From contig CALYOP010000007.1 of NCBI GenBank assembly GCA_945266285.1, positions 83,308-147,307 of the forward strand: a stretch of DNA of 64,000 nucleotides, given 5' to 3'. The notes beneath the pieces are model-generated. The model ran no database searches, was not told the origin of the DNA, and saw nothing but the letters and a program-made list of their open reading frames with translations. Below, piece after piece: positions 1 to 64,000 of this stretch (its first letter is position 1; each line of letters opens with the position of its first letter). A program made the position numbers and the translations under genes. The stretch comes from an uncultured Commensalibacter sp. Lineage in GTDB: Bacteria > Pseudomonadota > Alphaproteobacteria > Acetobacterales > Acetobacteraceae.

Positions 1-1120
1 TTTTTGCTAAAATGGTTGAGCGCGAATTACGACCAATATGAATCATTTTGGTACCGGTATCGGCTTGCTGATAACCATTGGTTACCGCGACCGAATAAAA
101 TTCACCCACCGATTCTTCACCTTGAAGTACACATGATGGATATTTCCAGGTTATTGCTGATCCTGTTTCCACCTGCGTCCATGAAATATGTGAGCGCGCA
201 CCACGACATGCACCGCGCTTCGTTACAAAATTATAAATACCCCCTTTTCCATTTTTATCGCCTGGATACCAATTCTGAACTGTCGAGTATTTAATAAATG
301 CATCTTCTAAAGCGATAAGTTCAACAACGGCCGCATGCAGTTGATTTTCATCACGTTGTGGCGCAGTACAACCTTCAAGATAAGAAACCGTTGCACGATC
401 ATCAGCAATGATTAACGTCCTTTCAAATTGCCCGGTGTTACGCGCATTAATTCTGAAATAGGTCGATAATTCCATCGGACATTTCACACCCTTAGGCACA
501 TAAACAAAAGAACCATCCGTGAACACCGCTGAATTCAATGCTGCATAAAAATTATCACCTTGTGATACAACACTACCCAAATATTTTTGTATCATTTCGG
601 GATATTGTCGTATTGCTTGAGAGATAGGACAGAAAATCACCCCAGCATCTGCGAGTGTTTTCTTAAATGTCGTCGCAACCGAAACACTATCAAATACAGC
701 GTCAATCGCTACGGGTGGGCGATTTTCATCAACTTCAACACCTGCAAGGATCGCTCTTTCTTTCAGTGGGATACCTAATTTTTCATAAGTCCGTAATAGC
801 TCTGGATCTACTTCATCCAAAGATTTGGGCGCTGTGTTCTTCTTTGGTGCCGCATAATAATGTAAATCTTGAAAATCGATTACAGGATGACGTACCTTAC
901 CCCACATCGGTGGTGTCATTGTTTTCCACAACCGGTAAGCCTTTAACCGCCATTCCAACATCCATTCGGGTTCTTGTTTTTTTTGCGAAATCAGCCGAAT
1001 AATAGATTCACTAAGACCTTTTGGCGCATAATCCATTTCAATATTGGTTTCAAATCCCCATTTATAGGAATCTTCTTCCAATTGTTTTCTTAAAGCCTGA
1101 TCTTGATTACGATCATTCAT
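1..1120 (-). CDS. sufB: Fe-S cluster assembly protein SufB (partial, C-terminus beyond window start)
   Basis: Reverse-strand frame from ATG at 1120 ([58 protein letters not shown]...) stays open to position 1; contains SufB-like [44 protein letters not shown] and YLEGCTAP. Confidence 0.95.
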
Positions 1121-1123
1121 ACT

Positions 1124-1621
1124 CTATTCCGCTTCCTGCATAAAACATGTTTCCATCGATTGTTCTGAGGTTGAATTTGAATCAATTCGATCCCCCTCTG
1201 TTTCACTGACTAATTGATTTTCCATTTTATGATTCTTTAAATCGACAAGGCTAATACCACCCAATAAATCCTGAACTTTTTTGCTAATAAATCCCCATTT
1301 TTCAATTAAAGGGCATTTCAACATATCAGCGCGGCAGTGATTTTCATGACAGTCAACAATATTCAAAGGTCCATCGATTACCGTTATTACCTGTGCAATA
1401 GATATCGTCTCTAATGGTAACGTTAAAAAATAACCACTTTTAGGACCACGGCGTGACTGAACAATTTTGCCACGTGTAAGCAATTTCAATATTTTGGCTA
1501 CTGTTGGTTCAGGAATCCCTGTTTCCTGAGCCAAGATAGAGGAGGCGACTGTTTTTTGATGATAATCAAGTTTTATTAAGACAATCATCGCATAATCAGC
1601 CAGCTTAGATATCTTTAACAT
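1124..1621 (-). CDS. Rrf2 family transcriptional regulator, SUF-system type
   Basis: MLKISKLADYAMIVLIKL winged-helix start, Cys cluster CHENHCRADMLKC, 3 nt upstream of sufB. Confidence 0.9.
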   Translation of the reverse strand: MLKISKLADYAMIVLIKLDYHQKTVASSILAQETGIPEPTVAKILKLLTRGKIVQSRRGPKSGYFLTLPLETISIAQVITVIDGPLNIVDCHENHCRADMLKCPLIEKWGFISKKVQDLLGGISLVDLKNHKMENQLVSETEGDRIDSNSTSEQSMETCFMQEAE

Positions 1622-1695
1622 CTATAAAGCCTACTCCTTAAATCCATTGCACATTTAAATTGAACCTATTTCATAAATAAGTTTAAAAATATATA

Positions 1696-1710
1696 GGACT
1701 TTAGCAGTCC
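1696..1710. promoter_or_regulatory. Candidate IscR/Rrf2-type operator, GGACT-ttagc-AGTCC
   Basis: GACT-N5-AGTC palindromic core about 75 bp upstream of the Rrf2 gene. Confidence 0.4.
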
Positions 1711-1760
1711 ATTTAGAAGGATTCCAAGTTAAACATCAAATAAATTTGATAAATGAAGGT

Positions 1761-3062
1761 TTATCCAGCTATAGGGCCAAAACAGAAATGTAGGAAAAGA
1801 AACAAAGTTGCTCCTACGATAAATCCGACTATTGTCCCATTTATTCTTACATATTGAAGATCCTTACCAACACGGCATTCAATGCGTGTAATTAAAGAAT
1901 CAGGATCCCAATCCGAAACAACATTCGTAATAAAGTCGCTTAACCAGTTCCGAATATATGGCAAAGATTGTATGGCAACTTTATCAACATTATTTGAGAT
2001 TTTTTGACGGAACAATTGATCATTTTCAAGCTGTTTCGATAAATTAATCAAACCATCTTTAATTAATCCAGCAATCCAGCTTTCATCTTTTTGCATATCC
2101 TCTTCAATTAAATCGCGAATACGATGCCATAAATCACCCCGCCAACCTTTGATACTATCATGCGTAATAATTCCCGTAAGCGTTTCTGCAATACGGTTAC
2201 CCCGACTTGGATCTGCTTCGATTTGATCAATTTCTTCACGAATCCAACGTGTAAAACCTTCACGTAATTCGGAATTATCAGGATCAATGCGATCTAACTC
2301 CTGATTAATAGCGGTTAGAACTTTTGTTGCAATTGAACTTCCAATCATCCAACCTAAAACACGTCCACCCTGCTCTCGGACCCGTTCTTGAATAAGCTGA
2401 CGAAACGTTTCTTCCTTGGCTTTCAAACTATCTTTAAATAAAGCGAGCAAAAAAGAAAGAACTTCTTGGTGATGCCGATTATCAACCATTGCTCTTAATG
2501 CTCGTGCAACAAGCAATGATGCCGATTCACCACTGAATAATCGCGTAAAAAGACGCGTTATAACGGCACTTGCTCTTCCATCTTCCATACGATCAAGCAT
2601 TTTTGGCATCGCGCTAATCAATGCTTTGGTAATCATGTCGATTGTTGCAGGATTGGTAAAATATTTTGCCAAAATGCTAGCAATATCAACACGATGCAGC
2701 ATTTTTTTTACATCGCTTTGTGTAAACACATGATTTGCAACAAAATTACCCAACCCCTTACCTATTCTTTTTTGCTGCATCGGTAAAATCGCGGTATGTG
2801 GTATCGGTATTCCCATAGGATGTCGAAACAAAGCCGTCACTGCAAACCAATCTGCAAGGCCTCCGATAAATCCAGCTTGTGTTCCTGCACGTAAAATATG
2901 AAGCCAGAAATTATCATTGAAATAGCCATAATAAGGTATCAAATAACCAATAATGGTTAATAAACCCATCAAAATAAGTAAAAACGTCGCTATACGACGA
3001 TGACGTATAAACACTTCCCACGCTGGTTGATCAATTTCAGAAATTTTTCGCATCATGCTCAA
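1761..3062 (-). CDS. DUF445 domain-containing (YjiN-like) membrane protein
   Basis: N-terminal TM, GGLADWFAVTALFRHPMGIPIPHTAILP motif, C-terminal TM. Confidence 0.85.
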   Translation of the reverse strand: MSMMRKISEIDQPAWEVFIRHRRIATFLLILMGLLTIIGYLIPYYGYFNDNFWLHILRAGTQAGFIGGLADWFAVTALFRHPMGIPIPHTAILPMQQKRIGKGLGNFVANHVFTQSDVKKMLHRVDIASILAKYFTNPATIDMITKALISAMPKMLDRMEDGRASAVITRLFTRLFSGESASLLVARALRAMVDNRHHQEVLSFLLALFKDSLKAKEETFRQLIQERVREQGGRVLGWMIGSSIATKVLTAINQELDRIDPDNSELREGFTRWIREEIDQIEADPSRGNRIAETLTGIITHDSIKGWRGDLWHRIRDLIEEDMQKDESWIAGLIKDGLINLSKQLENDQLFRQKISNNVDKVAIQSLPYIRNWLSDFITNVVSDWDPDSLITRIECRVGKDLQYVRINGTIVGFIVGATLFLFLHFCFGPIAG

Positions 3063-3152
3063 ACTTTGCGTTTATAAAAATAACGATTATTTTATTTCTC
3101 ACTTGCGATATATAAAAGGAAGTGGATAAGCTCAAAAGGTTCCAAATTTTAA

Positions 3153-5981
3153 ATGAGTTTATTTCCAATGACCAATTCTAATCCTTCTATTTCTCCGCTT
3201 GATTCATTGGTTTCTTTAGCAATCCAGATTTTTTCAAAACAAGATACCGAAAGCACCGGTAACCCTGTTTTAGTTTTAACACAAAAAATTCACAATCGCT
3301 TAAAAACAGGCCGGCTTTCTTTTGAACAATTACAAGAAATTATTCAGAATTTACGCGATTCTGCATTTTTGTCACATGCGCAACATTTACATGATTATGT
3401 TGACGGCACTGAAGAGAAAATTATCGCTGACCGCCTGGATAGTATATCGAAACGAATAATTGAAAAAGCACAAATAAGTAAAAAAACTAAAGATAGCTTT
3501 CAATGCTTCAAAAATATGGTGGAGTCAAAACGCTTTGCGGCTGTCTTTACAGCACATCCAACTTTTGCTTTGGCCAATTCGGTTTATACGGCACTCGCCA
3601 ATATGGCGACCAATCCTATTGCCAATAAAAAAGGCATCCCATTTTTTACATCACATCGTCGCAATGCTCCGCCAACTTTAAATGAAGAACTCCAATTGGC
3701 TATCGAAACAATTGAACGCGGCAGAAATGCATTGGATTTATTAAACCGGCATATTTATTTAAACGCTCGTAAACATTGGCCTGATCAATGGACCAATTTA
3801 TACCCTCAACCCATTATTTTAAGTAGCTGGGTAGGTTATGATACGGATGGAAGAACCGATATCGGTTGGTGGGATAGTCTTCGCATCCGTCTTCAAATGA
3901 AAGCACTTCAACTGAAACGGCTACAAGATCAGCTTAGCCCGATTTATCACGGGGCTGATGAACTTAAAAATAAAATTACACTTGCTTTAAACGCTGTAAG
4001 AAAACAACAAGAAGCTTGCCCTACAGCACCCGATCCTGATAAATTTTCGGCATTCTCGCGCATTTTGATCGAAGGACGTGAAGAAGCCATTCATAATCCT
4101 GAAATGCTGACACCACTATTTGATCAAGCATTGCAGAATATCCCTGAAAATAACAAAATTGATTTATTAATTGCAAAAGCGGGTTTCTTTGCCCATGGGA
4201 TGAGCCTTGCCCATACGCATGTTCGCTTAAATTCCGTGCAGGTTCATAATATGGCACGGCAACGATTGGGAATTGTAAGTAATCCTGAAAACCCATCCCA
4301 TAGCCGTACATTATTTAATACGATTAACGAAGCTTTATATGAAGTTAAACCGGTTCCTGTTGATTTTGGTTCGCTTCTGATGGAACAAGCATCTGCATCG
4401 ACACTGATGATGATGCTAACTCAAATTACAAAACATATCGATAGTTCTACCCCAATCCGTTTTTTAATTGCAGAAACGGAAAGTGGATATACCCTTTTAG
4501 TTGCTCTTTGGTTGGCTCGTTTATTTGACATTGAGGATTTTGTTGAAATATCCCCCTTATTTGAGACCGATGAAGCATTAAGACACGGTGCAAATATTAT
4601 TGAACAAGCTTTACGTTCTCCCCATTGGCGCAATTATTTACGAAAAATCGGTAAACTTTGTTTACAATTTGGTTATTCGGATTCAGGCCGATTTATCGGA
4701 CAAATTGCAGCAACTTATCTCATTGAAAAATTGCGCAACAAAATTGTCAATCTACTTAAGAAATACGACTTAGTTGATGTTCAACTGGTTTTATTTGATA
4801 CCCATGGAGAAAGTATCGGGCGTGGTGGTCATCCATTTCGTCTTGATGACCGGCTAAAATATCTTTCACCACGTGCAACCGAATTACATTTATCCCATGC
4901 AGGAATTCAAACCCGTCAGGAAACAGCATTCCAAGGTGGTGATGGCTATCTTCTTTTTGGTTCGCAAGCTTTAGCCAATGCAACCATCAGTATTATTGCC
5001 AATCATATTTTTGATTTTAGTGAAAATATTGAAGATCCAATCTATCATGCAATGGATTTTAACGCTGATTTCTTCTCGAGTATTGTTGAATCGATGACGG
5101 CCTTGGTCGATGATAAAGGTTATGGTGCTTTATTGAGTGTCTTTGGCCCTGGACTTATTGATCGTACGGGTTCCCGTCCCGCTATTCGTCAAAGCGATAC
5201 AACCGCCACCAGCGCTCGCATTCGCCATCCACGTGAATTACGTGCCATTCCGAACAATGCTATTTTGCAGCAACTTGGCTGGTATGCCAATGTTTTACAG
5301 GGTTTAGGCACAGCCGCAACGGCTCATCCTGATATGTTTGAAGAAATGTTACAAAATAGTCCACGCTTTAAACGCTCATTAGATTTTGTTTATCATGCTT
5401 TAAAACATTCAAATGCTTCTGTATTACGAGCCATTATTTATATGCTGGATCCAGGATTTTGGCTTGATCGTGCTGCATTGGAAAAAGATTCAAATACTCA
5501 AGAATCTTATATAGCGCTTTCCCAAGGATTAAAGCGACTAAATGTATGGTCCAGTACGCAAGCAATGTTCCATCAATTACAAAAAGATCACATTGCTTTG
5601 TTATCGGTTTGGGAAAAAGCTCCAAATATGGAGATAGAAGAAATATTACTTCACGCTTTAAGATTAGTACTAATCGAAGAAATATGGATGCTTTCGACCA
5701 AAATCCCATATTTTTCACCACGCCACGATTTTACTCGTGAAGCACTTGATACCGCTGTTCTTAGTTTAGAGATTCCGACAGCACTTGATTTACTTCTTAA
5801 GGTCTTTCCTCAAGCTCCTGATCATGTACTTGATCTTTATTTTTATGAAACAAAGGGACCACGCCACGAAGGCGCTTATGCAATGGATGATCGAGAGATT
5901 TTTCAACCTATACGAAAGAATTTTAATCTATTACGTGAGATCAGTATCGCCCTTATTCACAAAAGTCATGCCTTTGGTTAA
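3153..5981 (+). CDS. Phosphoenolpyruvate carboxylase-like protein (divergent)
   Basis: 942 aa with PEPC-like landmarks FTAHPT, SWVGYDTDG, LFETDEAL, GYSDS, IGRGGHP, several of them altered. Confidence 0.75.
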   Translation: MSLFPMTNSNPSISPLDSLVSLAIQIFSKQDTESTGNPVLVLTQKIHNRLKTGRLSFEQLQEIIQNLRDSAFLSHAQHLHDYVDGTEEKIIADRLDSISKRIIEKAQISKKTKDSFQCFKNMVESKRFAAVFTAHPTFALANSVYTALANMATNPIANKKGIPFFTSHRRNAPPTLNEELQLAIETIERGRNALDLLNRHIYLNARKHWPDQWTNLYPQPIILSSWVGYDTDGRTDIGWWDSLRIRLQMKALQLKRLQDQLSPIYHGADELKNKITLALNAVRKQQEACPTAPDPDKFSAFSRILIEGREEAIHNPEMLTPLFDQALQNIPENNKIDLLIAKAGFFAHGMSLAHTHVRLNSVQVHNMARQRLGIVSNPENPSHSRTLFNTINEALYEVKPVPVDFGSLLMEQASASTLMMMLTQITKHIDSSTPIRFLIAETESGYTLLVALWLARLFDIEDFVEISPLFETDEALRHGANIIEQALRSPHWRNYLRKIGKLCLQFGYSDSGRFIGQIAATYLIEKLRNKIVNLLKKYDLVDVQLVLFDTHGESIGRGGHPFRLDDRLKYLSPRATELHLSHAGIQTRQETAFQGGDGYLLFGSQALANATISIIANHIFDFSENIEDPIYHAMDFNADFFSSIVESMTALVDDKGYGALLSVFGPGLIDRTGSRPAIRQSDTTATSARIRHPRELRAIPNNAILQQLGWYANVLQGLGTAATAHPDMFEEMLQNSPRFKRSLDFVYHALKHSNASVLRAIIYMLDPGFWLDRAALEKDSNTQESYIALSQGLKRLNVWSSTQAMFHQLQKDHIALLSVWEKAPNMEIEEILLHALRLVLIEEIWMLSTKIPYFSPRHDFTREALDTAVLSLEIPTALDLLLKVFPQAPDHVLDLYFYETKGPRHEGAYAMDDREIFQPIRKNFNLLREISIALIHKSHAFG

Positions 5982-6005
5982 CCATTTAACTTATTTTATG
6001 GATTC

Positions 6006-6046
6006 TCCCTTCTGTTACACCACATACTTTTATGAAACAGAAGGGA
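6006..6046 (+). terminator. Intrinsic terminator-like hairpin after the PEPC-like gene
   Basis: TCCCTTCTGTT ... AACAGAAGGGA inverted repeat; weak T tract. Confidence 0.5.
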
Positions 6047-6109
6047 ACTTCATTTCCTTATGAACCGTTGTCTAGTTACAGCGTAAAGCGTTATTCGTAA
6101 GGAGAAATT

Positions 6110-6367
6110 ATGCTTACTTTATTATGGGCAGTTATTGTGGGTTTTGTCGTTGGTAGCATTGCAAAATTTATTATGCCAGGTCGACAGCCTGCAGGATTTA
6201 TTGTTACGACATTACTGGGTATTGGCGGATCTGTAATCGGTACTTATTTAGGACAATTATTACATCTTTATCATGATGGTGAAAAAGCAGGATTTATATT
6301 CTCTCTTATCGGTGCGATTATTATTCTTTTTATTTATCAAAAACTATTTCGCGACCCTACACCATAG
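6110..6367 (+). CDS. GlsB/YeaQ/YmgE family (transglycosylase-associated) membrane protein
   Basis: 85 aa, three TM segments, GFVVGSIAKFIMPGRQPAGFIVTTLLGIGGSVIGTYLG. Confidence 0.9.
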   Translation: MLTLLWAVIVGFVVGSIAKFIMPGRQPAGFIVTTLLGIGGSVIGTYLGQLLHLYHDGEKAGFIFSLIGAIIILFIYQKLFRDPTP

Positions 6368-6393
6368 CTTACGAAATAAGTTAACAAACATAA

Positions 6394-6425
6394 AAAAGGC
6401 GGTGCCCATTTCTGGACACCGCCTT
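6394..6425. terminator. Bidirectional intrinsic terminator between convergent genes
   Basis: AAAGGCGGTGCCC atttct GGACACCGCCTTT, flanked by A/T runs. Confidence 0.8.
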
Positions 6426-6444
6426 TAATTTTAAATGCAATCTT

Positions 6445-8532
6445 TTACGCAGATTTAGCCATAATTTCATCAGCCACATTACGTGGAACTGGATCATAAT
6501 GATGGAACTGCATCGTAAAGGAAGCACGACCTTTGGTTAAAGAGCGCAAATTGGAAATATAACCAAACATTTCTTTCAAAGGCACTAATGCACGAACCAT
6601 GACCGTACTACCAGAAGTTTCCTGGCTTTGGATCATACCACGACGACGGTTCAAGTCACCAACAACGTCACCAACATGATCATTTGGAGTGGTAATTTCC
6701 ACATCCATAATAGGTTCAAGAATAACTGGACCCGCTTTCTTCAAACCTTCACGGAAACATGCTTTACCAGCAATTTCGAAGGCCAGTGATGAAGAGTCAA
6801 CATCATGATATTTACCATCTAACAAGGTAAACTTAAAGTCGACGGTTGGGAATCCAGCCAAAACCCCGGTAGAGGCTTGATTGCGGATACCTTTTTCAAC
6901 TGCAGGAATGTATTCTTTAGGAACAGCACCACCAACAATCTTGTTTTCAAAGATAATGCCTTCATTCCGTTCTACAGGTTCAAAAAGAATCTTAACTTCA
7001 GCAAACTGACCTGCACCACCAGATTGTTTTTTATGCGTATAGGTTTCTGTATGCGCTTGCGTGATTGTTTCACGATAAGCCACCTGAGGTGCACCAATAT
7101 TCGCATCAACATTATATTCACGACGCAGACGGTCGATAATAATGTCAAGGTGCAATTCACCCATACCCGAAAGAATGGTTTGACCTGTTTCCTGATCGGT
7201 TTTCAGCTGCAAAGAAGGATCTTCAGCTGCCAGCTTTTGTAAAGCAATTGTCATTTTTTCAACTGCTTCTTTTGTTTTTGGCTCAACAGAAATATCAATA
7301 ACTGGAACAGGGAAATGCATACGTTCCAAAACAACTGGATCAGCAGGATCGGCCAATGTGTCGCCAGTTTTCGTGTCTTTTAAACCAACGAAAGCAGCGA
7401 TATCCCCAGCATGGACTTCTTTGATTTCAATACGCTTATCCGCATGCATCTGGAAGATACGACCGATACGTTCTTTATGACCTTGTGTTGTATTCAAAAC
7501 GGAATCGCCAGAGCGTAAGATACCGCGATAAACACGAACGAAAGTTAATGTACCGTATTTGTCATTAATGATTTTAAATGCCAATCCTGCAAATTTTCCT
7601 TCTGGATCAACAGGAATAATTGGCAATGAATTTTCATCAACTTCTTCATCTTCAGGAGGTGCAATACGAATACCTTCAACATCATTCGGTGCTGGAAGAT
7701 AATCAATAATAGCATCAAGTAACGGCTGAACACCTTTATTTTTAAATGCAGTTCCGCACAAAACAGGACGGAATTCGCCGGAAATTGTGCCTTTTTTAAT
7801 ACATTTTTTTAAGGTTTCAGTAGAAACTTCACCTTTGTCGAAGTATTCTTCCATCGCAGCATTATCAACTGCTAAAGCGGTATCCAACAGATTTTGACGT
7901 GCTTCTTCGGCTTTTTCTTTCATATCGGCAGGAATTTCTTCGATATGATATTTCGCACCGAGATCATCACCTTCCCAGATAATTGCGTTCATCTCAACAA
8001 GATCAACCACACCTTGGAAATTATCTTCAATACCAATTGGTAACTGCAAAGGAATAGCAACGATATCGAGCTTGTCCTTTAAGGTACTAAAGGCATAATC
8101 AAAATTGGCACCCGTACGATCTAATTTGTTGATAAAGATAATACGTGGAACATTATAACGATCAGCTAAACGCCAATTGGTTTCTGATTGCGGTTGAACA
8201 CCAGCAACGCCTTCAATAATGAAAACAGCGCCATCAAGAACACGCAAGGAACGGTTAACTTCGATGTTAAAATCAATATGACCTGGAGTATCAATGATAT
8301 TGATACGATGTGCTTTCCATTCACAGGTAACAGCAGCAGAAGTAATCGTAATACCTCTTTCGCGTTCCTGTTCCATATAGTCAGTCGTGGTGTTCCCTTC
8401 GTGAACCTCACCAATCTTATGGGAGACACCAGTATAATATAGAATACGTTCAGTTGTCGTCGTTTTACCGGCGTCAATATGCGCAGTAATACCTATATTA
8501 CGGATTTTTGAAAGATCAGACTCGGCAGACAA
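6445..8532 (-). CDS. fusA: Elongation factor G
   Basis: [40 protein letters not shown]; start set to TTG at 8532 because GGAGG lies 8 nt upstream and the longer ORF (to 8577) adds a non-EF-G leader. Confidence 0.95.
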
Positions 8533-8631
8533 AGGAAAAACCTCCACAAACGATTTGGGGTATGACCTGCATACCAAAAAAATTTCTTAGAACCGCTTCG
8601 ATAATATTCTTGCGGCTTTATAATAATAAAC

Positions 8632-8654
8632 CTCTCTGTAAATAGTACAGAGAG
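8632..8654 (-). terminator. Hairpin downstream of rpmB
   Basis: CTCTCTGTA aatag TACAGAGAG inverted repeat; weak T tract. Confidence 0.45.
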
Positions 8655-8701
8655 TGTTTCTAAAAAAACGCGAACGAATGCCTTATGAACCAAAAGGTAG
8701 A

Positions 8702-9004
8702 TTAGGCAGAAGTTGCAACTTTTTTATCTTGAACCCGAAGAATACGGCGTTTAATGGCTAACGCTTCTTCTGGTAATTTACGATTCGGAGTATTTAACAG
8801 GAAATTATCCAATCCCCCATTATGTTCAACAGTACGCAAACCATGTGCTGTTGCACGTAAGCGAACCTGATGTCCTAAAATATCCGACATTAAAGAAGTT
8901 TCTTGCAAGTTTGGCAGGAAACGACGGCGATTTTTATTATTGGCGTGACTGACATTGTTTCCTGTCAGTACACCTTTGCCTGTGATCTGGCAACGGCGAG
9001 ACAT
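8702..9004 (-). CDS. rpmB: 50S ribosomal protein L28
   Basis: [34 protein letters not shown]; start at internal ATG. Confidence 0.95.
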
Positions 9005-9148
9005 TCTTTTATCCTCGGTAAAGAAAAGCCGATACATGGCGCTCGGCGATTTGAAAATATTACTTCGCTAATGACTAAAATTTCTTCATTAGTCAAGATA
9101 CACAGTGCATTTTTACAAAACAAATTTAAAAAAAACAAACAAATATAT

Positions 9149-10984
9149 TTATTTTTTATCCTGTTGCGCTTGTATAGCCCACATATTGGCATACAAACCT
9201 TCTTTTTCAAGAAGGGTTTTATGATTTCCCTGTTCTTTGATCATACCATCAACCATGACTAAAATTCGATCAGAATTGACAATAGTCGATAACCGATGCG
9301 CAATAATCAAAACGGTCCTTCCCATAGACACCATATGTAATGCTTGCTGAATTTCCTGTTCGGTTTGACTATCAAGTGCACTTGTAGCTTCATCCAAAAT
9401 AAGCACTCTTGGATTTTTTAAGATTGCACGCGCAATAGCTACACGCTGTTTTTCGCCTCCAGAAAGTTTTAACCCTCTTTCTCCAACCTTGGTTTGATAA
9501 CCATCGGGTAAGGAAATAATAAAATCATGAATTTGCGCTAATTGAGCTGCTTGATAAATGGCTTCCTTAGATGCCTGTAAATTACCATAAGCAATATTAT
9601 ATTCGATTGTATCATTGAATAGAACGGTATCCTGCGGCACTACGCCTATGGCCCCTCTTAGGTCTTCTTGTCGATAGCTTTGTAAATCATGACCCTCAAT
9701 TAAGATACTTCCCGAAGTAACGTCATAAAATCGGAATAAGAGCCGGCTTAAGGTCGATTTCCCTGCACCTGTAGGACCAACGACAGCGATTTGCTGACCC
9801 GGTTCAGCAATAAAGCTAATACCATGTAATATTTCCCGCTCAGGATTATAAGCAAAATGGACATCCCGAAATTCGATTTTTGCGGGACCAGCTTTGGTCA
9901 GTTGATCTGCCAAAGGTAATGCGTTTTTTTGATCTGGAATTTCTGGAGTTTCCGCCAATAAGGCAAACATATTTTCCAAATCCACAATAGAACGACGTAA
10001 ATTGGAATAGATACTACCCAAGAAATTGAGCGGTTGGTAAAGTTGTATCAAATAAGTATTGATTAATACGAATTTTCCGACTGAAAAAGCACCATTCATA
10101 ATATCTCTTGCAGCCATAAGCATAACGAGCGTCAAAGCAATTGCAATAATAAAGGATTGTCCAAAATTCAGCCCATTTAAACTTAACTGTGTTGTAATCG
10201 AAGCTTTTTCATAACGATGTAAGGCTTCATCATAACGCTTTATTTCGTGCTTTTCGTTACCAAAATATTTGACGGTTTCGTAATTTAAAAGACTATCCAA
10301 AGCTTTGTTATTTGCTTCGTTATTAATGTCATTCATTTTACGGCGGATCTGAATACGCCAAGATGTAAACAGAATCGTAAATAGGAAATAAGCACCAATT
10401 GCTAAACATACCGTCAGGCTATAATACCAATTGTAAAGCTTGGTGATGACTGCAATCACCATAAGCGCTTCAATTAGCGTAGGGATTATATTAAAAATCC
10501 CAATGCGAAAGATAGTTTCCACCCCTTCATTTCCACGCTCTATCGCACGTGTTATTGCTCCAGTTTGACGGTTAAGATGAAATTTGAGCGATAAATGATG
10601 CATATGCTCAAAACAGCGTAATGTGATAATTCGCGTAATCCGACATCGGAGGGGAGCAAATAAGCTATCTTTTAACTCTCCAAAAAAGCTAGAAAGAATA
10701 CGAACACCACCATATGCGATGATTAACCAAAACGGAATCATAGCCATTGCGTGTATTCGGTCTGTGGAAAGCAAATCAACAATTTTGCTATAAAAATACG
10801 GCACACATAATGCCATAACCTTAGCCGTAATCATTGAAATCGTCGCAGCAACCAAACCTATACGCATCTTAGGTTGATTACTCGGCCATAAATAAGACAA
10901 AAGTTCAATAATAGTTGACCATTCGGAACGTTCTGTCCGGTTTTTTGGAAAATCTGAAGATAAAGGTTTTGACATGCGTGTCAT
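9149..10984 (-). CDS. ATM1/ABCB7-type ABC transporter, fused ATP-binding/permease
   Basis: TM domain plus GPTGAGKSTLSRLL Walker A, LSGGEKQRVAIARAIL signature, LILDEATSALD Walker B. Start may be the internal ATG at 10975. Confidence 0.9.
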   Translation of the reverse strand: MTRMSKPLSSDFPKNRTERSEWSTIIELLSYLWPSNQPKMRIGLVAATISMITAKVMALCVPYFYSKIVDLLSTDRIHAMAMIPFWLIIAYGGVRILSSFFGELKDSLFAPLRCRITRIITLRCFEHMHHLSLKFHLNRQTGAITRAIERGNEGVETIFRIGIFNIIPTLIEALMVIAVITKLYNWYYSLTVCLAIGAYFLFTILFTSWRIQIRRKMNDINNEANNKALDSLLNYETVKYFGNEKHEIKRYDEALHRYEKASITTQLSLNGLNFGQSFIIAIALTLVMLMAARDIMNGAFSVGKFVLINTYLIQLYQPLNFLGSIYSNLRRSIVDLENMFALLAETPEIPDQKNALPLADQLTKAGPAKIEFRDVHFAYNPEREILHGISFIAEPGQQIAVVGPTGAGKSTLSRLLFRFYDVTSGSILIEGHDLQSYRQEDLRGAIGVVPQDTVLFNDTIEYNIAYGNLQASKEAIYQAAQLAQIHDFIISLPDGYQTKVGERGLKLSGGEKQRVAIARAILKNPRVLILDEATSALDSQTEQEIQQALHMVSMGRTVLIIAHRLSTIVNSDRILVMVDGMIKEQGNHKTLLEKEGLYANMWAIQAQQDKK

Positions 10985-11075
10985 ACGTTATAAAAAATTA
11001 GCATTGAAAAACAACAATTGTTAATATTGAACCTTATAAACTATTTGCCTTAAATCAAATCGAAATGACTATAAT

Positions 11076-11963
11076 ATGATTGATTTTGGCCTTCACATAG
11101 CAGTAAGAGCTTTTATGAACCTGACCGATCCTAAAGTATTATTACGTCACATACAAAATTGTAATTCTGCACAACTTCCTGGTAAATATCACCCTTTCCG
11201 AATTAAAAATAAAATTGTTGGTTGGATTAGTCCGGATATGCTTCCTGTTTTGGAAGATGCCGGGGTTATTCGTGATAAAGATCACTTTGTTACATTAGAT
11301 GTTTCGACATCCCTGCAGGATCTGGGAGAACGGTTAATCAAAAATAAAGCAGTTCAGTCAATGAATGAATTATTTGATGTTTATCCATCTCCACATGAAA
11401 AACCAATTGGACAGATTGATCGTTCGGTTCTTCCTTTATTAGGTTTTATTGGAACTGGAGTTCATTTAAATGGTCTTGTTAAAAAAAGTGATGGAATCTA
11501 TCTATGGGTTGGAAAGCGTTCACCAAATAAACGCCTGGATCCTGGAAAGCTAGATCATATTGTAGCTGGCGGAATTCCCGCAGGATTGGATCACCGAAAA
11601 GCCCTGTTTAAAGAAGCAGAAGAAGAAGCAAGTATTCCAGAAAATCTGATCGAACAGGCACAATATGTCAGCATGATTACCTATTCAATGCAACGTTCTG
11701 AAGGTCTGCGTCGTGATGTATTATATTGCTACGATTTATGGTTGCCCGAAGATTTCCTTCCAACCCCTAATGATGGTGAAGTTGTTGAATTTCGCCTAAT
11801 GAAGTTACAGGATATCTTTGAAAGAGTCTGTTTGACTGATGATGTCAAATTTAATGTCAATTTAGTACTAATTGATTTGTTTTTACGCCAAGGGCTCATC
11901 CCCAAACATTCACCACTTAATCAACAATTAAAGCTGGGTCTAAGAGGAAAATTATTCCCATAA
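11076..11963 (+). CDS. DUF4743 / NUDIX hydrolase family protein
   Basis: DUF4743-like N-terminus and GGIPAGLDHRKALFKEAEEEASIP NUDIX-box-like segment; true start may be the ATG at 11115. Confidence 0.75.
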   Translation: MIDFGLHIAVRAFMNLTDPKVLLRHIQNCNSAQLPGKYHPFRIKNKIVGWISPDMLPVLEDAGVIRDKDHFVTLDVSTSLQDLGERLIKNKAVQSMNELFDVYPSPHEKPIGQIDRSVLPLLGFIGTGVHLNGLVKKSDGIYLWVGKRSPNKRLDPGKLDHIVAGGIPAGLDHRKALFKEAEEEASIPENLIEQAQYVSMITYSMQRSEGLRRDVLYCYDLWLPEDFLPTPNDGEVVEFRLMKLQDIFERVCLTDDVKFNVNLVLIDLFLRQGLIPKHSPLNQQLKLGLRGKLFP

Positions 11964-12093
11964 TGATGATCGGTAACGTCAAAGTAAAATAGCGTTTCCG
12001 CTTTTAATATAATTTTCTTACATCGTGTATCGCTGCTAATCCGTTCATTCTCGGTAATATTGAATTCATCTTACACATCATAGGATTTCGAAC

Positions 12094-14196
12094 ATGACTA
12101 TCACCCCTCCTATCCCATTGAAAAAACCAAAACAAATAGAACAATTCGGTCATATTCGAATCGATAATTATGCTTGGATGAAAGATGAAAATTGGCAAAA
12201 GGTTCTTCACGATCCATCATTGCTTCAATCCGATATTGCCGAATATTTAAAAGCGGAAAATCAATATACCGAAGCAATGATGAATGGGACTAAAGCGTTA
12301 CAAAATGATTTATTTGAAGCGATGAAAAGTCGCTTAGCTCCAGAAGATAGTAGCCCTCCACAAGAAGATGGAACTTGGCTTTATGCGTCACGTTTTGAGA
12401 AAGACCTGCAATATCGCATTTATTTTCGGATATCACGCGAAACCAATAAAGAAGAAATATTATTGGATATTAATGCTCGTGCAAGACAGTTTGATTACTA
12501 TCAACTCGGTGCAATCGAACATAGTCCAGATCACCGTTTGTTAGCCTATGCTGAAGATACACAAGGTTCTGAAATATGGCGTATCAGTATTAAAGACTTA
12601 GCTACAGGAAAGATTCTCCCACAATATATTTCAGATTGTAATGGTGATTTTACCTTTTCGGGTGATAGTCAATACCTATTCTGGGTTTATAGAGATGAAA
12701 ACGGACGACCTACAAAAATATACCGCAGAAATATTGCAACTGGGCAAGATAAACTCGTTTATCTAGAACAAAATCCTGGTTTTTTTCTTTCGATACAACG
12801 AAGCTTGTCCAATAATTGGCTTTATATAACGGCCAAAGATCATGATACCAGCGAAATCTGGGTTATACCTGCTGCACAACCGACCTTATATCCCATATGT
12901 ATAACCAAACGCGAAAAAGGTGTGATTTATGAGGTTACCGATTGGGATAATCATTTTATTATAAAAACGAATATTGATCGATCCTGTAATTTTAAATTAA
13001 TGCGTGTTGCTATTCCCAGCGTTGATGCACTTACCAAACAGCCCGGTATTTTAAATCGCGAACGCTGGCAAGAATGGATACCATATGATTCTGAAACTTA
13101 TCTTATAGAAATGATTGCGTATCAGAATTATCTGGTTCGATTAGAACGCAACAATGTAAATACGCGAATACAAATTATAGATAAACAAGGAAAAGTTCAG
13201 CTGGTTACCGGTGATGAAGAATCTTATGTTATTTCTTTAGATAGCATTCTTGATCCTGAAACAGATTGGCTTTATTACAGTTATCAATCGCCGACCACCC
13301 CTCGTCAATGGTGGAAATACCATATGAAAACAGGCGAAAAAAAGCTTATTAAAGCGCAACAGATACCCTCTGGTCACGACCCCGATCAATTTTGTACGAA
13401 ACGACTTTTGGCACCAGCATCAGATGGTCAATTAATCCCTATCACGGTTACCTATCATAAAGATACACCACTAGATGGTTCATCCCCCTTATTGCTTTAT
13501 GGTTATGGTTCTTATGGGCATGCAATTGATCCAAATTTTTCAATTATTAATCTAAATTACCTCAAACGGGGTTGGATTTATGCAATTGCACATATCCGAG
13601 GAGGTTCTGAAAAAGGATGGAACTGGTTTTTGTCAGGACGTAAGTTTGAAAAAATCAACAGCTTTATGGATTTTATCGAATGCGCAGAATATCTGCTAAG
13701 CCATCAATATACCCGCGCGGGTCGAATTGTCGCTGATGGACGTTCAGCAGGTGGCATGGTTATGGGGGCAATTACAAATATGCGTCCTGATCTTTTTGCC
13801 GCTATCATTGCTGTGGTACCATTTGTTGACGTCCTGAATACGATGTCAGATGAGACTTTACCATTAACTCCCCCTGAATGGCCTGAATGGGGAAATCCAA
13901 TCCAGGACATGCTGGCCTATACTTATATCGCTTCTTATTCTCCTTATGATAATATTGCGAAAAAAGCTTATCCAGCCATATTAGCTGTTGGTGGCCTTAC
14001 GGATCCGCGTGTCACCTATTGGGAACCCGCAAAATGGATTGCTAAATTACGTGAAAATAACTTTTCACGAAAACCGCAACTATTAAAAATTAATATGGAT
14101 TCTGGTCATGCTGGAACAGCTGGGCGATTTGATTCGTTAAAAGAGGCAGCTTTTATTCAAGCATTCGCTTGTTGGGCTATTGAAACTAACTTTTGA
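12094..14196 (+). CDS. ptrB: S9 family peptidase, oligopeptidase B type
   Basis: IRGGSEKGWNWF, DGRSAGGMVMGAITNMRPDLF nucleophile region, DSGHAG catalytic His region. Confidence 0.9.
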   Translation: MTITPPIPLKKPKQIEQFGHIRIDNYAWMKDENWQKVLHDPSLLQSDIAEYLKAENQYTEAMMNGTKALQNDLFEAMKSRLAPEDSSPPQEDGTWLYASRFEKDLQYRIYFRISRETNKEEILLDINARARQFDYYQLGAIEHSPDHRLLAYAEDTQGSEIWRISIKDLATGKILPQYISDCNGDFTFSGDSQYLFWVYRDENGRPTKIYRRNIATGQDKLVYLEQNPGFFLSIQRSLSNNWLYITAKDHDTSEIWVIPAAQPTLYPICITKREKGVIYEVTDWDNHFIIKTNIDRSCNFKLMRVAIPSVDALTKQPGILNRERWQEWIPYDSETYLIEMIAYQNYLVRLERNNVNTRIQIIDKQGKVQLVTGDEESYVISLDSILDPETDWLYYSYQSPTTPRQWWKYHMKTGEKKLIKAQQIPSGHDPDQFCTKRLLAPASDGQLIPITVTYHKDTPLDGSSPLLLYGYGSYGHAIDPNFSIINLNYLKRGWIYAIAHIRGGSEKGWNWFLSGRKFEKINSFMDFIECAEYLLSHQYTRAGRIVADGRSAGGMVMGAITNMRPDLFAAIIAVVPFVDVLNTMSDETLPLTPPEWPEWGNPIQDMLAYTYIASYSPYDNIAKKAYPAILAVGGLTDPRVTYWEPAKWIAKLRENNFSRKPQLLKINMDSGHAGTAGRFDSLKEAAFIQAFACWAIETNF

Positions 14197-14217
14197 ACTT
14201 AACGATTCCTTACATTT

Positions 14218-15342
14218 GTGAAATACAGCATGTCTGATCAAATACAGAAAACCCCCCTTCCTTCTCGTCAGTTTAGCTTGACAGAACGTATCCATAATCA
14301 ACGTATCGCACAGATATGTCTTTCCATTATTTTATTGTTATTCGGCCTTTATACCATCAAGGCATTTTTAATCGCCTTGTTATGGGGCCTGATTTTTGCC
14401 ATTGCAAGCTGGCCGCTTTATTTAAAGATTCGTCGTAAATGGCCACTGCAAAAATATAGTTTTTTATTACCCTTACTTTTTTCGTTCATTATTGTGCTTG
14501 TCTTCATGTTGCCCCTTAGCATTATTGTGGCCGAAGCCAGTAAGGATTTTGAGGTTCTATTAAACTGGGTTACACAAGCCAGTCATTCTGGATTGCCTCC
14601 GCCTGACTGGTTGCAAAATATCCCTTTTGAAAAAGATAAAGTTATTCATTGGTGGGACCAAAATTTATCAAATCCAGAATCAGCCTCTGCATTATTATCG
14701 AACTTGCAATTAAAACATGGGATTTACTTAACCCAAAAAATTGGTTCTCAGCTTCTACATCGTGGAATTCTGTTTATCTTTTCGATTTTAACGTTATTTT
14801 TCTTATTCAAGGATGGCGACAGTTTTATCGAACAATGTCTTAGAGGATCACGCCGTCTATTTGGCAAACAAGGTGAAAATATCGCACAACAGATGATTGC
14901 TTCCGTTCATGGAACACTTTCTGGATTGGTGCTTGTAGGATTAGGCCAAGGGTTTCTTTTGGGTATTCTCTACACTATTTGTGGAACTCCACATGCCGCT
15001 ATGTTTGGTTTATTTACGGCTATAGCTGCAATGATTCCTTTTTGTCCCATTATAGCAATTGGAATTGTAACGCTGGTTACTTTAACTCAAGTTTCATCAA
15101 TAGCCGCACTCGTAATCTTGGTTGTTGGTGCTATTGTTGTATTTGTTGCCGATCATTTTATTCGTCCAGCCTTAATTGGTGGATCAACTGAATTACCCTT
15201 TATCTGGGTATTAGTAAGTATTTTAGGCGGCGTTGAAACATGGGGAATTATTGGTCTATTTATAGGACCAGCCATTATGTCAGCTATTATTATGTTATGG
15301 AATAATTGGACAAAAAATCCGAAATTCAGTAACGAATCTTAA
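14218..15342 (+). CDS. AI-2E family transporter
   Basis: Multiple TM segments, GxxxGLxxVGLGQGFLLG region and C-terminal PALIGGSTELPFIWVLVSILGGVETWGIIGLFIGPAIMS. Confidence 0.85.
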   Translation: MKYSMSDQIQKTPLPSRQFSLTERIHNQRIAQICLSIILLLFGLYTIKAFLIALLWGLIFAIASWPLYLKIRRKWPLQKYSFLLPLLFSFIIVLVFMLPLSIIVAEASKDFEVLLNWVTQASHSGLPPPDWLQNIPFEKDKVIHWWDQNLSNPESASALLSNLQLKHGIYLTQKIGSQLLHRGILFIFSILTLFFLFKDGDSFIEQCLRGSRRLFGKQGENIAQQMIASVHGTLSGLVLVGLGQGFLLGILYTICGTPHAAMFGLFTAIAAMIPFCPIIAIGIVTLVTLTQVSSIAALVILVVGAIVVFVADHFIRPALIGGSTELPFIWVLVSILGGVETWGIIGLFIGPAIMSAIIMLWNNWTKNPKFSNES

Positions 15343-15350
15343 ATTCGATA

Positions 15351-15424
15351 TCGGGCAGGCGGGATTCGAACCCACGACCCCCAGTCCCCCAGACTGATGC
15401 GCTACCAGGCTGCGCTACTGCCCG
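15351..15424 (-). tRNA. tRNA-Pro (anticodon GGG)
   Basis: Reverse complement CGGGCAGTAGCGCAGCCTGGTAGCGCATCAGTCTGGGGGACTGGGGGTCGTGGGTTCGAATCCCGCCTGCCCGA folds as a cloverleaf; anticodon loop CTGGGGG; CCA not encoded. Confidence 0.95.
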
Positions 15425-15475
15425 TTTTTCGGATAAAGAGGCTATAGCAGCCTATTACTTAATGATCAACAAAAA

Positions 15476-16060
15476 TTAAGAAGAAACCAGCAATTTTCTT
15501 AGTTCTTGCAATTCCGATAAAATCGTTTGCAAAGATTCAGTCAGAAAAACCGTTTTTTTCTGTAATCTCTCAAGTTCTGAACAATTATCACCTATATTCA
15601 AAACGTTATTGTCATCGAGTTTTGCTACAGATTCCGAAGATTCTGATTCTTGAGCAACTGATTGTTCATCTGCTGCTACACTAGTTTTTGCAGGTTTCGG
15701 CTCTTCAAATCTTGAGGCATCCTCTTCTAATAAACGCTGAACGCCTCTAATCGTATAGCCTTCAACATATAACAAATTCGATATATGTTTAAGAATAGCA
15801 ATGTCTTCGCTACGATAATAACGCCGTCCGCCACTACGTTTAACAGGTTGCACTTGTGGGAAACGTGTTTCCCAAAAACGCAAGACATGTTGCGGAACAT
15901 GAATTTCATCCGCAACTTCACTGATTGTTCTAAACGCATTCGGCGCTTTTTTTACTGCTCCATCTTCAGAACCTATAAAATCGTCAAGATTATCATCCAT
16001 AATCGAATCATCTTGAGATTCCAATTGGTTAGAAGCATTTGGCGATTTTATATCTGACAT
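15476..16060 (-). CDS. MerR family transcriptional regulator
   Basis: [45 protein letters not shown]; next to ihfA. Confidence 0.9.
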
Positions 16061-16377
16061 TATTTAGCCTTTATGGAAGACTTCCGGTTCATGGTTTTGT
16101 TAATACGCTGTTTTAACATTTGACTCGGTCGAAAAGCAAGTACAAGCCTTGGTTCAATTACAACCTCTTTTCCTGTTTTAGGATTCCTGCCAATACGACT
16201 ACCTTTTCTACGAACAGAAAAAGTTCCAAAACCGCTAATCTTAACCGTTTCTTTATTTTCCAACGTATGGACAATTTTTCCTATAACTTCTTCAAGCAAG
16301 GCAGCAGATTCACTGCGTGATAACCCTACTTGGCTATATAATTTTTCCGTTAAACCGGCACGCGTTAAAGTTTGCAT
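16060..16377 (-). CDS. ihfA: Integration host factor subunit alpha
   Basis: HU/IHF fold sequence [31 protein letters not shown] and [23 protein letters not shown]. Confidence 0.93.
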
Positions 16378-16519
16378 ATAAAATAATCACAATATTTTAG
16401 AGTTTTTAATTATTAGGTTAGCATTACCAAGGTTTTAATAAATGCTTCTAACTCTTTTATCTTAAAAGATTTTTCAAAACCAACTTTTTTCACTAAAATG
16501 TTTGTGAACTGGAAAAAAT

Positions 16520-17485
16520 TTACAAGCGGAATATTGAAGAACCCCAGCTTAATCCACCACCAAGTGCTTCAATAACAACCAAATCTCCTAATTGGATACG
16601 ACCATCTCTTATGGCCTCATTCATCGCTAATGGTATCGAAGCAGCCGAAGTATTAGCATGACGATCAACCGTTACAACGACTTGATTAGCCGGAAGATTT
16701 AATTTTTTACCCATACCATTAATAATCCGAAGATTTGCTTGATGTGGCACCAACCAATCAATGTCCTCATGACTGAGATTATGAGCACTTAAGGCTTCTT
16801 CAACAGTTTCAGAAAGTTTGGTTACGGCATGACGGAAAACTTCTTTTCCATTCATTCGTAAAAAACACCCCTCATTACCTATAGATGGAATGCCTTCAAC
16901 AAATAATAAATCGCTATATTGCCCATCCGTATGCAGATGAACACTTAATACCCCATTTCCGTCATCTTGATCATGCGCAGTCATTAGGACAGCACCGGCA
17001 CCATCACCAAAAAGAACACAAGTCCGCCGATCATTCCAATCCATAATGCGAGAATAAACTTCGCTACCGATTAGCAATATATTCTTGGCCTGTCCCATCT
17101 GAATAAAATTATTGGCAACTGACAAAGCAAATACAAAACCTGCACAAGCTGAAGAAACATCGAAAGCAAATGCTTTTTCGATTCCCAATTCACGTTGAAC
17201 CATAACGGCTGTTGAAGGGAAAACTTTATCAGGAGTACAAGTTGCAACGATAATCGCGTCGACTTCATTGGCGGAAATTTTAGCATATTCCAAAGCCTGC
17301 TTTGCAGCTTGAACCGCCATGAAAGTACAACTTTCTTTTTCATTCGCAATATGACGTTGACAAATTCCCGTTCGTTCACGAATCCATGCGTCAGAAGTTT
17401 CCACTTGCAACGAGAGCTCGTCATTGGTGACAACACGTTCAGGCAGATAACCACCAAATCCAATGAAACGTGAGCGACGTTGCAT
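16520..17485 (-). CDS. fabH: Beta-ketoacyl-ACP synthase III
   Basis: FGGYLPERVVTNDELS, DVSSACAGFVFAL (Cys), WLVPHQANLRI, DRHANTSAASIPLA. Confidence 0.95.
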   Translation of the reverse strand: MQRRSRFIGFGGYLPERVVTNDELSLQVETSDAWIRERTGICQRHIANEKESCTFMAVQAAKQALEYAKISANEVDAIIVATCTPDKVFPSTAVMVQRELGIEKAFAFDVSSACAGFVFALSVANNFIQMGQAKNILLIGSEVYSRIMDWNDRRTCVLFGDGAGAVLMTAHDQDDGNGVLSVHLHTDGQYSDLLFVEGIPSIGNEGCFLRMNGKEVFRHAVTKLSETVEEALSAHNLSHEDIDWLVPHQANLRIINGMGKKLNLPANQVVVTVDRHANTSAASIPLAMNEAIRDGRIQLGDLVVIEALGGGLSWGSSIFRL

Positions 17486-17526
17486 GATATATCCTATTCA
17501 ATACTCAAATTAAAAATTATGGTGAT

Positions 17527-18600
17527 CTATTTATTTTTGGTCATATTAGAGATGTGATCTAAGTCAACCTGTGACAAGCCCTTCAGGATTTCATCATAGA
17601 AACCGTGTTGGATCATATCCATAGCGACATCAATCGCATAAGCAAAACTTTCGGCGTCTGCACCGCCATGCGATTTGACGACTACTCCATTTAAACCAAC
17701 AAAAACAGCCCCATTATAGCGTCCAGGATCAAGCCATTCCCGCATACGTTCCAGACCAGGCCGCACGAGAAGGTAACCTAATTTACCGCGTAATCCAGAA
17801 CTATAGACCTGTTTCAAAAGGTGAAAAACTAATCGAAATGCGCCCTCACCTGTTTTTAAAGCGACATTTCCGGTAAATCCATCCGTCACAACGACATCAG
17901 TCGTCCCGGCGGTTATGTCATAACCTTCGATAAAACCATAAAACTGTTTTGAAAGCGGACTTTGTTTTAATATATCAGAAGCTTGACGCAGTCGTTCGTC
18001 GCCTTTTAGCTCTTCTGAACCAACATTAAGCAAACCTATTGATGGGTTTGGTAATCCTAATACTGCTTTTGCAAAGGCATGACCCATTATAGCAAATTCG
18101 ACAAGGTTTCTGGAATCACAGGCAACATTAGCCCCAAGATCCAGCATAATAATGTCACCTTTGGCGGTCGGACTAATCGCAGCCATAGCCGGTCTAGTAA
18201 TGCCTGGCATGGTTTTTACGATGATCTTCGCCAATGCCAACATGGCACCGCTATTTCCAGCAGAAATAACCCCTTTAGCCTCTTTACGCGAAACGCTTTC
18301 CATAGCCATGCGTAAAGAAGAATCACGCAGTTTTAAAGCAGCCGTTGGCTTCATATCCATAGGAACATAAATTTCGGTATGTCTTATGGTACAAATTGCT
18401 GCTGCGCGGGGATGTTTATCTAAAAGAGGCTTGATTTTACTGTTATCACCAATCAGTAAAATTTTTGCTTGTGGGTGTCTTAATGCCGTAATATCCAGAC
18501 CTTTGATAACAATGTCGGGCGCCTTATCGCCTCCCATTGCATCAACAACAAGGTCATAATTATCGGATTGTGATATAGAATTATTTACTGTTTCACTCAT
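17527..18600 (-). CDS. plsX: Phosphate acyltransferase PlsX
   Basis: VVDAMGGDKAPDIVIKG, SAGNSGAML, VVTDGFTGNVALK. Confidence 0.95.
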   Translation of the reverse strand: MSETVNNSISQSDNYDLVVDAMGGDKAPDIVIKGLDITALRHPQAKILLIGDNSKIKPLLDKHPRAAAICTIRHTEIYVPMDMKPTAALKLRDSSLRMAMESVSRKEAKGVISAGNSGAMLALAKIIVKTMPGITRPAMAAISPTAKGDIIMLDLGANVACDSRNLVEFAIMGHAFAKAVLGLPNPSIGLLNVGSEELKGDERLRQASDILKQSPLSKQFYGFIEGYDITAGTTDVVVTDGFTGNVALKTGEGAFRLVFHLLKQVYSSGLRGKLGYLLVRPGLERMREWLDPGRYNGAVFVGLNGVVVKSHGGADAESFAYAIDVAMDMIQHGFYDEILKGLSQVDLDHISNMTKNK

Positions 18601-18713
18601 AGAACCCGTTTTAACCTGTAAAGAGATCTGACAGCCATCATTTCAGCATTTAAACAAAGAAAATTTAAGTCACAAAAACTTTTTCAATTCTCTTCACAGG
18701 AAGCCCCTATATT

Positions 18714-18914
18714 CTAGATGCGAACAGAGACTTTCAGTGCTTTTTCAGCTACGACTTCGCGTCCATCATAATGTCCGCAATGACTGCATACGTGATGGGG
18801 ACGTTTAAGTTCACCACAATTTGCACATTCTGCATAAGCCTCGCTCCGCAAGGCATGATGACTACGCCGCATACCACGACGGGACGGCGATGTTTTTCTC
18901 TTAGGAACAGCCAT
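18714..18914 (-). CDS. rpmF: 50S ribosomal protein L32
   Basis: [22 protein letters not shown], CxxC...CxxC zinc ribbon. Confidence 0.96.
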
Positions 18915-19110
18915 AGGTCTCTCCTGATTTTCCTAAAGACTGGTACAGCAGCAAGCTGCCTTTCCATACAATCTGTTAAAATATTAAATTAAGGCGTGCT
19001 TATTAACAGATAGTTTTCTTAAAGGCAAGCAAACTCTGTTAAAATTCTCAATAATCCCCTGTTTAATGGAAGGTAATTAAATCAAAGTGCATAGATTTGT
19101 CAATTAATTC

Positions 19111-19641
19111 TTACGTTTTTTTGCTTTTAAGACTTTTTAATACAGCAAAAGGATTAGTTTCTTTCGATTGAGTTTTTGGCAAATCATCTTCGTTCAGAAT
19201 CAAGGGATGCGATGCACCTTCTTTATGTGGATAAGCATCAAGACTGAGGAATAGTTGTTCGGATGTAACCTCACCTAAATCAATCGAATCACCCTCATAA
19301 GGAATTTCATCGGGTTCATCAATTTCTTCTATAGAAGACTTAATTTTATCCGCAGGAATAAATTTTAATTCAAAGCTTTCCTGAATTGCTGATGGAAAAT
19401 CCTCTAATGAAACAACACAATTCTGCATAACCAATGCTTTCAACTTGCCTATAGCGCGGATTTCATTCCGATGCATCAGTGTTAAATCATAATGACATTT
19501 CAATTCCATAATTTGGGGCAAGTGAAACCTTTTTGCCAGATCAGCGCATTCTTTTTCATTTGCTTCAATTTCAATAGAAAAATTCCTGTTTTTAATTTGA
19601 CTTAAATTAATTTTTCGGGAAAACTCGGAACGATTTATCAT
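19111..19641 (-). CDS. DUF177 (YceD-like) protein
   Basis: Upstream of rpmF in the conserved order; acidic C-terminal half. Start MINRSEFSRKI preferred over the longer ORF (to 19707). Confidence 0.75.
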   Translation of the reverse strand: MINRSEFSRKINLSQIKNRNFSIEIEANEKECADLAKRFHLPQIMELKCHYDLTLMHRNEIRAIGKLKALVMQNCVVSLEDFPSAIQESFELKFIPADKIKSSIEEIDEPDEIPYEGDSIDLGEVTSEQLFLSLDAYPHKEGASHPLILNEDDLPKTQSKETNPFAVLKSLKSKKT

Positions 19642-19774
19642 TTTTACGTTTCCATATATATTTTTGTTGCAGTTTTGGTTAAACTGCAATAGGCATTTTG
19701 AATGCATAACGCATTAATATTAATATTGTCTGTTATCGTTCTAAATAACATGGTTTGAGGGATATCTATCGACT

Positions 19775-20407
19775 ATGAACCCAAGCTTGAATCATAAACC
19801 TCTTGTCACTCCATTAACGAGCTTGCAATCCACATTTGCGCTTACTCGTAAAAAAAGCAATTTTTTTTGCATGGCTTCTCTTTTAAGCTGTGGGATATTA
19901 TTGTCCGCTTGTTCGTTTTTTTCAACGCCACCACAACCGCGTGGTGCTTTTATTGAAAAAGAAGACTGGCAGGATTTAAAAGTCGGTAGCAGTAGCAAAA
20001 GTGATGCTCAAGATCTTTTAGGTTCCCCAACAACGTTTGCAACTTTTGATCCCAATAGCTGGATTTATATTTCTATGCAAACACGAACCGTCCCTTTGAC
20101 CTATCCTGGCGTGCGCAAGCAACAAGTATTGGTTTTGAATTTTGATCAATCTGGTGTTTTACAACAGATCCAAGAACTGAATAAAAAAGATGCTAAACCA
20201 GTACGGATGATTTCTTCGATTACCCCTACTCCAGGAAGCAAAACCAACTTTTTCCAACAGCTCTTGGGTAATATTGGACAATATTCTCCTTTAAGTGCGA
20301 TGGGTATGGGAAGTACCTTTGGACCCTCTGGCTCTTCTGGTGGTCCATTCAGTAATAATCCTATTGGAAGTGGCCCCGGAAGTTCGGGCAATGCTTTAGG
20401 TAACTAA
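19775..20407 (+). CDS. bamE: Outer membrane assembly lipoprotein BamE (SmpA/OmlA)
   Basis: Lipobox LLSACSF, LKVGSSSKSDAQDLLGSPTTF and WIYISMQT; Gly/Ser-rich C-terminal tail. Confidence 0.8.
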   Translation: MNPSLNHKPLVTPLTSLQSTFALTRKKSNFFCMASLLSCGILLSACSFFSTPPQPRGAFIEKEDWQDLKVGSSSKSDAQDLLGSPTTFATFDPNSWIYISMQTRTVPLTYPGVRKQQVLVLNFDQSGVLQQIQELNKKDAKPVRMISSITPTPGSKTNFFQQLLGNIGQYSPLSAMGMGSTFGPSGSSGGPFSNNPIGSGPGSSGNALGN

Positions 20408-20474
20408 AGCATTTTGTAATATAAAATAATCTTTTATATTCAATAGATTATAGAGCATATTTTGATTAATATAT

Positions 20475-20507
20475 TTACTGCAAATAGGTTTGACTTGTTT
20501 GCAGTAA
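20475..20507. terminator. Hairpin between convergent genes (first of two)
   Basis: TTACTGCAAA ... TTTGCAGTAA. Confidence 0.6.
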
Positions 20508-20515
20508 TAAAATTA

Positions 20516-20546
20516 TAAGCTCTAATTTTTCAGTCTTTAGAGCTTA
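20516..20546. terminator. Hairpin between convergent genes (second of two)
   Basis: TAAGCTCTAA tttttcagtct TTAGAGCTTA. Confidence 0.6.
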
Positions 20547-20589
20547 ATTAAAATTGGCTTTCTTTTGATACCCAATCAACCCGAATAAT

Positions 20590-21996
20590 TTAATCTGGTA
20601 GAAATATAACCACTCTCAATCCACCGAGTGGGCTAGTATTTAACTTAATTTCTCCACCGTGTGCTTCGATAATATCTCTGGCTATTGCTAAACCGAGTCC
20701 TGTACCCTTTTTTGCATTTCCTGTTTCAAACGCATTAAAGAGTTTCTCACGCTTTTCAACTGCTATTCCTGGCCCATTATCGTCAATGGTAATCGTGATA
20801 CCATGTGTACGTCGGCTGGCATTTAATGAAATAGCACCTCCATAACGGCGTGCATTATCTAATATATTGTTTAATACACGCCTTATACCACCAGCTCTTA
20901 CTACGATATCGGGCAAATTTGCGGCAATAGAAACAGAAATAAATTCTGTACCGGCACGTTTAGCCGCTGCAACTGCATCTTCGATTAATTGAATCATATC
21001 GGTGGTTTTAGGTTCTTCGATTCCCTCACCCCTGGCAAAGGCCAAATATCCTTCGATCATTTGTGCCATTTCTTCAGTATCCGCAATGATATCGTGAATA
21101 TCGGGAGCAACTTCTTCTGCGTTGATAATTCCTTTTTGCGGAAGCATCGCTAAACTTAAACGTATCCTTGTAAGTGGTGTTCGTAAATCATGAGAAACGC
21201 TGGCAAGAATAACGGTTCTTTGTCGTATAAAACGCAGAATTCGATCGCGCATTAAATTAAAAGCTGAAGCTGCTTTTTTAATTTCCTTAGCACCGACAGG
21301 CCATAATGGGCCGGGATCTCTTCCTTTTCCAAAAAGCTCTACCGCATTCGAAAGACGTCGAATTGCTTTTACCTGAATCCATACAAACAACGCGGCAATT
21401 GTAAACAATAATAATGCACTTCCTACGACCCACCCTACAAAAAGCCATAATGATCCAGCCCCCAGCCGTTTTCGAGTGGTGCTAATTCGTAGCGTAACGT
21501 CATTCATCTCTACATAAATTGTAACTTTTTCTACATCACTCACCCAATCAACATAAAAAGGATAACCCAAACGATCGCTTAGGGTTCGATCGAGAATCTC
21601 ATCAACAGGACCAATGATATTGTGCCGCTGTTTTTTAATGAGATCTGGTTTATCTTTATGCCAACTGACATCCAGTTGAAGAAAATTTTGCACCTGATTT
21701 ACAATATCACGGCGCTCTCGATCCGATTTTACCTGAGCAAACCGATCAACCGTATAGGATATCTCGCCAGAAATCATATCTGTTAACCGTCGTGAAACGA
21801 TATTCAGAAATGTGCCATAAAAAAGTTCGAGTGAAATTGCCTGAGTAAAAAGTAAAGGAATCAATATGATCAGCAAAGATCGACCAAACATAGAACGGGG
21901 TAATACACGCCGTATTATACGATCCCATAGATGTTGTCTTTTTTGAGAAGGCTCCGTTTTAGTGGTTGCCTGCGGTTGAGGAAATGGTTCTGGCAA
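20590..21996 (-). CDS. EnvZ-type sensor histidine kinase
   Basis: Two TMs, HAMP-like region, ASVSHDLRTPLTRIRLSL H box, DNARRYG N box, DNGPGI and GTGLGLAIARDI G boxes. Confidence 0.92.
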   Translation of the reverse strand: MPEPFPQPQATTKTEPSQKRQHLWDRIIRRVLPRSMFGRSLLIILIPLLFTQAISLELFYGTFLNIVSRRLTDMISGEISYTVDRFAQVKSDRERRDIVNQVQNFLQLDVSWHKDKPDLIKKQRHNIIGPVDEILDRTLSDRLGYPFYVDWVSDVEKVTIYVEMNDVTLRISTTRKRLGAGSLWLFVGWVVGSALLLFTIAALFVWIQVKAIRRLSNAVELFGKGRDPGPLWPVGAKEIKKAASAFNLMRDRILRFIRQRTVILASVSHDLRTPLTRIRLSLAMLPQKGIINAEEVAPDIHDIIADTEEMAQMIEGYLAFARGEGIEEPKTTDMIQLIEDAVAAAKRAGTEFISVSIAANLPDIVVRAGGIRRVLNNILDNARRYGGAISLNASRRTHGITITIDDNGPGIAVEKREKLFNAFETGNAKKGTGLGLAIARDIIEAHGGEIKLNTSPLGGLRVVIFLPD

Positions 21997-22015
21997 GCTT
22001 CTTCCTATCGCTGAA

Positions 22016-22738
22016 TTAGTAACCTGGTTTTAATACGTAACCACGACCTCTTACCGTATGTAAGAAGCGCGGTTGTTTTGGGTCATTTTCAATACGACGC
22101 CTTAAACGGGTAACCTGAACATCAACTGCTCGTTCACCAATTTCTTCAACACCTGTATTCTGAGCAATATCTTCACGTGACAAAATCTCATTAGGACGCC
22201 TTGCCAAAACGGTAAGTAACGCGATTTCCCCTCCAGTAAGATGAATGATCCCCTCTTTTCCACTCAATAACCCTCTGACGGGGTCAAATTCCAATTCACC
22301 TAGCTTTACTACGCGTAAATTATCAGTTGGAGAAGGCGGTTTTAAACGTCTTAACTGCGCTTTAAGCCGTAACAGTAATTCTTTTGGTTCAAAAGGTTTT
22401 CCTAAATAATCATCGGCCCCCGCCTCTAACCCCGCAATGCGATCTTCTGGCTCTCCACGTGCTGTTAACAGAATAATGGGTAGATCCTTACCTTCTTCTC
22501 GCAAAGCATAGGTCAATTCCACGCCATCCTCTCCAGGCATACAAACATCAAGAACAATAGCATCAGGTTGCAAAAATTTGAGCATATCTCTGGCTTCTTT
22601 GGCTGATTCTGCGCTGCTGATGCGGAAACCATTTTCACATAAATAACGTTTTAAGAGTTTGCGTAATCTTTCATCATCATCCACGACCAAAATATGAAGC
22701 GGTTTTTCGTCATCTGGACGATCTTTGCTTTCTTCCAT
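22016..22738 (-). CDS. OmpR-family response regulator
   Basis: VVDDDERLRKLL receiver, DAIVLDVCMPGEDG, winged-helix C-terminus DVQVTRLRRRIENDPKQPRFLHTVRGRGYVL. Confidence 0.93.
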   Translation of the reverse strand: MEESKDRPDDEKPLHILVVDDDERLRKLLKRYLCENGFRISSAESAKEARDMLKFLQPDAIVLDVCMPGEDGVELTYALREEGKDLPIILLTARGEPEDRIAGLEAGADDYLGKPFEPKELLLRLKAQLRRLKPPSPTDNLRVVKLGELEFDPVRGLLSGKEGIIHLTGGEIALLTVLARRPNEILSREDIAQNTGVEEIGERAVDVQVTRLRRRIENDPKQPRFLHTVRGRGYVLKPGY

Positions 22739-22743
22739 AATTA

Positions 22744-23280
22744 CTATCCTTTATTTGGTTTAGATGATGATCGATTTTCTAATAAATATTTGGCCTCTTG
22801 ACTGAGCATAGCGTGAAGAACTCTTTGAAAACCCTCTACTGATTGTTGATCTCCCGTTTCACGGAAGGCACGAACAAATTGTTTACGTTGTAATTGGAAA
22901 AGTTCGTCTTCTAAACGCTCTCCCTCTGCGGTTAAACAAAGCTCGCGTTTTCTACGATCCGTTTTTGACTGTTTATATTGAACATAACGATATCGTATTA
23001 CATCTTTCATAACACGTGCTAAACTTTGTTTAGTAATTCCTAATAAATTACGTAATTCTCCAACGGTGAGATCAGGATGATGTTTGATAAATTTTAGCAA
23101 ACGGTGATGGGCATGACCGAGATGATGCTTTTTCAATATTGGTTTAATCATATTATGATTTTCGCACCATACAAAAAAGAACATATCCTGCATAAAGCGG
23201 ATTTGCTCTTCTCGTAAAAATAAAAGCTGTTCTCCCGGTTTATAGATCGGAGAATCCCTAAAAAACGATTGTTGAGACAA
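22744..23280 (-). CDS. MarR family transcriptional regulator
   Basis: LTVGELRNLLGITKQSLARVMKDVIRYRYVQYKQSKTDRRKRELCLTAEG. Confidence 0.9.
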   Translation of the reverse strand: MSQQSFFRDSPIYKPGEQLLFLREEQIRFMQDMFFFVWCENHNMIKPILKKHHLGHAHHRLLKFIKHHPDLTVGELRNLLGITKQSLARVMKDVIRYRYVQYKQSKTDRRKRELCLTAEGERLEDELFQLQRKQFVRAFRETGDQQSVEGFQRVLHAMLSQEAKYLLENRSSSKPNKG

Positions 23281-23479
23281 AACACCCCCATTTTGTCAAT
23301 ATTTTCTTCTAACTATATAAAATAAATCTACTTTCTGCCAGAATTTCGAGTGATAATATTTGAAAGAAGCTTGTCAAAAGCAAATGAATGCGCTAAATCA
23401 TCCTACTCGTTGAATAAATATGATTCCTCTATTTGGAGTCGTAGTGTCTTTATTTTGCATTATAGGAGATAGCAACCAA

Positions 23480-23683
23480 GTGCAGGTTCTGGTTAGAGAT
23501 AATAATATTGATCAAGCATTAAAAGCTTTAAAAAAGAAAATGCAACGCGAAGGTGTTTTCCGTGAAATGAAACTCCGTCGCCATTACGAAAAACCTTCTG
23601 AACGTCGTGCTCGTGAATCCGCCGAAGCTGTTAGACGCGCTCGCAAAATGGAACGTAAACGTTTAGAACGTGAAGGCTTCTAA
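23480..23683 (+). CDS. rpsU: 30S ribosomal protein S21
   Basis: [49 protein letters not shown] start at 23480 preferred over the ORF-track start at 23420. Confidence 0.93.
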
Positions 23684-23684
23684 T

Positions 23685-23705
23685 AAACCTCTATCATAGA
23701 GGTTT
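23685..23705 (+). terminator. Short hairpin after rpsU
   Basis: AAACCTCTA tca TAGAGGTTT. Confidence 0.5.
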
Positions 23706-23819
23706 CTGCATTATTCCAAGTTTTATTGTTTTAATTATACAAAAGACATTTTGATAAGGGTTTTACCTAAAAATGTCGTTTCCGAAAGTAGTGTGATTTC
23801 CAGACCGCATAAATTGCTT

Positions 23820-23845
23820 GAACCCTTTGACAATTCAAAGGGTTC
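23820..23845 (-). terminator. Hairpin downstream of leuB
   Basis: GAACCCTTTGA caat TCAAAGGGTTC. Confidence 0.65.
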
Positions 23846-23859
23846 ATTCTTTATATGAA

Positions 23860-24966
23860 CTATTGATTATTTAATTCTTCTAAAACGGCTTGTCCCATTT
23901 CACTGGTACCAACCAGTTTCTTTCCTGGACCCATAATGTCAGGGGTTCTTAAACCGTTAACCAAGACCTGCTTACAAGCATCGATAATTTTTGCTGCAAC
24001 CACGTCCTCCCCAAAAGAATAACGCAATAACATTGCCAAAGAAAGAATCTGAGCTAAGGGATTGGCTTTGTTTTGTCCAGCAATATCGGGTGCACTACCA
24101 TGAATTGGTTCATAAAGCGCAGGAATTACTCCATTATCACCCCGTTTACCTAAAGTCGCTGAAGGCAACATACCAAGACTTCCGGTTAACATTGCTGCCA
24201 AATCCGACAGAATATCTCCAAAAAGATTACTGGTTAAGATAATATCAAACTGTAAAGGACGACGAACCAATTGCATCGCGCAATTATCTGCCAACATATG
24301 AGATAATTCCACATCGGGATAATCACGCTTTTGAATTTCTGTGACCACTTCTTTCCAAAGTAAACCACTTTCCATTACATTTGATTTATCGACAGAACAA
24401 ACTTTATTCTTTCTTTGACGTGCCAAATCAAAAGCAACACGGGCAATACGTTCGATTTCAACACTTGTGTAAACTTCGGTATTAATCCCTTTTCGGGTTC
24501 CATCCGGTAAATTTTCAATACCTCTTGGACTTCCAAAATATACACCGCCCGTACTTTCCCGAACAATCATTAAATCAAGACCTTTAATGATATCAGGTTT
24601 CACCGTACTTGCATCAATCAAAGGATCAAATACGGTAGCAGCACGCAAATTGGCGAACAAACCCATTTCTTTGCGTAAACCAATAATTCCTAATTCAGGA
24701 CGTTTGTCAAAACCAACTTTATCCCACTTAGGACCTCCAACAGCACCAAACAAAACCGCATCCGCTTGTTTAGCTTTTTCTATAACGGTGTCTGTTAATG
24801 GAATGCCGTGTTGATCAATAGAAGCACCGCCAACCAGATCCTCATCAATCTTAAAAGAGAGGTTAGAATGATTTTCAACCCATTTAAGAAGATTAATAGC
24901 CTGTGCTGTTACTTCAGGGCCAATACCGTCGCCTGGTAATACCAGCAACTTCTTTTCTGTTTTCAT
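23860..24966 (-). CDS. leuB: 3-isopropylmalate dehydrogenase
   Basis: LPGDGIGPEVTAQA, LLKWVENHSNLSF, DNCAMQLVRRPLQFDIILTSNLFGDILSDLAAMLTGSLGMLPSA. Confidence 0.96.
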   Translation of the reverse strand: MKTEKKLLVLPGDGIGPEVTAQAINLLKWVENHSNLSFKIDEDLVGGASIDQHGIPLTDTVIEKAKQADAVLFGAVGGPKWDKVGFDKRPELGIIGLRKEMGLFANLRAATVFDPLIDASTVKPDIIKGLDLMIVRESTGGVYFGSPRGIENLPDGTRKGINTEVYTSVEIERIARVAFDLARQRKNKVCSVDKSNVMESGLLWKEVVTEIQKRDYPDVELSHMLADNCAMQLVRRPLQFDIILTSNLFGDILSDLAAMLTGSLGMLPSATLGKRGDNGVIPALYEPIHGSAPDIAGQNKANPLAQILSLAMLLRYSFGEDVVAAKIIDACKQVLVNGLRTPDIMGPGKKLVGTSEMGQAVLEELNNQ

Positions 24967-24997
24967 TCCACCACTCCTGATTGATTTATTTTAAAAT

Positions 24998-25633
24998 TTA
25001 CGGATTTAATTCTTTAGATTGTATTGATGGGAACCAAGGCTGATTTTCTTTACGTTTTTCCTCAAATTGATCAATTTCTTTGACGTATTGTAAAGTCTGC
25101 GCAATATCGTCCATTCCATCCAGCAATAACTGTTTGCGCAATGGATCAACATCAAAATCTATTGTTTCACCATTTGGCCTAATAATTTGTTGCTTTTTTA
25201 AATCAATTGTAATTCGGGCATTTGCACCTAATTTGCAATCTTCAACCAACTGGTCACAAATTGCTCTTGGAAGAACAATCGGTAGGATTCCATTTTTAAA
25301 AGAATTATTGAAGAAAATATCAGCAAAGGAAGGCGCAATAACACAGCGGATTCCCATATCCAGCAAAGCCCAAGGCGCATGTTCCCGAGAAGATCCACAG
25401 CCAAAATTTTCGTAAGTAATTAAGATCTGTGCATGACGATAAGGTTCACGGTTTAAAATAAAATCTTTATTTTCATTACCGTTTTCATCATAGCGTTGCG
25501 CATAAAAAGCGAACTTTCCCAACCCACTTCTTTGAATCGTTTTCAAAAATCGTGCAGGGATAATCTTATCCGTATCGATATTGGCTTCAAGTAAAGGAGC
25601 AGCTATGGCAGACAAAATATCGAATTTTTCCAT
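24998..25633 (-). CDS. leuD: 3-isopropylmalate dehydratase small subunit
   Basis: NIDTDKIIPARFLKTIQRSGLG, NFGCGSSREHAPWAL. Confidence 0.96.
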   Translation of the reverse strand: MEKFDILSAIAAPLLEANIDTDKIIPARFLKTIQRSGLGKFAFYAQRYDENGNENKDFILNREPYRHAQILITYENFGCGSSREHAPWALLDMGIRCVIAPSFADIFFNNSFKNGILPIVLPRAICDQLVEDCKLGANARITIDLKKQQIIRPNGETIDFDVDPLRKQLLLDGMDDIAQTLQYVKEIDQFEEKRKENQPWFPSIQSKELNP

Positions 25634-25634
25634 T

Positions 25635-27038
25635 TTACATCATCTCCCTTACATCCGTTAATTCACCTTTAATCGCTGCAGCAGCTGCCATTGCAGGTGA
25701 AACCAAATGAGTACGACTATCGGGTCCTTGGCGACCTTCAAAATTACGATTAGATGTTGATGCACATCTTTGACCTGGCTGCAAACGATCAGGATTCATG
25801 GCCAAACACATTGAACATCCAGCTTCACGCCATTCAAAGCCGGCCTCTTTAAAAATTTTATCCAATCCCTCTGCTTCGGCTTGCTTTTTAATGAGACCTG
25901 ATCCTGGCACAACCAAAGCCCATACATGATCAGCAACTTTACGACCTTTAGCAATCTGTGCAGCTATTCTTAAATCCTCAATACGACTATTAGTACAAGA
26001 ACCAATAAAAATTGCGTCGATTTTGACACCCTTAATCGGTTGGCCGGGCTTTAACCCCATATATTCAAGCATACGCTGCTTACGTTTACGTTGTGATTCA
26101 TCAGCGATTTCAGCAGGATCAGGAACCTTTCCAGTAATGGGGATGACATCTTCTGGGCTATTACCCCAAGTAATCATTGGTTCGAGATCATTAATATTAA
26201 TTTGAACAACCCGATCATAATGTGCACCTTCATCCGTTGCTAAAGTCCGCCAATAAGCAACTGCCTGTTCAAAATCTTTAGCTTTTGGTGCAAAGGGGCG
26301 TCCTTTTATATATTCAAAAGTAATTTCATCAGGTGCCACTAAACCCGCTCTGGCACCGGCCTCAATCGCCATATTACACAAAGTCATACGACCGGCCATA
26401 TCCATATTACGAACTACAGAACCCGTAAATTCAATAACATGCCCCGTTCCGCCCGCAGTTCCAATTTTACCAATAACGGCCAGAATAATATCTTTTGCCG
26501 TGATGCCGACTTTTGGTGTTCCTTCGATTTCTATCTTTAAATTCTTTGCTGGTTTTTGAAGCAAAGTCTGCGTCGCCATAACATGTTCGACTTCCGAAGT
26601 CCCAATACCAAAAGCCAAGGCCCCTAACGCACCATGCGTTGATGTATGACTATCACCACAAACAATTGTCATACCCGGCAAGGATACCCCTTGTTCAGGA
26701 CCCACAACATGGACAATTCCTTGTTTATCTGAAAGTAAAGGGATGAAAGGAACATCAAATTCCTTAACATTACGTTGCAAAGCTTCGATTTGCTGACGAC
26801 TCTGCTCTTCAGCAATGGGTTGGTCTCTATCCGTTGTTGGCACATTATGATCAATAACAGCCAACGTCGCTTCGGGATGACGTAACCGACGATGAGACAT
26901 ACGCAATCCTTCAAAAGCTTGAGGACTGGTAACTTCATGCACAAGGTGCCGATCAATGTAAAGAACGGATGTGCCATTGGGCAATTTTTCAACAACGTGG
27001 CTATCCCACAATTTGTCAAATAAGGTACGCGCTTTCAT
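25635..27038 (-). CDS. leuC: 3-isopropylmalate dehydratase large subunit
   Basis: [62 protein letters not shown]. Confidence 0.96.
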
Positions 27039-27063
27039 GATCTTTTCCTATATACATAAAAAA

Positions 27064-27108
27064 ACCTCTAATTGATTTTATCATTATTATAAAAAATCAA
27101 TCAGAGGT
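27064..27108 (-). terminator. Strong terminator-like hairpin between rplS and leuC
   Basis: On the minus strand ACCTCTGATTGATTTT ... AAAATCAATTAGAGGT followed by TTTTTT, ending about 25 nt before the leuC ATG. Confidence 0.75.
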
Positions 27109-27117
27109 AATATTTTT

Positions 27118-27519
27118 TTAACCTTCTTGGCTGGTATTTTGCTCAGTAGTTTTTTGCGTATCGCGAGCACGCTCAGCAATACGTGCTGACTTACCACGAC
27201 GACCGCGCAGATAATATAATTTTGCACGACGAACATCACCGTGACGAACGACGGTAATACCAGCGATGGTTGGAGAATATAATGGGAAAACACGTTCCAC
27301 ACCTTCTCCATTAGAAATTTTGCGAACTGTGAAATTGCTGTTCAAGCCTTTGTTTGAACGTGCAATTACAACCCCTTCATAGGCCTGAATACGCTTACGT
27401 TCACCTTCAACAACGCGAACATCAACACGAACGGTATCACCAGCCATAAAATCAGGAACAGCTCGTTCCGCTGTCAGGCGAGCAATTTCTTCTGCCTCAT
27501 ATTTTTGAATAGTGTCCAT
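27118..27519 (-). CDS. rplS: 50S ribosomal protein L19
   Basis: [46 protein letters not shown]. Confidence 0.96.
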
Positions 27520-27554
27520 TTAACCCTTATCCCTTTATAGTAATAAAAATATAA

Positions 27555-28307
27555 TTAAGCTTTACCTTGGCAAGTCGCATCCGAATCTAAATGAGAATGA
27601 TCGTTTTCGATATGAAGCCGATTTTGATAAGCATGCCATAAATCTGGACGACGCTGACGTGTAATAATTTCAGCCTGATCCTGACGCCATTTTGCAATTG
27701 CTGCATGATGTCCAGACAATAAAACATCTGGCACGGCATGATCATTCCATATCGCTGGTTTGGTATAATGCGGATATTCCAAAAGCCCATTTGAAAAACT
27801 TTCTTCATCAGCACTTTGATCTGAACCCATCACACCAGGCAATAAACGGATACAGGAATCCATTAAAACCAATGCGGCTGGTTCTCCACCCGATAACACA
27901 TAATCACCAATTGAGACTTCTTCGATTTGACGATTTTCTAAAAACCGTTCATCGACCCCTTCATAGCGACCGCAAATCAGATATATCCCTTTTCCTGAAG
28001 CAAAACGTACAACATCACTTTGTTGCAATAACCGACCTCTTGGAGACAAATAAAGAACCGGCCGTTCATCATCGGACAAAGTATCATTAAGTGCGGTATC
28101 CAAAACATCTGGACGAATAACCATCCCTGCACCACCACCAAAAGGGGTATCATCAACAGCCAAATGGCGGCCTAGACCATAATTACGCAAAGCATGCGTT
28201 TTTAAAGTCCAGCTTTGTTCCTTCAAAGCACGTCCTGCTAAGGACATACCAAGAAATCCAGGAAACATTTCAGGAAATAAAGTTAGAACATCAACTTGCC
28301 AACTCAT
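27555..28307 (-). CDS. trmD: tRNA (guanine37-N1)-methyltransferase
   Basis: [57 protein letters not shown]. Confidence 0.96.
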
Positions 28308-28864
28308 GATATTCCCCGATGTTTTGACGGTAAACGGGTCTCAATCTCTTCAGGAAGACTAATACCAACCCAACCGGCATCAATTTCAATGATCGGAACG
28401 CATAATTTGGTAAAAGGTATATAAACCTTATGTCCTGCCATTGTGCCCGTTGTTTGTTCGATTTCCAAACTACTTCCTGCTCCATAATCATGGATCGAAA
28501 GAATTTTTCCAAAAGATTCAAATTGATTATCCTCTGATTTGACTTTGGCTTGCAAACCTATCAAATCAACCAGATAAAATTCGTCCTCTTCTTCTTTAGG
28601 GAAACGATCTCTGGGTACAAATAGCTTCCGATTGGTCAATTTTTCAACAGAATTACGGTTATCTAAAGCCTTGCCATTTTGATTGATCAAAATAGCAACC
28701 TGATCACCACACCAATCAAGCGTCCAATGATCGCCGCAATCGTCTATCAATTCACCATATTGATTTAAATCTTCTGGATTTTGCGTGTGACTAAAAACAC
28801 GAACCTGACCACGTATACCGTGCGGTCGTCCAATAGTCCCCACATGAACCAGTTGATTTTTCAT
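28304..28864 (-). CDS. rimM: Ribosome maturation factor RimM
   Basis: [33 protein letters not shown]; overlaps trmD by 4 nt. Confidence 0.93.
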
Positions 28865-28895
28865 GGTTGGATACGCCTCTTGCCTTTACCGTCAC

Positions 28896-29273
28896 TTACG
28901 CAGCAGGTGCTTCTTCTTTGCTTTCAGCAGCTTTTACTTTAGCTTCAGCAGCGGCAGCAGCACGTTCCTGAGCTTTTTTCTTTGGTGCAGACTGCTTAGG
29001 CTGTTCGTTATAAGCAAATTTTTTGGTAATACCAGCTTGACCTAAAAAGCGAGCAACACGGTCGGTTGGCAAAGCCCCTTTGGACAACCAATGGGTAATC
29101 TTTTCTTGAACCAGACGAATGCGATCGTCATGATCAGCAGGCAGCATAGGGTTGTAAGAACCCACTTTTTCAATAAAACGTCCATCCCGTGGGGCACGAC
29201 TATCAGCAACAACAATGTGATAGTAAGGATGTTTTTTAGCCCCGGCACGGGACAAACGAATTTTAAGGCTCAT
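28896..29273 (-). CDS. rpsP: 30S ribosomal protein S16
   Basis: [42 protein letters not shown]; Ala/Lys/Glu-rich tail. Confidence 0.95.
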
Positions 29274-29313
29274 TGGCACTTCACTCCAGATATATAGCCA
29301 CAAAACAAAGGAA

Positions 29314-30702
29314 TTAACGCAACATCCCACCACCTGGTGGCGGATTCATTCCTTTCGGTAAAATTGCGGATAACCCCTGACGCATCAATCCTTTGACACC
29401 CAGTTTGTTAAGCCGCTTCATCATAGAGGCCATTTCATTAAACTGTTTCAACAGTTTATTAACCTCCTGAACTGTACTCCCCGACCCTGCTGCAATTCTC
29501 TTTTTACGAGAAGCTTTAATAATATCAGGATTTCTACGTTCCGCTTTCGTCATCGAAGAAATGATCGCCTGATGTCGTTTAAGGATCGAAGTATCTATTT
29601 CTTTGTCACCTAATTTTTCTTTAATTTTTCCCATACCCGGTAACATATCCATGATACCTGATATGGAACCCATTTTATTGATCTGGTTAATCTGTGCTGA
29701 ATAATCGTTTAAATCGAACTTGCCCTTAAGCATTTTTTTGGCAAGTCGTTCATTTTCTTCAACATCCAGTGTTTCTGTCGCTTTTTCAACCAGACCGGCA
29801 ATATCACCAAGTCCCAGAATACGGCTAGCAACGCGTTCAGGATGGAATTCCTGCAATGCATCAACTTTTTCGCCGACACCAACCAATTTAATTGGTGCAC
29901 CGGTTATCGCACGCATCGACAATGCCGCACCACCCCGTGCATCACCATCCATTCGTGTCATTACCACACCGGTAATTCCGATTTTCTCATTAAAGATTTT
30001 GGCAGTATGCACTGCATCCTGCCCCGTCATAGCGTCGACAACCAGTAAAGTTTCAACAGGATGAACCAGATCACGGATATTTTCGACTTCTGCCATCAAG
30101 GTATCATCAATAGAAAGCCGACCGGCCGTATCTAGAATAACGATATCATAACCTTGATTACGTCCCACTTCCATGGCACGCTTGGCAATATCAACGGGGT
30201 TTTGTCCTTGTACAACTGGTAAAGATGCAACATTTATCTGATTAGCCAGTTGTTCCAATTGTAATTGCGCAGCCGGACGATACGTATCCAAACTGGCCAA
30301 TAATATCTTTTTATGTTCACGACGGGAAAGAAATGCAGCAATCTTGGCAGAAGTCGTCGTTTTACCTGAACCTTGCAAACCAACCATCAAATACGGAATA
30401 GGTGGCACCGCATTTAACGTTAAAGGAACAACCCCTGCACCACCTAGTGATTCAATCAATGCATCATTGACCACTTTAGCAACGGCTTGACCGGGAGAGA
30501 TATTATGTAAGACCTCTTGTCCGACGGCTTTTTCCTGAACACGTTTGACAAAATCTTTAACTACCGGCAAAGCCACATCAGCATCCAGCATCGCCAGACG
30601 AACTTCACGCATTGCTTCTTGCACATCAGCTTCAGAAAGCGCACCACGCTTTGAAAGCCCGTCAAAAACACCCGATAGTTTTCCTGATAACCGGTCAAAC
30701 AC
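29314..30702 (-). CDS. ffh: Signal recognition particle protein Ffh
   Basis: [39 protein letters not shown], Met-rich M domain; GTG start. Confidence 0.96.
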
Positions 30703-30736
30703 GTTCTTTTACCTTATCTCTTTCCAAAAAATAACG

Positions 30737-30766
30737 CGTCACTGCGCGAGCCTTCGCGGGGTGACG
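30737..30766. repeat. GC-rich stem-loop in the Spy-like/ffh intergenic region
   Basis: CGTCAC tg CGCGA gcct TCGCG gg GTGACG compound inverted repeat; on the minus strand followed by a short T-rich stretch. Confidence 0.6.
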
Positions 30767-30854
30767 TTTCTTATCTTTGCTAAGCAAGATACCCTCATTC
30801 CTTCACTTATGTCAAGCAAATGAATTAATAAGGGTTTTAATATAAATAATTTAT

Positions 30855-31433
30855 TTATTCAGCAGGAGGAGGCGGTGGTGGTGGTTCATCACCTGGTGCT
30901 GGGGGTCTTGGTGCTTCACCAGCTTCTTTTAAAAGATTATCAATCTTGGAACGAAGTTCTTTTCTTTTGCCATAAGTTTGTTCAACTGCTTTAAGCTGAT
31001 CTGCGGTTAAAAGATTACGAACGGATAAAGCCGCAGTTACTTCTGCATTATGGATCGCTTTATGCGCTGCTTCTTCCTTAGCGAATAATGGTTGTAAAGT
31101 TTCTTGAGTTACTTTTTTGCTGGATGCAAGCAAATCCATGACTTGTTCATGGGTTTGTCTGATGACAGCATGTTGCGCTACAACTTCTTGACGTGTTTTT
31201 TGTGCTAAATCACGGATTTTTTGACGCTGTTCTTTCGTCAGATTTGCATTTGCGAAAATATCCCCCATCGGTCCAAGACCTAGAACACGATGATGTGGCC
31301 CCGGTGGGAAAGGTTTATCCATACACTGCGCAGGATCTGGTTGTGCCATAGCGGGAAGCGCTGTACCCATAAGCAAGCCGGTTGTAAACATCATTGATGT
31401 AAATAGTTTTTGCCGGATCATTTTAAACTCCAA
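30855..31433 (-). CDS. Spy/CpxP-like periplasmic protein (LTxxQ motif) with polyproline tail
   Basis: Signal peptide, NLTKEQRQKIRDLA and LLTADQLKAVEQTY; C-terminal PRPPAPGDEPPPPPPPAE. Confidence 0.75.
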   Translation of the reverse strand: MEFKMIRQKLFTSMMFTTGLLMGTALPAMAQPDPAQCMDKPFPPGPHHRVLGLGPMGDIFANANLTKEQRQKIRDLAQKTRQEVVAQHAVIRQTHEQVMDLLASSKKVTQETLQPLFAKEEAAHKAIHNAEVTAALSVRNLLTADQLKAVEQTYGKRKELRSKIDNLLKEAGEAPRPPAPGDEPPPPPPPAE

Positions 31434-32004
31434 TTAATTTGAGTAACTTTCAGAAATGTTATACTAAATAATACAGTATGGAAATAAAATAATTTCCTGT
31501 CGTGCGTTTGCATTATGATTCTTTTAATAACAAATCGATTTGATCGAACTTATTAATAAATATATGAATCACTTTATCTTTTTTAACATTTATTTCATGG
31601 TTTAAAATTAATTCGATATTAAAATACCTATTATTTCCAGAACAACATCGTTTTCGATCTAATTTTTGAAATTTGGCAAGTAATAGGCGTCCGCAATATC
31701 TTGTCAAATTAATGGAATTTTTTTATTTTACAGTAAAGAAAACTCCATTTAATATATCAATATAGCTTCAATAATATATTTTTATCTATGCATTTTTTGA
31801 TCAGCATTATCATTTAGTAAATATTTTTGCTTTGATAAAATCATTTATTTTTTTAATGTTAATCCTATAACCTACAATAAGCATACAAATTTTCACCTAG
31901 ATTAATTGCAGCTATAGATTTAGTTATTTTATGGCTAATTTCATTCCACATATTTTATAAACAATTGTAGCAATCGCTAAAATCGACTTTTTATTTGAAA
32001 TAAT

Positions 32005-32031
32005 AAAGCTCCAATATTTTATTGGAGCTTT
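32005..32031 (-). terminator. Hairpin downstream of the second Spy-like gene
   Basis: AAAGCTCCAAT ... ATTGGAGCTTT. Confidence 0.6.
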
Positions 32032-32072
32032 ACATTAATATCTAGGTATAATTTATTATGAATAATTTTAAA

Positions 32073-32567
32073 TTATTTATGTTCAGCAGCTTTTTTCTGT
32101 AATTGTTTCAAAACATCAAGCTGTTTTTCTCTAGCCATTTTTTGTTGTTCATATTCTTGACGTAATTTTTTAAGCTGATCTGGCGTTAAGATATCACGCA
32201 TTCCCATAAAGAGCTTAACTTGAGCATTTTTCATGCTTTGTTGAAGCGCAGAATCCTCCTCTATAATAGGTTTCAGCGTTTCTTCAGTTACATTACCTTC
32301 TGAAGTTAACGCATCCATTAACTTATTTTGGATTTCAAGAGCTTTTTCACGTTGCGGGGCTACTTCAGAAACCATATTCATCATAAGTTGGGCAAATTTT
32401 GACTTTTGATCTGGAGTCAAAGCCAAACTTTTGAACATAGCACTCATGGAACCCATATCACCCATTGAGACCTGATGCGCAGCAGGTTGTGCCATTGCAG
32501 GCATTCCTGCATTGACACTTAAACCAGCAATAACAGCGATTGGCATAATCCAACTTTTTTTGAACAT
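32073..32567 (-). CDS. Spy/CpxP-like periplasmic protein (LTxxQ motif)
   Basis: Signal peptide ending AMA-QP, ALTPDQKSKFAQLM and ILTPDQLKKLRQEY. Confidence 0.75.
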   Translation of the reverse strand: MFKKSWIMPIAVIAGLSVNAGMPAMAQPAAHQVSMGDMGSMSAMFKSLALTPDQKSKFAQLMMNMVSEVAPQREKALEIQNKLMDALTSEGNVTEETLKPIIEEDSALQQSMKNAQVKLFMGMRDILTPDQLKKLRQEYEQQKMAREKQLDVLKQLQKKAAEHK

Positions 32568-32717
32568 TTAAAACTCCAAATATAATAATATATGTTTCAA
32601 CACTGCATTTATTAACATATTTTATCAATATGGAGAATATTTAAATTATCAGATAATAAAAATGCTTTCGCAAAGAAATACTTAACAAATCACGCAATCA
32701 TTTTTCGAAACCATATA

Positions 32718-34091
32718 CTAAGCCTTTTTCTGCGCATATGGGTTTTTGCTTGTTCTTAATTGCAAACGAATCGGTGTTCCTGGCATATCAAAAGCTGCTC
32801 TTAAACTATTTACAAGGTAACGTTGATAATCTGCTGGCAAACGTTCTGTTCTTGTACCAAAAAGAATAAAAGTCGGAGGCCGTGCTTTAACTTGAGTAAT
32901 ATAGCGCAATTTTAAACGACGTCCGTCAACCAATGGTGGCGGATGGCGAGCTAACGTCTCTTCAAACCAGCGATTTAATTCCCCAGTAGGAATTCGGTAA
33001 TTCCAGACCTCATAGGCTTTTCGCACCGCAGGAAGCAATTTTTTAACATTGGATCCCGTTAAAGCCGAAAATGAAACAACAGGAATACCACTCATTTGTG
33101 ATAAAGAGGTTTCGATACGATCAGCAATTTGTTGTCTTGCGGCATTACGATCTTCAAGAAGGTCCCACTTATTCAGAGCCAAAACACAGCATCGCCCTTC
33201 CCTCTCAATTAACCGGGCAATTTGTAAATCCTGTTCATGAACACCTAATTGAGCATCTATGACCAAAACAACGACCTCGGCCATTTTCAATGCTTCAATC
33301 GTAGCCGAAACCGACATTTTTTCAAGCGAGGCATCAATACGGGCTTTTTTTCTTAATCCGGCAGTATCAACCAGCTCTACCGTACCTTGCTCATCCTGTA
33401 ATAAAACCGTAATCGTATCACGCGTAAGCCCTGCTTCAGGACCTGTAATAACACGTTTCTCACCCAATAACTGATTAATTAACGTGGATTTTCCTGCATT
33501 TGGACGGCCTACAATAGCCAATTTTAAATAATCAGGTTTCTCTTCTTCTTCATCTTGGGAAGCAGCTTGTTTTATCTCAGACGGCAAAGTTTCCAATATA
33601 ACATCAATCAGATATTGGATACCTTCTCCATGTTCTGCTGAAACAGGCACCGGTTCACCAAGCCCAAGACTATAGGTTTCCAAAGCAGCAATATTACCAC
33701 TATGACCTTCGGCCTTATTCGCAACAAGGATAATAGGACGCCCCTGTTTACGTAACCACGCTGCAAAATGTTCATCAACAGGTGTTAACCCAGAACGCAC
33801 ATCAACACAAAATAATACGATATCAGCATCATGTACTGCCATTTCAGAAGATATCCGCATTCGTCCTGATAAAGTTTCTGGATCCTCTTCTTCCCATCCA
33901 GCTGTATCCATTAAACGAATTGGTATATCCCTTAATAAGATATCTACCGATTTTCGATCACGGGTTACTCCTGGATGATCACTTACCAAAGCGTAACGTC
34001 GGCCAGCCAAACGGTTAAAAAGTGTTGACTTTCCAACATTCGGCCGTCCAGCTATAACAATTACAGGCATAGTTTTTGAAAGAGAAGACAC
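32718..34091 (-). CDS. der: Ribosome-associated GTPase Der
   Basis: Two tandem G domains: AGRPNVGKSTLFNRL and VGRPNAGKSTLINQL, with a KH-like C-terminus. Confidence 0.96.
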   Translation of the reverse strand: MSSLSKTMPVIVIAGRPNVGKSTLFNRLAGRRYALVSDHPGVTRDRKSVDILLRDIPIRLMDTAGWEEEDPETLSGRMRISSEMAVHDADIVLFCVDVRSGLTPVDEHFAAWLRKQGRPIILVANKAEGHSGNIAALETYSLGLGEPVPVSAEHGEGIQYLIDVILETLPSEIKQAASQDEEEEKPDYLKLAIVGRPNAGKSTLINQLLGEKRVITGPEAGLTRDTITVLLQDEQGTVELVDTAGLRKKARIDASLEKMSVSATIEALKMAEVVVLVIDAQLGVHEQDLQIARLIEREGRCCVLALNKWDLLEDRNAARQQIADRIETSLSQMSGIPVVSFSALTGSNVKKLLPAVRKAYEVWNYRIPTGELNRWFEETLARHPPPLVDGRRLKLRYITQVKARPPTFILFGTRTERLPADYQRYLVNSLRAAFDMPGTPIRLQLRTSKNPYAQKKA

Positions 34092-34099
34092 GCGTTTTC

Positions 34100-35476
34100 C
34101 TATCCGAAAGCTGTCAGAGTGCCGTCTTGTCCAACAACCAGCATCTGTTTTCTAACGATAATGGGCGATAAAGCAGGTGTAATGCCCGTTCTTGTTACAT
34201 TTGTAATCTTACCATTGGCTGGGTCAATAGCCACAATACCCATCGGTGCAAAATTACTGATACAAATTAATCGTCCACCACCTAATATAGGACCATACCA
34301 AGCAATTGGGTCTTTATCATTTTCAGCATCTTTAAACCGTCTTAATTGCGTAACCCAACGCACATGTCCCGTAATGCGATCCAGGCAAGCCAATTGCTGA
34401 TCTAGCGATAACATATATAGCCAATCGCCAACCACAACCATCGTATTTTGTCCAGCAACTTCACGTTCCCATATACGACGACCAGAACGGACATCCAAAG
34501 CAACAAGCACTGAACCTAGACTAATTGCATAAACAGTACCATTAACAATAACGGGTAATGCGCTGACAGCGGAAAAATCTGTAGCAGAATCACGTGCACT
34601 GCGGCCTAATGTATCGACCCATATGGCTTCACCGGTTTCCGCTCGAAGCGCAACCAAATCTCCAGAACCGAAGCCAGCAACCAAAATTCCATTTAAATAG
34701 GCTGGAGCTGGCAAACCAAATATTTTAGTTCCAACGGCACCCGCTTGATAAGACCATAATTGTTCTCCTGTTTTGGTATCTAAACAGTAGAAGTTTCCTA
34801 CTAATGTACCAAAATAAAGACGATCACCAACAATAGTTGGTGCAGAACGACCGGAACTTCCGATACTAACCCGCCAAATAATTTTACCCGAATCTTTTTC
34901 TACTTTTAAAGTCTCGCCTGCACCATCAACAATATATAATGCTTCTTCAGTAAGGCCGAGCCCACCACCCAAATTACTGGATCGTGATTTTTTATTATTC
35001 GGATTCATACGCCACAGCTGTCTTCTGGTTCGCCAGTCAAAAGCTGTAACATATCCTTGGGCATCCATTGTAAAAATACGATCACCTTCGATCACTGGGG
35101 TCGAATCAATGATACCTCTCCCCTTGGAACCGAGTGATATATAAGAAAGAATACTGGGTTCTGAAATTCCAGCCCCAATATTACAATCCCACAATTTTCT
35201 TAGACCGCCCATTGCACAGTGAATAGATTCATGGCTGGGAACACGTCCTTCCATCATCCAATTATTTTCAATAACCGGATCTGGAATAGTAATTAAGGTT
35301 TGATCGTCATGATCAACCATCAAACCTGCACTTGTATTTAAAACTTCTTTACGGGTTCCAACTAAAATTGGTTTATGATCTTTTCGACCACATGCAGCCA
35401 AGACGGCCGCTGCCCCCGTGGATAATAAAACTGATCGACGAGATATTTTATTTTTTATTGGCAATTGTATAGTCAT
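34100..35476 (-). CDS. bamB: Outer membrane assembly lipoprotein BamB (PQQ-like beta-propeller)
   Basis: Lipobox VLAACGRK, repeated PQQ-like blades (TGEQLWSYQ, TGEAIWVDTLG, SGRRIWERE); between der and a TPR gene. Confidence 0.88.
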   Translation of the reverse strand: MTIQLPIKNKISRRSVLLSTGAAAVLAACGRKDHKPILVGTRKEVLNTSAGLMVDHDDQTLITIPDPVIENNWMMEGRVPSHESIHCAMGGLRKLWDCNIGAGISEPSILSYISLGSKGRGIIDSTPVIEGDRIFTMDAQGYVTAFDWRTRRQLWRMNPNNKKSRSSNLGGGLGLTEEALYIVDGAGETLKVEKDSGKIIWRVSIGSSGRSAPTIVGDRLYFGTLVGNFYCLDTKTGEQLWSYQAGAVGTKIFGLPAPAYLNGILVAGFGSGDLVALRAETGEAIWVDTLGRSARDSATDFSAVSALPVIVNGTVYAISLGSVLVALDVRSGRRIWEREVAGQNTMVVVGDWLYMLSLDQQLACLDRITGHVRWVTQLRRFKDAENDKDPIAWYGPILGGGRLICISNFAPMGIVAIDPANGKITNVTRTGITPALSPIIVRKQMLVVGQDGTLTAFG

Positions 35477-36162
35477 TGATCTGCCTTATTTTCTGCAATC
35501 GCTTGTAACATAAAATTCGCACGACGTTTAACGCCACTTGGTGCCTTGTTATCTTGAACAAGTTGGGCAAAAATTTTACGTGCCTCGATATTTTTTCCAA
35601 CTCTTATATCCAATAAAGCCTCGGCTTCTTGTACCAAAGCATGCCATGGATTATTTTCAGCATTTAAAACGGCCAATCGTGAACGCAACTGGGCTGGATC
35701 GCCTTGATCAAGATGACTTTGAACCCATAATAACGATGCCAGTGAACGGTAAATTGGATCGGCTCTGGAATCGGATTGGATTGATTCCCAAATTTGCGAT
35801 GCTGTTTTAATATCCCCTTTGTCAACTGCAAGTCCTGCTTCTTGTAGATGTGCTAAAGTTCGAATGGATTCAGGAGAATGTTCGGAAATTTCTTTATATT
35901 GTTGGATCGCTTTTTGTCTGACATCCGAGGATATGTCTCCACCAGCTTGCGGTGCAGCCATTTGCATTGTTTGTAAATAGGCAATTGAGGCTTTTTCTGT
36001 TGCCAAATATTGTTGCCATTTCCAAAAACGCCACCCACCAAATATAGCAAGCACAACAATCAGCATCACGGCTGCAGCAATTGAATGCCTTCGAATTAAA
36101 CTTTTCAGACGTTCTGCCCGTCTTTCCGAATCAAGTTCTTTTAGTAAATCTGAGTCAGACAA
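35473..36162 (-). CDS. YfgM-like membrane-anchored TPR-type protein
   Basis: N-terminal TM, helical repeats, 4-nt overlap with bamB. Confidence 0.75.
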   Translation of the reverse strand: MSDSDLLKELDSERRAERLKSLIRRHSIAAAVMLIVVLAIFGGWRFWKWQQYLATEKASIAYLQTMQMAAPQAGGDISSDVRQKAIQQYKEISEHSPESIRTLAHLQEAGLAVDKGDIKTASQIWESIQSDSRADPIYRSLASLLWVQSHLDQGDPAQLRSRLAVLNAENNPWHALVQEAEALLDIRVGKNIEARKIFAQLVQDNKAPSGVKRRANFMLQAIAENKADQ

Positions 36163-36273
36163 CTGATTGTACTCCCCTCGTTGTCGCTATCCAGCAATAT
36201 AAAGATTACTATAAATAAATTTCATTAAACATCCTTTTACAAAATAACCACATTCTTAATATTTGAACATTAT

Positions 36274-36675
36274 TTAGTTTTTAGATGCTGCTTTTAATTT
36301 TTTAGCTGCAGTTTTTAATTCGGTATCAATTTTGTTAAAATTACCAGAAATACGGTTATGTACTTCAACACTAACCTTTTGGTATACTTCCATTTCGCTT
36401 TTGGCTTTTTGGCTAATCACTGCCTGTTTTTGATTAGATTGCTTAACAACACAGGCATAATACGTCCGCGCAGCTTTTTCATAAGCTTTAAAACGATCAA
36501 CACTCGCATTATAATTTTCAACACTCGATACATTGATTGCTGGTGCTTTGGGTTCTCCCCCACAATTAGGTTCCCACCCTTGTGCTTGTACGCCAGTCTC
36601 AGCAATCATACCCATAGAAAACAAAGCACCCAATCCAAGTATTTTACGCCAAGATTTTTGTGTTAAATGAATCAT
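36274..36675 (-). CDS. Small secreted protein of unknown function
   Basis: 133 aa, signal peptide (LGLGALFSMGMIAETGVQAQ), helical mature region; separate from adjacent pyrC. Confidence 0.6.
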   Translation of the reverse strand: MIHLTQKSWRKILGLGALFSMGMIAETGVQAQGWEPNCGGEPKAPAINVSSVENYNASVDRFKAYEKAARTYYACVVKQSNQKQAVISQKAKSEMEVYQKVSVEVHNRISGNFNKIDTELKTAAKKLKAASKN

Positions 36676-36705
36676 TTTATCCTCAGTATTATAAAAAGCC
36701 TGTAT

Positions 36706-38025
36706 CTAGTGCTGAAAATGAACCAATCGTCCAGCTGGAGCATTTTGAATTTCATTTTCTTGCATCACAATTTTCCCATCAACGATTGTTGCAATCGGCC
36801 AACCTTGAACTTGCATTCCATCATATGGTGTCCATCCAGCTGGCGTCGCAATCCAATCATTTGTAATATATCGTTTGGTTTTCATATCTACTAGTGTAAA
36901 ATCAGCATCATAACCGACTTGTAAACGTCCTTTCATGGGCATGTGATAAATTCGTGCAGGGCCTGCAGCCATTAAATCAACCAGACGCGTCAAGGAAAGG
37001 CGTTCTTTGTTTACGTGATCCAGCATTAACGGCAATAATGTTTGTACTCCTGGCATACCAGAAGGACAGCATAACCAAGGTTTCGCTTTTTCATCAGAAC
37101 CATGTGGAGCATGATCTGAAGAAATGACGTCCACCATTCCATTTTGTACAGCTTTCCAACACGCCTCGAAGTGACGTTGATCTCGGATAGGCGGATTCAT
37201 CACGGCTCTTCCTTGTAGCCGTTCATAACATTCAGGTGCGATTTGTGTTAGGTGATTTCCTAAAACTTCTATTGTTGCAATATTTTTATAATCCAACAAC
37301 CATTCTAACTCTTCCTGGGTTGTTGTATGTAAAATATGAGCTGGACGATTAGTTTTATTTGCTAGATGAACAATACGACGTGTACCAAGAAACGCGCATT
37401 CTTCATCACGCCATAAACGGTGATTGGCATAAAGCATTCCTTCACAAAATAACTTTTTGCGATCTCGTAAACGATATTCATCTTCAGCATGATAACAAAT
37501 GCGGCGACTTCCAGAAAGCATAATACGTTCGAGACTCGCATCATCTTCAACCATCAAAGATCCCGTTGAGGAGCCTGCATAAACCTTAATCGCGCAAACG
37601 CCTTCCTGTCGTTCAAGCATACCTAGTTGGTCGGTATTTTCTCGGGTTGCACCGATGTAAAAACCGAAATTCACATAACTATGTTGCGGTGCATATTCTT
37701 GTTTCCAACGCAGCATTTTTAAATCGGTCAAAGGTGGTGATGTATTCGGCATATCAAAAACCGTTGTAATGCCACCTAAAGCAGCAGCCTTGGTCCCGGT
37801 TTCAATCGTTTCTACGGCTGAATTTCCAGGATCGCGAAAATGAACATGACAATCCATCATTCCTGGCAATACATAAAGACCTAAAGCATCAATTTCTTGA
37901 TCGGCATCATCCTGAGCCGTTACTGTCAAAGATAAAATCCGACCGTGATGAACGCCAATATTGGCCGGTTCTATTCCCCAAGGAAAAACACAATTCCCAT
38001 TGCGAATTATCAGATCATAATGCAT
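36706..38025 (-). CDS. pyrC: Dihydroorotase (class I amidohydrolase)
   Basis: MDCHVHFRDPGNSAVETIETG metal site, ICYHAEDE, SSDHAPHG. Confidence 0.85.
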   Translation of the reverse strand: MHYDLIIRNGNCVFPWGIEPANIGVHHGRILSLTVTAQDDADQEIDALGLYVLPGMMDCHVHFRDPGNSAVETIETGTKAAALGGITTVFDMPNTSPPLTDLKMLRWKQEYAPQHSYVNFGFYIGATRENTDQLGMLERQEGVCAIKVYAGSSTGSLMVEDDASLERIMLSGSRRICYHAEDEYRLRDRKKLFCEGMLYANHRLWRDEECAFLGTRRIVHLANKTNRPAHILHTTTQEELEWLLDYKNIATIEVLGNHLTQIAPECYERLQGRAVMNPPIRDQRHFEACWKAVQNGMVDVISSDHAPHGSDEKAKPWLCCPSGMPGVQTLLPLMLDHVNKERLSLTRLVDLMAAGPARIYHMPMKGRLQVGYDADFTLVDMKTKRYITNDWIATPAGWTPYDGMQVQGWPIATIVDGKIVMQENEIQNAPAGRLVHFQH

Positions 38026-38048
38026 TTAATATCGCTTTCTATTTCTTT

Positions 38049-39818
38049 TTAATCAGCCAAAACTTCAAAAACATCACCATCGGTTGCTTTTCCTACAACA
38101 TGAATTTGATGCCACAAAGCATAAAAAAGTAAAGTCCATGCAGCATGGCGTTCTCTGCGTCCTGAAGCCTTTTGGAATAATGGTAAAACCTTTTCAGGAA
38201 AAGCGATTTCTTTGATACCTTCTTGCTTTGCTATTAATGGTGCTAACTGTTCAGCTTTTTGTTCAATCCAATTCCCAATTGGTACGGTAAACCCTTTTTT
38301 GGCCATAAAAGGATTGGCTTGCGGCATTTCTTTTTGCAACCATTGTCTTAACAACCATTTCCCCTTGCGATCCCGGATTTTTAAGTTATCGGGTAACTGA
38401 CCTGCAATCTGTGCAACGGATTTATCTAAAAATGGAACGCGTCCTTCAACACCATGCACCATCAAACAACGATCAAGTTTAATCATCAAATCATTTGGCA
38501 GCCAACTTGCGATATCAATGGCTTGTGCTTGTTTAAATGCAGAAAAACCAGCATTAATGTTTTTTTCTAATTGAGCAATTTCCTGTCGCCATGGATTGGA
38601 AGAGGGTCGAAGAATATCAATTCCGTCAAAATTTCCACGTTTATAAAGTTTACGCCCACCTAACCACCATGGCTTTTGCGCTTTGCGATAACGACCATAG
38701 CCACCGAAAAGCTCATCTCCACCTTCACCAGACAAAATAACTTTAACGCTCTTACTTGCTTCCTGTGCCAAAAGCCAAGTTGGAATAATTGCATAATCAG
38801 CTACAGGATCATCCATACAAGCAATAATTTTAGGGAGGTTTTGCCAAACCATTTTTTCATTAATTGACAAAATATGATGCTCTGCCCCAACTGCTTCGGC
38901 CATTGCCTTAGCCTGTTCTGTTTCATCTGCTACAATGTCTTGTTTTCCATCCACTGTAAAAGATGCCGTCCAAGCCTTGATTCGTTTTTTCTGACCAAGC
39001 CTTTGCATCATTCTAAGAATAACGGTGCTATCAATACCACTTGATAGGAATAATCCAAAGGGAACGTCCGAACGTTCGTGAACCGATACGCTATCTTCCA
39101 ATGTCTGATCTAATTTTGCGATGGCTTCTTGCTCCGATAGTTCTTTAATGCTTTCTTCTTGATAAGGATTAATTTGTTGACGGTTTACAATTTTACCATC
39201 AATGACTTCAATTGTTTCTCCGGGTAATAAACGGGAGATTCCTTGAAATATCGTTTTTTGACCAGAAATAAACTGTAGTTGCAGTAATTGATCTAAAGCG
39301 GGTTGATGAATAACGGGATTAATTAAACCGGTTGCAAATAGTGCTGAAATTTCAGAAGCATATATTAAACCTTGTTCAAGTTCTGCATAATATAAAGGTT
39401 TTATTCCAAAAGGATCACGGCTCAAAACTTGCTTTTTATGCAGGCGATCGAACAAAGCAATCGCATACATCCCTCTTAGTGAATTGGGATAATTTTCTTT
39501 CTCTTTATTCCAAAGCGGTAAAATTGCTTCACAATCACTATGGGTTTGAAATGGATAATGTGCGAATTCTTTGCGTAAAACCGGATCATTATAAATTTCT
39601 CCATTGGCAATGACTGCCAATCCATCGCCATAAAGCGGCTGTTGACCGGTTTTTAAATCGATAATTGATAAACGTGAATGTAATAAAATTTGTTGTTGGT
39701 CAATTAATTGTCCTTGACCATCTGGGCCACGATGCGCAATTGCCGAAAGCATATTTTGACATTGCTGCAATGTTAATGTTTGATGTTTAGCCAGACAGGC
39801 CCCTGCTATTCCGCACAT
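38049..39818 (-). CDS. asnB: Asparagine synthase (glutamine-hydrolysing)
   Basis: MCGIAGACLA N-terminal Cys nucleophile, LSSGIDSTVI synthase PP-loop, LSGEGGDELFGGY. Confidence 0.9.
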   Translation of the reverse strand: MCGIAGACLAKHQTLTLQQCQNMLSAIAHRGPDGQGQLIDQQQILLHSRLSIIDLKTGQQPLYGDGLAVIANGEIYNDPVLRKEFAHYPFQTHSDCEAILPLWNKEKENYPNSLRGMYAIALFDRLHKKQVLSRDPFGIKPLYYAELEQGLIYASEISALFATGLINPVIHQPALDQLLQLQFISGQKTIFQGISRLLPGETIEVIDGKIVNRQQINPYQEESIKELSEQEAIAKLDQTLEDSVSVHERSDVPFGLFLSSGIDSTVILRMMQRLGQKKRIKAWTASFTVDGKQDIVADETEQAKAMAEAVGAEHHILSINEKMVWQNLPKIIACMDDPVADYAIIPTWLLAQEASKSVKVILSGEGGDELFGGYGRYRKAQKPWWLGGRKLYKRGNFDGIDILRPSSNPWRQEIAQLEKNINAGFSAFKQAQAIDIASWLPNDLMIKLDRCLMVHGVEGRVPFLDKSVAQIAGQLPDNLKIRDRKGKWLLRQWLQKEMPQANPFMAKKGFTVPIGNWIEQKAEQLAPLIAKQEGIKEIAFPEKVLPLFQKASGRRERHAAWTLLFYALWHQIHVVGKATDGDVFEVLAD

Positions 39819-40862
39819 TTAGATTTTCCTTACTTGAGAAAGAAAGTCTAACCACTTGTTCAAAACAATATTTTTACAATATTCATTTTCGAATTTTTTT
39901 CGACCCGCAAGACGTATCTTATCTGCAAAATCTTTATCGTCTAAAACTTTGTTTATGGCTTCAGCTATTGCCGAAACATCTTCCATTGGCGTTAATAAAC
40001 CGTCTTCCTGATTGGCAATCAATTCCATAGGCCCCTGAGATGCCATTGCGACAACTGGACGTTTAGCCGCAAAACCTTCTAATACCACATTTCCTAAGGG
40101 TTCATGACGCGAAGAACAGATCAAAATATCACTAGCCGCAAGAACGGAGGAAATATCTTCAATCCAACCCGGCATATGAACACGTTCCGTTAAATTTAAA
40201 ATACGGATAATTTTTTCAAGATTTTCACGTTCCGGTCCTTCACCTGCAATAAGTAAATGAGCATTCTTTACATGACTCATGGCTTTGATTAACACATCAA
40301 AACCTTTATTGGGGTGTAACCTTCCCAAAGCCAGGAGAAAGGGTTTATCTTTTGGAATAAAATCTGGTTTTTTTGGCGTTACCTGTGGAAATTCACGCGC
40401 AAAATTAGGGACATAATGCACACGATCTTTTGGCCATCCCTGTTCAATAAGCCATTGGACTATTCCGTGTGTATTCCCTACTAGATGATCGCAATTTTTA
40501 TAATATTTCAGATCATAAAAACCGCCTAAACGTCCAACAGAAATCCAATCGCCCTTCGGCATAAAAGATGCCGCTCGATTCATCCAGGCAATTGCAACAT
40601 TTGGTGCAAATTTTTCTAATGACTGCCGCATTTCCTTATGCGTTCGCCAATCAAGAAAGCCACCGAAAGGTAGCATTATCGGTGATAGACCCGCCGCTTT
40701 AAGTTTCTTCTTTCGTTCTTCATTGTTACGAATAATCGGTAATATCGATAACCCTTGCTGATGCTGTGCTATACATAAGCGTTCATAAAATAATTCTGCT
40801 CCACCATGTGCAGCACCTGCCATAACATGTGCTATCTTTAAGGGCGATGAAGAATGATCCAT
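39819..40862 (-). CDS. Glycosyltransferase family 4
   Basis: FLLALGRLHPNKGFDVLIKA, SSRHEPLGNVVLEGFA. Confidence 0.88.
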   Translation of the reverse strand: MDHSSSPLKIAHVMAGAAHGGAELFYERLCIAQHQQGLSILPIIRNNEERKKKLKAAGLSPIMLPFGGFLDWRTHKEMRQSLEKFAPNVAIAWMNRAASFMPKGDWISVGRLGGFYDLKYYKNCDHLVGNTHGIVQWLIEQGWPKDRVHYVPNFAREFPQVTPKKPDFIPKDKPFLLALGRLHPNKGFDVLIKAMSHVKNAHLLIAGEGPERENLEKIIRILNLTERVHMPGWIEDISSVLAASDILICSSRHEPLGNVVLEGFAAKRPVVAMASQGPMELIANQEDGLLTPMEDVSAIAEAINKVLDDKDFADKIRLAGRKKFENEYCKNIVLNKWLDFLSQVRKI

Positions 40863-40905
40863 TAAATAATCCTTTGGTAATCGGCCAAAATTACAAGCAA
40901 TCTTA

Positions 40906-41814
40906 TTAGAAAAACAAACCCTGACAAGATTGAAATACCTTTTCTACTGTTAGCGCTGAAATTGGGGCTTCCCCTTCAGGTCCAGGGGCAATAACAGCAC
41001 GTGTTTTTTTCCCAACGGGCGCATATTCGATAACACGGCTTGGGCCAAATAATCCCAATGTCGGAACATTTGCAGCAGCAGATAAATGCATTAATCCGGA
41101 ATCATTTCCTATAAATCCTTGGCATCGTTGCAAAAGTGACGTTACTTCAGATAAAGAAAACCGTCCGCCAACATCAATCACAGGCAAATCAGCATGCAAA
41201 AGCGGAGATGCCATTGCATATTCTTTTTCACCTGGGCCATAAAAAACAGCAAATTGTAATTTTGAATTAATAGATAGGAATTGCTTTGCTAAATTTATAA
41301 AATTTCCAGCCGGCCATATTTTTCCGTCCCAATTAGCCGTTGGTGCAAAAGCAATATAGGAATCTTTTGGTAAATATTCCAAAGCTTTTTGATCATCTTT
41401 GGGATTTGTCCAAACGACAGGTAAAGGAAGCATATCTAATTTGAAAGCTCTTGCCAAATAATGCGTTCGATGTTCTGCAAAGCGTCCTCCACGAACCATC
41501 TGACGTTTACGTGCCCATAATAAATAAGAAATACAAGATCCACGCAAATCGATAATCCGATCCCATGGCTGACCGATGCATGCTCTCCATAAATCAAACC
41601 AATGCCGATCATAAGAGCGCTTTTCCATAACTAACGTTCTTTTACGTTGGGGCATATGTTCAAATAATCCAGCTGCCACAGGGCCACAAGCTATGGTAAA
41701 TTGTGCTTGGGAATTTTGTTGAATGAAATAATTTAATATTCCCGTTGATAAAACGGCATCTCCCAATCGGGTCGATGTAATAAACAAAATATTTTTTGAT
41801 TTGAAAAACATCAT
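40906..41814 (-). CDS. Glycosyltransferase family 9 (heptosyltransferase-like)
   Basis: ILFITSTRLGDAVLSTGIL and GFIGNDSGLMHLSAAANVPTLGLFGPS. Confidence 0.88.
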   Translation of the reverse strand: MMFFKSKNILFITSTRLGDAVLSTGILNYFIQQNSQAQFTIACGPVAAGLFEHMPQRKRTLVMEKRSYDRHWFDLWRACIGQPWDRIIDLRGSCISYLLWARKRQMVRGGRFAEHRTHYLARAFKLDMLPLPVVWTNPKDDQKALEYLPKDSYIAFAPTANWDGKIWPAGNFINLAKQFLSINSKLQFAVFYGPGEKEYAMASPLLHADLPVIDVGGRFSLSEVTSLLQRCQGFIGNDSGLMHLSAAANVPTLGLFGPSRVIEYAPVGKKTRAVIAPGPEGEAPISALTVEKVFQSCQGLFF

Positions 41815-41883
41815 TCAGGTTTAATGATCGGTGTTAATAGTGCATATATAGTCAAGATTTTGTAGAAATTATAGGTTAAAGCA

Positions 41884-42282
41884 ATGACAGTCTCGAATAT
41901 AGAGGATTTTATTCATTTAATGAAATTTAATGAACAAGGGTTAATTTCTGCCATTGCTCAACAATATGATACGAATGAAGTTCTTATGATGGCCTGGATG
42001 AATCAAGAAGCCATTCGTGAAACCCTTGTAACACAGCAAGTATGTTATTTTTCGCGTAGCCGCAATCGTTTGTGGCGCAAAGGCGAAACATCGGGTCAGG
42101 TTCAAAAATTACATGAAATGCGCCTGGATTGTGACGGTGATTGTCTTTTGTTACTTGTCGATCAAAAAGGCGTTGCATGCCATACAGGAAGAAGAAGTTG
42201 TTTTTACCGTGCATGGCAGAACAATGACATCGTTGAGATTAGCCAACCTTTAATTGATCCCAATGAACTTTATCATCATTGA
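41884..42282 (+). CDS. hisI: Phosphoribosyl-AMP cyclohydrolase
   Basis: VLMMAWMNQEAIRETLVT, SRSRNRLWRKGETSGQVQ, DCDGDCLLLLVDQKGVACHTGRRSCFY. Confidence 0.96.
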   Translation: MTVSNIEDFIHLMKFNEQGLISAIAQQYDTNEVLMMAWMNQEAIRETLVTQQVCYFSRSRNRLWRKGETSGQVQKLHEMRLDCDGDCLLLLVDQKGVACHTGRRSCFYRAWQNNDIVEISQPLIDPNELYHH

Positions 42283-42294
42283 TTGGTTAAATTT

Positions 42295-43455
42295 ATGATT
42301 TCATCACCTCAATCGCGCATTATTTGGTTACTTGCTGGAGAAACCAGTGGTGATGAAATTGGAGCACGATTAATCCAAGCATTAAAACGGCATGACCCTT
42401 CTATTCGTTTTATTGGGGTTGGTGGTCCGCGTATGCGAGAAAACGGGATGGAAATACTTTTTCCGATGCACGATCTTGCTGTAATGGGTTTGGTTGAAGT
42501 ATTGCCAAAAATCCGGTTTCTTTCCAAAAGATTAAATCAGACGATTGAGCATATCGAACAAACACGCCCCAATGCTATTGTGACCATTGATAGTCCTGGC
42601 TTTTCACTACGCTTACTAAAACGTATCCAAAATCTTGGAATTCCTCGTATTCATTATGTTGCTCCACAAGTTTGGGCATGGCATGAAAATCGCGTAAAAA
42701 AATTTCCTGGCCGTTGGGAAAAGCTTTTATGTTTATTACCTTTTGAGGAAGAATTTTTCCGTCGGCATAATCTTGATAGTGATTTTGTTGGGCACCCAAT
42801 TCTTGAATCCCAAGCAAACCAAGGGGATGCAAATCTTTTTCGAAAACGGCATCAAATTGCGCAAAATGCACCAATATTATTATTAATGCCCGGTAGTCGT
42901 CGTTCAGAACTTCCAAAGTTAATGCCGATATTCCGAAAAACACTCAAATTATTAAAACAGAAAATTCCTAATATTGTTGCCGTTATTCCGGCTTCGCCAA
43001 TATCTGCGCATCATATTCAAAAACGAATTCAAAATTGGCCGGTTAAACCTTTAATTATTAATAATATTTCTGAAAAACATGATGCCTATGCTGCCGCTGG
43101 TGCTGCATTAACAAAATCGGGAACAACAACTTTGGAATTAGCCTTGGCCAAAGTTCCAATGGCCGTAACCTATCGTGTCAATCCATTGACTGCTTTTATT
43201 GCCCGTCGAATGATTAAGGTTCCGTGTGTCGCTATGGTTAATTTATTGGCACAACGTGAAATTGTTCCTGAATTGCTTCAGGAAAATTGTCGGCCTGATA
43301 AACTCGCTCAAACTGCGATCAAACTTTTAACAAATCCGGAAATTGCTGTAAATCAACGCGCTGAATTTGAAATTATTCTTCATCAGCTATTGCCCAAAAA
43401 CGGTAAAGTACCTTCCGATGCAGCAGCAGAAGAAATTTTAAAGCTTATTGCTTAA
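42295..43455 (+). CDS. lpxB: Lipid-A-disaccharide synthase
   Basis: WLLAGETSGDEIGARLI, VTIDSPGFSLRLLK, YVAPQVWAWHENRVKKF; ATG at 42295 preferred over TTG at 42283. Confidence 0.95.
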   Translation: MISSPQSRIIWLLAGETSGDEIGARLIQALKRHDPSIRFIGVGGPRMRENGMEILFPMHDLAVMGLVEVLPKIRFLSKRLNQTIEHIEQTRPNAIVTIDSPGFSLRLLKRIQNLGIPRIHYVAPQVWAWHENRVKKFPGRWEKLLCLLPFEEEFFRRHNLDSDFVGHPILESQANQGDANLFRKRHQIAQNAPILLLMPGSRRSELPKLMPIFRKTLKLLKQKIPNIVAVIPASPISAHHIQKRIQNWPVKPLIINNISEKHDAYAAAGAALTKSGTTTLELALAKVPMAVTYRVNPLTAFIARRMIKVPCVAMVNLLAQREIVPELLQENCRPDKLAQTAIKLLTNPEIAVNQRAEFEIILHQLLPKNGKVPSDAAAEEILKLIA

Positions 43456-44783
43456 TTGGATTGAGATTTCATAAATAACTCATAACCATGTGGTTCCGTT
43501 CGTTGATCTTTGACCTGCTCTGCAGTGACATGGCCATTGCGGTTACCAAAATGAGCAATAACGAAATTAGCAATATCAGCAATATCCTGATCACTTAAGC
43601 TATCACGAAAAGCAGGCATTGCTACCTTTCCCAATGGATCATTTTCAATAGATGAACCATCCAGAATAGTTCTTACCAGGTTTTTCCCTGTTGTCATTGT
43701 CGCTGTTCTCGAACCCCACAAACTAGCATAATCAGATTGGCGGCCTAATCCATTTGTAAGATGACAACTTCCGCAATTTCCAGCAAATAAACGACTGCCA
43801 TGACTACGGCTTGGTTCTACATTCTTCAATTCTTCTGCATTGACCATAGAAGCTTCCTCTCCTTTTTCTTGAGGAGGAATAGAACGCAAATAAACAACCA
43901 TAGATCGTATATCATTATCGGTTAAATATCGAAGACTATGCCCAACCATCTCCGCCATAGGACCAGTTGCAGCACCATGTCCTTCGGTATAACCCGTTTT
44001 TAAATATTGCTCGAGTGCTTGGTCACTCCATGCGCCGATACCCGTATCCGTATCACTGGAGATATTATAAGCTTCCCAGTTTTCAAATTTATAACCTGAA
44101 TATGCCTGTTTTTCAGAATGCGCATTCGACCAGTTCAAGGGACTATGACAATAAGCACAATGACCAGGCCCTTGGACGAGAAATTTTCCGCGGTTCCATT
44201 CTTTGCTTTGTGTATTATCATTTTCAAAACGACGATTAGAACTATTGATCCAATTCCAAAAAGCAACATTTCCCCTTATATTATAAGGAAATGCCATATC
44301 TCTCTTTGGCACAACATTATGAATGGGTTTTTGCTGATCTAAATAAATCTTTATCGCCAGAATATCGTCACGATTCATTAACGTATAAGCATAATAAGGC
44401 ATTACGGGATAAAGATGTTTGCCTTTATGTCCAATTCCTTTTTGTAATGCCGTAACAAATTCATCATTGGTGTAATTTCCAATACCCGTTTTCTGATCTG
44501 GGGTAATATTCGAAGAATAAACGATTCCCTTTTTTTCCATAAAAAAAGGTCGTCCACCCGCCAAGAATTTGCCATTCGGTTTCGTATGGCAGGTCTCACA
44601 TCCTGAAATATGAAAAAGATATTCCCCTTTTTGTAAAATATCATTCTTCTTAATATCAGCATTATTCACTACCGATGATTCAGCATTTGCTGAACATGAC
44701 CATAAACTTATTATTCCAACACAAATCATTTTAACAAAATTTGACATGACCTTATGCGGGTCCTTTTTTAAAATATCAGCCAT
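43452..44783 (-). CDS. Tri-haem cytochrome c subunit of membrane-bound dehydrogenase
   Basis: Three CxxCH motifs (CETCH, CAYCH, CGSCH); adjacent to molybdopterin and 2Fe-2S subunits. Confidence 0.9.
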   Translation of the reverse strand: MADILKKDPHKVMSNFVKMICVGIISLWSCSANAESSVVNNADIKKNDILQKGEYLFHISGCETCHTKPNGKFLAGGRPFFMEKKGIVYSSNITPDQKTGIGNYTNDEFVTALQKGIGHKGKHLYPVMPYYAYTLMNRDDILAIKIYLDQQKPIHNVVPKRDMAFPYNIRGNVAFWNWINSSNRRFENDNTQSKEWNRGKFLVQGPGHCAYCHSPLNWSNAHSEKQAYSGYKFENWEAYNISSDTDTGIGAWSDQALEQYLKTGYTEGHGAATGPMAEMVGHSLRYLTDNDIRSMVVYLRSIPPQEKGEEASMVNAEELKNVEPSRSHGSRLFAGNCGSCHLTNGLGRQSDYASLWGSRTATMTTGKNLVRTILDGSSIENDPLGKVAMPAFRDSLSDQDIADIANFVIAHFGNRNGHVTAEQVKDQRTEPHGYELFMKSQSN

Positions 44784-44798
44784 ATCAAATGTCCATTG

Positions 44799-46955
44799 TT
44801 AATTTTTGATGTTGGATACAAGCGGTAAAGATCGATAACGTTTATGCGTTATGGCTGCCAATGCATTAGCCAAAGCAGGCGCTGCGGCAATTGTTCCTAA
44901 TTCTCCAATACCGCCCGGTTGGTTTTTCCCTTGATTAGAAGAATTCTGTATAATTTTTACTTCAATAACAGGTGCTTCATTCATTCGTATGACCCGATAT
45001 TGATTAAAATTGCGTTGGACGATTTTACCGTTTTGTAACTTTGCTTCATTATAAAGTGCTGTACTAAGACCAAATATTAAACCACTTTCAATTTGTGTAC
45101 AAACTTGATCTGGATTAACTGCAAAACCACAATCAATCGCTGCAAATACACGGTGAAGACGTATAACATCGGTTGTTGTAATTTCTGCTTCAACAATAAC
45201 CGCCAGATAACTATCAAAAACATGAATAAATGCAACACCTTGCGCAATCGATTTTGTCTGTTTTTGTCCCCAGTTAGCCATTTGAGAGACCGATTGCAAA
45301 ACGGCTTTAGCTTCAGCATTATCCCCTAATAATTGATTGCGAAAAACAATAGGGTCTTTTTTTTGCTTTTCAGCTAATTCATCAATAAAACATTCGAATG
45401 CAAACAGATTTCGCGTTGCTTCTTGACCATGCCACCATCCCGGGACAATAGAAGGAATATCGCATTTTGTATAATTGATTTGATAAAAAGGAAATTGATA
45501 GGAAGCATCTTTTAATCCCAAAACCATGTTAGAATAATCTGATTTTTTTTCTTCCCCTTCCCAATAATCAACGTGATCTGGGCCCACAATATGATGAAAC
45601 AAAGCTATAATATTTCCTGCTTTGTCCCATCCGGCTTCAAGATAATCGACATAGGCTGGTCTAAGGTGATCCTGTGCAAAATCTTCTTCACGAGACCATA
45701 TTACTTTTAAAGGATAATTCACCTGTTTTGCGAATTGAACCGCCTCGATGATATAGTCCTCTTCCATTCTTCTGCCAAAACTACCACCAACATATTGATT
45801 ATAAACTATAATTTTTTCTTTTGGTAATCCTAAAAGTTGCGCTATCTGATCTCTTATCCATAATGGTATTTGTGTACCCGTCCAGATTTCACACTGATCG
45901 TTTTGAACATAAACCGTGCAGTTCAAAGGTTCCATAGCAGCATGTGTCAATAAAGGTTGTTGATAAACGCCTTTGTGACGTTGCACTGCTTTGCTAAACA
46001 CGGTTTCCATATCATCATTACTATTTTTAAATAGTGTTTCACCTGCCTGTTTCATTGCAAGATGAAGCTGATGATTAATATGATTATTATTGGATTGTGG
46101 ATTATCATTATAATCCCAATCACCTATTAAAAATTGAAGCCCTTTATTTGCAGCCCAGTAATGATCGGCTACGACACAACATGAGTGTTCAAGATAAAGA
46201 ACATCGGTAACATTTTTTACTTTTTTAGTCTGGGCATCATCAATATTTTTTAATTTTCCACCCATAACAGGACTAGCATGAACTAAACCAATTTTCATAT
46301 TGGGAATTTTGATATCTATCCCATAAATGGCCTGACCATTAATTTTTTCCATGGTATCCAAACGTGGTTGGGTTTTACCGATCAGTTTAAATTCAGATAC
46401 ATCTTTAAGTTTTGTTTGTTCAGGAACAGGTATCTTAACAGCATCTAAAACAAGCTGTCCGTAGCTTAAACTTTCACCTTGCGGGCCATAAACTTTACCG
46501 GCCTCCGTCCGACAACTTTCAATACTCAGATTCCATAATTTGCTTGCGGATTCTAAAAACATTATTCGCGCAGATGCGCCAGCATCCCGCAATGGCAACC
46601 ATGCTTTGCCGGTTGAATAACTACCCAGCGTAAGTTGTGTTCTATCTTGCGGCATTATATAGGCTATATCAGGTAAGGATGCTTTAACTTTAACCTGTTC
46701 CAATCGGACATCCAATTCTTCTGCCAGAAGCATCGCAGCAGCCGTATATATACCCTGCCCACATTCAAGAAAGGGAATTTTCAGAACAATTAAATCGTTA
46801 TCATAAACCTCAATATAGGCGTTTAACGGTACAGAATTATGTTTGTTATCCCGATTATTAACCGTATTTCCCTTTGTAAAATTGGGTTTTAATCCAAATC
46901 CAAGAATAAAAGCGCCACCTGCAGAAAGAAAAGCCCGGCGTGATAAAGAATTCAT
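44799..46955 (-). CDS. Molybdopterin-binding aldehyde dehydrogenase large subunit (xanthine dehydrogenase family)
   Basis: Tat signal SRRAFLSAGG, GGSFGRRMEEDYI, GGIGELGTIAAAPALANALAA. Confidence 0.88.
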   Translation of the reverse strand: MNSLSRRAFLSAGGAFILGFGLKPNFTKGNTVNNRDNKHNSVPLNAYIEVYDNDLIVLKIPFLECGQGIYTAAAMLLAEELDVRLEQVKVKASLPDIAYIMPQDRTQLTLGSYSTGKAWLPLRDAGASARIMFLESASKLWNLSIESCRTEAGKVYGPQGESLSYGQLVLDAVKIPVPEQTKLKDVSEFKLIGKTQPRLDTMEKINGQAIYGIDIKIPNMKIGLVHASPVMGGKLKNIDDAQTKKVKNVTDVLYLEHSCCVVADHYWAANKGLQFLIGDWDYNDNPQSNNNHINHQLHLAMKQAGETLFKNSNDDMETVFSKAVQRHKGVYQQPLLTHAAMEPLNCTVYVQNDQCEIWTGTQIPLWIRDQIAQLLGLPKEKIIVYNQYVGGSFGRRMEEDYIIEAVQFAKQVNYPLKVIWSREEDFAQDHLRPAYVDYLEAGWDKAGNIIALFHHIVGPDHVDYWEGEEKKSDYSNMVLGLKDASYQFPFYQINYTKCDIPSIVPGWWHGQEATRNLFAFECFIDELAEKQKKDPIVFRNQLLGDNAEAKAVLQSVSQMANWGQKQTKSIAQGVAFIHVFDSYLAVIVEAEITTTDVIRLHRVFAAIDCGFAVNPDQVCTQIESGLIFGLSTALYNEAKLQNGKIVQRNFNQYRVIRMNEAPVIEVKIIQNSSNQGKNQPGGIGELGTIAAAPALANALAAITHKRYRSLPLVSNIKN

Positions 46956-47413
46956 TCTTCAACCTCACCCGCAGCGTCTTTAATTGCTTCTTTTACCCGT
47001 TGATACGTACCACAGCGGCAAATATGACCAGACATTTCCCGTTCAATTTCTTCATTACTTGGGTTTTCATTTTTCTTTAATAATGAAATCGCAGTCATAA
47101 TCTGTCCAGGTTGACAGTATCCACATTGGGTTGGTTGATGGGTTATCCATGCATCTAATATTTTTTGAGCAATAGGATCATCAGCTATTCCTTCAATGGT
47201 AATGACTGATCGTTCACCAATTAATCCCACGGGTAGATTACAAGATCTTACAGCCTCACCATCCAGATGTACGGTACACGCACCACATTCTCCAATTCCG
47301 CAACCATATTTTGTCCCCATTAATCCCAAAACATCGCGTAAAACCCAAAGTAAAGGCATATCTTCGGGAACATCAACCTTTATAATCTTATGATTTATAT
47401 TTAACGTTAACAT
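46952..47413 (-). CDS. (2Fe-2S)-binding subunit of the molybdopterin dehydrogenase
   Basis: YGCGIGECGACTVHLDGEAVRSC and CGYCQPGQIM...GHICRCGTYQR. Confidence 0.93.
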   Translation of the reverse strand: MLTLNINHKIIKVDVPEDMPLLWVLRDVLGLMGTKYGCGIGECGACTVHLDGEAVRSCNLPVGLIGERSVITIEGIADDPIAQKILDAWITHQPTQCGYCQPGQIMTAISLLKKNENPSNEEIEREMSGHICRCGTYQRVKEAIKDAAGEVEE

Positions 47414-47427
47414 GCCATTCTGATCAA

Positions 47428-50106
47428 TTAATTCTGGTGCTGATAATCTGTTGATGCTTGATTATCAGCTTCTTCTTTTTCATTTTGGGTTGGATCCTCA
47501 GAAGATTCAAATTTTTCATCCTCATTCCCTTCCAACGGTTTTTCTTCTTCATCGGCATCTATAATACTGCTTGTTAAAGCAGGAGGCACGTATGAGATAA
47601 GTGGAATAACTTTTGGAGGGTCCTGACGATTTCTCGCTGCATCTAGCTGTTCCAGATTATAACGAACAATAGGATATTCTTGAACCAGACGACGGAACGT
47701 CGCTACGGTCATAGTCAACAAATAGCCAAAACGTGTTGCTCTTAGTGTCGATGAGACTCTTTTTTTATGAAGCGCTTCCTCAAGACCCAAAACATCCCCA
47801 GGCCCATAAATCACCTCACGATTGCCATTATGCGTCTCAAACAATCCGCTGCTCACAAAGTAAACCATTTTTACTTTTTGACCACGTTTGTAGATATTTT
47901 CACCAGGAGCAACAAAATAAATCGACATTGCCATACTTAAATCATAAAGCACTGCTTGTGGAATATCTCTTAGTGAAGCCAATTCTTTTACACGATTTTC
48001 AATGCCACTTTTCAGATTGAATTTTAAACGCCGGTTATAACGTTGGAAACGTTTATCAACCGCTCTAACCAATTCCTGATATAATTCTTCACTAATTAAG
48101 GATTCAGATTGCAATTCTTCATATGCATCGCTTTCCATCCTTAAGGTCATTAATTGTAATAATCGCGCTTCTAATGCCTCGATATACCCTTGATAATGCA
48201 TTCGCATTGTTTCTAATACGTCGTCTAATAAACGATTTCGTCTATCAAGAACTTCAGAAACAATCTCAGCGATACGCGTGCCCAAAGTTGGTTCTATGCG
48301 GCGTTTCATAAAACGGGACAAAGAAATAGAAACAAAGCGAGAAACCATAAGAATCTCAAAGCGCTCCATCATACAATACATCAATGGACGATCAATATGT
48401 AACCAATGATGTATTAGCTGCGCTGCCCTAAACCGCCACGAAGGATAAAGCCTTCTATTCATTGCTTTAACGTAGCCATAGCGCCCTTCTTGCCACGCTC
48501 CATCAATAGTCGCTTCTGCAGACCGTAACAAGGTTTCCATCACGCCGCGCGGCAAACCTTGCATTCGGAATAGATCCAATAAAATTGAACGTTCTTGAGC
48601 AGCAACGGTAATCAAAGCCAAGGTTACTCTTTGCCGATCACCCAAAGCCGTATCAAAATCATTGGCATCCTGCTCCGTTTCGATACGTTTATCTAAATCT
48701 TCGATAATGTAACGCGTAATATCATTTGAAAACCCGAATTCACTGGCAACACGTCTTATACGATCTTTAACGCTTCTCAGTCCAATACCCAAGACCTGAT
48801 GTCTTACAGCTTGGTCAATAGGTGTTAATTGATCCAATTTAAAAAATACAACAACCGATCTTAAAGTCGTTCCATTAACCAATAAGGTAATTAAAACGAA
48901 ACCTGTCGCAATAATACCAACATAATGCGAAACCTGTGTTGAAACCAGTTCGTTTTCCGTTACGGCCAGCGCCAATGCTAAGGTAATAGCACCTCGTAAA
49001 CCGCCCCAAACCATCGTAACTTTAAAAGGCGTTGGTATCGGCAAAGATAATCGTGTTGCTGATAAAATCGGTAACATACCAAACACAACGATTGCTCTGG
49101 CCAGCAAACCTGCCACAGTTGCTATTAATATCAGAACGCAATCCCATTTGGTCATACCCACCAACAAACGAGGAACCAACATAGATGCTAAAACAAACAG
49201 TAAGGAACCTGCCCAAAATATAATTTGCTGCCATAGCTCGTTTAAAAAACGCCAATTTTGCGGTCTAAAAGTTGAAGGTCCATATGCTGACAAGGTCAAT
49301 CCTGCCGCAGCTGAAGCCACAACACCTGATACGCCGATTAATTCATCACAAACAATATAGGATACATAAGGCAATGAAACGGTAAGCGTAATTTCTGCTG
49401 CCCTTGCAGAGCCAAGATTTACAATCATCCATAATGCAAGCCTTGCAAAGATATACCCCATGAGCATAGCGCCTGCAAAAGAGCCCAAAATAGTAATTGA
49501 TGAATGTAAGAAATGGATTTGTTTACCGGCAATAATTGCCGTTAAAAATGTTGAAAAGATCGAAATTGCCGCCGCATCGTTTAATAATGCTTCCCCTTCA
49601 ATCAAACGGGTTAATCGCGTTGCCGCTCCAATTTCTCGGAAAATCCCAGCCACAGCCGAAGGATCAGTCGTCGCCACAATAGCACCAACCAAAAGACAAA
49701 CCTCAAGTGGCATATCACCAGAAAAAGGATATAGCGCAAAACCAATAGTCGCTGTTGATACTACTACGGCTACGATAGCAAGTAATAATACCGTCCCCGA
49801 ATCATGTAACAAACGTCTAACATCAATAGCCAAAGCCGCCTGAAAAACGAGAATAGGCAAAAAGATTAACAAAAAAGCTTCACTACTGATTGGAAAGTCC
49901 AAAAGCGCTTCTGCAGCCGTATCAAACATATGAATATGCGTACTGCGCAGAACGAGATCTGCTGAACCACCCAAGACAATACCAACCAATGCCAACAAAA
50001 CGGTTTCAGACAATTCCAAACGTTTTGCTAGCGGTTGAATAGCGCTAACGATAATCAATAGTATAGCTATGGCTAAAAGAACAGTCGCCAGACCTGTTAC
50101 TGGCAT
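47428..50106 (-). CDS. CPA1-type Na+/H+ antiporter with C-terminal cyclic-nucleotide-binding-like domain
   Basis: Multi-TM N-terminus with EGEALLNDAAAIS and WGGLRGAITLALAL; C-terminal VAPGENIYKRGQKVKMVYFVSSGLFE...YGPGDVLGLEEAL cNMP-like fold; acidic tail. Confidence 0.88.
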   Translation of the reverse strand: MPVTGLATVLLAIAILLIIVSAIQPLAKRLELSETVLLALVGIVLGGSADLVLRSTHIHMFDTAAEALLDFPISSEAFLLIFLPILVFQAALAIDVRRLLHDSGTVLLLAIVAVVVSTATIGFALYPFSGDMPLEVCLLVGAIVATTDPSAVAGIFREIGAATRLTRLIEGEALLNDAAAISIFSTFLTAIIAGKQIHFLHSSITILGSFAGAMLMGYIFARLALWMIVNLGSARAAEITLTVSLPYVSYIVCDELIGVSGVVASAAAGLTLSAYGPSTFRPQNWRFLNELWQQIIFWAGSLLFVLASMLVPRLLVGMTKWDCVLILIATVAGLLARAIVVFGMLPILSATRLSLPIPTPFKVTMVWGGLRGAITLALALAVTENELVSTQVSHYVGIIATGFVLITLLVNGTTLRSVVVFFKLDQLTPIDQAVRHQVLGIGLRSVKDRIRRVASEFGFSNDITRYIIEDLDKRIETEQDANDFDTALGDRQRVTLALITVAAQERSILLDLFRMQGLPRGVMETLLRSAEATIDGAWQEGRYGYVKAMNRRLYPSWRFRAAQLIHHWLHIDRPLMYCMMERFEILMVSRFVSISLSRFMKRRIEPTLGTRIAEIVSEVLDRRNRLLDDVLETMRMHYQGYIEALEARLLQLMTLRMESDAYEELQSESLISEELYQELVRAVDKRFQRYNRRLKFNLKSGIENRVKELASLRDIPQAVLYDLSMAMSIYFVAPGENIYKRGQKVKMVYFVSSGLFETHNGNREVIYGPGDVLGLEEALHKKRVSSTLRATRFGYLLTMTVATFRRLVQEYPIVRYNLEQLDAARNRQDPPKVIPLISYVPPALTSSIIDADEEEKPLEGNEDEKFESSEDPTQNEKEEADNQASTDYQHQN

Positions 50107-50279
50107 ATTCGGTTATCTCCACTCATTGATGATGTCATAACTTTTCTTTATCAGCAGGGAAATAACCAATCCAGAGATAATGGCTTTGTATAATCAATTC
50201 AAATTTTCCGCTGGGTGACAAAGTCATATCATTGACCACATTTATAGCAGAAAAAACTTTTTTGGGTGAAAAAAACAAA

Positions 50280-50310
50280 GAAGCAAACTTACAAAATGTA
50301 AATTTGCTTC
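50280..50310 (-). terminator. Hairpin downstream of gltB
   Basis: GAAGCAAACTTACA aaa TGTAAATTTGCTTC (one mismatch). Confidence 0.5.
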
Positions 50311-50335
50311 CTTGGACTAATAAATCAAAATAATA

Positions 50336-53300
50336 TCAAGCACTTTTTTTCAAAACCGAAGTTTCGATATTAATCCCCTGCACTTTGGCATATTCTTTTG
50401 GAACAACATGCCAGAAATGAGGCAAAGCCGTTTGCCAATCATGTAACAGAAAAGAAGCATAACGGCTTTCTGTTTCCTGAACATGGATTTGAATTTGTGC
50501 TTTTAATATTGCTTCCCATTTCGGATCAGTAATTCGCTGCCATAGAAGTGTATCTGGATTAACTTTATTTTCGAATTGACCTTTAGGATCATAAACAAAA
50601 GCCATACCGCCTGTAAAACCGGCACCGAAATTACTGCCAATTTCACCCAAAACGATTACAACACCACCGGTCATATATTCGCAACCATTTGAACCACATC
50701 CCTCAACAACCGCTGTGGCACCAGAATTACGAACCGCAAATCGTTCACCCACACAACCTGCAGCATATAAATATCCTGAAGTTGCTCCATAAAGAACCGT
50801 ATTTCCAATAATCATGTTTTGATTGGAAATAAGACGTGTTTCGGGTGTTTGACGAACGATAATGGTTGCCCCTGATAAACCTTTACCAACATAATCATTA
50901 GCATCGCCAAAAATTTCGAGCTTAAGACCTTGTACCGCAAATGCACCTAAGGATTGACCAGCAGAACCACTCAGACGAACCGTAAGATGACCAGGAGCAA
51001 GTCCCTTCATTCCAAAACGTCGGACAATCATAGAAGATATTCGCGTCCCAATTGCACGATGCGTATTTTGTATATTATAGCGGAGTTGCATTTTTTCACC
51101 ATGTTCAAACAAAGGGTGGGCATCCACGATCATTTGAGCATCAAGTGTTTCTGGAACTTCATTACGTCCTTTACGGGTACAATATCCAGCATAAGCTCCG
51201 GAATCAACTCTGGCCAACAAGGAATTTAAATCAAGATCGTCCAGAAAAGAAGCACCACGTAATACCTGCCGTAGTAAATCGGTGCGCCCGATAATTTCAT
51301 TCAAAGAAGAAAATCCTAAAGAAGCAAGAATATTACGTGCATCTTCAGCAATAAAGGAGAATAAGTTAATAACGCGTTCAGCACTTCCTTCAAATTTAGC
51401 ACGCAAATCTTCGTCCTGAGTACAAACTCCTACAGGACAAGTATTGGAATGACACTGACGCACCATGATACATCCCATAGCAATCAAACTAAGCGTTCCA
51501 ATGCCGAATTCTTCGGCACCTAACATGGCTGCTATAATGACGTCTCTTCCGGTTTTAATTCCACCATCGACCCGTAAGGTTACACGATGCCGTAAACGAT
51601 TTAACATTAAAACCTGATGCGCTTCGGCCAACCCCATTTCCCATGGCATTCCACCATACTTAATCGAAGTCAGTGGCGAAGCTCCTGTTCCTCCATTATG
51701 ACCCGAAATCAAAATAGTATCGGCATTTGCCTTGGCAACCCCAGCAGCGATAGTACCAATTCCAGATGATGCAACCAACTTAACAGCAACCGTTGCTTCA
51801 GGATTGATTTGTTTCAAATCGTAAATAAGCTGGGCCAAATCTTCGATTGAATAAATATCATGATGTGGCGGTGGTGAAATCAAACTTACCCCTGGCACTG
51901 CATGACGCAATTTGCCGATTAATTGAGTAACTTTAAAACCTGGAAGCTGTCCTCCTTCACCGGGTTTGGCCCCTTGCGCAATTTTAATTTCAATTTCTTT
52001 GCAGTTATTTAAATACTCCGCCGTTACACCAAACCTTCCTGAAGCAATCTGTTTAATTGCTGAAGAGGCATTATCACCATTAGCACGCGGTTTATAACGT
52101 TCAGGATCTTCACCGCCTTCACCAGAATCAGAACGTGCCCCTATTCGATTCATAGCAATAGACAAAGTCTCATGCGCTTCTGGACTTAAAGCGCCCAAAG
52201 AAATTCCAGGAGATACCAATCGCTTTCTTAATTGCGTAATACTTTCGACAGATTCGACAGGAATAGGTTTATTCGTGTGTTGAAAATCTAATAAATCTCG
52301 AAGCGCTATTGGCGGTTGTTTACGAACCGCATCAACATATTGTTGATAAAGTGACCAACTATCTTTTTCGACAGCTTTTTGAATCAGTTTGATAATATTT
52401 CCACTTAATGCGTGTGTTTCTCCTTTACCACGCCATTTATATAATCCTCCGATTGGAAGCATTTTGATATTAGGATTCCATGCCTGTTCATGAAATGCGC
52501 TAATATTTCGTGCTATTCCTGATAAACCAATCCCAGAAATACGCGATTGCATACCGGGAAAGAATTCCGCAACCAAAGCACGCGATAAACCGATTGCTTC
52601 AAAATTATAACCACCCCGATAAGAAGCTATAATAGAAATACCCATTTTGGACATGATCTTTAGCAAGCCTTTATCAACCGCTTTGCGATAACGTTCAACA
52701 GCTTCTTCAAGTCCAATCTTGCCGAATAAACCTTTTTTATGACGCTCTGCGATGCTTTCTTGAGCAAGATAGGCATTTACCGTAGTCGCTCCAACGCCGA
52801 TTAAAACCGCTATAGAATGCACATCCAGACTATCAGCAGAACGTACATTCACAGATGTAAATGTCCGTAAAGAACGTTTAACCAGATGTGTATGTACAGC
52901 AGCTGTCGCCAAAACCATTGGAATTTGGGCATTATCAATGGATTGATGTTCATCCGTTAAAAACACATGCGTACAACCACCGCGAACGGCTTCTTCTGCT
53001 TCACGACAAATTCGAGCAATTGCTTGACGTAATCCTTTTTCCTTTTCTTTAACTAAAAAGGTACAATCAATTGTACAACCACTTTTGCCACAAAAATCCT
53101 GTAAAGCCTTAAACTCACTATTCGTTAAAACTGGACTAGGCAATTGAAGCATCTGGCATTGTTCGGATGTCTGATCAAGAATATTTCCCAAATTGCCAAG
53201 ACGTGTGCTCAAGGTCATCACTTGCGTTTCACGCAAACTGTCAATTGGAGGATTCGTAACTTGGCTAAAACGTTGCCTAAAGAAATGCGACAATCCTCGA

Positions 53301-54895
53301 TAACGTTCGCTCAAAACAGCAAGCGGTGTATCATCCCCCATTGAACCAATTGGTTCTTGTGCGTTTTCAACCATTGGCTGTAAAATGGTTTCGAGATCTT
53401 CAATGGTAATTCCAACTGCAAGCTGTCTTCTACGCAATTCATCGGCAGGATAAACAGGTGCTTCCGTATCATGATGCCGAACGATTGAACTAATCTGCTG
53501 CGTGAGTTTTACCCAATCACTATAATCATGTTTATCAACCAGCAGTTCAGTAATTTCGCCTGGTTTATATAGCCGGCAGGTTTCCATATCAAATCCAACC
53601 GTTTCTCCAGGACCCAACCGACCTTTTTCAAGAATCTCGTGCTCTGGGATTCTTACCATGCCCGTTTCAGAACCAAGTATCATTAGATTTTGCGTCGTAA
53701 TTGTATAACGCATTGGACGTAAACCATTTCGGTCAAGACCTGCAATCACCCAACGACCATCCGTCCCACAAATTGCCGCAGGTCCATCCCAAGGTTCCAT
53801 CACCGCATTGCAGTAGCTATACATATCCTTTACTTTTTTAGGGATATTGCTCCGCATATCAATAAAGGGTGGGATCATTAACGCTTTGACTGCTGGAGCA
53901 GAACGTCCAGCAAAAGTCAACAATTCAAAAACATTATCCAAAGCCGCCGTATCTGATCCATTAAATTGGATAACCGGTTTTAAATCGGACATATAAGCAT
54001 CAAGATCTGGATGAGACAAACGGGTTTCATGGCTTTTCATCCAGTTAATATTACCGGATAACGTATTAATTTCCCCATTATGGGCCAATTTACGGAAAGG
54101 TTGGGCTAATTTCCATGTTGGAAATGTATTGGTTGAATAACGCTGATGATAAATTACAAAACGACTGACAAAACGTTCATCCAGCAAATCAGGGTAAAAA
54201 TCCGATACATGTTCCGCCAGAAACATCCCTTTATAAACTACGGAACGACAAGATAAAGAACAGATATAAAGATCAACATGGTTTTCAATCGCCTGTTTTT
54301 CGATACGACGACGAATGATATAAAGATTGCGTTCAAACCGCTCTTCAGAATGATTATGGCTATTACTTATTAATATTTGTTCGATTTCTGGACGAGTGGC
54401 ATTGGCTTTTTCACCAATACAATCCGTATTGATTGGAACCTGGCGCCATCCATAAATTTGATAACCAAAATTAAGGATTTCTGTTTCAATAATTTGACGA
54501 CAACGTTCTTGGCTGGTTAAATCATTTTTAGGTAAAAAAACCATACCAACAGCCAAGCCACCTTCTTTTGCATGTTGATGACCGCTGTGAATGGATTGCA
54601 GAAAAAATTCTTGTGAAATTTCAAGATGTATTCCTGCACCATCTCCTGTTTTACCATCCGCATCAACAGCACCACGATGCCAAAGTGCTCTTAAAGCAGT
54701 TAAACCGGCTTCTACAACATCGCGGCGTTTCTTTCCGTCAAGCGCCAGGACAAATCCAACACCACAAGCATCATGTTCTTGGTCTGGTGAATAAATTCCC
54801 TCAAGCGCTTTAACATTTTTATTCCAATTTTTTACAAAAGTTTCGCCGTTGGTTTCATCTTCTAACAAAGAAGTCATTTTTTCTAAATTATCCAT
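50336..54895 (-). CDS. gltB: Glutamate synthase large subunit
   Basis: DACGVGFVLALDGKK, GEINTLSGNINWM, SGHNGGTGASPLTSIKYGG, C-terminal GXGXG repeats; start MDNLEKMTS preferred over the longer ORF (to 54934). Confidence 0.96.
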   Translation of the reverse strand: MDNLEKMTSLLEDETNGETFVKNWNKNVKALEGIYSPDQEHDACGVGFVLALDGKKRRDVVEAGLTALRALWHRGAVDADGKTGDGAGIHLEISQEFFLQSIHSGHQHAKEGGLAVGMVFLPKNDLTSQERCRQIIETEILNFGYQIYGWRQVPINTDCIGEKANATRPEIEQILISNSHNHSEERFERNLYIIRRRIEKQAIENHVDLYICSLSCRSVVYKGMFLAEHVSDFYPDLLDERFVSRFVIYHQRYSTNTFPTWKLAQPFRKLAHNGEINTLSGNINWMKSHETRLSHPDLDAYMSDLKPVIQFNGSDTAALDNVFELLTFAGRSAPAVKALMIPPFIDMRSNIPKKVKDMYSYCNAVMEPWDGPAAICGTDGRWVIAGLDRNGLRPMRYTITTQNLMILGSETGMVRIPEHEILEKGRLGPGETVGFDMETCRLYKPGEITELLVDKHDYSDWVKLTQQISSIVRHHDTEAPVYPADELRRRQLAVGITIEDLETILQPMVENAQEPIGSMGDDTPLAVLSERYRGLSHFFRQRFSQVTNPPIDSLRETQVMTLSTRLGNLGNILDQTSEQCQMLQLPSPVLTNSEFKALQDFCGKSGCTIDCTFLVKEKEKGLRQAIARICREAEEAVRGGCTHVFLTDEHQSIDNAQIPMVLATAAVHTHLVKRSLRTFTSVNVRSADSLDVHSIAVLIGVGATTVNAYLAQESIAERHKKGLFGKIGLEEAVERYRKAVDKGLLKIMSKMGISIIASYRGGYNFEAIGLSRALVAEFFPGMQSRISGIGLSGIARNISAFHEQAWNPNIKMLPIGGLYKWRGKGETHALSGNIIKLIQKAVEKDSWSLYQQYVDAVRKQPPIALRDLLDFQHTNKPIPVESVESITQLRKRLVSPGISLGALSPEAHETLSIAMNRIGARSDSGEGGEDPERYKPRANGDNASSAIKQIASGRFGVTAEYLNNCKEIEIKIAQGAKPGEGGQLPGFKVTQLIGKLRHAVPGVSLISPPPHHDIYSIEDLAQLIYDLKQINPEATVAVKLVASSGIGTIAAGVAKANADTILISGHNGGTGASPLTSIKYGGMPWEMGLAEAHQVLMLNRLRHRVTLRVDGGIKTGRDVIIAAMLGAEEFGIGTLSLIAMGCIMVRQCHSNTCPVGVCTQDEDLRAKFEGSAERVINLFSFIAEDARNILASLGFSSLNEIIGRTDLLRQVLRGASFLDDLDLNSLLARVDSGAYAGYCTRKGRNEVPETLDAQMIVDAHPLFEHGEKMQLRYNIQNTHRAIGTRISSMIVRRFGMKGLAPGHLTVRLSGSAGQSLGAFAVQGLKLEIFGDANDYVGKGLSGATIIVRQTPETRLISNQNMIIGNTVLYGATSGYLYAAGCVGERFAVRNSGATAVVEGCGSNGCEYMTGGVVIVLGEIGSNFGAGFTGGMAFVYDPKGQFENKVNPDTLLWQRITDPKWEAILKAQIQIHVQETESRYASFLLHDWQTALPHFWHVVPKEYAKVQGINIETSVLKKSA

Positions 54896-54899
54896 GGGC

Positions 54900-56366
54900 T
54901 TATACGACTTTCTCTTTTGTATTTTTTTCTTCAACAGAATGCTTTTCTTTTTGACTTAAATAGCGATCAATCTGATGCGCAGCCTCTCGTCCATCACGAA
55001 TAGCCCAGACCACGAGGCTTGCCCCACGAACGATATCCCCACCGGCATAAACGCCATCCAGACTGGTCGAAAAAGTTTTTTTATCGATTTTTATAGTTCC
55101 AGAAGGTGATAATTTTAAACTGGGTTCATTCCATAATTGGGGCAAAGGTTCTGGATCAAATCCAAAAGCTTTGATCACCATATCGGCGGGTAATGTAAAT
55201 AAACTATCTGATAATAATTTAACGGTTTGGCGCCCACTTGCATCAGGAAGCCCAAGCTCTGTTCGGATGGCTAGAATAGAATTAACTTTTTCAGTCCCGA
55301 TAAATGCCTCAGGTGCAGCTTGCCAGATAAATTCAACCCCTTCTTCTTCGGCATTTTTTACCTCACGCATCGAACCGGGCATATTATATTTATCACGCCG
55401 ATAAAGACATTTAACCGATTTTGCACCTTGTCGAATGGCAGTACGCAAGCAATCCATTGCCGTATCACCACCGCCGACGACAATGATATCTTTGTCCTTG
55501 GCATTAAACATAGGATCAGGTGAAGAATTACCAGATTGAATGGCTTTGTTTGAAGCCACCAAATAATCAAGAGCCTGAATAACACCATTCAGATTCGTTC
55601 CAGGAACTGTAACATCTTTTTTCTTATAAACACCCGTTGCCAAAAAAATAGCATCGTGCAGTTTGCGTAGATTGGCAAATGATAAGGTATGTTTAGAGTC
55701 CTGATCGCTGATCGATATTCCGAAATGAAAGATAATACCCGATTTTTCAAGCCATTCTTGTCGACGGGCTATGGTTTCTTTTTCGAGTTTGAAGGTCGGA
55801 ATACCATATGTCAGCAATCCTCCCGCACGATCGTAACGATCATAAATGTGAACTTGATAACCTTTTTGTCTTAAAATACCCGCAGCAGCCATTCCACATG
55901 GCCCCGAACCAATTATTCCAATTGATTGCTTTTTTTCAATAATGGGCACAATCGGTTGAACCCAACCTTTTTCAAATGCGGTATCAGTAATAAAGGATTC
56001 CACAGCACCAATCGTCACACTATGAAAATCCGCTTCGATAACACAATTCCCTTCACAAAGCCGATCCTGTGGGCAAATTCTACCGCAAATTTCTGGAAAG
56101 CTATTTGTAGAGGAGGATAAATTATAAGCTTCCTCCAACCGATCTTCTGCCGTCAGTTTTAACCAATCAGGAATATAATTCTGCAGTGGACAATTAACGG
56201 AACAAAACGGAACGCCACACTGTGAACAGCGTGATGCTTGTTCTTGCGCTCTGTCCAAAGAAAAACGGCGATAAATTTCTGCAAAATCTAATTTCCGCTG
56301 GGATGCAGGGCGTTTATCAGGCTGATGCTGTTCTACAGCGATAAATTTTAACATTTTGTTGGACAT
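54900..56366 (-). CDS. gltD: Glutamate synthase small subunit
   Basis: CSQCGVPFCSVNCPLQNYIPDWL, IGSGPCGMAAAGILRQKGYQVHIYDR, VVGGGDTAMDCLRTAIRQGA; ATG at 56366 preferred over the TTG-initiated ORF (to 56393). Confidence 0.94.
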   Translation of the reverse strand: MSNKMLKFIAVEQHQPDKRPASQRKLDFAEIYRRFSLDRAQEQASRCSQCGVPFCSVNCPLQNYIPDWLKLTAEDRLEEAYNLSSSTNSFPEICGRICPQDRLCEGNCVIEADFHSVTIGAVESFITDTAFEKGWVQPIVPIIEKKQSIGIIGSGPCGMAAAGILRQKGYQVHIYDRYDRAGGLLTYGIPTFKLEKETIARRQEWLEKSGIIFHFGISISDQDSKHTLSFANLRKLHDAIFLATGVYKKKDVTVPGTNLNGVIQALDYLVASNKAIQSGNSSPDPMFNAKDKDIIVVGGGDTAMDCLRTAIRQGAKSVKCLYRRDKYNMPGSMREVKNAEEEGVEFIWQAAPEAFIGTEKVNSILAIRTELGLPDASGRQTVKLLSDSLFTLPADMVIKAFGFDPEPLPQLWNEPSLKLSPSGTIKIDKKTFSTSLDGVYAGGDIVRGASLVVWAIRDGREAAHQIDRYLSQKEKHSVEEKNTKEKVV

Positions 56367-56410
56367 GATAGTACCATCGTGTAAAGGCGACAAAAAAAGA
56401 TGGTACTATC
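56367..56410. promoter_or_regulatory. Perfect 12-bp inverted repeat (20-nt spacer) abutting the gltD start codon
   Basis: GATAGTACCATC (56367-56378) and GATGGTACTATC (56399-56410). Confidence 0.6.
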
Positions 56411-56480
56411 GCTACACTATATAACAACAATAAAAAAGACAGTACTGCTGACCTATGTCTAATTTATTGATTTTTCGAGA

Positions 56481-57431
56481 TTAAACAGGAGCATTTTCAA
56501 AATCATCTGCAGGTCTATAAGCAAATAAAAACTCAGGAGCCAGCATTTCAATCGACATTGGTTTTATTCCCAAATTATCAAAATCATTGACGCCATTATT
56601 CAAAACGCAATCGTTATTCATCATATTTAATAACGAGGCATTCATGAAGGATCCTGGCAGATTCTGTAATATTTTGGCCATTATTGTCATTAAACCAGCC
56701 GGAAAAGCACAAGGGATTGTATTTTGGTGTAACCATTTAATCATCCAGCTGATTAATTCATGGTTTGTATAAACTTCTGGTCCTGCAATTTCGTAACTGT
56801 GGCCATTTGTATCTGCAAGATTAATGATACGAATAACCGCATCCGCAATATCGCCAACGTAAACAGGTTGAAGCCTTACATTGGATTTATAAACCAACAT
56901 GATGGATAAGGCTTTAATTTGTCGGGCTAATACATTTAAAAAATGATCGTCAATTCCAAAGGGAATAGTATGGCGTATAATCGTAGCGGCTGGAAAAAAT
57001 TTTTTGACTTCATTTTCTCCTATTTTTCTGGACTGTAAGAATAGAGAATTACTATTTTCATCAGTACCAACAGTCGAAAGATGAATTAATTTCTTCACCC
57101 CTGCTGCTGCACAAAGCCGCGCAACGCGCCCAGCTCCATCGACATTAAGTCTATTTAACTCCGGTTTTTTGTGACTAAATTGTTTGCGCGAAGCATTAAC
57201 AACAATTTCAGCCCCTTCAACCGCACGAGTCACAGTTTCTTCTTTTGTAACCGAACTATAAAGGGGAACCATCTGGCCCACATCCCCCATTGTACGAAGA
57301 CTAACGGTTAATGCTGGTGAAGGAACAGAAACTCTAACAACATATCCTTGCTTTAAAAGTCGTGAAACAATATAACGTCCAACAAATCCTGTACCACCAA
57401 AAACGGTTGCGACATTTCTTATTTTACTCAT
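56481..57431 (-). CDS. NAD(P)-binding SDR-like protein, complex I NDUFA9 subunit family
   Basis: VFGGTGFVGRYIVSRLLKQGYVVRV Rossmann motif, KKLIHLSTVGTD, VYVGDIADAVIRII. Confidence 0.88.
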   Translation of the reverse strand: MSKIRNVATVFGGTGFVGRYIVSRLLKQGYVVRVSVPSPALTVSLRTMGDVGQMVPLYSSVTKEETVTRAVEGAEIVVNASRKQFSHKKPELNRLNVDGAGRVARLCAAAGVKKLIHLSTVGTDENSNSLFLQSRKIGENEVKKFFPAATIIRHTIPFGIDDHFLNVLARQIKALSIMLVYKSNVRLQPVYVGDIADAVIRIINLADTNGHSYEIAGPEVYTNHELISWMIKWLHQNTIPCAFPAGLMTIMAKILQNLPGSFMNASLLNMMNNDCVLNNGVNDFDNLGIKPMSIEMLAPEFLFAYRPADDFENAPV

Positions 57432-57597
57432 ATGTAAATCCTCCTTTTAGCACCTAACCTTTTTACAAAATTAACAAAAAGCCAAATAACTTTATCCTGT
57501 ATAAAAAATCATAAATCGCTAAAAAATTATTGACCTAACTCTGCAAGAAAGGTAGATACGCTTGTGAAAGCGCATATAGGTTTTCTTTTGTTATAGC

Positions 57598-57681
57598 GCC
57601 CAAATGGCGGAATTGGTAGACGCGCAGGTTTCAGGTACCTGTGACCGCAAGGTCGTGGAAGTTCGAGTCTTCTTTTGGGCA
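57598..57681 (+). tRNA. tRNA-Leu (anticodon CAG)
   Basis: GCCCAAATGGCGGAATTGGTAGACGCGCAGGTTTCAGGTACCTGTGACCGCAAGGTCGTGGAAGTTCGAGTCTTCTTTTGGGCA; anticodon loop TTCAGGT, long variable arm. Confidence 0.95.
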
Positions 57682-58107
57682 TTTCAAATCTATTGTTATA
57701 ATTTAGCGTTTTTGAAAATTATTAGATTTAGAATGTCTCCCTACATATAAAAACATCGATGTTAATCATTATTAAAATTTAATTCTATACTTTAACCAAT
57801 TTATTGATTGTTATCGTAACATTCTTTTTCTCTGTGCAACCAATATTATATATTTTTAGAAAGTGTTTATACTTTTATATAAGTATAATGATTATTTAAA
57901 TTTACAATGCTTCCTTTACTTTTAAATATTTTTATTAATTTTTTAGACAAAATTATTAACTAATTAAGCTAAGATACGCATACAACCAAGTAATTAGATT
58001 TTATCTATCCTTCTGAATTAATTTATTTTTTTATAATTCTAATATAAAAACTATATTCGATCTCATTTAGATACATTTTCGTAACAAAATATTTCAGAAA
58101 AAATAAA

Positions 58108-60276
58108 ATGAAAAAAATAAAATATATTGTCTCTTTGCTTACTTTAATGCCTTTTCAGTTAAAAGCTCAGACAACAGCTTCTACTGAAAAATCTGGAGAT
58201 AATACTGAAAATATTATTGTTACCGGTCAAAGACAAGCCCAAGGGTCGGCAGCAGTTATGAGCGTTCCAAAAGTTGATTTGGGACCTTTAGGAAACTTAA
58301 ATGCTGAAGATGCTCCTTTTTCTATTTTTTCCGTATCGCATGATACAATTGTGAATCAGCAGGCTAGAAATGTTAATGATTTAATGAAATATATGCCTTC
58401 TGTTCAACTTGAGGTCCGTGGAACAGCAGGAATGTCCCGACCGCAATCCCGTGGTTTTGAAGGGGATGTTACCGCTAATAGTCGTATGGACGGATTAAAC
58501 ATTACGACAACAACCCCCTATCCTGCTGAAATGTTCGAAAATTTACAATTACTGAACGGATTAGCAGGTGCAATGTATGGACCGCAAAATCCTGCTGGAA
58601 TTTTTAGTTACCAATTAAAGCGTCCCACGGATCGACGCATGGAAAATCTTGCTATTTATTATGATTCCGAAGGAACGGTTAACGAACATACGGATATTGC
58701 TGGAAGATTAGGAAAAAATAATTGGTTTGGTTACCGACTTAATCTTTTGCATGGTGATGGTACTGCTTTTGTAGATCATAGCTGGATTCGTAGAAATTTA
58801 GTCAGCGGTGATTTTGATATCCGTCTTTCATCCAAAACAGTTATCGAATTGGATGCAAGTCATTATACCTATGATGAAAGAGGAACCCCCGCTACTTTTT
58901 CTTATAATAATGCTATACAACTTCCGTCTACTCCCGATACAAGCAAACCTTATCTTGGTCAAAGATATGCAGGTTTTAACACGGAAACCAATAGTTTTTT
59001 AGGAAAAATTAAACATCAGTTTAATAAAAACTGGCGATTAACTGCTGGTGGCCTTTATCAAGACGCAGTTCGCAAAATGTTTAATAATAATAATTTGATC
59101 ATTAATAATCACGGCGATTACCAACAAAGTATTGTTGCTGCGGGACAAGCAAATGATTTCCAAGTTGGAAGTAATTTTGCTTATATTAACGGCACGGTAC
59201 ATACCGATTTTATTAAACATGATCTGATATTAGGTACAAATGGTTATATCCGTGGCAATTATAATCCAACACATACGGAAAATATTACACTAGGCACAAG
59301 TAATATCCACCATCCGCAAGCTTTTCCAGGCTATCAACCTCACGGTTGGGGACGCTATCAATCTGGACTTACGCAACAACAAGCTTTGATTGCTGGAGAC
59401 ACCATTCATTTCAATAAACAATGGGCTATTATGAGCGTTTTTAGTTGGAGTTGGCTCAGTAGCGATAGTTGGAACATAAAAGGACAAAAAAAATCTCATG
59501 ATTCCAGAGAAGCCGCTTTTAGTCCTACAACCAGTTTAATTTATCATCCGCTTGAAAATCATACGGCTTATTTTACATGGGCAAAAAGCCTCCAAGCTGG
59601 TGATACAGCACCTGCAACAGGTGTAACCAATCCCAACCAAATCATGGCTCCTTATCGTAGTGAAGAATTTGAGATTGGTTATAAAGTCAAATTTAATCAA
59701 ATTTATTTAAATGTGGCTGCTTTCCGTATGACACGCCCTTATGCCTTTACTGATCCAAAGACATCAACTTTTTCAGTTGCAGGTGAGCAAAGAAACTACG
59801 GTATCGAATTCCAAGCCTCAGGACAAATTAATGATAATTTGTCAATCCTTGGCGGCGTAACCTGGTTAGATGCACAATTGGGAAAAACGGGAACTGAGGC
59901 GACTTCTCATAAACAAATCGTTGGTGTTCCCCCTGTGCAAGCAAACTTATTGATAGATTATCGTTTGCCGTTTAAGCATAACCAATTGTTCTATGGAATA
60001 GCATTAAATGTCAATCTACATTATACTGATCGACGCGCTGCCAATAACTATAATACCACTTTTGCAAATGGATATTTTACTACAGACCTTGGGTTACGCT
60101 ACCCATTCCGTGTCTATGAAACACCTTTAGCTGCGCGATTCAATGTCAATAACGTTACGAATAAACATTATTGGCAATCCATTTATCCCAACTCTATAAA
60201 TGGTGGGACAGCAAATAATAGTGCTTATGCAGGACTTCCAAGAACTTATCAGTTTTCGCTTGAAGTTAATTTTTAA
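58108..60276 (+). CDS. TonB-dependent (siderophore-type) receptor
   Basis: Signal peptide, TonB-box-like ENIIVTGQRQ, plug domain (VNDLMKYMPSVQLEVRG, GLAGAMYGPQNPAG), C-terminal Phe (SLEVNF). Confidence 0.9.
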   Translation: MKKIKYIVSLLTLMPFQLKAQTTASTEKSGDNTENIIVTGQRQAQGSAAVMSVPKVDLGPLGNLNAEDAPFSIFSVSHDTIVNQQARNVNDLMKYMPSVQLEVRGTAGMSRPQSRGFEGDVTANSRMDGLNITTTTPYPAEMFENLQLLNGLAGAMYGPQNPAGIFSYQLKRPTDRRMENLAIYYDSEGTVNEHTDIAGRLGKNNWFGYRLNLLHGDGTAFVDHSWIRRNLVSGDFDIRLSSKTVIELDASHYTYDERGTPATFSYNNAIQLPSTPDTSKPYLGQRYAGFNTETNSFLGKIKHQFNKNWRLTAGGLYQDAVRKMFNNNNLIINNHGDYQQSIVAAGQANDFQVGSNFAYINGTVHTDFIKHDLILGTNGYIRGNYNPTHTENITLGTSNIHHPQAFPGYQPHGWGRYQSGLTQQQALIAGDTIHFNKQWAIMSVFSWSWLSSDSWNIKGQKKSHDSREAAFSPTTSLIYHPLENHTAYFTWAKSLQAGDTAPATGVTNPNQIMAPYRSEEFEIGYKVKFNQIYLNVAAFRMTRPYAFTDPKTSTFSVAGEQRNYGIEFQASGQINDNLSILGGVTWLDAQLGKTGTEATSHKQIVGVPPVQANLLIDYRLPFKHNQLFYGIALNVNLHYTDRRAANNYNTTFANGYFTTDLGLRYPFRVYETPLAARFNVNNVTNKHYWQSIYPNSINGGTANNSAYAGLPRTYQFSLEVNF

Positions 60277-60537
60277 AAATGGTGGATTGGTAAAAATATC
60301 TAGAAAATTATAGATAATTATCGGTGATCTATCACAATTATCCATTAAACATCAAAACATAAATCGGTATTTATTTTTCTGCTATATCTTGTATGAAACA
60401 AATCATTTAAGAAGAGTCATTTTGCTTATGCAAATAATATATTGATGAAGTCATTTGAAGAAACTTGAAAAATTTATTATTTTGTTAATATAATCAATCA
60501 GTTCTATAAACCACGATTTATTCAAGCGAGAAAAAAT

Positions 60538-61972
60538 ATGGATGATATGTCGACCGAAGAAATAGATCAAAGTGATGAAAAACAAAGCACCGTTCAATCT
60601 ACCTATACAGAAACATATACTGAACAGAGCGAGGATAAAAAACATATTTGATCTTGAATCGATAAAACAAATCGCTACCCAGGAAAGTAATACTTCTCCT
60701 CTTGAACCGCTATCCTATACGCACGAACATGAATTGGAAAAAAATGTCGGTGCGTCTATGACAACAGAAACATCTGTTGTTCAAGAAAACACTGTCGAAG
60801 CAACAGAAATCGATTCAACGCCTCAAGATCCGGCCCTTGTTAGCGACGATAAAACGGCCTATCTCAAAGGGAGAACCATATCTTTCATTGGTGACAGTAT
60901 AACAACTTTTGCAGGATATAATACTGAAGGTAATGTAACTTATTACCCTGCTTATGATCTTCAGAATGTAAATCAAACTTGGTGGCAACAACTTGTTGAG
61001 AAAACGGGAGCTAAGTTATTAACAAATGATTCTTATTCCGGCTCATGCATAGCACGTCTTAATGAAGGTAATTTGCAAACGCGTTTGAATGTTATCGACC
61101 CGCAAACAGATTTATGTCTCGTGATGATGGGTGCAAACGATACAACGGTCCAAATCCCACTTGGTAATTTTGATCCAACAGCTTCTCAAGATACTTCTAC
61201 CTTTTATGGAGGGTTATGTAACGCTGTAACCAATCTTGCTAAAAATTATCCGAATACGAAATTTGTTTGGATTACTCCTTATCATTTCTTTAACAATATT
61301 GCCCCTCAAATATCTAAAAAAGCAAAAACCAAACGCGTAAGAGATCTTAATTTTCGGTATTCAAATCGGATATCTCGAGATTACAACAATTATACCTTAA
61401 TTGATCAAAGTGCATGGCAAGGTAAACAAATTCATCAAATTGGAATTATTACCAATACAGATGCAAATGTTGGTAATGTAAGAGTCATGTTAACGACCAA
61501 CCCTAATAGTGATGATTTTAAGATTATCAAAAAAAAAGATATTTTTACGATGACTGGGGTCTGGTGGTATAATCTAGGCTGGGATGTAGGACCTAATGAA
61601 TATCTATCAATTCAACCTATAAAGAATAATCCTTTACCAGGAGCTTTCACTTATTGTGAAGCGCCATCACAATCAGGCAATTTTTATTTCTATAATAATG
61701 AAACAGCCAGCTGGCAAACAAGTCAGGGCGATCTCAATATCGGAATCTCAATTAATACAGAACGTATGGCTAATCAAAAACCAAATCCTTACACAGATGC
61801 AATGGTAAAAGTATTGGATCATTATGGTATTGATTACATTGATCTTAGAAATCTTGATATAACTGAAGAAAATCAACATTCCTATTTTGGAGATGGAATT
61901 CATCCCAATGCCGCTGGAGCAGCTTTGATTTTCGAATATATTTATAAAGTATTAAAAGATAAAATCCGATAA
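60538..61972 (+). CDS. SGNH/GDSL-type hydrolase; N-terminal frame uncertain (ORF track 60572..61972)
   Basis: SFIGDSITTFAGY (block I), MMGANDTT (block III), DGIHPNAAG (block V). The 60538 frame closes at 60651 but joins the downstream frame if one A of an A6 tract (60637-60642) is removed. Confidence 0.7.
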
Positions 61973-62024
61973 TATTTTAATAACAAAACGTTATATAATA
62001 GATTCGTTTTAAATTATTTAGATG

Positions 62025-62063
62025 GATAGCCAATAATGAAAATTGGATTAATTATTGGCTATC
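62025..62063 (+). terminator. Intrinsic terminator after the SGNH hydrolase
   Basis: GATAGCCAATAAT ... ATTATTGGCTATC followed by aagTTTTTT. Confidence 0.85.
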
Positions 62064-62406
62064 AAGTTTTTTGATTACGTAAATTCATTTTATTTTTAAA
62101 ATAACACGCATTTTCGATCATCTTTTTTGTTCAATTTATTGTTATCTAATAATATTTAAAAAAATTAGGCATTGCAGAATATTGCAATTTCATACAAATT
62201 TCGATATTCTAAACGTTAACAATTATTAACATTTTAACTTTTATTTAGGTGATTAAAATAACATATTTTAGGAGTATCCTACGATTTTCTTTGATGCCCA
62301 TTTAAGAATATAAACTGAATCAAACTTTATCATTTCATTAACAATTTTATTGAGATATATATCTTCAATTATTTAATTACAGACGTCATTGGTATAGGAA
62401 AGTGAA

Positions 62407-64000
62407 ATGTCGCTTTTCCAATTTATTTTCCATAATTTGTCATCTTTATATATAATATTCACAGCGATATTATGTGTTGGATTGGCAGCTATGTTTTCTT
62501 ATTTTCTAACGTTTAAAAAAGATAAAAAAACGAATCAATTGGCTTCTTCTGTTGATTCTAAAACAGAAATTACGTCCAAAGATCATAGCCCTCAAAATAA
62601 CAAAAAAGAGCTATCCGATCTCTTCCTTGATTCAACGGATGATCGAGAAGAATCGCTCGGCACATCTATTCTTTACCAGAAACAACCTAACGAAGAAGCA
62701 ACACCGACCCCTTCATCAGAAGAAAAAAACCTAATTCATTCGTCAGATAATTATGCAGAACAAAACGTTGATTCTGAAATAACTGATTCTAAAACATCCA
62801 TTGCTCCAGACACAACAATCCTAGAAGAGCATAATGAAACCAAACCGGTTGAAGAAACACCAGTTATTAATACAACTACGGAAAATCATACTGTCGTTAT
62901 TGATGAATCCAAAGAAAATGAAAACGTAAGTAATTCTAATACGGACAAAGAAGCGCCATTTAGCACTTCTATTCTTCACCAAAATCACCCAATCGAGGAA
63001 AACGTATCCTCACCCCTATCGAATGAAAATAACCCGTTGCATTCGTCCGATTATTCAGAACAAAATATCAATTCTCAAGCAACCATTTCTGAAACATCCG
63101 TTCCTCCAGACACAACAATCCTAGAAGAGCATAACGAAACTGAACCGGTTGAAGAAACGCCAGTTATTAACACAACTATGGAAAATCATACTGTCGTTAT
63201 TGATGAATCCAAAGAAAACGAAAACGTAAGTAATTCTAATACGGACAAAGAAGCGCCATTTAGCACTTCTATTCTTCACCAAAATCACCCAACCGAGGAA
63301 AACATATCCTTATCCCTATCAAATGAAAATAACCTTTTTTATTCGTCCAATTATTCAGAACAAAATATCAATTCTCAAGCAACCACTTCTGAAACATCCA
63401 TTTCTCCAGACACAACAACTCTAGAAGAGCATAATGAAACCAAACCGGTTGAAGAAACATCAATTATTAACAAAATTACGAAAGATCATACCTTAGTTAA
63501 AGATCATACCTTAGTTATTGATAAAGCTAAAAAAAATATTGCAAGTTCAAATATTCATATTTATGAAGAAACAAACAAATTTAATAAATCTGTTCAAGAT
63601 GAAAGCGATGATATAAATCATCAAAAAGAAAACTCATTAACTGAACAATCTATAAAAACAGAAACTGCGCCATCGCATTCTAAAGAAATGCTCAATAAGG
63701 ATCAGGAATCAATGAATATATTCGAAGACCTACAGAATGAAAATGAATCAGAAATAGATGATGAAATGGAAGGGATTTCTACAATCCTTTATCAAGCACC
63801 AATAATTTCAACTTCTGAATCAGAAACAAAAACTGAGGTCAAAGAAGTCCCTAAACCCATTGAACCAGAACCTGTTATTAAACCAACAGAACCAAAACCT
63901 GTTCCTCAACCAAAAGAACCAGAACCTGCTCCTCAACCAAAAGAACCAGAACCTGCTCCTCAACCAAAAGAGCCAGAACCTGCTCCTCAACCAAAAGAGC
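62407..64000 (+). CDS. Membrane-anchored acidic repeat protein (partial, runs off window end)
   Basis: ATG at 62407 after a GGAAAG-like SD; MSLFQFIFHNLSSLYIIFTAILCVGLAAMFSYFLTFKKDKKTN (one TM followed by Lys), then a long Glu/Ser/Thr/Asn-rich repeat region and PQPKEPEPA repeats. No stop before 64000. Confidence 0.85.
   Translation, partial: MSLFQFIFHNLSSLYIIFTAILCVGLAAMFSYFLTFKKDKKTNQLASSVDSKTEITSKDHSPQNNKKELSDLFLDSTDDREESLGTSILYQKQPNEEATPTPSSEEKNLIHSSDNYAEQNVDSEITDSKTSIAPDTTILEEHNETKPVEETPVINTTTENHTVVIDESKENENVSNSNTDKEAPFSTSILHQNHPIEENVSSPLSNENNPLHSSDYSEQNINSQATISETSVPPDTTILEEHNETEPVEETPVINTTMENHTVVIDESKENENVSNSNTDKEAPFSTSILHQNHPTEENISLSLSNENNLFYSSNYSEQNINSQATTSETSISPDTTTLEEHNETKPVEETSIINKITKDHTLVKDHTLVIDKAKKNIASSNIHIYEETNKFNKSVQDESDDINHQKENSLTEQSIKTETAPSHSKEMLNKDQESMNIFEDLQNENESEIDDEMEGISTILYQAPIISTSESETKTEVKEVPKPIEPEPVIKPTEPKPVPQPKEPEPAPQPKEPEPAPQPKEPEPAPQPKE
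62641..63470 (+). repeat. 300-bp in-frame tandem repeat, about 3 copies (first copy more diverged)
   Basis: GACACAACAATCCTAGAAGAGCATAA-like block recurs at about 62809, 63109 and 63409, exactly 300 bp apart; CAAAAC/T...ATTCT also recurs at 62761, 63061, 63361. Confidence 0.9.
63904..64000 (+). repeat. 27-bp tandem repeat encoding PQPKEPEPA, about 3.6 copies to window end
   Basis: CCTCAACCAAAAGAACCAGAACCTGCT at 63904 and 63931, one-base variant at 63958, partial at 63985. Confidence 0.95.

Follow-up and report, generated by a model that had tools for sequence, protein, structure and literature searches.

The open reading frame starting at position 62407 of the window (the whole 64,000-nucleotide stretch analysed here, G000:C7:83308-147307) encodes the N-terminal part of a protein with one predicted membrane segment, a long acidic repeat stalk, and a Pro/Gln/Glu/Lys rod, and its missing C-terminus was recovered on another contig of the same genome. 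This C-terminus is a module that is usually carried by hydrolase-like proteins of acetic acid bacteria. We propose that the protein is a flexible, cytoplasm-facing, single-pass membrane tether for a non-enzymatic accessory module of glycan enzymes, which may recruit or regulate surface-glycan enzymes; we hold this reading at a probability of about 0.45, i.e., slightly below even odds. The protein architecture is well supported, and the mechanism is what we infer from it. An initial annotation had compared the layout of the protein with that of the cell-division protein ZipA, a guess that is replaced here by a lead towards surface glycans.

Gene structure and membrane topology

The frame is free of stop codons up to position 64000 (531 complete codons), and promoter-like matches 5' of it occurred at chance level only. 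The features of the gene within the window are as follows.

62396-62400, + strand: ribosome-binding sequence AGGAA, six bases before the ATG, read directly
62407-64000, + strand: 5' part of the coding sequence, continued on contig C5 of the same genome (L005:1-831)
62437-62514, + strand: single predicted transmembrane (TM) segment, about residues 11-36 (hydropathy)
62515-62529, + strand: KKDKK directly after the TM segment, predicting N-out/C-in
62572-62796, + strand: ~100-aa stalk repeat, an older copy that has diverged (38-39% identity of residues 56-130 to the later copies)
62659-62679, + strand: GTSILYQ, a TSIL(Y/H)Q-like motif that occurs four times in all
62787-63491, + strand: 300-bp (100-codon) tandem repeat, 2.3 copies with 91% matches, coding the acidic Ser/Thr/Asn-rich stalk (Tandem Repeats Finder)
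62962-62982 and 63262-63282, + strand: further TSIL(Y/H)Q-like motifs
63481-63517, + strand: 18-bp tandem repeat, KDHTLV twice (Tandem Repeats Finder)
63778-63795, + strand: STILYQ, the last of these motifs
63862-64000, + strand: 27-bp tandem repeat coding PEPAPQPKE of the rod (array called at 63862-63998 by Tandem Repeats Finder)

The hydrophobic stretch near the N-terminus reached a Kyte-Doolittle value of up to 2.32 over 19 residues, and hydropathy revealed no second stretch of TM-like strength later in the protein. There is no Lys or Arg before this segment, and KKDKK follows it; according to the positive-inside rule, the N-terminus is thus predicted to lie outside and the C-terminus inside, which bears out the topology that the initial annotation had read from one N-terminal TM segment followed by KKDKK. 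The paralogs of the C-terminal module have no evident TM or signal sequence and are presumably cytoplasmic, so that two lines agree in placing the C-terminus of this protein in the cytoplasm.

Acidic stalk and rod

Residues 41-480 are rich in Glu (14.5%), Ser (13.6%), Thr (11.4%), and Asn (10.9%), carry a net charge of -62, and contain neither Trp nor Cys. This composition and the repeat arrays agree with the earlier description of Glu/Ser/Thr/Asn-rich repeats followed by a Pro/Gln/Glu/Lys rod. All repeat periods (300, 18, and 27 bp) are multiples of three, which, together with the open frame, fits a translated gene. Nonsynonymous codon changes between the stalk repeats exceed synonymous ones (A-B, 13 vs. 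6), as would fit a spacer under weak constraint. The TSIL(Y/H)Q-like motif occurs four times in the stalk, also beyond the recent tandem array, and may be a docking motif.

A Pro-rich rod behind a TM segment might also belong to a TonB/TolA-like protein that spans the envelope with its rod in the periplasm and might serve a TonB-dependent receptor whose gene is located two genes upstream (58108-60276; Pfam barrel, E = 1e-36, plus plug). The PEP/KP rod indeed gave a weak NCBIfam TonB match (E = 0.0037, 17.1 bits vs. a cut-off of 265). However, KKDKK stands after the TM segment and not before it, the C-terminal module comes from proteins without export signals, and no TonB C-terminal domain was found with Pfam, all of which makes such a protein very unlikely. 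Membership in TonB was rejected on this missing domain and the wrong charge pattern.

Recovery of the C-terminus

Contig C7 ends at its position 147307, which is position 64000 of the window, and it does so inside the 27-bp repeat, indicating that a break in the assembly cut the gene short. The 55 bases at the end of C7 recur identically at the start of contig C5, in the same frame on both sides, and a scan of the whole genome found the 27-bp unit (up to two mismatches allowed) only at these two contig ends. C5:1-831 (L005:1-831) contributes 276 codons, giving a joined protein of at least 789 aa with the overlap collapsed, a lower bound because the true number of 27-bp repeats may differ. The gene start on C7 and the gene end on C5 are one gene, an architecture that is well supported, and the rod continues past the window as had been annotated. 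The following features were located on L005.

To about base 105: end of the rod
About 217-465: helical segment
About 466-828: beta domain
About 869-911: strong stem-loop terminator, common to the convergent pheT

The 3' neighbours of pheT in seven sister genomes are EamA-type genes and lepA, but lepA in the present genome (G000) lies elsewhere and adjoins two paralogs of the C-terminal module, suggesting that this region was rearranged.

The C-terminal module and its relatives

The recovered module comprises ~200 aa, with a helical segment and a beta part, and Pfam gave no match on the C-terminal half of the protein up to E = 10. As a query, the C-terminal domain retrieved a paralog in the same genome (E = 1.7e-7); the reverse search with this paralog returned the domain (E = 8.3e-7), another two paralogs, and relatives from six sister genomes. 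Although its identity to relatives is 12-21%, the domain scored 58.7 bits against a leave-one-out profile, whereas the highest score among 2000 shuffles was 13.0. Three paralogs are present in G000 (e.g., C1:183666, C1:185263, and C2:130898), two of which have glycosyltransferase genes at a distance of about 3-4 kb. No ortholog of the protein was found at E <= 0.001 in eight other genomes of the genus.

The module was detected in 29 of 398 genomes and 11 of 102 genera in a search across Acetobacteraceae (about 8% of sampled genomes), and in 31 of 397 genomes and 8 of 84 genera in an order-wide search, the two samples being overlapping draws that cover part of the family. It usually stands C-terminal to a GxSxG hydrolase-like domain in proteins with a length of about 440-530 aa. 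The beta part alone is found N-terminal to GT61 (L078) and to Glyco_tranf_2_4/GT92 (L077), and C-terminal to a domain that looks like GT2 by eye (L097), while L081 is a short stand-alone form of the module. Acetic acid bacteria thus possess an accessory module not named in Pfam, which occurs on hydrolase-like proteins and, as its beta part, on glycosyltransferases; we know of no member of this family with a known biochemical function.

The present protein differs from these hydrolase-like relatives, which share its module, carry a GxSxG domain at the N-terminus, and lack a TM segment; here, that domain is missing, and TM segment, acidic stalk, and rod stand in its place. A 19-residue hydropathy of 2.0 was reached in none of the 47 listed module-bearing open frames, which comprise this gene's own frame (L095) and 46 others, and among the sampled genomes the TM-anchored form was seen only in G000. 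These data point to a one-off, lineage-specific, new domain arrangement with a putative function.

The hydrolase-like domain of one paralog gave a weak NCBIfam lead to Asp2 (E = 0.011), a match far below the curated cut-off and to a domain that the present protein lacks altogether. Asp2 of the accessory Sec system functions in O-acetylation of glycoproteins (PMC5578698).

Several relatives were found in further contexts. Two tandem module-bearing hydrolase-like genes (L049:6956-9929) are located between a recG-like gene and lepA, with glycosyltransferase genes beyond lepA. A 793-aa paralog (L008:3171-5552), apparently with two hydrolase-like domains and the C-terminal module, adjoins a DUF707 gene. 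On pSymB of Sinorhizobium meliloti (L089), the hydrolase-like domain occurs without the module, inside an annotated glycosyltransferase cluster.

Beta part and similarity to CBM92

In most relatives, the beta part ends with W-E-x-F or a closely similar sequence. A beta-part profile of 19 sequences (A3) matched CBM92 structures in the PDB (7zoh, E = 1.3e-9; 7zoi, E = 4.6e-8) through several WExF lobes, and weakly matched fascins; the best single stretch of the CBM92 match has an i-E of 0.0089, so that the link to CBM92 is a good one but depends on the short repeated WExF motif. Only this broader profile gave a match: another profile (A2) found nothing significant in the PDB, and the protein's own C-terminal sequence alone had no CBM92 match there. 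A weak match of the own sequence to the designed protein Scone-R (E = 0.0062) was disregarded. The beta domain is probably a CBM92/fascin-type beta-trefoil, a fold that this copy would share with its relatives.

In CBM92, the sugar (glucosyl units) is bound by the Trp and Glu of this motif, and Trp-to-Ala changes reduce binding (PMC11039641). CBM92 has up to three such sites and is attached to secreted enzymes, whereas one site, as judged by eye, is kept by the relatives of the present module and none by this copy, which reads ATQF there. Both the profile match and the presence of the module on glycosyltransferases would suit a lectin-like protein, in which the trefoil itself binds a sugar, e.g., a lipid-linked polysaccharide intermediate held within reach at the inner leaflet by the stalk. 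However, both sugar-binding residues are gone at the one lobe that relatives keep, which argues against sugar binding at this site, and we consider this explanation improbable. This copy may even bind nothing that its relatives bind.

Comparison with ZipA and the proposed role

The initial annotation had likened the layout of the protein to ZipA. The order of parts stands, since both have an N-out TM segment (by prediction here), a charged region, a P/Q-rich linker, and a cytoplasmic globular domain at the C-terminus, but the analogy stops at this last domain. As recovered on L005:1-831, it belongs to the module associated with hydrolases and glycosyltransferases, an association unrelated to cell division, and it has no match to ZipA_C (PF04354). 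This family had no match anywhere in the genome, whereas E. coli gave one as the positive control of that search. Absence from eight sister genomes would also be odd for a division protein. ZipA membership was rejected, a ZipA-like membrane anchor for FtsZ appears extremely improbable, and the cell-division reading is contradicted by this domain, while the label of an undescribed membrane-anchored scaffold, whose layout was right, is still fair.

The failure to find orthologs in any of the eight sister genomes at E <= 0.001 makes a drifting, lineage-specific fusion a real alternative. According to this explanation, a duplicated module was recently placed behind a TM segment and repeats in this lineage, and the product is largely functionless. 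The low identity to relatives, the loss of WExF, the mostly nonsynonymous changes in the stalk repeats, and the neighbourhood rearranged relative to the sisters would all be expected from it. On the other hand, at least 789 codons form an unbroken frame, every repeat period is a multiple of three, the gene has both a ribosome-binding sequence and a strong terminator, and the core of the module has kept a score of 58.7 bits. We regard a drifting fusion as rather unlikely, though to be taken seriously.

The membrane tether remains our preferred explanation. The protein would be inserted in the inner membrane by its single TM segment, with the N-terminus outside and the remainder in the cytoplasm, where the long flexible acidic stalk and the rod would carry the C-terminal module. 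This module may derive from a cytoplasmic family of hydrolase-like proteins in acetic acid bacteria, having left the catalytic domain behind. The stalk would let it range over the cytoplasmic side of the membrane and bind a partner or a substrate of its enzyme-borne paralogs, and such binding could recruit, localise, or compete with surface-glycan-modifying enzymes. In a more specific and quite doubtful version, the accessory beta-trefoil displayed free of catalysis would position or inhibit surface-polysaccharide enzymes of the inner membrane, and the TSIL(Y/H)Q motifs would be docking sites for partners.

Upstream neighbourhood

A GDSL/SGNH hydrolase gene (60572-61972) is located upstream of the gene described here, and related genes are present in some sister genomes, the relative in G005 lying about 7 kb from pheT. 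Fragments of the C-terminal part of this hydrolase were also found where contigs C1 and C3 end, a sign that the assembly broke there as well, at a repeated gene.
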